Shown piece by piece: positions 1 through 34,697 of a stretch of DNA of 34,697 bases. The stretch lies in assembly GCA_007123515.1 (NCBI GenBank), contig SKKY01000159.1, forward strand, positions 1 to 34,697. The letters run 5' to 3'. Source of the DNA: Clostridia bacterium (GTDB lineage Bacteria; Bacillota; Peptococcia; Peptococcales; SKKY01). Numbering within the stretch: the stretch's first letter is position 1; every line of letters starts with the position of its first letter. A program made the translations under genes and the position numbers. Below the pieces are notes generated by a model that searched no databases, was not told where the DNA came from, and saw nothing but the letters and a program-made list of their open reading frames with translations.

Positions 1-479
1 ATTGTAATTTTGAAGGAGAAAAGAGTATAAAAGATGTAATTGGATCAGAAAAGTTTGATAAATCGGATTTGATAAAAGTTCTTCATCGTACCCAGCAAGA
101 GTTTGGTTATATACCGCCAGCTTTACAGGTAGAAATAGCCGAAAAATTATCGGTGCCATTGGCAGAGGTTAATGGGGTTGTAACGTTCTATTCTTATTTT
201 ACAACTAGTCCGAGAGGTCGGTATAGTATAAATGTCTGTTTAGGTACGGCTTGTTATGTCAAAGGCTCACAAAAAATATTTGATAAGTTTATATCGGAGT
301 TGAAAATAGCGGTTGGAGAAACGACCGATGATGGATTGTTTACACTTGAAGGATGTCGTTGTATTGGGGCATGCGGGCTGGCGCCTGTAATTACAATTAA
401 CGAAGATGTTCATGGGCAGCTTTCCGAAAATGATGTGACGGGTCTTATAGAAAGCTATCGCAAGAAAGGCAGTGAATAA
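1..479 (+). CDS. NuoE-like / HndA 2Fe-2S subunit of NAD(P)-linked [FeFe]-hydrogenase, 5' truncated by window edge
   Basis: Translation (HRTQQEFGYIPPALQ...GVVTFYSYFTTSPRG...CLGTACYVKGSQKI...EGCRCIGACGLAPV) has the NuoE C-x4-C / C-x3-C pattern. The frame is open to base 3 (CNFEGEKSIKDVIGSEKFDKSD...), so the TTG at 69 in the ORF track is probably not the real start. Confidence 0.9.
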   Translation, partial: CNFEGEKSIKDVIGSEKFDKSDLIKVLHRTQQEFGYIPPALQVEIAEKLSVPLAEVNGVVTFYSYFTTSPRGRYSINVCLGTACYVKGSQKIFDKFISELKIAVGETTDDGLFTLEGCRCIGACGLAPVITINEDVHGQLSENDVTGLIESYRKKGSE

Positions 480-481
480 AA

Positions 482-847
482 ATGAAGACAATACAAGAGT
501 TGGCCGACTGGAAAGAGCAAATTCTAAAAAGTGAGCAAGAGTTTGGTGAAACTAAAAGGGTGCAGGTTCAGATTGCGATGTCTACTTGTGGGATTACAGC
601 GGGCGCAAAGGTTGTTTTAGAAGAATTGAAGCTAATTCTAAAAGAAAAGCAGATAATAGATGTTGAAGTTTCTCAAACGGGCTGCCCCGGACTTTGTTTT
701 AGCGAGCCGCTTGTTTCCGTTTTCCATGTTGGAGAAAAGGGCAGAATATATGGAAACATAAAGAAAAACATGGTAGAAAGAATTGTCGAGGAAGATATTA
801 TAAAGAATCAGCCAATAAAGGAATGGCTGATTAATAGAGAAGGATAG
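482..847 (+). CDS. HndB-like thioredoxin-fold 2Fe-2S ferredoxin domain protein
   Basis: 121 aa; 'STCGITAGAK...QTGCPGLCFSEPLVSV' motif; lies between nuoE-like and nuoF-like genes. Confidence 0.85.
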   Translation: MKTIQELADWKEQILKSEQEFGETKRVQVQIAMSTCGITAGAKVVLEELKLILKEKQIIDVEVSQTGCPGLCFSEPLVSVFHVGEKGRIYGNIKKNMVERIVEEDIIKNQPIKEWLINREG

Positions 848-853
848 GGGGAA

Positions 854-2650
854 GTGATGAAAAATATAGTAACCCATGTGCTTGTTTGTGAATGTGAATC
901 ATGTCAGGCCAAAAACAGCCAGGCAATTTATAATAATTTATATTTTGAGCTTGAGTCACATCATCTTAGTGAGCAGATAAAAGTTGTCAGAACCAGCTGT
1001 TTTGGTTTTTGCGAATCAGGGCCGGCTATTATTGTTTATCCTGAATCGGTGGTCTATGGGCCGGTATCTCCTGCAGATATAAAAGATATTGTAAGGGAAC
1101 ATTTTTTGAATGGAAAAATTCTAGAAAGCCTGCTATATGAAAAAAAAGAAACACCGTTTTCTTTGTTTGATTTTGAAAAAATCCCTTTTTTTGAGCACCA
1201 AAAAAGAATTGTTTTGGATAATTGTGGAATTATAGATCCTGAAAGTCTTGAAGAATATGTCGCAAGGGACGGTTATTTGGCTTTGGCGATTGCTGTAACG
1301 GAAATGACCCCGGAAGAGGTTATCGAGATTATTTCAAAGTCCGGTCTTCGCGGTCGTGGCGGTGGTGGTTTTCCGACCGGCAAAAAGTGGGATTTTGCGA
1401 GAAAGGCAAACGGAAAAGAAAAATATGTTATTTGTAATGCTGATGAAGGCGATCCCGGGGCGTTTATGGACAGGAGTGTCCTGGAAGGCGATCCCCATAG
1501 TGTAATTGAAGCCATGGCGATTGCCGGTTATGCCATAGGTGCTTCGAAAGGTTATGTATATGTCCGGGCCGAATATCCTCTGGCCATAAAAAGGCTTGAG
1601 CTAGCCCTGGCACAAGCAGAAGAACATGCACTGATAGGCGAAAACATGTTCGGCATAGGGCGTGGTTTTTCGGTAGAAGTTCGCTTAGGAGCCGGCGCGT
1701 TTGTTTGTGGTGAGGAGACAGCCCTAATCGCATCAATTGAGGGGAAAAGGGGAGAACCGAGACCTCGACCACCGTTTCCGGCTAACCAGGGTCTTTGGCA
1801 AGAACCTACCATTATTAATAACGTAGAGACGCTGGCTAATGTACCGAAAATTATTAAAAATGGGGCAGAGTGGTTTAATGAAGTAGGGACAGAAAAAAGC
1901 AAAGGCACTAAGGTCTTTGCTTTAGCCGGAAAGATACAAAATACCGGCCTGATTGAAGTACCGATGGGTACTAAATTATCGACTATTATTTATGAAATAG
2001 GCGGAGGCATTCCTGAGGGGAAAAAATTTAAAGCTGCTCAGACCGGAGGACCGTCCGGAGGTTGTATTCCGGCTGAACTTATGGAAATAGAAATCGATTA
2101 CGATAATTTAATTAAGGCCGGCTCAATGATGGGGTCGGGAGGTTTAATTATCTTAGATGAAGATACTTGCATGGTCGATGTATCAAGATTTTTTCTTGAA
2201 TTTACCCAGGAAGAATCCTGTGGAAAATGTCCTCCATGCAGAATTGGTACAAAAAGAATGCTGGAAATTTTAAATAAAATAACTGAAGGAAAAGGGCAGG
2301 CTGAAGATCTTGAGAATCTTCAGGATATTGCGGAAATAATAAAATCGGCTTCACTATGTGGCCTTGGGCAGAGTGCTCCGAACCCGGTGTTAAGCACCCT
2401 TCAATATTTTATAGAAGAGTACGAAGCCCATATTTTTGAAAAAAAATGCCCGGCCGGAGTTTGTCAGGCACTTCTACAATATTCCGTCATTCCGGAAAAA
2501 TGCATTGGATGTGGACTATGTGCCAGAAATTGTCCCGTGGGAGCCATATCAGGAAAACCACGGGAGTTATATACGATTGACCAGAGAAAGTGCATCAAAT
2601 GTAATGCCTGCATCGAAAAGTGTCCGGTTAACGCTATTTTAAAAGATTGA
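854..2650 (+). CDS. NuoF-like / HndC (HydB) NADH-binding flavoprotein subunit with N-terminal 2Fe-2S and C-terminal 2x[4Fe-4S] domains
   Basis: GLRGRGGGGFPTGKKW, NADEGDPGAFMDR, ESCGKCPPCRIGT, and C-terminal CIGCGLCARNCP / CIKCNACIEKCP. Confidence 0.93.
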   Translation: MMKNIVTHVLVCECESCQAKNSQAIYNNLYFELESHHLSEQIKVVRTSCFGFCESGPAIIVYPESVVYGPVSPADIKDIVREHFLNGKILESLLYEKKETPFSLFDFEKIPFFEHQKRIVLDNCGIIDPESLEEYVARDGYLALAIAVTEMTPEEVIEIISKSGLRGRGGGGFPTGKKWDFARKANGKEKYVICNADEGDPGAFMDRSVLEGDPHSVIEAMAIAGYAIGASKGYVYVRAEYPLAIKRLELALAQAEEHALIGENMFGIGRGFSVEVRLGAGAFVCGEETALIASIEGKRGEPRPRPPFPANQGLWQEPTIINNVETLANVPKIIKNGAEWFNEVGTEKSKGTKVFALAGKIQNTGLIEVPMGTKLSTIIYEIGGGIPEGKKFKAAQTGGPSGGCIPAELMEIEIDYDNLIKAGSMMGSGGLIILDEDTCMVDVSRFFLEFTQEESCGKCPPCRIGTKRMLEILNKITEGKGQAEDLENLQDIAEIIKSASLCGLGQSAPNPVLSTLQYFIEEYEAHIFEKKCPAGVCQALLQYSVIPEKCIGCGLCARNCPVGAISGKPRELYTIDQRKCIKCNACIEKCPVNAILKD

Positions 2651-2663
2651 GGAGCTCTGTATT

Positions 2664-4442
2664 ATGAAAAAAGAAATTCATATAAAAATTAATGGTGCAG
2701 AAATTACGGCCAGCGAAGGAATGACCATTATGGAGGCTGCCAGAGCTAACAATATTACTATTCCTTCATTATGTTATCTAAAAGATGTAAATCAGATTGG
2801 TGCCTGTCGTATATGTATAGTAGAGATAAAGGGCATCCGGGGCCTGCAGTCTTCTTGTACCTATCCGGTGGAAAAGAATATGGAAATATTCACTAATTCT
2901 GAAAAAGTCAGAAAAGTTAGAAGAGGAGTGCTTGAGTTGATTTTATCAAATCATCCTCAGGACTGTCTGAAATGTTCAAGAAATCAAAATTGCGAACTAC
3001 AAAAGCTGAGCATTGAATTAGGGGTTAAAGACATACGTTTTCCGGGGGCAATTAGCTACGATCAATATAAAGAAGACCGGATGTTTAAAACTGTTGCGAT
3101 CGAAAGAAATCCAGAAAAATGCATCCTGTGCAAGCGATGTATCGCCGCCTGTTCTGACATACAGGAAGTGGGGATTTTAGCGGCTATTAACAGAGGATTT
3201 GATACGATTGTTACCACAGCCTTTGACCACCAGCTAGAAAATATAAATTGTACGCTTTGCGGGCAATGCATTAATGTCTGTCCTGTTGAGGCGATCCAGG
3301 AGAAAAGTGAAATTGATAAAGTGTTTAATGCGATAAATAACCAAGAACTTCATGTCGTGGTCCAGACCGCTCCTACTGTAAGAGCTACGCTTGGTGAAAT
3401 TTTTGGTTTGCCGATTGGATCGAATGTGAAAGGGAAAATGGTGGCTGCATTAAAACTGTTAGGCTTTGACAAGGTCTTTGATACTGATTTTTCAGCGGAC
3501 TTGACCATTATTGAAGAAGGCTATGAATTTATTGACAGACTAAAAAACAATAAGAATCTTCCATTAATTACATCCTGCAGTCCGGGTTGGATTAAATATT
3601 GTGAGCATCATTTCCCGGAATTTATCGATCATCTTTCATCCTGCAAATCGCCTCAACAGATGTTTGGCGCCCTGTCTAAAACCTATTATCCAGAGATTTG
3701 TGGTATTGATCCGAAGAAGATTTTTTCTGTATCGGTAATGCCCTGTACGGCCAAAAAATATGAAGCAGACCGTAAAGAGATTAATGCAGGTGATGCAAGA
3801 GATGTTGACGCAGTGCTGACAATCAGGGAATTAGGGCGCATGATTAAAGAGGCCGGTATTGATTTTAATGCTCTTGAGGATCAGGATTTTGACTTGCCTA
3901 TGGGACAGTCAACGGGAGCGGGTGTTATTTTTGGAACGACAGGTGGCGTGATGGAAGCAGCGTTGAGGACAGTTTCCGAGGTAATTACCGGAAAACCCCT
4001 TGATACCATTGAGTTTATGAATGTGCGTGGAATTTCTGAGGGACTTAAAGAATCAACGGTTACAATAGGAGACAAAACGATTAGAGTGGCAGTAGCACAT
4101 GGCCTGAAAAATGCCAGGATAGTACTTGAAAAAATAAAAGCCGGAGAATCATACCATTTTGTAGAAATAATGGCTTGTCCTGGTGGATGTATTGGCGGAG
4201 GAGGAACACCGATTATAGATGCTCAGACAAAGTCAAGACTAAAGGAAAGTCATTTAGTAACAAGAGCTCGGGCTATTTATGATGAGGATTGCAACAGCCC
4301 GCTTAGGCAGTCTCACAAGAATCCATCGATTCAAAGATTGTATGATGAATTTCTTGGTGAGCCTAACGGAAAGCTTGCTCATACCTTGCTTCACACAACC
4401 TACAAAGCCCGGAAAAAATATCCGGATTTCGAGGGATCATAA
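2664..4442 (+). CDS. [FeFe]-hydrogenase catalytic subunit (HndD/HydA type)
   Basis: N-terminal 2Fe-2S domain (SLCYLKDVNQIGACRIC), CxxCxxxxxC accessory cluster region, two 4Fe-4S motifs, H-cluster motifs TSCSPGW, MPCTAKKYEADR, MACPGGCIGGGGTP, and a C-terminal small-subunit-like tail. Confidence 0.93.
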   Translation: MKKEIHIKINGAEITASEGMTIMEAARANNITIPSLCYLKDVNQIGACRICIVEIKGIRGLQSSCTYPVEKNMEIFTNSEKVRKVRRGVLELILSNHPQDCLKCSRNQNCELQKLSIELGVKDIRFPGAISYDQYKEDRMFKTVAIERNPEKCILCKRCIAACSDIQEVGILAAINRGFDTIVTTAFDHQLENINCTLCGQCINVCPVEAIQEKSEIDKVFNAINNQELHVVVQTAPTVRATLGEIFGLPIGSNVKGKMVAALKLLGFDKVFDTDFSADLTIIEEGYEFIDRLKNNKNLPLITSCSPGWIKYCEHHFPEFIDHLSSCKSPQQMFGALSKTYYPEICGIDPKKIFSVSVMPCTAKKYEADRKEINAGDARDVDAVLTIRELGRMIKEAGIDFNALEDQDFDLPMGQSTGAGVIFGTTGGVMEAALRTVSEVITGKPLDTIEFMNVRGISEGLKESTVTIGDKTIRVAVAHGLKNARIVLEKIKAGESYHFVEIMACPGGCIGGGGTPIIDAQTKSRLKESHLVTRARAIYDEDCNSPLRQSHKNPSIQRLYDEFLGEPNGKLAHTLLHTTYKARKKYPDFEGS

Positions 4443-4483
4443 ATAAGGACTTTACTATTATTAAAAAAAAAAGTAGAATAAAG

Positions 4484-5500
4484 ATGTTTAAAAGTAATAG
4501 GAGTGGTGTACACGTGAATTTTAAGTTTAAAAACCACAAATTTACTCTGATGTTTATTCCTCATAACAATGCTACGGTACGAAGCGTAAAGATACCGGCT
4601 CTTTTGATAAATGCACTGGCAATTTTTGGCCTTTTATCACTGATTGTTGTGAGCGTCTTATTTGTTAAGTCTGCAGAGCTAGAAGAAAAAGTATTAGAAA
4701 ATGATACTTTAAAAATAGTAAACACTATCCAAAGTGAAGAGATCCGAACCCTTAAAGAGGAAACCACAATAGCACTAGAAAAGCTCGATGAGATAAGGTC
4801 AACAGACTTTAAAGTGCGAGAAATGGTGGGTCTTGAAGTAAAAAGGGAAGAGGCAAACGTAACCGCTTCCAGGGGTAGTGGCGGAACAGAGTTTCCGCAA
4901 AGAAGTCTTGTTGCAGAAAATTATGATTTGATGACGACTACATATACATCAGAAGCATCTTTGCAAAATGTTAATGATAATAAAACATATGGTTTATCAG
5001 ATATTGATGAAATAAAAGAGATGCTTTCAGAAATTAATGAAGGTGTCGCAGAGCAGGAAGAAGTTCTTACTGTGCTTGAAAATGAAACGTCGGATCGGTT
5101 ACGATTCCTGGCAGCCAAGCCTCAGGGCTGGCCCACCTCAGGACGGATTACATCCCCTTACGGATGGCGTTCGAATCCCTTTACCGGAAGAGGATCGGAG
5201 TTTCATTCAGGTGTTGATTTTGCCAATTCCTATGGAACAAGGATTAATTCGACTGGATCGGGTCGTGTTACATTTTCCGGATGGCGGGCAGGATATGGTT
5301 ATACTGTGATTATCAATCATGGTTATGGCTATACAACAATGTATTGTCATCTTGCTTCTATTAATGTAAGAGCTGGCGAGACTGTAGAAAGAGGCACAAT
5401 GATTGGCAGAATGGGCCGATCAGGCCGTGCAACCGGAGTGCATCTGCATTATGAGATCACCTATAATGGAAGGTCTATCAATCCTCGGGACACGATGTAA
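4484..5500 (+). CDS. Membrane-anchored M23 family metallopeptidase with coiled coil
   Basis: N-terminal TM (IPALLINALAIFGLLSLIVVSVLFV), Glu-rich coiled coil, M23 motifs SPYGWRSNPFTG...FHSGVDFA...GVHLHYEI. GTG at 4514, preceded by aggag, is an alternative start. Confidence 0.9.
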   Translation: MFKSNRSGVHVNFKFKNHKFTLMFIPHNNATVRSVKIPALLINALAIFGLLSLIVVSVLFVKSAELEEKVLENDTLKIVNTIQSEEIRTLKEETTIALEKLDEIRSTDFKVREMVGLEVKREEANVTASRGSGGTEFPQRSLVAENYDLMTTTYTSEASLQNVNDNKTYGLSDIDEIKEMLSEINEGVAEQEEVLTVLENETSDRLRFLAAKPQGWPTSGRITSPYGWRSNPFTGRGSEFHSGVDFANSYGTRINSTGSGRVTFSGWRAGYGYTVIINHGYGYTTMYCHLASINVRAGETVERGTMIGRMGRSGRATGVHLHYEITYNGRSINPRDTM

Positions 5501-5518
5501 ATAATAAGGAGAGAGTTC

Positions 5519-5914
5519 ATGTTTGGAGCTAAAGATCAAAAGAAAGAAGGGCCGGTTAATTTGGATGTTGTAGAAACGATTATCGGAGCGAATTCTGAAG
5601 TAACAGGCGATGTTTCTTCAGCAGGTTCTGTTAGAATTGACGGAAAGCTACTAGGCACAGTACAGGCAAAAGGCAATGTGATCGTCGGAGAAAAAGGTCT
5701 CCTTGAAGGCAATGCTTTTGCTAACAATGTAGTGGTTGCCGGAAAAATTAAAGGAAACATTAAGGCAAACCAAAAAGTAGAAATCAATGCCAGTGGTAGT
5801 CTTGAAGGAGATATGTCGGCAAAAACGATTGTGATAGAAGATGGGGCTTTATTTTCCGGAAACTGTAAAATGGAGTCTGAAGAGCAACCTTTGTTAAAAA
5901 ATGGCAAAAAGTAA
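5519..5914 (+). CDS. Bactofilin (polymer-forming cytoskeletal protein)
   Basis: VETIIGANSEVTGDVSSAGSVRIDGKLLGTVQAKGNVIVGEKGLLEGN: bactofilin beta-helix repeat pattern. Confidence 0.92.
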   Translation: MFGAKDQKKEGPVNLDVVETIIGANSEVTGDVSSAGSVRIDGKLLGTVQAKGNVIVGEKGLLEGNAFANNVVVAGKIKGNIKANQKVEINASGSLEGDMSAKTIVIEDGALFSGNCKMESEEQPLLKNGKK

Positions 5915-5951
5915 ACGATTGACAAAAAATATAATGGTTAAGGCTAATTAT

Positions 5952-5995
5952 AAAGACTTTTATCAGAGTTCTGGCTTTGATAAAAGTCTTTTTGG
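5952..5995 (+). terminator. Rho-independent terminator after bactofilin
   Basis: aaagacttttatca gagttctggctt tgataaaagtcttttt; 14-bp perfect stem and T tract. Confidence 0.85.
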
Positions 5996-6065
5996 TGTAA
6001 AGAGAGAATAACATTGTTTTTCTTTGTGATAATGAAATATAATGAATAAAAAAGCTGGTGATTTT

Positions 6066-6809
6066 ATGGATGCATATAACATGATTGATATCATTATTGT
6101 CATAGTAGTAATTATCGGAGCGATTGTGGGTTTTCATAAAGGATTTGTGGCAAGCCTGTTTAGTTTTGCCGGAAAGGTTTTAGCGGCTTACTTATCGGTT
6201 AAACTCATCAGACCCTTCATTGATTTATTTCAGATCAAGGAGTTGTTTCTGCAGGGTTTAACGGAGTCTGTTAATGAAAGACTTCCCTTATCCGAAGAGG
6301 TTAAAAATGTTACCTTTGGATACAATGGTAATGGTCTTGATGAGACGCTGGCCGATCATAATGTGATTTTACAGCTAATAGGAAATAATTTAGAAACAGA
6401 AATGGAACGAATGTATTTGATTGCTCAACGTATGGAGGTTGGTACCTTAGGGGAAATGCTCTCTTTGATTGTGGCTAATTTTTTACTCAATATCGTGTCC
6501 TTTCTAGTTTTGTTTTTTATCATTTTAGTTCTTTTTTCTATCATTAAATCTGTTATTTTTAAACTGATAAGTCTTTCAGGAGTTGTTTCCGGGGCGGATA
6601 AGTTTTTTGGGATGATTTTAGGAGCTGCCGTTGATGTTTTTATTCTGGCGTTAGTCCTAGGTTTTGCCTTCGACCTGTTATCAATGTTGCCATTAAATGA
6701 AGACACGTTTTTTATGAGTCTAAGGACATCCATCAGCGAATCATCTTTACAAGAATATTTGTATCAAATTTACAGGTTGATAGTGAGTGAAGGATTCAGG
6801 TTGCTATAG
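6066..6809 (+). CDS. CvpA family membrane protein
   Basis: Multiple TM segments and the N-terminal pattern 'MIDIIIVIVVIIGAIVGFHKGFVASLFSFAGKVLAAYLS' typical of CvpA. Start 6066 preferred over 6042 on RBS spacing. Confidence 0.8.
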   Translation: MDAYNMIDIIIVIVVIIGAIVGFHKGFVASLFSFAGKVLAAYLSVKLIRPFIDLFQIKELFLQGLTESVNERLPLSEEVKNVTFGYNGNGLDETLADHNVILQLIGNNLETEMERMYLIAQRMEVGTLGEMLSLIVANFLLNIVSFLVLFFIILVLFSIIKSVIFKLISLSGVVSGADKFFGMILGAAVDVFILALVLGFAFDLLSMLPLNEDTFFMSLRTSISESSLQEYLYQIYRLIVSEGFRLL

Positions 6810-6821
6810 AAAGGAATTGCA

Positions 6822-7778
6822 GTGGAGAAAAAAAGATATAACATTTATTCAGAGCACTTAAAAAATAAATATGGCGAGAAAGTATATAAGCTGCCTGTGA
6901 ATCTTCCGGGTACTTGCCCTAACAGGGACGGGAACGTGTCTGTGGATGGCTGTACTTTTTGCGATGAAGAAGGATCCGGTTTTGAATGTTTACCGAATGA
7001 TCTATCCGTAAAAAAACAGATAGAGATTAATAAAGCTTTTTTCATAAAACGCTTTAAAGCCAAGAAGTTCATTGTCTATTTTCAGGCATTTACAAATACC
7101 TATATGCCTCTTGAGGAATTTAAAAGCTGTATCATTCAGGCGGTTAAAGATCCTGATGTGGTTGGAGTTTCAATATCAACCAGACCGGATTGCGCCGCCT
7201 CTGAATATCTTGACTTTTTAGCGAAGGTCAAGCAGCGCTATAATATCTCTATTGATGTGGAATTAGGTTTGCAGACAGTAAACTATCATTCACTGATAAA
7301 AATAAACAGAGGTCATACGCTGGCTGAGTACATTGATGCGGCGCTGGCGATTAAAAGCAGAGGGTTTAATTTAGTCACACACCTTATTTTAAATCTTCCT
7401 TATGATACGATGACCGATGTGATTGAAAATGCAAAGGTTGTATCAGCGTTACAGTCAGATTATGTTAAATTGCACTCCTTGTATATTGTTAAAGGCACCG
7501 CATTAAGTAAAGACTATCAGGAAGAAAAGTTTTCTCTGATCTCTTTAGAGGAATATGTGGAGCGGGTGGTAACATTTGTTGAGTATGTAAGCCCGGATAT
7601 TGTCATTCAAAGAATTGTGGGTAAAGGGCCCCAGGGGAACCTTGATTTTTGCAACTGGCAGACAAGCTGGTGGAAAATTAAAGAAATGATTGATCAAAAG
7701 CTTGAAGAAGAAAATACCTTCCAGGGCAGAAAATGTAATTATCTAGATGGATCGGCGGTCAGAAAAGAATTTATGTAG
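6822..7778 (+). CDS. TIGR01212-type radical SAM protein (YhcC-like)
   Basis: KLPVNLPGTCPNRDGNVSVDGCTFCDEEGSGF: Cys motif typical of this radical SAM family; GTG start. Confidence 0.85.
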   Translation: MEKKRYNIYSEHLKNKYGEKVYKLPVNLPGTCPNRDGNVSVDGCTFCDEEGSGFECLPNDLSVKKQIEINKAFFIKRFKAKKFIVYFQAFTNTYMPLEEFKSCIIQAVKDPDVVGVSISTRPDCAASEYLDFLAKVKQRYNISIDVELGLQTVNYHSLIKINRGHTLAEYIDAALAIKSRGFNLVTHLILNLPYDTMTDVIENAKVVSALQSDYVKLHSLYIVKGTALSKDYQEEKFSLISLEEYVERVVTFVEYVSPDIVIQRIVGKGPQGNLDFCNWQTSWWKIKEMIDQKLEEENTFQGRKCNYLDGSAVRKEFM

Positions 7779-7787
7779 CAGGGTGGG

Positions 7788-8000
7788 GTGAAAATGCCAT
7801 TAAAAATCAAAGTAGGAGATCAGTTGCAGATGAAAAAAAAACATCCATGCGGAGGCGATCAATGGCTTGTTATGCGTACAGGAGCCGACTTTGTTATAAA
7901 ATGCCAAACCTGTTCTCATCAGACTTGGATTCCAAGACCTAAACTTGAAAAATCCATTAAGAAATGGACTCCGTCTGAGGGAGAGGAAGAAAAAGAATAA
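7788..8000 (+). CDS. DUF951 family small zinc-ribbon-like protein
   Basis: 70 aa; MKKKHPCGGDQWLVMRTGADFVIKCQTCSHQTWIPRPKLEKSIKK. Confidence 0.85.
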   Translation: MKMPLKIKVGDQLQMKKKHPCGGDQWLVMRTGADFVIKCQTCSHQTWIPRPKLEKSIKKWTPSEGEEEKE

Positions 8001-8105
8001 GATGCTTATCTGTCTTTACTTTTTCCTGTTTCTATGGTAACATTTTGCGTTGTAGACCCTGCTCTTGAAAAAAGAGCCAAAGTCCATGGGGGGAGGTGAA
8101 GACTA

Positions 8106-8390
8106 GTGCGCGAATACGAAATTATGTATATTCTAAACCCAGCTGAAGAAGGCGTCATTGAAGCTCAAATCGAAAAATTCAATAAAGTTATTGCTGATCA
8201 GGGTGGCGAATTAAAAACCCTAACGAAAATGGGTAATCGCAAACTAGCCTATGAAATTGACAAGAAGAATGATGGTTTTTATGTTCTTGCTCGGTTTATG
8301 GGTGATGAAAAGGTTACAGAAGAACTTACCAGAGTGATGAAGATCTCTGATGATGTAATTCGTAATTTAATTGTAAAAGTAGAAGAATAG
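8106..8390 (+). CDS. rpsF: 30S ribosomal protein S6
   Basis: MREYEIMYILNPAEEGVIEAQIEKFNKVI...GNRKLAYEIDKKNDGFYVLARF; GTG start with strong SD ggggggaggtg. Confidence 0.95.
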   Translation: MREYEIMYILNPAEEGVIEAQIEKFNKVIADQGGELKTLTKMGNRKLAYEIDKKNDGFYVLARFMGDEKVTEELTRVMKISDDVIRNLIVKVEE

Positions 8391-8408
8391 AATCGGAGGA
8401 TAAAGTCT

Positions 8409-8804
8409 ATGAACAGAGCCGTATTAGTTGGGAGACTGACAAAAGATCCTGAATTACGATACACCCAATCGGGAATTGCTGTAGCAGGCTTTACTGTTGC
8501 AGTGAACCGCAGATTTAGCCGTGAGGGAGAGGCTTCGGCAGATTTTATTCCCGTTACCGTCTGGCAGAAGCCAGCAGAAAATGTCGCAAAGTATTTAAGT
8601 AAAGGCAGCCAGGTTGCAGTAGATGGAAGAATCCAGACATCAAGTTATGAAAACAAAGAAGGTCAGCGTGTTTATAAAACAGAGATTATTGCTGACAATG
8701 TTGAGTTTTTATCACCTAAGGGTAGTACAAAAGGTTCTTCTGAAAATGATAATGATGGAGATTCACACAAGGGTGATTTTTCCAGTGATGAAATACCATT
8801 TTGA
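8409..8804 (+). CDS. ssb: Single-stranded DNA-binding protein
   Basis: [34 protein letters not shown]... C-terminal acidic tip SSDEIPF. Confidence 0.96.
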
Positions 8805-8819
8805 TGGGAGATGAGATAA

Positions 8820-9053
8820 TTGGTTAGACGCGAACGTGGTGGAAGAAGGAAAAAACGTGTTTGCAGTTTCTGTGCCGATAAAAGAAGTTTGATTGACTAT
8901 AAAGAGTTAAACAAACTGACAAAGTACACTTCTGAAAGAGGTAAGATTTTACCGAGAAGAGTATCAGGAAACTGTGCAAAACACCAAAGAGCCTTAACAA
9001 TCGCAATTAAAAGATCAAGATACATTGGTTTATTGCCATACATGATCGACTAA
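8820..9053 (+). CDS. rpsR: 30S ribosomal protein S18
   Basis: [65 protein letters not shown]; apparent TTG start. Confidence 0.95.
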
Positions 9054-9069
9054 AAGAATAAAGTATACA

Positions 9070-9108
9070 AAGGACAAGGATACGAAAGTTCCCTTGTCTT
9101 TTTTTGTG
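9070..9108 (+). terminator. Probable rho-independent terminator after rpsR
   Basis: gacaagg ... cccttgtcttttttt. Confidence 0.7.
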
Positions 9109-9159
9109 TTTTTCCACTATAATAGGTGGGTAGACAGACAAGGAGAGAGATTAAAAATA

Positions 9160-10149
9160 ATGACAACAACATTCAAAACCAGGCAAATAACAGAAGGTGC
9201 AATCATGGCTGTCATTACAGCAGTTTTCGCACTGATTGGAACGTTTGTTCCGTTACTAAACACCTTTACTTTTATGGTTATTGCCACACCTATCATCTTT
9301 GTAATTGTAAGAAATAATTTTTCAACCGGCATATTGTCTTCTTTGGTTGCCGCTTTTCTGGTGGGGATCTTTGCCGGACCAATCATTGCTTTGTTTTTTT
9401 ATCTGCAGTTTATGCTTTTGGCACTGGTATATGGCCATCTGATAAAAAAAGAAAGCAGCGTTGCAAAAATACTGTCTGCCGGAACCGTGGTATCGGTAGT
9501 GGGGACGATCATCGTTTTTGCCTTAATTGCTCTTACAGGGCAGTTAAATTTTGCACAACAACAGGAAGTTTTTTATGAAACCATTGACAGAACGATTGAA
9601 CAATATGAAAGAACAGGAATGCTCAGTGACTTAGAAGAACAGGGATTCACTCAAGAAGAAATCAGAGAAATGCTTGATGGGGTGATCCGTTTTATAATAA
9701 ATATAATTCCGGTGCTTATTGTTATTGCAAGTGCGTTAACGGCTATTCTTAACTTTATTTTTGCCAGTATGTTCTTAAGGAAATTTCAATATAAAGTTCC
9801 AAAGTTCCCAAAGTTTTCAGAGTGGAAACTGCCTTGGAACTCGATCTGGGGCTTTTTGGGAGCCTGGATTATTCTGCTTTTAGCCGATGTGCTTAATAAT
9901 AGTATGCTAATGGTTATCAGTCAAAACATTCTGATAGCCTATGGAGCCGCTTTTTTTATTACCGGTATTTCTACGGTTGCCCATATCTTTAAAAATGCAG
10001 AGCTTTCACCACTGTTAAGAATTGCTTTTGTCATTATTGTAGTCTTTATGTTTCAGAGTATAGTTGTAATTACTGCTATTATAGGCTTGTTAGATTTGTT
10101 ATTTGATGTACGAAAAAGAATGATGAAAAGAAAGGAAGAGAAACTATGA
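9160..10149 (+). CDS. DUF2232 / YybS-like membrane protein
   Basis: Hydrophobic multi-TM protein between rpsR and rplI; start re-assigned to ATG 9160 (SD aggagagaga) rather than 9094. Confidence 0.75.
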
Positions 10150-10595
10150 AGGTAATTTTATTAGAAGATGTGAATAAGATTGGGAAAAAAGGTGAAATTA
10201 AAGAAGTAAAAGACGGATACGCTCATAATTTTCTCTTTCCCAAAAACCTGGCAGCTCCTGCTACAAAGCAGAATCTGGCTAGTGTAGAAAAACAAAAAGA
10301 AGCAAAAAAACAAGAAGAGTTAAAACGCAAAGAAGAAGCGGAAGCGATTGGCAAAAAATTAACAGATAAAGAGTTTGGGTTTAAGGTGAAAGCCGGAGAA
10401 AGAGGAAGGCTATTCGGATCGTTAACCACAAAAGAAATCGCTGCAGAAATTGAAAGACAATATGACATCAAAATGGATAAAAGAAAATTGTCGATAGATG
10501 AGCCGATTAAGGCACTGGGAACCTATAACATAACAGCGAAACTTCATCCTGAAGTAAGCTTTGATTTTAAAATAATAGTTTCTGAACTGGAGTAG
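10146..10595 (+). CDS. rplI: 50S ribosomal protein L9
   Basis: [36 protein letters not shown]; overlaps the upstream stop (ATGA). Confidence 0.96.
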
Positions 10596-10606
10596 GATGA
10601 AATTTT

Positions 10607-11935
10607 ATGGATCAGGTAAGTTTTGAAAAACGCCAGCCGGCAAACATAGAAGCTGAAGAGGCTATTATTGCAGCTATGATTCTTGATAAACAGGTGATTA
10701 ATCAAGTTGTGCAAAGCCTTAAGGCTGAAGATTTTTACAGAGATCAAAATGGAATATTGTTCGAAACCATTGCCCACTTAAATGATAAAGGCGAAGTGAT
10801 TGAACTTTTAACCATTGCAGAAAATCTAAAAAAACAAAATCTTTTGGAAAAAGCCGGCGGATTACTGGAAATTACCCGAGTCGCCAATGCTGTCTCTACC
10901 ACGCAGGGGGTAGAGCGTTATGCGGAGATTGTTAAAGAAAAGTCGACGCTCAGGCAACTAATCAGAATTAATACACAGCTTCTTAATCGCTGCTATGAAG
11001 AATCAGAGGATGTAGAAAGTATTCTCGATGATGCGGAAAGACAGGTTCTTGAGATTTCCAAAGAACGAGAGTCCTCCGGTCTTGTACAGATTAAGAACGT
11101 GGTCAATGATGTCATCACGAATTTAGAAGAATTATATAACCGAAAAACAGACATTACCGGTATTGCATCCGGGTTTACTGACCTTGATAAAATGACCTCA
11201 GGTTTTCAGCGCTCTGATTTGATCATCGTTGCAGCCAGACCTGGTATGGGGAAAACATCTTTTTGTCTGAACATGGCCCAGAACATAACGACGAAAAGTG
11301 ATTTTTCAGCAGCTATCTTTAGTCTGGAGATGTCCAAAGAACAGCTGACGCAAAGAATTATTTCGTCAGCTGCTAAAATCGACCAGTCAATTCTTAGAAG
11401 CGGAAAAATTCAGGCTGATGACTGGAGCCGTCTGATTGATGTGATCAATCCATTATCGGAAGCAAAGATTTTTATTGATGATACGCCGGCAATTTCAGTG
11501 CGTGAGATAAGAGCAAAAGCCAGAAGGCTTCAGGCAGAAAAGGGTCTTGATATCCTCTTTGTTGATTACATACAACTAATGTCCGGAGGGATAAAGTCAG
11601 AGTCAAGACAACAGGAGATCTCATATATTTCAAGGTCACTAAAAGCCCTTGCCAGAGAGCTAAACATACCGATTATTGCCCTGTCTCAATTATCCAGAGC
11701 TACTGAACAAACTTCGGATAAGCGACCTAGCCTCAGTCACTTGAGAGAATCCGGTGCGCTTGAGCAGGATGCGGATATCGTTATGTTTATTTACAGGGAA
11801 GAATATTATGACCCTGATAGTGAGAAAAAGGCTATTGCAGAAATTATTATTGCCAAACACAGAAATGGGTCGATAGGCAGTGTAGAACTGGCCTTTTTTG
11901 GAGAGTTTACTAAGTTTAGCAATTTATCTAAGTAA
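10607..11935 (+). CDS. dnaB: Replicative DNA helicase
   Basis: Walker A AARPGMGKTSFCLN, ILFVDYIQLM, LSQLSRATEQTSDKRPSLSHLRESGALEQDADIVMF. Confidence 0.96.
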   Translation: MDQVSFEKRQPANIEAEEAIIAAMILDKQVINQVVQSLKAEDFYRDQNGILFETIAHLNDKGEVIELLTIAENLKKQNLLEKAGGLLEITRVANAVSTTQGVERYAEIVKEKSTLRQLIRINTQLLNRCYEESEDVESILDDAERQVLEISKERESSGLVQIKNVVNDVITNLEELYNRKTDITGIASGFTDLDKMTSGFQRSDLIIVAARPGMGKTSFCLNMAQNITTKSDFSAAIFSLEMSKEQLTQRIISSAAKIDQSILRSGKIQADDWSRLIDVINPLSEAKIFIDDTPAISVREIRAKARRLQAEKGLDILFVDYIQLMSGGIKSESRQQEISYISRSLKALARELNIPIIALSQLSRATEQTSDKRPSLSHLRESGALEQDADIVMFIYREEYYDPDSEKKAIAEIIIAKHRNGSIGSVELAFFGEFTKFSNLSK

Positions 11936-11958
11936 TTTTAGCGTACAGGAGGCAAAAC

Positions 11959-13365
11959 ATGATTAAGCATAATGCTGATATATTGATTATTGGTGCAGGC
12001 CCGTCAGGAATTTTTACGGCAATTGAGCTGGAGCGCCAAAGACCTGGGTTGCAGATTATCGTTATTGATAAAGGTGTTGAGATCGATAAAAGAAAATGTC
12101 CGGAAAGGACTAAAGGATATTGCGTTAAATGTCCGGTCTGCAGCATTACATCGGGCTGGAGTGGCGCCGGAGCGTTTAGTGACGGAAAGCTGAGTTTGTC
12201 AACGGATGTTGGCGGAAGGATTACCGATTATTTAGGACAGGATATCAGTCAGAAATTAATAGATTATGCGGATACCATATACATGGAATTCGGTGCTAAT
12301 GATATGGTATATGGTCTTAACAGTTCTAAGGTGGAAGACATTGCTTATGAGGCATCTAAACATGATTTGCAGCTAATCTCCTGTCCGGTAAGACATCTTG
12401 GAACTGAGAAAGCCTATACTGTTCTTAAAGCGATGCACGACTACCTGGTGGCAAAAGAAAATATTTCTTTCTGGTCATTAACCAAAGCGGTTGATTTAGT
12501 TGTTGAAGACGGATTAGTGATTGGCGCTAAGGTTAGCAGAGGGCTGAAAGAGTATCTTATTGAAGCTAAAAAAGTTGTTGTCGCTCCGGGACGCGGTGGA
12601 GCCGAATGGCTTAATCAGCAGACAGCAAAGCTAAACATACAGACAGAAAATAATGAGGTTGATGTAGGTGTCCGGGTTGAGGTGCCTAATTCTATCATGG
12701 ATCATTTGACAAAAGACTTATACGAAGCTAAGTTGGTCTATTATTCAGATACGTATGATAACCGGGTCAGAACGTTTTGTATGAATCCTGGTGGCGTGGT
12801 ATCCGGTGAAGGCTATGAAGGAATCTCGGTGGTTAATGGTCACAGTTATTCAGACCCTTCCCTGCGTACCAAAAATACAAATTTTGCGCTGCTGGTTTCA
12901 ACAAAATTTACCAAGCCATTTAACGAACCGATTGAATACGGAAAATATGTTGCCCGGCTTGCAAATATGCTGACGGGTGGTGGCATTATGGTCCAAAGGT
13001 TAGGTGATTTGGTTCGTGGCAGAAGAACCGATTATGCCAGGCTCGAAAAATCAACGACCATTCCAACATTAAAAAGTGCTGTTCCGGGAGATTTAAGCTA
13101 TGTGCTTCCGGCAAGATACTTAACATCCATTGTCGAGTCGCTAAAGGCTTTAGATAAAATAGCGCCTGGCTTATACTCAAGAAATACATTGCTCTATGGT
13201 GTAGAAGTAAAATTTTATTCGTCAAAAGTCACACTAGGCGATAATTTTGAAACAGAGATACAAAACCTATATACTATAGGTGATGGTGCCGGTATTACGA
13301 GGGGACTTATGCAAGCTTCAGTAAATGGGATTGCCGTAGCCAGAGACATAATAAAAAAATTATAA
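11959..13365 (+). CDS. NAD(P)/FAD-dependent oxidoreductase, YhfW-like family
   Basis: N-terminal Rossmann motif ILIIGAGPSGIFTAIELER and Cys-rich KCPERTKGYCVKCPVCSITSGWSGAGAFSDGKL. Confidence 0.8.
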   Translation: MIKHNADILIIGAGPSGIFTAIELERQRPGLQIIVIDKGVEIDKRKCPERTKGYCVKCPVCSITSGWSGAGAFSDGKLSLSTDVGGRITDYLGQDISQKLIDYADTIYMEFGANDMVYGLNSSKVEDIAYEASKHDLQLISCPVRHLGTEKAYTVLKAMHDYLVAKENISFWSLTKAVDLVVEDGLVIGAKVSRGLKEYLIEAKKVVVAPGRGGAEWLNQQTAKLNIQTENNEVDVGVRVEVPNSIMDHLTKDLYEAKLVYYSDTYDNRVRTFCMNPGGVVSGEGYEGISVVNGHSYSDPSLRTKNTNFALLVSTKFTKPFNEPIEYGKYVARLANMLTGGGIMVQRLGDLVRGRRTDYARLEKSTTIPTLKSAVPGDLSYVLPARYLTSIVESLKALDKIAPGLYSRNTLLYGVEVKFYSSKVTLGDNFETEIQNLYTIGDGAGITRGLMQASVNGIAVARDIIKKL

Positions 13366-13385
13366 AAAATAAATAATAATAATGA

Positions 13386-14678
<1,293 letters not shown>

Positions 14679-14713
14679 ATAAGCGATGCCGGTCTTAGTA
14701 TCGTTGTTATTGG

Positions 14714-14748
14714 TTGGCGAGGCAGCTTTTGCTTCGCCAACTTTTTTA
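14714..14748 (+). terminator. Rho-independent terminator after purA
   Basis: ttggcgaggcagcttttgcttcgccaacttttttattt. Confidence 0.8.
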
Positions 14749-14809
14749 TTTGAAGTATTATGATTCGTATTGTAAAATTAGACAAATATGATTGATGGGT
14801 GGGATTGTT

Positions 14810-16033
14810 TTGGCTGGAAAATTGGATTTTTTACCGGTAATACTTGGGTCAGATGATAATGCATATAGTATGGCAAGATCGTTTCATGAAGAGTATGGTA
14901 TCAAAAGTATTGTTGTTACAAAGGGGCACTTGCTTCCTACGGCGCATAGTCGCATTATAGAGAAAAAAATGGTTGATAATTTTGATCAGCCGGAAAATTT
15001 TGTTACAGGGTTGTTGCAGCTGGTGCCGGAATTAAAAATGCGTGCGGAGCAATTGATTCTTGTTGCCAGTAATGAGAATTATGCAGAGCTTGGAATACGC
15101 AACAGAGAAGCTCTTGAAAAAGACTATATCGTTCCGTTTATCAGCGAAGAGCTGATGGAAAAGGTGGTCTATAAAGAGAATTTTTATGAGCTCTGTGAAG
15201 AATATGGCCTCGACTATCCGGAGACACTGATCTTTAAAAAGGGTATGGATCCGGAGATGGATCTTCCTTTTGATTTCCCTGTTGTGGTCAAGGCTTCTGA
15301 CAGTATGAGCTACTTCAATGCTCAATTTGAGGGGAAAAAGAAAGCCTATATTATTGATAATCGCAATGATTTTGTGGAAGCGATCACTAATATTTACGGA
15401 TCAACGTATAAAGACAATCTGATTATTCAGGATTATATTCCCGGAGATGATACGGTCATGCGCGTATTAAATGCTTATGTGGACAGAAACCATAAGGTTC
15501 GCATGATCTGCCTTGGGCGAATTGTTTTAGAGGATCATACGCCGGTTTTAATAGGCAATTATGTGGGAATTGTATCGGAGTATAATCAGGAGTTGTATGA
15601 TAAGTATGTAAAGTTTTTGGAAGAGGTTAAATATACGGGATATGCAAATATTGACTTAAAGTATGATCGCCGGGATGGTAAAATGAAGATTTTTGAACTG
15701 AACATTCGTCAGGGACGAAGCAGTTTCTTTGTGACCGCCAGCGGTTATAATCTTGCTAAATATTTAATTAATGATCGCATCTATCAAAAGGATCTGCCAA
15801 TAGAATATGGCAATAATGAATATTTATGGCATAGCATACCGCAGGATCTGCTCTTAGAATATACGATGGATCCGGAATTAAAAGAACAGGTTCAAAGGCT
15901 GATAAAAGAAAAGAAAACATCAACAACCTTGTACTATGACAAAGATAAAAGTCTCTTTAGAACGATTAAGCTAAATAATTATTATAAAGATTACTACAAA
16001 AGATATAAAAAATATTTTGTTAAAAAACAATAA
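14810..16033 (+). CDS. ATP-grasp carboxylate-amine ligase-like protein
   Basis: ATP-grasp features: FDFPVVVKASDSMSYFNAQF, LIIQDYIPGDDTVMRVLNAYVD, KIFELNIRQGRSSFF. Start ambiguous (ATG 14795 or TTG 14810 with SD gggtggg). Confidence 0.75.
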   Translation: MAGKLDFLPVILGSDDNAYSMARSFHEEYGIKSIVVTKGHLLPTAHSRIIEKKMVDNFDQPENFVTGLLQLVPELKMRAEQLILVASNENYAELGIRNREALEKDYIVPFISEELMEKVVYKENFYELCEEYGLDYPETLIFKKGMDPEMDLPFDFPVVVKASDSMSYFNAQFEGKKKAYIIDNRNDFVEAITNIYGSTYKDNLIIQDYIPGDDTVMRVLNAYVDRNHKVRMICLGRIVLEDHTPVLIGNYVGIVSEYNQELYDKYVKFLEEVKYTGYANIDLKYDRRDGKMKIFELNIRQGRSSFFVTASGYNLAKYLINDRIYQKDLPIEYGNNEYLWHSIPQDLLLEYTMDPELKEQVQRLIKEKKTSTTLYYDKDKSLFRTIKLNNYYKDYYKRYKKYFVKKQ

Positions 16034-16048
16034 CAGACATATAAGGAG

Positions 16049-17098
16049 ATGTATCCGTTGCCAGTCTTAGATAAAAGCAATTCGGCTGCCGTTGAAAAAT
16101 ATCTTGAATTTGTAAGGAGCCATACAAACAGAACCCTGACCCAGGACCCGGATTGGTCTGAGGTAAAATGGGACTGGGGTAGTGAACAGGTGTATCTTGA
16201 AGAGGACGGTCAAATCATTGCGGCGATGTCTTTGCTAGTTAAAAAAGTTCCTTTTTTTGGTGCGCTTTTGTATGCTCCAAGAGGGCCGGTTGCAGAAAAT
16301 GCCGATCCTGTTCTTGTAAGGAAAATTGTTATTGAGGCTCAACCACTGGTGAAAAAATACAAAGCTTTTGCTCTTAAATTCGATCCGGAAACACCCTATT
16401 CGTCGGAGCTTGAGAAAGAATATGAGCAGGCTGGCTTTGTTGTTCGTAACAAAGGAGCTAAAAAGGATGCGCTGATCCAACCCAGATATAATATGGTTCT
16501 TCATTTTGAAGATCATGACCAGGAATCGATTATGCAAAAATTTAGTGGTAAGATTCGTAATCGTATTCGTTCAGCAGCGAAAAAAGGAGTCTATGCAGAG
16601 CATGGCAGGAGCGATCAATTTTTAGAAACGTTTTATGAAATCTACCTGGAAATGTCGGAAAGAAACAGACTGACTCCGAGATCCTATGAATATTTTTTAA
16701 AAATGCGTGAAGCTTTTCCAGGACTTCGGGTGTATCTTGCGAAGCATGAAGAGGATACCTTATCGGCGGGAGTCACGATTAACTATTATGGGAAGTTATA
16801 CTATTTGTATGCAGGAAGCCGTGATAAGAAAAGAAATTTAGGACCGAATCAGTTTTTAAATTACGAAATGATTCGCTGGGGTATTGAAGAAGGAGCTGAA
16901 CAGTACGATTTTGGGGGAGTCATTGCCCCAGATAAAAGTGATGGCCTATATGAATTTAAGATTGGTTTTTGTCACAAAGATGGAATGACTGAATATATTG
17001 GTGAGATTGATCAGGTGTATAAGAAGTTTTCATACTACGCTTTTACCCATCTTGTCCCAAAAATACAAAGATTACGAATTATATTGACAAGAAAGTAG
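16049..17098 (+). CDS. FemAB/FemX-like peptidoglycan bridge aminoacyltransferase
   Basis: FEDHDQESIMQKFSGKIRNRIRSAAKKGVYAEHG...YYGKLYYLYAGSRDKKRNLGPNQFLNYEMIRWGIEEGAEQYDFGGV: FemABX signature. TTG at 16058 is a better-spaced alternative start after aaggag. Confidence 0.85.
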   Translation: MYPLPVLDKSNSAAVEKYLEFVRSHTNRTLTQDPDWSEVKWDWGSEQVYLEEDGQIIAAMSLLVKKVPFFGALLYAPRGPVAENADPVLVRKIVIEAQPLVKKYKAFALKFDPETPYSSELEKEYEQAGFVVRNKGAKKDALIQPRYNMVLHFEDHDQESIMQKFSGKIRNRIRSAAKKGVYAEHGRSDQFLETFYEIYLEMSERNRLTPRSYEYFLKMREAFPGLRVYLAKHEEDTLSAGVTINYYGKLYYLYAGSRDKKRNLGPNQFLNYEMIRWGIEEGAEQYDFGGVIAPDKSDGLYEFKIGFCHKDGMTEYIGEIDQVYKKFSYYAFTHLVPKIQRLRIILTRK

Positions 17099-17130
17099 CG
17101 CTTCTGTATAATTCAAAATCGTTGGTGCCT

Positions 17131-17206
17131 GAGCCATTAGCTCAGTTGGCAGAGCACCTGACTTTTAATCAGGGTGTCCCGCGTTCGAGTCGCGGATGGC
17201 TCACCA
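17131..17206 (+). tRNA. tRNA-Lys (anticodon TTT)
   Basis: gagccat...atggctc acceptor stem; anticodon loop cttttaa; T arm cgcgttcgagtcgcg; encoded CCA. Confidence 0.95.
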
Positions 17207-17214
17207 TTAAATAT

Positions 17215-17291
17215 GGCGCGTTGGAGAAGCGGCTTAACTCACCAGCCTTTCACGCTGGCATTCACGGGTTCGAATCCCGTACGCGTCACCA
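17215..17291 (+). tRNA. tRNA-Glu (anticodon TTC)
   Basis: ggcgcgt...acgcgtc acceptor stem; anticodon arm ccagc ctttcac gctgg; cgggttcgaatcccg; encoded CCA. Confidence 0.95.
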
Positions 17292-17300
17292 TTTTATTTT

Positions 17301-17376
<76 letters not shown>

Positions 17377-17377
17377 T

Positions 17378-17416
17378 AAAAAACTCCTTATTGCAATGTG
17401 CAATGAGGAGTTTTTT
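17378..17416. terminator. Likely bidirectional terminator between tRNA cluster and convergent BCCT gene
   Basis: aaaaaactcct tattgcaatgtgcaatg aggagtttttt. Confidence 0.8.
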
Positions 17417-17475
17417 AGTGCGTGTTTATAAAGCTGTAATTTAGTTTTTAGAGTCAGACATAGACCGAAATTTTC

Positions 17476-19461
17476 TTATCTTGTAATATGTAGAAAATGC
17501 ATATGCTTTTCATACTGATCTAAAACATTATTTATCAGTTGTTCCTTGGTCCAGCCCATCACATCGTAGTTCTGTCCGCCTTCTTTTAAGTAGACTTCAG
17601 CGCGGTAATGTTTTTTAGTGTCCTGATATTCTTTGGCATCTTCTGTTAAGGCAAAGGCCGGGGGTGTATGAGGTCTTGGTCTGACTGAATAGAAGAAATT
17701 ATCTTCATCTTCATGATTTACTTCAATCCAGACCCTTCCGTCTTCACCTGTTTCAACAACGGCGTCAATTTCATTTTTCCGGAAAACACTGGCGACATCT
17801 TCAAGAGCTGGCTTTACCGTGTCAGAAATATAAGAGCAGACATCCTGTTTTTTGGGCTGATCGATAAGCGTATGTAATCGTTCCTGCCAGGAGACAGGAT
17901 TTTTTTGCGTATCGGGCATAACTATCGCTTCTTGAAGTGTGGTTTTTTTAATGACTTCAATTCGGAGAGCTTTAAGCAGTCCCCAACACATAATAAGCAT
18001 AATTAAAGTAAATGGCAGGGCGCTGGCTATGGCTGCTGTTTGTAAGGCGGTTAACCCTCCGGCTAAAAGTAGTGCGATGGCGACTAAACCCTCGGCCGTA
18101 GCCCAGAATATTCGTTGCCAGACAGGGCCTTCTTTTTCTCCACCGTTAGTCAGCATGTCAATAACAAGAGAACCGGAGTCTGATGAAGTTACGAAAAAAG
18201 TAACGACGAGTAAAGTAGCGATGCTTGCAACCAGTGTGGAAAATGGCAGATGCTCAAAAAATTCAAAAAGAGCCATGGTGGTATCGGTAGCAACCGCATC
18301 AGATAATTGGGTGAGCCCCTGTTGCATAATCATATGGATGCCGGTATTTCCAAAAAAGGTCATCCACATAAAAGTAAATCCGACGGGTACCATCAAAACA
18401 CCTACCACAAATTCGCGAATGGTGCGCCCTCTGGAGACGCGGGCAATAAACATTCCTACAAAGGGAGACCAGGCGATCCACCAGCCCCAGTAAAAAAGCG
18501 TCCATCCACCGATCCAATCGCCGGGTTCATAGGCATATAGGTAGAAGGTTTGATTGATGACGTCCGCAATATAACTTCCGGTATTTTGGACAAGAGTCTG
18601 TAAAAGAAAGACGGTAGGCCCTGCGATCAATACAAATGCCAAGAGAGAAACCGCCATGATCATATTGAGTTCGGAAATTCTTTTGATACCTGCATCAAGC
18701 CCGGAGGCAACTGATCCGGTGGCTATCAGGGTAATAATGGCAATTAAGAGGATTTGGACAAAAGTCGTATTTGGTACCCCGAAAAGATAATTGAGTCCAG
18801 AGTTAACCTGCAATACGCCAAGACCAAGTGAGGTCGCGACGCCAAAAATTGTACCGATAACGGCGAAAGTATCAACAATGTGTCCAATCGGTCCATAGAT
18901 CCTGTCACCGATCAACGGGTAGAGTGATGAACGAATGGCAAGAGGGAGGTTGTGTCTAAAAGAAAAATAGGCCAGTGAAATGGCTACAACGGCGTAGATT
19001 GCCCAAGCATGGATGCCCCAGTGGAAAAAAGTAATTTTCATAGCCTCGCGGGCTGCATTGACAGTAGCGCCATCACCTACCGGGGGGTTCATGTAGTGCA
19101 TGACCGGTTCGGCCACACCAAAAAACAAAAGACCGATGCCCATCCCTGCGGAAAAAAGCATGGCAAACCAGGAAATATAGTTATAATCTGGCTCACTGTG
19201 ATCCGGTCCGAGCTTAATAAGGCCGTTTTTTGAAATGCCAAGAAAAATAACGAAGATCAGAAAAATGGCTACAGAAAGAACATAAAACCATCCGGTGGTG
19301 TCTATAATCCATGTCTGGACTGATGTAAATACTCGTTCAGTAGTTGCCGGAGCAATCACCGTCAGCGTCACAAATATGATAGTGATAATGGCGGAGCTGA
19401 AAAAAACGGGTGGATTGATTCTAATTTCAGGTTTTTTAAAAAATCGCTTTTTTTCTTTCAT
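17476..19461 (-). CDS. BCCT family betaine/choline/carnitine transporter with C-terminal cytosolic domain
   Basis: About 12 hydrophobic segments; GMGIGLLFFGVAEPVMHYMNPP, FHWGIHAWAIYAVVAISLAYFSFRHNLPL, WTLFYWGWWIAWSPFVGMFIARVSRGRTIREF, FVTSSDSGSLVIDMLTNGG. Confidence 0.93.
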   Translation of the reverse strand: MKEKKRFFKKPEIRINPPVFFSSAIITIIFVTLTVIAPATTERVFTSVQTWIIDTTGWFYVLSVAIFLIFVIFLGISKNGLIKLGPDHSEPDYNYISWFAMLFSAGMGIGLLFFGVAEPVMHYMNPPVGDGATVNAAREAMKITFFHWGIHAWAIYAVVAISLAYFSFRHNLPLAIRSSLYPLIGDRIYGPIGHIVDTFAVIGTIFGVATSLGLGVLQVNSGLNYLFGVPNTTFVQILLIAIITLIATGSVASGLDAGIKRISELNMIMAVSLLAFVLIAGPTVFLLQTLVQNTGSYIADVINQTFYLYAYEPGDWIGGWTLFYWGWWIAWSPFVGMFIARVSRGRTIREFVVGVLMVPVGFTFMWMTFFGNTGIHMIMQQGLTQLSDAVATDTTMALFEFFEHLPFSTLVASIATLLVVTFFVTSSDSGSLVIDMLTNGGEKEGPVWQRIFWATAEGLVAIALLLAGGLTALQTAAIASALPFTLIMLIMCWGLLKALRIEVIKKTTLQEAIVMPDTQKNPVSWQERLHTLIDQPKKQDVCSYISDTVKPALEDVASVFRKNEIDAVVETGEDGRVWIEVNHEDEDNFFYSVRPRPHTPPAFALTEDAKEYQDTKKHYRAEVYLKEGGQNYDVMGWTKEQLINNVLDQYEKHMHFLHITR

Positions 19462-19620
19462 ATAGCGGACCTCCACAATAAGATCATTTAATACAGTAGT
19501 ATATATTAATATACAAATTTTTTAAATATTTGTAATATATAACCTGGTCAAGCAAAGGTTTAAACAAGAAGAATTTAGTTTATGGATAGTTTGATATAGA
19601 TAAAAAGAGGGTGTGATTTT

Positions 19621-20973
19621 ATGAGACAGCACTATGAGGTAATTGTTATCGGTACTGGGGCAGCAGGAACCACTGCAGCAGCTATATGTAATAAAGAAGG
19701 CAAAAAAGTGGCTATTATCGATGAAAGAGAATTAGGCGGAACTTGTGCCTTAAGAGGTTGCGATGCTAAAAAAATATTCACGGGTCTGGCAGAATTAGTT
19801 GACTGGAATCAACGAATGTCCGACAAAGGGATTGTAGATCAGGCTGAAACGAATTGGGAAGATATTCTTTCTTTTAAAAATAAAATGAAAAAAGGATTTC
19901 CTGAACAAAAAGAAGCTTATTTTGAAAAATATGGAATTGACGTTTATCGGGGTATAGCATCGTTCTATTCTGAAAAGGAAGTAAAGGTTGGCAATGCAAT
20001 TTTATCAGGTGATTACATCGTAATTGCTACGGGTGCTAAACCAAGAGAGTTGCCTTTTGAAGGGGCGAACCACTTGATCACCAGCGAAGAATTTCTAGAC
20101 TTAGAACAATTGCCTGAAAAAATGGTTTTTGTTGGTGGAGGATATATTTCCTTTGAATTTGCTCATATCACTTCAAGGCTGGGAGTAGAAACCCATATCA
20201 TTGAATTTCAGGATCGCGTTTTACAGAACTTTGAAAAAAACATGGTTGATAAAATGCTTGAGAAAAGTGCTCAGGCAGGTATCCAAATTCATTTAGAAAC
20301 CAGCGTGGAGAAGATCGAAGAACAGGGCACTCAGTATAAGATTATTGCTGAAAAAGATGGAAAATCTTTTGAGATGGAGGCAGGAGTCGTAGTAAATGGA
20401 GCCGGTCGGATACCGAATATTGAGAGTCTTAATTTAGAAAAAGGAAAAGTATCATATTCGGAAAAAGGGATTGAAGTTAATCAGTATTTACAGAGTCCAA
20501 GCAATCCGGCTGTCTATGCCGCCGGAGATGTCAGTCATACGAAAGGACTGCCGCTTACCCCGGTTGCAGGAGTTGAAGGAGCGGTGGTTGGTGAAAATAT
20601 TATTAAAGGGAATAGTAATAGTCCCGACTATTCAATGATTGCAACAACTTTGTTTACCATTCCTAAAATTTCAGCAGCAGGAATGTCAGAAGAAGAAGCT
20701 AAAAAGCAGGGTATTCATTATGAGATAAAACAAAAAGACATGTCAGACTGGTACTCCTATAAAAGAACAAATGATGGACATGCGATGTGTAAAGTGCTGA
20801 TTGATCCGAATAGTGATTTGATTTTAGGCGTTCAGGCCGTGGGTGGATATGCCGATCATATAGTAAACCATCTGGCGCTGGCGATCAAACACAAAATACC
20901 GGTCGGCGAAATACAGGCAATGATGTATTCTTATCCGAGTATCGAGTCAGACCTTCAGCATATTCTAAAATAG
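19621..20973 (+). CDS. NAD(P)/FAD-dependent pyridine nucleotide-disulfide oxidoreductase
   Basis: VIVIGTGAAGTTAAAICNKEGKKVAIID, GGTCALRGCDAKK (variant of the CxxxxC redox motif), C-terminal dimerisation domain. Confidence 0.87.
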   Translation: MRQHYEVIVIGTGAAGTTAAAICNKEGKKVAIIDERELGGTCALRGCDAKKIFTGLAELVDWNQRMSDKGIVDQAETNWEDILSFKNKMKKGFPEQKEAYFEKYGIDVYRGIASFYSEKEVKVGNAILSGDYIVIATGAKPRELPFEGANHLITSEEFLDLEQLPEKMVFVGGGYISFEFAHITSRLGVETHIIEFQDRVLQNFEKNMVDKMLEKSAQAGIQIHLETSVEKIEEQGTQYKIIAEKDGKSFEMEAGVVVNGAGRIPNIESLNLEKGKVSYSEKGIEVNQYLQSPSNPAVYAAGDVSHTKGLPLTPVAGVEGAVVGENIIKGNSNSPDYSMIATTLFTIPKISAAGMSEEEAKKQGIHYEIKQKDMSDWYSYKRTNDGHAMCKVLIDPNSDLILGVQAVGGYADHIVNHLALAIKHKIPVGEIQAMMYSYPSIESDLQHILK

Positions 20974-20984
20974 ACTTTATGTTA

Positions 20985-21013
20985 TTGTTATTTCTTTTGG
21001 AATTTGTTATAAT
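20985..21013 (+). promoter_or_regulatory. Putative promoter for SCIFF precursor
   Basis: TTGTTA - 17 bp - TATAAT upstream of the ATG at 21040; RBS aaagtgaggtgg. Confidence 0.6.
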
Positions 21014-21039
21014 TCCCTTGCAAAGTGAGGTGGAGTATC

Positions 21040-21180
21040 ATGAAAAAACATATCAAAACGATTTCTAAAAAAGATTTAAAATGCACGATAAAAAAAGGCG
21101 GATGTGGAGAATGCCCTACTTCATGCCAGTCAGCATGCAAAACATCATGCACTGTTAGCAATCAAACATGTAAAAATTAA
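21040..21180 (+). CDS. SCIFF ranthipeptide precursor (six-cysteines-in-forty-five family)
   Basis: Not in the supplied ORF track. Translation MKKHIKTISKKDLKCTIKKGGCGECPTSCQSACKTSCTVSNQTCKN (46 aa); the CxxCxxxCxxxCxxxCxxxxxxC block is characteristic of SCIFF; the next gene is a radical SAM/SPASM maturase. Confidence 0.93.
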   Translation: MKKHIKTISKKDLKCTIKKGGCGECPTSCQSACKTSCTVSNQTCKN

Positions 21181-21206
21181 TACTACAAAATATATAAGAC
21201 AGAAGC

Positions 21207-21238
21207 CAGATCCTTTCCTAAAAGGGTCTGATTTTTTT
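21207..21238 (+). terminator. Terminator/attenuator hairpin after SCIFF precursor
   Basis: ccagatccttt ccta aaagggtctg attttttt. Confidence 0.75.
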
Positions 21239-21244
21239 GTTTTG

Positions 21245-21316
21245 TTGGGGACGTTTCCCTCTGGTATACCAGAGGGAAACGTCCCCAATGGTATTACAAT
21301 TAGGGACACTTCTTGT
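21245..21316 (-). repeat. REPIN-like palindromic repeat, copy A
   Basis: Perfect 44-bp palindrome ttggggacgtttccctctggtataccagagggaaacgtccccaa (21245-21288) plus flank to 'agggacacttctt'. Its reverse complement matches copy B at 33945-34017. Confidence 0.9.
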
Positions 21317-21335
21317 CAGGGAGGAAAGAGTAATA

Positions 21336-22703
21336 ATGAACAGCTATGATTTTAACCGGATTCACTTTTATCAATATGACGACTTATATATCCTGATTGA
21401 TATTAATTCGGACAGTATTCATCAGATTGATGAAATGACGTATCACTTATTACAGATATTAAAAGAAACTAATGACTGCCAAGCAGCAATTATGGAGATG
21501 CAGAAAGCCGGATATCAAAAGGATGAAGTACAGGAAGTTATAAATGAAATTGATGAGCTGGCAGAAGAAGGGATACTATTTTCCTCTGATGAAGAGATTC
21601 TGCGTTTTATGCCGGAGCAGAATCCTATCGTTAAAGCGATGTGTCTGCATATCGCTCACGACTGTAATTTGCGCTGTCCATATTGTTTTGCTGATCAGGG
21701 ACCTTACGGGGGAGATCTTTCATTGATGGATGAAGATACAGGTGTAGCTGCCATTGACTTCTTGTTTGAGGCCTCGGGTAACAGGAAGAATCTGAACATT
21801 GACTTTTTTGGTGGAGAGCCCTTGATGAATTTTGATGTCGTAAAAGAGCTAATTTTGTATATCGGTAAAAAATCAGAAGAAACAGGGAAAGTTCCAGAGC
21901 TGACCCTTACGACTAATGCGCTTTTGCTTGACAAAGAAAAAGGTGATTTTCTTAAAAAACATGAAATCAGTGTGGTTTTAAGTATTGACGGACGTCCGGA
22001 AGTTCACGACAAAATGCGTTTTACGGCTAACCAAAAAGGTTCTTATGATACGGTTATGAAGAACATTCAGGAATTTATAAAAGACGGGTACTCAAAATAT
22101 ATTGTACGAGGTACGTTTACCAGTGAAAATCTTGATTTTGTTAAAGATTTACAACATCTTAGCGATTACGGATTGAAGAATTTATCAATAGAACCGGTGG
22201 TGGCTCCGGAGAGTGCATCGTATGCAATAAAAGAAAGCGATATTCCTGTCGTGCTTGAAAGTTATGAAGAGTTGACCCGCCTGCTTGAAAAAAATGAGGA
22301 GTTTAACTTTTTTCATTTTAATATCGATATATACAAAGGGCCTTGCCTGCCTAAAAGAATTTCAGCCTGCGGTGCGGGTCATGAATATCTTGCCATAAGT
22401 CCTAAAGGGGACATTTATCCCTGTCATCAGTTTGTTGGGAATCTGGACTTTAAGATGGGTACAGTGCAAACTGGCTATAAAAAGGATATCGGAAAAACAT
22501 TGCAGAATGCAAACGTCTTAAATAAACAGGAGTGTATGAGTTGCTGGGCAAGGTTTTACTGCAGTGGGGGTTGCCATGCTAGTAACCATTATGACCGTGG
22601 TGATTTGATGCAAGTTTACCGCACAGGATGTGAATTACAGAAAAAAAGGATTGAATGCGCGATAGCTCTTGTTTTAAAAAAGAACAATAGGGTAGCAGAC
22701 TAA
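21336..22703 (+). CDS. SCIFF thioether maturase, radical SAM/SPASM protein
   Basis: CLHIAHDCNLRCPYCFADQGPYGG (CxxxCxxC), DFFGGEPLMNF, C-terminal SPASM Cys residues (CGAGHEYLAISPKGDIYPCHQF...CMSCWARFYCSGGCHA). Start moved from 21237 (inside the repeat) to ATG 21336 with SD ggaggaaag. Confidence 0.93.
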   Translation: MNSYDFNRIHFYQYDDLYILIDINSDSIHQIDEMTYHLLQILKETNDCQAAIMEMQKAGYQKDEVQEVINEIDELAEEGILFSSDEEILRFMPEQNPIVKAMCLHIAHDCNLRCPYCFADQGPYGGDLSLMDEDTGVAAIDFLFEASGNRKNLNIDFFGGEPLMNFDVVKELILYIGKKSEETGKVPELTLTTNALLLDKEKGDFLKKHEISVVLSIDGRPEVHDKMRFTANQKGSYDTVMKNIQEFIKDGYSKYIVRGTFTSENLDFVKDLQHLSDYGLKNLSIEPVVAPESASYAIKESDIPVVLESYEELTRLLEKNEEFNFFHFNIDIYKGPCLPKRISACGAGHEYLAISPKGDIYPCHQFVGNLDFKMGTVQTGYKKDIGKTLQNANVLNKQECMSCWARFYCSGGCHASNHYDRGDLMQVYRTGCELQKKRIECAIALVLKKNNRVAD

Positions 22704-22704
22704 A

Positions 22705-24156
22705 ATGTTTTATGATATAATTCGTCTTGCGAAAGATTCGCGAAAAGGAGGTGTCCAGGACATACGTACTTTAGTCGAAGAACTTAAAGCAAAGATTGAT
22801 GCAAAAAAGATTGATGCAAAAAAAGTAAACAAAATACATATGATTGCAGCAGCGATGTGTCTGCTTGTAATGATATCTTTTTTCATAATGGGTAGTTCTG
22901 ATCAGGTTTTAGTGGCTGGTGATCAGGGCATTGCAAAAGTAAGTAACCAAAGTGTCTATGAAGAAGCACTGGAAATTTTGAAGGCCGAGCAGGAAGCGGA
23001 GCTTGGAGTTTCGATTGACGAATTGCATTCAGAGATAAGCTTTTCAACAGAAGTTAAATATGCCGGCAAATCGATTTCGGATCCGCGGGAATTAGTTTCA
23101 TTAATTTCTCCTTACGTATCTGGCACGACGAATGCATATGCGTTACAGGTTAATGATGTACAGCGTGTTTTCGTTAAAACAGAAGAAGAAGCTGAAAAGA
23201 TACTTGAAAGCATTAAAGATAAATTCATTGGTGAGAGTGAAGAAGTGGTAGCTTATGAATTTAGAGAAAACGTGGAAGTCGTTCAAGTGGCGGTTGCTGC
23301 AACAAAAATAATGGAGACAGAAGAAGCCAAAAACTTTATCTTAACAGGTACTGATAAAATAGAAGTCTACAAAGTTGCAAAAGGTGATACCCTTTCAACG
23401 ATTGCTCAGAAACAGGGAGTGGGGTTAAGCACATTACGTGAGGCAAACCCTCAGTTAAAAGGAGATTTGCTGTCTATCGGACAGGAATTAAAGCTTGTAA
23501 AATTAGAGCCTGTATTGCATGTTATGGTGACAAAAGAAGTAAAGGTAGAACAACAAATTCCATTTTCTACCAGAACCATTAATACCAATAATTTATATAC
23601 CGGGCAGACTCGGGTTCAGAAAGCCGGTACTAGAGGGCTTAAAGAAGTAACCTATAAAGTGGTGTCGGAAAATGGGCGTGAGCTTAATAGGGAAGAACTT
23701 GGTGCAGTTGTTTTACAGGAACCATCTGTACAGGAAGTATTAAGAGGAACCAAGCAAATGACCGCATCTCGTGGAGGCGGTGATGGTCAGTTAGGCTGGC
23801 CATTAAGAGGTAACATCACTTCCAGATACGGCCCAAGAGGTGGAGGTTTCCATACAGGGATTGATATTGGCGCTTCAAGAGGAACACCCACCTATTCTGC
23901 AGGAAATGGGACTGTCATCTTTGCCGGATGGGGTTCAGGCGGCTATGGCAACCTGGTGATCATTGATCATGGAAACGGATTAACAACCAAATATGCACAT
24001 CTTGCATCGATTAATGTAAAGATGGCACAAAACGTTTCAAGAGGCGCTGTTGTCGGAACAGTGGGGACGACAGGCAGGAGCACCGGGCCTCACCTTCATT
24101 TCGAAACGAATGTAAACGGACGTCATGTTAATCCAACAAGGTATCTTGGCAATTAA
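22705..24156 (+). CDS. M23 family metallopeptidase with LysM and G5-like domains
   Basis: TM (MIAAAMCLLVMISFFIMG), LysM (YKVAKGDTLSTIAQKQGVGLSTLREANPQL), G5-like segment (VKVEQQIPFSTRTI...GLKEVTYKVVSENGREL), M23 (SRYGPRGGGFHTGIDIG...GPHLHFE). Confidence 0.9.
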   Translation: MFYDIIRLAKDSRKGGVQDIRTLVEELKAKIDAKKIDAKKVNKIHMIAAAMCLLVMISFFIMGSSDQVLVAGDQGIAKVSNQSVYEEALEILKAEQEAELGVSIDELHSEISFSTEVKYAGKSISDPRELVSLISPYVSGTTNAYALQVNDVQRVFVKTEEEAEKILESIKDKFIGESEEVVAYEFRENVEVVQVAVAATKIMETEEAKNFILTGTDKIEVYKVAKGDTLSTIAQKQGVGLSTLREANPQLKGDLLSIGQELKLVKLEPVLHVMVTKEVKVEQQIPFSTRTINTNNLYTGQTRVQKAGTRGLKEVTYKVVSENGRELNREELGAVVLQEPSVQEVLRGTKQMTASRGGGDGQLGWPLRGNITSRYGPRGGGFHTGIDIGASRGTPTYSAGNGTVIFAGWGSGGYGNLVIIDHGNGLTTKYAHLASINVKMAQNVSRGAVVGTVGTTGRSTGPHLHFETNVNGRHVNPTRYLGN

Positions 24157-24168
24157 CAAAAATTATCA

Positions 24169-24200
24169 ACCACAGGTTAAAATAGCCTGTGGTTTTTTTA
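24169..24200 (+). terminator. Rho-independent terminator
   Basis: aaccacaggttaaaatagcctgtggttttttta. Confidence 0.85.
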
Positions 24201-24231
24201 AAGAAAAAATTCAGAATATGAGGTACTTTTG

Positions 24232-26052
24232 ATGAGAATCGTTGTTTCAACATTGCTTGTCTGGACTATTTTTTTTACGATGAGTCTAAATCCAATAATC
24301 TATAACCAGAATCGCGAGGTGCCTATTGCCCGGGAAATAGTCTATGATCTTGTCGTGTATGGTGCAGACCCTGAAGGAATTGCTGCGGCTACAGTTGCCG
24401 GTGAACGAGGGCTCAGTGTATTAGTTATTGAAGAGAGATCCGATATTGGTGGGTTGATGACACTCGGTGGCCTAAACTTTATTGACATGAATTATGATTC
24501 TCAAAGGAACCTGGTAACCCGTGGTATTTTCAAAAGATTTTATGACAATGTAGGCGGAAATGCCTTTGAAATCGATAAGGCCCATGAAGTCTTTAAGACT
24601 TTTTTGCTTGATAGCAAAGCTGATCTGATGCTTAATACGGAAGTAACATACCTTACCCTAGAAAATAAAAGGATTAAGAATATTACGGTTAACCAAAACG
24701 GAGAACTGCACAAGATCGAGGCCTCTTATTTTATTGACGCTTCACCTGATGGTGTGCTAGCAGCCATGGCAGGCGTTCCTTATACGCTGTTTGGAGAAGA
24801 CATCCGAAAGCCTGACCGCCTGATGGGAGTGACACTTGTTTTTGCTCTTGATCAGGTTAACTGGAACCATGTTTTTGTGCATCTGAATACTAATCGTATT
24901 CAGGGGATCATAGCTAATGATGAACGAAAAATCTATGGAGCAGGATTCAGAACGGCCTGGGGATATCCGGATGAGGGGTATCGATATCAACCAAGGGACG
25001 AACAAATGCGTTTAAGGGGGTTAAATGCTGCCAGACAGAATGACGGAACGGTACTCATCAATGCGCTGCTCATCTTTGATGTCAACCCGCTTGATCCTGT
25101 AAGTAAGGCTCGTGCTTTTGACAGAGCAAAAAAAGAATTAGAACATGTCATTCCCTATATTCAAGAAAATTTTGCGGGCTTTAAAAATGCCCGTTTAGTC
25201 GGAACGGCTGATGATCTCTATGTCAGAGAATCAAGACATTTTTTAACAACCTATGTTCTTAGCATTGATGATGTGCTTGAGAATCGATCTTTTGACGATC
25301 AAATTGCGATAGGCAGTTATCCTGTTGACATTCAGCCTTCACAACCCGGAGACTGGGGAACCATTGTTGGGGACCCTGATAAGTACGGGATTCCTTATCG
25401 GTGTTTGCTTCCTGAAGATTTTGAAAATTTACTTCTGGCAGGTAAACACGCCGGATACTCTTCTTTAGCCGCAGGAAGTGCGAGAGTGATTCCGATTGGT
25501 ATGGTAACTGCTGAAGCAGCAGCTCTGGCAACAGTTTTAGCTGTTGAAAAAAATACTTCATTCCCGGAAATTGCAAATAATGATAATTATTTTTCTTTGC
25601 TTCAGGAGCAGATCATTGCTAACGATGGCTTTATTGAGACGTTTATCATTGAAAATCCTCTGGAAAGGTACACAGGATATGAACATATGAAAAACTTGCG
25701 TCGGATGGGCTTGGTTTTTGGGAGGTACCAAAACGAATACCATTTTGATCAGATTATTGATAAATGGACGTTTGACCGTATTTTCAGGGGTCTTTTGGAA
25801 TATCATAACAGAGCAGAAGATTTTGTAAGAATCGATCAATACCCGAATTATGGCAGCATTGCTAGACTTGTTTACCAGGTGGAACATGGATACGTTCCGG
25901 ACATACAAGACGCATATGATTTTGGCCTGGAACAAAAATTATTCAGAAATCTCGATTATTGGACAACAGAAAGAATCAATGCTCATCCGAATGTGGAAGA
26001 AATTTACATCTTTTTAAGCAATTTTAATGATTATTTATCAAAAAAGGATTAG
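24232..26052 (+). CDS. FAD-dependent oxidoreductase with N-terminal signal/anchor segment
   Basis: Hydrophobic N-terminus, then YDLVVYGADPEGIAAATVAGERGLSVLVIEERSDIGGLMTLGGLN (GxGxxG-like FAD fold). Confidence 0.8.
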   Translation: MRIVVSTLLVWTIFFTMSLNPIIYNQNREVPIAREIVYDLVVYGADPEGIAAATVAGERGLSVLVIEERSDIGGLMTLGGLNFIDMNYDSQRNLVTRGIFKRFYDNVGGNAFEIDKAHEVFKTFLLDSKADLMLNTEVTYLTLENKRIKNITVNQNGELHKIEASYFIDASPDGVLAAMAGVPYTLFGEDIRKPDRLMGVTLVFALDQVNWNHVFVHLNTNRIQGIIANDERKIYGAGFRTAWGYPDEGYRYQPRDEQMRLRGLNAARQNDGTVLINALLIFDVNPLDPVSKARAFDRAKKELEHVIPYIQENFAGFKNARLVGTADDLYVRESRHFLTTYVLSIDDVLENRSFDDQIAIGSYPVDIQPSQPGDWGTIVGDPDKYGIPYRCLLPEDFENLLLAGKHAGYSSLAAGSARVIPIGMVTAEAAALATVLAVEKNTSFPEIANNDNYFSLLQEQIIANDGFIETFIIENPLERYTGYEHMKNLRRMGLVFGRYQNEYHFDQIIDKWTFDRIFRGLLEYHNRAEDFVRIDQYPNYGSIARLVYQVEHGYVPDIQDAYDFGLEQKLFRNLDYWTTERINAHPNVEEIYIFLSNFNDYLSKKD

Positions 26053-26098
26053 AATAGAAGGAGAACCAAGCAATACGTTAAGAAAAGGTGTGTGAAAA

Positions 26099-27025
26099 AT
26101 GATTTATGACGTGATAATTATTGGTGCCGGACCAGCTGGAATGACCAGTGCCATTTATACAAAAAGAAGTGGACTTAATGTCCTGGTAATTGAACAGGGC
26201 ATGCCGGGAGGACAGGCCGCAACCACGCATGCTATTGAAAATTATCCAGGGTTTAAGGAGCCGATTTCAGGACCGGACTTAATGTTGAATTTTTTTGAAC
26301 AGATGATGAGTTTTGGTGTAGAAATGGTGACAAAGCGTGTTGAAAAAATCAACATTTCAGAACCGGTGAAAGAGGTTGTGACATCGGATGCCACATATCA
26401 GGCAAAAGCGTTAATTCTTGCCTCCGGAGCTCAGCCGAGATTACTAGGTGCTGAGGGAGAGGGCAAGTACCGTGGTAAAGGAGTTTCGTACTGTGCTACT
26501 TGTGATGGTTTTTTCTTTAAAGATAAAGATGTGGTGGTTGTCGGTGGTGGCGATTCGGCTCTGGAGGAGTCGCTATATCTAAGCAAGATCTGTAAATCGG
26601 TTACGATCATCCATCGACGCGAAACCTTCCGTGGTGCTAAAATTTTGCAGGATAGGGTCTATGCTGCTGAAAACATTACAGTTATGATGGATTACATGGT
26701 TGAAGAAATTGCCGGAACAGAAGATAAGGTGACGGCGTTGCAGATTAAGCATGTAAATACAGAGGAAGCTTCTTCTCTTGCTACAGATGGTGTCTTTATC
26801 TTTGTTGGATATTTACCTAATGCCGACTATATAGTACCGGAAAACGGTTTGCTTCAAGATGGCCTGGGGTACATCGGAACAGATGAAACTTTGATGACAG
26901 ATCAGCCCGGTGTTTTTGTTGCAGGTGATTTGCGTGTGAAAACACTGCGACAGGTAACCACAGCTGTTGGCGACGGTGCTCTTGTTAATGTGGCTGTTGA
27001 ACGTTATTTATCGGAGGTGAACTAA
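26099..27025 (+). CDS. trxB: Thioredoxin-disulfide reductase-like flavoprotein
   Basis: DVIIIGAGPAGMTSAIYTKRSGL, GVSYCATCDGFFFKDKDVVVVGGGDSALEE (CATC redox motif). Confidence 0.9.
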   Translation: MIYDVIIIGAGPAGMTSAIYTKRSGLNVLVIEQGMPGGQAATTHAIENYPGFKEPISGPDLMLNFFEQMMSFGVEMVTKRVEKINISEPVKEVVTSDATYQAKALILASGAQPRLLGAEGEGKYRGKGVSYCATCDGFFFKDKDVVVVGGGDSALEESLYLSKICKSVTIIHRRETFRGAKILQDRVYAAENITVMMDYMVEEIAGTEDKVTALQIKHVNTEEASSLATDGVFIFVGYLPNADYIVPENGLLQDGLGYIGTDETLMTDQPGVFVAGDLRVKTLRQVTTAVGDGALVNVAVERYLSEVN

Positions 27026-27026
27026 G

Positions 27027-27143
27027 ATGGGAATAAGAAATCGTTCTAAAGGTCAGCGGATTTTTCTGATCACCTTAGTTGTGATATTATGCATCGGTTT
27101 AATACTACCTTCGTTTGCTGCTTTGCTGGCAGCGATTGTATAG
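27027..27143 (+). CDS. Small single-TM protein (38 aa)
   Basis: Not in the ORF track: MGIRNRSKGQRIFLITLVVILCIGLILPSFAALLAAIV, starting 1 nt after the trxB stop; upstream 'tcggaggtgaactaag' supplies an SD. Confidence 0.65.
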   Translation: MGIRNRSKGQRIFLITLVVILCIGLILPSFAALLAAIV

Positions 27144-27155
27144 AAAGAGGAATCC

Positions 27156-27947
27156 ATGAAATTTTGTTCAATTGCAAGCGGATCAAGCGGAAATTGTTAC
27201 TATCTTGAAATAGAAGAGCAGAAATATTTGGTAGATGCCGGTATTTCTTTTAAAAGAATTAGAGAAGGCCTGGCGGGTATTAACGTAGACATTGCGGATA
27301 TCGCCGGGCTCTTTGTTACGCATGAACATACAGACCATGTCAGTGCCCTGCCGATGATCTTAAAAAAAACACAGATCCCGATTTTTTCTTCAACGGGAAC
27401 GTTAAGGGCCCTGCAGGGAAAATTTGAAGGACTTAGTACAACCAGACTTCATGATCTGTCAGTTGTTAATCCATTAGTAAGTGGTGATACGATGGTGACG
27501 TCCTTTAATGTCTACCACGATGCAGCCAATCCGATTGGTTTCGTTTTTGAATCAAGGCAAGCGAATAAAAAGGTAGGCATCGTCACAGATACCGGAAAGA
27601 TAGACCCAGAGATAACCGAAAAAATTCATGGGGTGAATCTTTTAGTTGTAGAAGCTAATTATGATGAACATACATTAAAAAATGGAGATTATCCGGCATT
27701 TTTAAAAAGAAGGATATTATCTTCTGATGGACATTTGTCAAATCTGGCAGCCGCTAAAATCCTTCATGATATCTGTCATGAAAGATTATCACATGTTTTT
27801 TTAGGGCACCTTAGTAAAGAAAACAATCTGCCTTTTATAGCGAAAGATGCGGTCTGTCAGTTCTTAGAAGATTTCAGTAAAGAGATTACCTTTGAGCTCG
27901 ACTGTTTATCCAGAAATATGCCAGGAGAACTGATAGTCGTAAAGTGA
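27156..27947 (+). CDS. MBL-fold metallohydrolase, WalJ/YycJ-like
   Basis: MKFCSIASGSSGNCYYLEIEEQKYLVDAGISFKRI...THEHTDHV...EANYDEHTLKNGDYP. Confidence 0.9.
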   Translation: MKFCSIASGSSGNCYYLEIEEQKYLVDAGISFKRIREGLAGINVDIADIAGLFVTHEHTDHVSALPMILKKTQIPIFSSTGTLRALQGKFEGLSTTRLHDLSVVNPLVSGDTMVTSFNVYHDAANPIGFVFESRQANKKVGIVTDTGKIDPEITEKIHGVNLLVVEANYDEHTLKNGDYPAFLKRRILSSDGHLSNLAAAKILHDICHERLSHVFLGHLSKENNLPFIAKDAVCQFLEDFSKEITFELDCLSRNMPGELIVVK

Positions 27948-27950
27948 CAT

Positions 27951-27977
27951 ACCCCCACCACTTATAGAAGTGGGGGC
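27951..27977 (+). terminator. GC-rich hairpin, probable terminator after the MBL gene
   Basis: acccccaccacttatagaagtgggggcttcttgttt. Confidence 0.5.
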
Positions 27978-28057
27978 TTCTTGTTTCAATGACTACCGCC
28001 TCATTAGCTGCTGAAATAAAAAAAGTTGGAAAATGTATTTAAAAAACAAAAAAAGCA

Positions 28058-28085
28058 TTGACAAACAGGATAAACAGCGTATAAT
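28058..28085 (+). promoter_or_regulatory. Consensus sigma-A-type promoter for GNAT gene
   Basis: TTGACA - 16 bp - TATAAT. Confidence 0.75.
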
Positions 28086-28086
28086 A

Positions 28087-28120
28087 TTCATTATTATTCA
28101 TGTTGTTGAATATTTATTCA
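28087..28120 (+). promoter_or_regulatory. Putative tandem ArgR/AhrC operator (two ARG-box-like sites)
   Basis: Perfect palindrome TGAATATTTATTCA (28107-28120) and degenerate TTCATTATTATTCA (28087-28100; 2 mismatches to TGAATWWWWATTCA), 20 bp apart, directly downstream of the -10. Confidence 0.5.
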
Positions 28121-28132
28121 GGAGTGTTGTTT

Positions 28133-28660
28133 ATGCTTTATTCAGTAAGACATGCAACGGAAAAAGATGTTCCGTTTATTACAGAAATTTTCAATCAGGG
28201 TATTGAAGACGGAGTTGCCACGTTGGAAACCAGAGTTCAGAAAGATGAAGACATTCATAATTGGCTCACTAACAGAGATCCAAGATATGTTGTTATCGTG
28301 GTGCTTAATAATATAAATGAAATCTGCGGATATGCTTCGTTAAATAAATTTAACTTTAAAAGTGCTTATACAGGAGTAGCTGATATTTCCATTTATATAA
28401 AAAGATCTTCAAGAGGACAGGGTGTTGGCAAAATACTCTTAGACGGTTTATATGAAGCGGCAAAAAAAGAAGGTTTCTACAAGTTGGTTCTTAATGTTAT
28501 CAGCAAAAACAAAGCAGCGATTAAGTTTTATGAAAAGATGGGTTATTCCTATGTCGGAGTCTATAAAAATCAGGGAATGCTTCATGGTGAGTGGGTCGAT
28601 ATGATGATTATGGAGAAATTTTTAGCCGAAGGACTTAGCGACCAGGAATGTGCAGGATAA
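28133..28660 (+). CDS. GNAT family N-acetyltransferase (phosphinothricin acetyltransferase-like subgroup)
   Basis: VRHATEKDVPFITEIFNQGIEDGVATLETR...IYIKRSSRGQGVGKILLDGLYEAAKKEGFYKLVLNVISKNKAAIKFYEKMGY. Start at ATG 28133 (SD caggag), not 28100. Confidence 0.88.
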   Translation: MLYSVRHATEKDVPFITEIFNQGIEDGVATLETRVQKDEDIHNWLTNRDPRYVVIVVLNNINEICGYASLNKFNFKSAYTGVADISIYIKRSSRGQGVGKILLDGLYEAAKKEGFYKLVLNVISKNKAAIKFYEKMGYSYVGVYKNQGMLHGEWVDMMIMEKFLAEGLSDQECAG

Positions 28661-28685
28661 TTTAAATAAATAAGATAAAGAGAGC

Positions 28686-28743
28686 AAAACCATAAGAGAC
28701 GTTTCTAACCGGTACACTGGTGGGAACGTCTCTTATGGTTTTT
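28686..28743. repeat. Palindromic element, diverged REPIN-like copy / terminator
   Basis: aaaaccataagagacgttt ctaaccggtacactggtg ggaacgtctcttatggttttt: ~17-bp arms, T tract, and a core resembling 'gacgtttc..ggtataccag..gaacgtc'. Confidence 0.7.
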
Positions 28744-28825
28744 ATTTATAGCGATATTTGGACGAATGCGGTTATAAAAGGCTTTAAGGATTGACAATCC
28801 CACAGCTTTAGTTATCTTGACTAGA

Positions 28826-28862
28826 AAAGAGGGAGCCTTCTATTTCAAGGGGCTCCCTCTTT
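28826..28862. terminator. Hairpin adjoining left terminal repeat
   Basis: aaagagggagcc...ggctccctcttt, 12-bp perfect stem; T-rich afterwards. Confidence 0.7.
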
Positions 28863-28957
28863 ATATACATATACACAAAGTATAAACATGTTTAATTTTT
28901 GATGATCTGTGACGCATAAATCAGATACTACGCACATAAGTGTTTTTAAACATTATC

Positions 28958-30235
28958 TCAAGTTTGAACTGCCGATTTAATTTTCAACTCCTCTGTTTCA
29001 ATACAAAATAACCATTCAATTTTCTCCAATTCGGATTCTTTACTATCTTCCCAGTTAGCGTTAGTAAAAGCAGTTATAAATTTAAGGGTACTCCCATCAT
29101 CTGACCAGGACATATCTTTGTATTTCAGCATAGGTTCTCGAGAGTGAAGTATATTAAAACCTTCCTGTTCTAAAACGGTATTCAGCTTTTCCACATCAAG
29201 GGTAACCACATTTTCCTTTTGTTTTAGGTTATCTATATGCAACCAACTTCTTGGGCCATCTTCAGTAGAGATATAGGCAATATTTTCTTCGTCAGGAGAC
29301 CATTTTTTCTCCATTGCTAAGTCTCCCCACCCAATATTGGTAAAATTAACTTCATTATCGTTTAAGTCAATTATACCAAAAGCACCTATACGGAAAGGAC
29401 AAGCACCATAATTGTCTAAATCAAAAGCAATTTTATCTTCTGTAGGGGATATTTTCATAGCTCCAATGCCGTTAAAATAGTGAGGGGTTGGTGCTTCAGG
29501 ATTATCACCTAAGTATCCTTCTACTCCCTGGTACTCTAAAATAGTAGAACAAATAATTTTGCTCCAGTCTTCTTCCAAAACACTATACAGGTCCTCAATA
29601 CTAAATAATCTCTTGCCGTTATAGTACCACTTGATATTGGCCTTCTCCAGTCGCTCTGATAATTCAGGGGCTTTTTCATCAAGCTGACGAATGATGATCG
29701 TCTCTTCTAATTCGACCAATTCTTCTTCCACAACTAAGCGGTTAAAAGCCTTTATTGGAGGGCCCCGTCTTTCCCTCTCCAACTCCTTTCCCAGGTCCAA
29801 GATTCCTCCATCAATTTTGTCTTCTTCTCCTTTAACCAGTATCTGTTCCAGCTCTTCTGGTATATCACGGTCAAGCTCATGCTCGGCTGTTTGCTCCTCA
29901 AAAACAGCCATTAGATTTTTATCTTCAATTATTTCCAGCTTATGTCTTTTATCTGTGCTTAACTGATCCCCTTCTTTTTCCCATGCAACAAACTCGTAGC
30001 CTTCTTTGGGAGTGGCTTCTACTGTTATCTCTTCCCCTTCTTCATAAATGCCTTCTCCTATTATTTCGCCAACATCCTCAGGATCAGCTTGTACCTCTAC
30101 TTTGTATTCATTTACTTCATCTTGTTTATCCTGCTCATCCTCTGCTTTTTCCTCTGAAGCACATCCTGTAATAAAAATTGTTAAAGCTGTTAAGCTTATT
30201 ACTATCACTAAATAAGCTGATTTTCTTACTGGCAC
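28958..30235 (-). CDS. Lipoprotein with bacterial-repeat (InlB B-/Flg_new_2-like) domain and possible C-terminal propeller-like region
   Basis: Signal peptide and lipobox ALTIFITGCAS; YKVEVQADPEDVGEIIGEGIYEEGEEITVEATPKEGYEFVAWEKEGDQ...LMAVFEE; C-terminal ISPTEDKIAFDLDNY...KWSPDEENIAYIS repeats. Confidence 0.75.
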   Translation of the reverse strand: MPVRKSAYLVIVISLTALTIFITGCASEEKAEDEQDKQDEVNEYKVEVQADPEDVGEIIGEGIYEEGEEITVEATPKEGYEFVAWEKEGDQLSTDKRHKLEIIEDKNLMAVFEEQTAEHELDRDIPEELEQILVKGEEDKIDGGILDLGKELERERRGPPIKAFNRLVVEEELVELEETIIIRQLDEKAPELSERLEKANIKWYYNGKRLFSIEDLYSVLEEDWSKIICSTILEYQGVEGYLGDNPEAPTPHYFNGIGAMKISPTEDKIAFDLDNYGACPFRIGAFGIIDLNDNEVNFTNIGWGDLAMEKKWSPDEENIAYISTEDGPRSWLHIDNLKQKENVVTLDVEKLNTVLEQEGFNILHSREPMLKYKDMSWSDDGSTLKFITAFTNANWEDSKESELEKIEWLFCIETEELKIKSAVQT

Positions 30236-30356
30236 TTTACCACCTCTCTCTAATAAATTTTAAAATGATATGTCCTGTTGAAGAGGAACATAATATATCA
30301 AATGCGTATTAAATGGGTTCTTTTTAAAAGCATTCTTCCCTGCTTTTAAAATCAAA

Positions 30357-30740
30357 TTAAGTTAGTGAATCGTAAAATTTGCCACGCAACTTTTGCAGCT
30401 CTTCTTTAAGACGTTTATTCTCATCTTCTAGTTCTTTTATCTTTTTATTTTTTGCAGCAATTACAGCATCCTTGCTGGCATCAGTCATTTCTCTTTTAAC
30501 CTGCCTAGCAGAAGGAAGCCCTTCCTGCTGTTTCCGCAAATTTTCGATACGCTGACGAATTTCCTGGTTGGTGTAGAGATAAGCTTTGCTTACACTAGCT
30601 TCTTCGGCTACACTGTTAAAATTGATTCTATCTTTGTTCTTGACCAGGCGCTGGATGGCTTCATCAACTTTTTTGGCAGTTTGGGCTTTTCTGTGTTCGG
30701 CATGTCTTTTTAGACCTTCTGTGTTACGCTTGTGGGACAT
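30357..30740 (-). CDS. Tn554 TnpC-like / DUF6262 transposition accessory protein
   Basis: MSHKRNTEGLKRHAEHRKAQTAKKVDEAIQRLVKNKDRINFNSVAEEASVSKAYLYTNQEIRQRIENLRKQQ... with C-terminal coiled coil. Start set to the internal Met. Confidence 0.75.
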   Translation of the reverse strand: MSHKRNTEGLKRHAEHRKAQTAKKVDEAIQRLVKNKDRINFNSVAEEASVSKAYLYTNQEIRQRIENLRKQQEGLPSARQVKREMTDASKDAVIAAKNKKIKELEDENKRLKEELQKLRGKFYDSLT

Positions 30741-30775
30741 TTTGACGCTCCTCTCCAACGTACTCCCTTCTTTTT

Positions 30776-31768
30776 TTACCAGCTATGTGGTGGGCTTTGC
30801 CTTCTTTCAAGCAAAAGATCGAAGTGGCTGTGCCTGAACATATGAGAGGTTACATGTAGATCCGTTTTTGCCCTGAGCCTGCGGAAAAGGCTCATAACAT
30901 CTTCGTATTCCAGTGGCTGATATTTCTTGTCTCCCGATATTTTGATTAGCACATAGTTAGTGTCTACTTCATCGGTGTGATACTCCGCTATGTAATCAAA
31001 GAAAAGGTTGATTAGATCGGCTGAAACATCTACAGTGCGAGGACTGCATACGGTCTTGATTTCAGCAAGGTTGGGCAGTTCCCCCCGATCCTGCAGATGT
31101 ATTTTTTGAGCATCGGGTTCAACATCTTCTAACCATAAGGACAGCGCCTCCGAAATCCTAAAGCCCGTTTCCCAGAGTAAATTTATTAAGAACTTGTCCC
31201 TTAGGTTCTTGCAGGCGTTTAATAATTTTTCTACCTGTTCCTTGCTTAAGGTAGCAACATTTCTTTTGGGTTCTTGCAGTTTTAAGATTTTTGCTGTAAT
31301 AGGCTTGTCCTTATTGATGTGGTGAAGAAACCCCTTAAAACTTCTCCTGCTTCCTGAAACGGTTTTTTTAAGCTTCTCCGACAGTTGGATACTGTAGTCT
31401 TCATGCCTCATTAAGTAATCGTAAAAGTTAAGGACAGTAGATATTATCGTGTTTATCGTAGCTGGACTCCGTTTAGATTGAACGGGTTTTACAGGGGTAA
31501 TTTTGGAGCTGCTGTAAGGGTTTTTTAGCCACCTCACAAATGAAGCCATATCATCTATGCCAACTTCCCGATAGTCCAGCCCTTCTTGATTTAAAAACTC
31601 AAAAAACAGCTTCAAATGCTGGCAGTAACAGCGGAGGCTGTTTCTCGCTGCCTCACTGTTGTCTTTAAACTTAATATATTTCATCACTGGAATAACTGGC
31701 TTTCCTTCTTCATCTACCAGCATGTATCTAGTTCTGTCATCTGCTGTAGCAACAGTCACCACTTTCAA
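30776..31768 (-). pseudogene. Tyrosine recombinase/integrase (Tn554 TnpA-like), C-terminally truncated
   Basis: Phage-integrase fold: LLWETGFRISEALSLWLEDVE (Arg I region) and HMFRHSHFDLL (HxxRH). The ORF ends 'LLERRQSPPHSW*' with no downstream catalytic Tyr motif, and TnpB is absent before TnpC. Confidence 0.7.
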
Positions 31769-31867
31769 TTCCCTTCACCACCAAGACAGGAAGATTAAGT
31801 ATATTCATACTATACTACACATACTATATATTTATAATACTTATATGTATATTATTAAGTAAAAATA

Positions 31868-31912
31868 TAGAGGGATAAATCTTCTTGTAATACGTAGAAG
31901 ACTATCCCTCTA
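31868..31912. terminator. Hairpin adjoining right terminal repeat
   Basis: tagagggata aatcttcttgtaatacgtagaagac tatccctcta. Confidence 0.65.
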
Positions 31913-32191
31913 ACTAGTACAGATAACTAAAGCAATGGGATTCTTGAGTGATTAAACGCCATTCTGTTTCCAGTAGACAAGTATAACCTCAAGCTAAGGG
32001 CATGCGCATGCCATTGTCCTTCCTAAGACAGTACATGTAGTATCTTAGGCTGATAGACTTTTATCATCTTTTCCCATAGATGGAATGGTCTTATTTTCTA
32101 AGATAAAAATCAAGTTCAGGCTTGATATTTCCTGCAATGAAACCATTTTTACAGATCATTTTGGCGTAGCCTTTTTTTCCAACCGAGTGTC

Positions 32192-32548
32192 TCAGCTAAA
32201 GTCTTGAGCGAACTCTTCAATAGATTGCAACAGTAGTGTGGAAAAATAGGTTAATACAGGTCCACCGCCCATACTAACGGCGACTAGTCCGGCTTCCTGG
32301 ATTTCCTCTTTACTTGCCCCAGCCCGAAAGGCTTCATAGACATGGATCACGACACAATATTTGCATTTGATATGCAAGCCGATCGCAACACTGATTAGCT
32401 CTTTTTCCTTTACACTTAAAGCACCGGCGCTGTTTAAAGCCTTGCTTTGCTCAATAATGGCTCTAGCCGTATCGCGATTATCTTTCATAAATCCTTTAAA
32501 GCCGTCTTTATACTCTTTTAAAATTTCTCTTGGATTTTCCTGCATCAT
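32192..32548 (-). CDS. Carboxymuconolactone decarboxylase / AhpD-like family protein
   Basis: LSVKEKELISVAIGLHIKCKYCVVIHVYEAFRAGASKEEIQEAGLVAVSMGGGPVLTY (CxxC...H motif). Confidence 0.87.
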   Translation of the reverse strand: MMQENPREILKEYKDGFKGFMKDNRDTARAIIEQSKALNSAGALSVKEKELISVAIGLHIKCKYCVVIHVYEAFRAGASKEEIQEAGLVAVSMGGGPVLTYFSTLLLQSIEEFAQDFS

Positions 32549-32710
32549 TATAAACCCTCCGTTAGTCATAGTATTCGATACACTCTGTTATATTACATAC
32601 CCGAATTATGATTTCGTTAAAAATTAAACACGTTTCCAAAAGTAGTAACATTTTGTCTGATGATTCTGGTATGATAGTATCAGAATTAATTTTATCCGAT
32701 TATGGATTAG

Positions 32711-32754
32711 CTCAATTAACATTTAGATGGAGTTCATACTCCACCTGAATTGAG
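32711..32754 (+). promoter_or_regulatory. Hairpin in the leader of the methyltransferase gene
   Basis: Outer stem ctcaatt/aattgag and inner stem tggag-ttcata-ctcca, 29 bp upstream of the ATG at 32783. Confidence 0.4.
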
Positions 32755-32782
32755 TTTCACTTTATAACAGAGGGGAAAAATC

Positions 32783-33931
32783 ATGGAGAACTACAGAATT
32801 ATTGTTGCAACCGCTTTCGGCATGGAAGCGACTTGCAAAAGAGAAATGCTGGCACTTGGCTATGAAAAACTGCAGGTGGAAAACGGACGTATTGAGATAG
32901 ACGGTAGTTTTGCCGATATTGCGAAGCTAAGCATCTGGCTTAGAACAGCAGAAAGAATCAAAATTAAAATAGCAGAATTTAGAGCAGAAACCTTCACAGA
33001 ATTATTTGACGGAACAAGAACCGTCAATTGGTCGGACTTTGTCCCAAAAGGGGGAGCATTTCCGGTTGATGCAAAATCTGTAAAGTCAAAGCTTTTTAGT
33101 TTATCGGATTGTCAAAAAATAGTGAAAAAAGCGATGGCGGAAAGTCTAAAAGAAGTAAGGAATGAAGATTGGCTGGATGAATCCGGATCATTATATCGAT
33201 TTGAAGTCAGTATGCTTAATGACATAGCCACGATTACGCTTGATACTTCAGGTCCCGGGCTTCACAAGCGCGGGTACCGTAAATTAGTAGGTTCAGCACC
33301 AATAAAAGAAACCATGGCAGCAGCGATGATTGATTTAAGTTACTGGAATAAAGACAGGCTGTTGTTAGATCCGATGTGCGGATCTGGCACTTTTCCGATA
33401 GAAGCGGCTTTAATAGCCCGAAACATTGCACCGGGGCTTAACAGAACATTTACTGCAGAAACCTGGGGAAATTTTCCGGTCGATGTCTGGAAGAAAGAAC
33501 GAACTGAAGCAAAAAAACAGATCGATTTTGACACAGAATTACAACTATATGGTTACGATTATGACCCGGAAACGATAGAAATTGCAAAAATTAATGCGGA
33601 TGATGCCGGTGTATTGGAAGATATCGTATTCGAACAGAAGGATTTCCTCGCACTTGGGCCAAAGCTCCCCTGGGATTACGGAGTGATGATTACCAATCCC
33701 CCTTACGGAGAGAGGATCGATAAAAGAGATGAAGCCATCCAGATTTACAGAAAATTTGGAGAGTTAATGAGCGATAACCCCACATGGTCATATTACCTTC
33801 TTACATCCAATGAAGATTTTGAAGGAGCCGCAGGCAAAAAAAGTGATCGAAAAAGAAAAATGTTCAACGGAAATATCAGGGTTGATTACTATCAATATTA
33901 TGGTCCAAGACCACCGAGAAAAGAACAATAA
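32783..33931 (+). CDS. THUMP-domain class I SAM-dependent RNA methyltransferase (RlmL/RlmK/YpsC type)
   Basis: VATAFGMEATCKREMLALGYE, LLLDPMCGSGTFPIEAALIARNIAPG, MITNPPYGERID (NPPY), FNGNIRVDYYQYYGP. Confidence 0.93.
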   Translation: MENYRIIVATAFGMEATCKREMLALGYEKLQVENGRIEIDGSFADIAKLSIWLRTAERIKIKIAEFRAETFTELFDGTRTVNWSDFVPKGGAFPVDAKSVKSKLFSLSDCQKIVKKAMAESLKEVRNEDWLDESGSLYRFEVSMLNDIATITLDTSGPGLHKRGYRKLVGSAPIKETMAAAMIDLSYWNKDRLLLDPMCGSGTFPIEAALIARNIAPGLNRTFTAETWGNFPVDVWKKERTEAKKQIDFDTELQLYGYDYDPETIEIAKINADDAGVLEDIVFEQKDFLALGPKLPWDYGVMITNPPYGERIDKRDEAIQIYRKFGELMSDNPTWSYYLLTSNEDFEGAAGKKSDRKRKMFNGNIRVDYYQYYGPRPPRKEQ

Positions 33932-33944
33932 ACAAAAAAAGCAA

Positions 33945-34017
33945 TCAAGAAGTGTCCCTAACTGGTATACCATCGGGGACGTTTCCCTCTGGTATACCAG
34001 AGGGAAACGTCCCCGAT
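33945..34017 (+). repeat. REPIN-like palindromic repeat, copy B (likely also a terminator)
   Basis: tcaagaagtgtccctaactggtataccatcggggacgtttccctctggtataccagagggaaacgtccccgat, followed by a T run. It contains a perfect 46-bp palindrome at 33972-34017. Confidence 0.9.
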
Positions 34018-34175
34018 TTTTTTACTTTATCCTGTTATAATACAAAATACATTACTGTTATACTGTATTACGATTGTATTTTTGTTGTCCAAATTTTTTT
34101 ACGGTGGTACACTTTTTATCCTAGGGTAAGTATTATCTCGGGTTTTACAAATACAACAAGGGGGGATTCGTTATC

Positions 34176-34697
34176 ATGAATAGCTATCCGCAAAAACAAG
34201 GTCTATATAGTCCCGAACTAGAGAAAGATAATTGTGGTGTTGGTTTTGTGGCTAACATTAAAGGAGAGAAGAGTCATCATGTGATTGTTGATGGCCTTCA
34301 GATATTAAAAAAACTTGTCCACAGAGGTGCCACAGGAGCGGATCCGGAAACTGGAGATGGAGCAGGTATTATGATCCAGATTCCTGATGCTTTTCTGCGC
34401 AAGGAGATGGAGAAGGAGGACGTTACTTTACCGGCTGAGGGTGATTATGCCGTAGGAATGATGTTTTTACCAAAAGAACCAAATGCCAGATATTATGCTG
34501 AGGGTGTACTTGAAAGAATTATAGAAGAAGAAGGCCAGGAGTTGTTGGGCTGGAGGATTGTCCCTGTTAATGAAAATTCCTGTGGATTTTCGGCTAGAGG
34601 CACTTGTCCAATTGTCAGTCAGGTTTTTATTGCCCGAAACGGAATGGATGAAGATGCGTTTAATCGTAAGCTCATTATAATCCGTAAACGAGCGGAA
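34176..34697 (+). CDS. gltB: Glutamate synthase large subunit, N-terminal portion (truncated by window end)
   Basis: MNSYPQKQGLYSPELEKDNCGVGFVANIKGEKSHHVIVDGLQILKKLVHRGATGADPETGDGAGIMIQIP; open to the last base with no stop, hence absent from the ORF track; SD aagggggg. Confidence 0.92.
   Translation, partial: MNSYPQKQGLYSPELEKDNCGVGFVANIKGEKSHHVIVDGLQILKKLVHRGATGADPETGDGAGIMIQIPDAFLRKEMEKEDVTLPAEGDYAVGMMFLPKEPNARYYAEGVLERIIEEEGQELLGWRIVPVNENSCGFSARGTCPIVSQVFIARNGMDEDAFNRKLIIIRKRAE

Follow-up and report, generated by a model that had tools for sequence, protein, structure and literature searches.

Results

The window analysed here is the whole stretch of 34,697 nucleotides from contig SKKY01000159.1 of a Clostridia bacterium, and all positions without another label refer to it. 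An element with three genes on the minus strand lies in it, flanked on one side by a gene for an ArsN1-like acetyltransferase and on the other by an AhpD-like gene. The cargo is an open reading frame for a predicted lipoprotein of 425 aa with a divergent InlB B-repeat domain (28958–30235; Pfam PF18998, E = 7e-11), for which no relative was found in the PDB. Next to it lies an intact tnpC (DUF6262; 30357–30758; PF19776, E = 5e-20), which is syntenic with the tnpC of locus L038 described below and whose true start is probably the in-frame ATG near 30740. The third gene is a truncated tnpA of 330 aa (30776–31768), identified as a tyrosine recombinase by alignment and by Pfam (PF00589, catalytic; PF02899, SAM-like). 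An earlier sequence-only reading had proposed a truncated tyrosine recombinase, a TnpC/DUF6262 gene and a lipoprotein here, and all three are present according to Pfam, the reading frames and the alignment.

The window TnpA is 69% identical to the intact TnpA of L038. In the alignment with 14 relatives it stops after HMFRHSH, and the GHxxxxTTxxxY segment with the catalytic tyrosine is absent. Frame reading and blastn against L038 place a deletion scar at 30759–30863 (minus strand), where the last ~18 codons of tnpB are fused out of frame to the truncated tnpA. The other frame of the scar reads HHIAGKKRREYVGEERQ (cf. RHLAGKKGREYVGEERL at the tail of the L038 TnpB), and the blastn similarity skips from L038 position 7134 to 9235. 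Because HHIAGKKRREYVGEERQ matches the end of the L038 TnpB and the similarity jumps in this way, we take it that the window has lost about 2.1 kb, which held the end of tnpA and almost the whole tnpB. No second recombinase of this kind was detected in the bacterium's own assembly, which is 86% complete.

Two features outside the element can be mentioned. The acetyltransferase (28133–28660) scores above the NCBIfam cut-off for the arsinothricin resistance ArsN1 family A, and three tandem tRNA genes lie at 17131–17373.

The best inverted repeat in 28001–33000 is the pair 28796–28824 / 31914–31942, with arms of 29 nt (25/29 matching, 86% complementary) separated by 3,089 nt. Its score of 18 lies above all 20 first-order shuffles, in which the maximum was 12–16; the left and right end regions match in BLAST at E = 8e-5, and in a gapped alignment the similarity continues into the hairpin that adjoins each copy on its inner side. 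The left hairpin (28826–28862, plus strand; inverted-repeat search and folding) has a perfect 12-bp stem, AAAGAGGGAGCC/GGCTCCCTCTTT; the right one, at the tnpA end (about 31868–31912, minus strand; AGAGGGATA...TATCCCTCT), was found by folding and has homologues in the two nearest relatives, L038 and L039. Folded as DNA they reach -13.0 and -10.6 kcal/mol (z about -5.4 and -4.7, respectively), with all shuffles weaker. The paired inverted ends, their coordinates and the inward hairpin at each of them had been noticed from the letters alone, and these observations are confirmed.

Each repeat copy consists of an outer arm of 17 bp and an inner part of 12 bp. The left outer arm (AATCCCACA followed by GCTTTAGT; 28796–28812, plus strand) matches the right one (31926–31942, minus strand) at 15/17 positions. 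The inner parts are the terminal repeats of the element, TATCTTGACTAG at the tnpC-distal end (28813–28824, plus strand) and TATCTGTACTAG at the tnpA end (31914–31925, minus strand; inverted-repeat search and comparison with relatives), and they match at 10 of 12 positions. No third copy of the 39-bp end sequence was found in the bacterium's own genome assembly, and its matches in 100 relatives looked, on reading, like chance matches or lone terminators. Rfam gave no match inside the element.

About 400 genomes of the phylum were surveyed for TnpA; two gave 68–69% identity and several 30–54%. Across families, classes, a phylum sample, viral contigs, phages and plasmids, the only further clade members with more than 60% identity over the full TnpA are those in genomes G156 (locus L038) and G214 (locus L039). 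L038 has overlapping tnpA (376 aa), tnpB (655 aa) and tnpC (129 aa), and its element ends right past tnpC. In L039 the tnpB gene is internally deleted, and the cargo gene is a different one, encoding a copper amine oxidase N-terminal domain. The DNA of these two elements is 83–93% identical. At both ends of each element an ACT(A/C) motif precedes a hairpin that matches its counterpart in the window, AGGGATA...TATCCCT at the tnpA end and GAG(G/A)GAGCC...GGCTC(C/T)CTC at the other; thus the ACT of the repeat at 28813–28824 and the hairpin after it are kept in both relatives. At the position of the left hairpin their stem reads GAGAGAGCC/GGCTCTCTC, with a G-C pair changed to A-T (noted by eye). 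In L038 the complete tnpA-tnpB-tnpC lies between such homologous end hairpins. Paired ends around a complete tnpABC and around different cargo, anticipated by the sequence-only reading, were both seen, although split over the two elements (the complete operon in L038, the different cargo in L039).

These comparisons bear on the proposal that the repeats merely serve host genes as a pair of ordinary terminators, with no tie to mobility. The hairpins do have A/T tracts and stand beside convergent genes, and a strong terminator hairpin lies nearby (28686–28742). However, in two other genomes the same hairpins, with unchanged spacing, delimit Tn554-type operons, one of which has a complete tnpABC, and the whole segment is missing from G020, a genome of the same genus. 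We consider this explanation very improbable.

In the TnpA tree the window protein falls together with those of L038 and L039 in a well-supported Tn554-family set (100/99); the L038 TnpA is 38–39% identical to those of Tn554 and Tn558. L038 has the gene set of the family (overlapping co-directional tnpA of ~360–375 aa, tnpB of ~630–650 aa, and tnpC). The window element is a deleted member of the Tn554 family, with tnpC intact, tnpA truncated and only a tail of tnpB; the missing catalytic tyrosine, a mark of an active element of the family, makes it a relic. Its description as a Tn554-like relic therefore agrees with the gene content, the tree and the truncation. With Tn554, Tn558 and Tn553 it has in common the tnpA-tnpB-tnpC order, the DUF6262 TnpC, the cargo between tnpC and the far end, a TnpA in the same tree and the terminal inverted repeats, reported to be imperfect in Tn554 (PMC10214605). 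The Tn554 and Tn558 copies examined sit in a radC/JAB-domain gene, whereas the attachment site (attB) of the window lineage is most likely an intergenic palindrome; the radC/att554 target defines Tn554 and Tn558 themselves and not all their relatives. The window lineage further differs from these two in having a hairpin at both ends, and the window copy in lacking most of tnpAB.

SEs and GInts likewise have paired tyrosine recombinases and a small TnpC-like protein, and SEs have imperfect inverted repeats of 13–19 bp (PMC10214605). They differ in a fourth protein, Tfp/GinC, and are reported mostly from Proteobacteria; neither the window nor L038 has such a third recombinase-like gene. RIT elements (recombinase in trio) have three recombinases, ritA-B-C, and no DUF6262; three adjacent tyrosine recombinases were likewise absent from the window and L038.

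Relatives in genome G129 show the family in motion: three copies of 3,687 bp, 99.95–100% identical, stand in differing surroundings with variable junction bases, and we conclude from such near-identical copies that the Tn554-type family moves. These copies have terminal repeats matching at 12/12 bp (AACTCGTGGTCA) and one hairpin, so that terminal repeats are nothing unusual in this branch of the family. Their junctions are variable over ~6 bp, and a 6-bp footprint is reported for the Tn554 family (PMC10214605). Typical members of the family also have a short junction core and lack a conventional target duplication. The sequence-only reading had taken classical Tn554 to lack terminal inverted repeats and had suggested an atypical or undescribed family on that ground. 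That premise is contradicted by PMC10214605, the near relatives carry the 12/12-bp repeats, and a new family is not supported. The window element is an ordinary but decayed family member; its target is unusual and may be informative.

In G020 the ArsN1-like and AhpD-like genes are adjacent and convergent, ~165 bp apart, and the region between them contains neither the element nor the AATCCCA palindrome. The intergenic sequences of G020 and the window are otherwise too different to align at the exact site, and the window junction is not fixed base by base. As a separate observation, the ~165-bp region in G020 (locus L063, contig C120) folds as a single, very long hairpin (-103 kcal/mol), in which imperfect arms of ~48 bp enclose a terminator.

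The outer arms behave differently from the rest of the ends. The similarity between L038 and L039 ends abruptly outside TAAATG...TAGATA, and beyond it the arms read CCCC(A/C)TGGCTAA(A/T)GT in L038 and CCCTCAAT(AA/TT)ATT in L039; in the window as in L038 and L039, one outer arm repeats the other in inverted orientation. In a fixed 17-bp register they match at 15/17, 13/17 and 11/17 positions, respectively. Over 147,694 positions of the studied loci the mean is 4.5, with at least 11 matches in 0.19%, at least 13 in 0.018% and at least 15 in 0.005%, fractions that overstate the significance somewhat because the register was chosen after seeing the three sites. Six insertions of a sister Tn554-type clade, scored by the same rule, gave 1–7/17 and no such symmetry. 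Since the outer ~17 bp varies between insertions and yet is palindromic within each, we read it as most likely the target. The 29-bp repeat is then most likely composite, the inner ~12 bp (TATCTnnACTAG) with the hairpin being the end of the element and the outer ~17 bp half of the target. For the window itself, the analogy with the relatives makes its outer arms probably target-derived. Of the long repeat first described as the element ends, the inner part and the hairpin thus stand, and the outer part appears to belong to a palindromic target. A 6-bp stretch, TAAATG/TATCTG, was considered as a target-derived core and dropped, as it is common to L038 and L039 in spite of their different sites and is missing from the uninterrupted L039 target.

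The outer flanks of L039 recur in other places: both sides in G214 contig 23 and in G185, and also in G072 and G331. The copies on G214 contig 23 form the terminal hairpins of an IS200/IS605 element that encodes TnpB and a Y1 transposase (Pfam E = 7e-42), and G185 has a similar IS200/IS605 element. The uninterrupted target sequence of the L039 type is TTCCCTCAATAAATTGAGGGGGA, and the G214 and G185 copies hold no Tn554-type element. The IS200/IS605 terminal hairpin is therefore the landing site of the G214 relative, i.e., a target, and the Tn554-type element itself has no Y1 transposase. An 8-bp AATAAATT is found at both sides of the L039 element, as expected if strand exchange fell within that loop. 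At the locus of G262 (same genus) syntenic with L039 there is neither a Tn554-type element nor a piece of the IS. The L038 site hairpin lies ~260 bp past the 3' end of an IS605-type tnpB, a position which suggests that this target is of the IS200/IS605 kind too; the uninterrupted L038 target was not found in 117 kb of G156. No recognisable IS lies near the window site, nor was its own target seen in uninterrupted form. Only three palindromic targets are known.

As to the IS copies themselves, the element of G214/G185 has near-identical end hairpins (L094, 1377–1413 and 3115–3165). A ~55-bp miniature derivative consists of just the two outer halves (L097, about 2130–2180); such a miniature stands by itself in G331.

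An alternative is that all 29–39 bp belong to the terminal inverted repeat of the element, in a family with fast-evolving ends. Repeats that match within an element and differ between elements are usual for transposons, and the six outer arms have A1, A6, G12 and G13 in common; the arms are thus not wholly unrelated and could be partly element sequence. Against this, L038 and L039 are otherwise so similar, and yet their similarity halts at the proposed boundary, while the L039 arms match IS200/IS605 ends which elsewhere hold no Tn554-type element. We regard this alternative as unlikely, if less so than the paired terminators.

Discussion

We believe, with a probability of roughly 0.78, that 28813–31925 is a decayed Tn554-family transposon inserted in a palindromic attB, the outer arms being the halves of the target. 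In its intact stage, TnpA and TnpB, both tyrosine recombinases, would have acted with TnpC to recognise the short inverted ends (the TATCTnnACTAG class), and the element would have left as a circle, by excision or by copying. Integration of the circle would take place through strand exchange within a short central core of an inverted-repeat attB, the halves of which would thereafter flank the element as its outer arms. TnpC would assist, and the circular intermediate would carry a few flanking bases; these steps are drawn from the biology of Tn554 and SEs (PMC10214605). The later deletion of ~2.1 kb cost TnpA its catalytic end and removed almost the whole of TnpB; the element can therefore no longer move by itself, and the lipoprotein gene is left between its two neighbours. 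The inner hairpins are conserved features of the element and most likely serve as transcription terminators that insulate it; they may also have a role in recombination.

It is tempting to go further and propose that a Tn554-family lineage of Clostridia-like bacteria integrates at the centre of natural DNA hairpins, including IS200/IS605 ends, guided by symmetry or structure more than by sequence; we offer this tentatively. In such a case the lineage would read folded hairpins, possibly in single-stranded DNA, and not duplex sequence, with IS200/IS605 end hairpins as landing sites, which is a refinement of the palindromic-target explanation and compatible with it. The joined targets fold well (z of -7.9 for the window and -4.7 for L038), and the L039 and L038 sites described above point the same way. 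On the other hand, the core sites of tyrosine recombinases are inverted repeats in any case, the outer arms have positions in common, the window site has no IS beside it and the link at L038 is positional. Recognition of folded hairpins is thus possible but doubtful; that a symmetric duplex sequence is recognised, as by other tyrosine recombinases, is no less likely, because the six arms share the four positions.

Members of the Tn554 family carry clinically important resistance genes, and the site choice and movement of Tn554-type transposons are unsettled. Palindromic targeting is plausible as a modest new variant of target choice, resting on three insertions; integration at hairpin centres, if true, would be a new rule of target choice for tyrosine-recombinase transposons. 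In practical terms, an apparent “terminal repeat” of a Tn554-type element can include target sequence.

The six right junctions of the sister clade (L040, L042, L043, L044, L051, L052) all lie directly upstream of a Shine-Dalgarno-like AGGAG(G), with an ATG within about 5–15 bp of it, and this clade appears to target ribosome-binding sites. A lineage with symmetric and varied attB sites and a sister lineage landing at ribosome-binding sites together offer natural material for the study of target recognition in the Tn554 family.

Independent internal deletions were also seen in the tnpA-tnpB-tnpC of several Tn554-type elements: from tnpA to the end of tnpB, within tnpB, and from tnpB to tnpC (window 30759–30863, the L039 tnpB, and L078 1740–2418).
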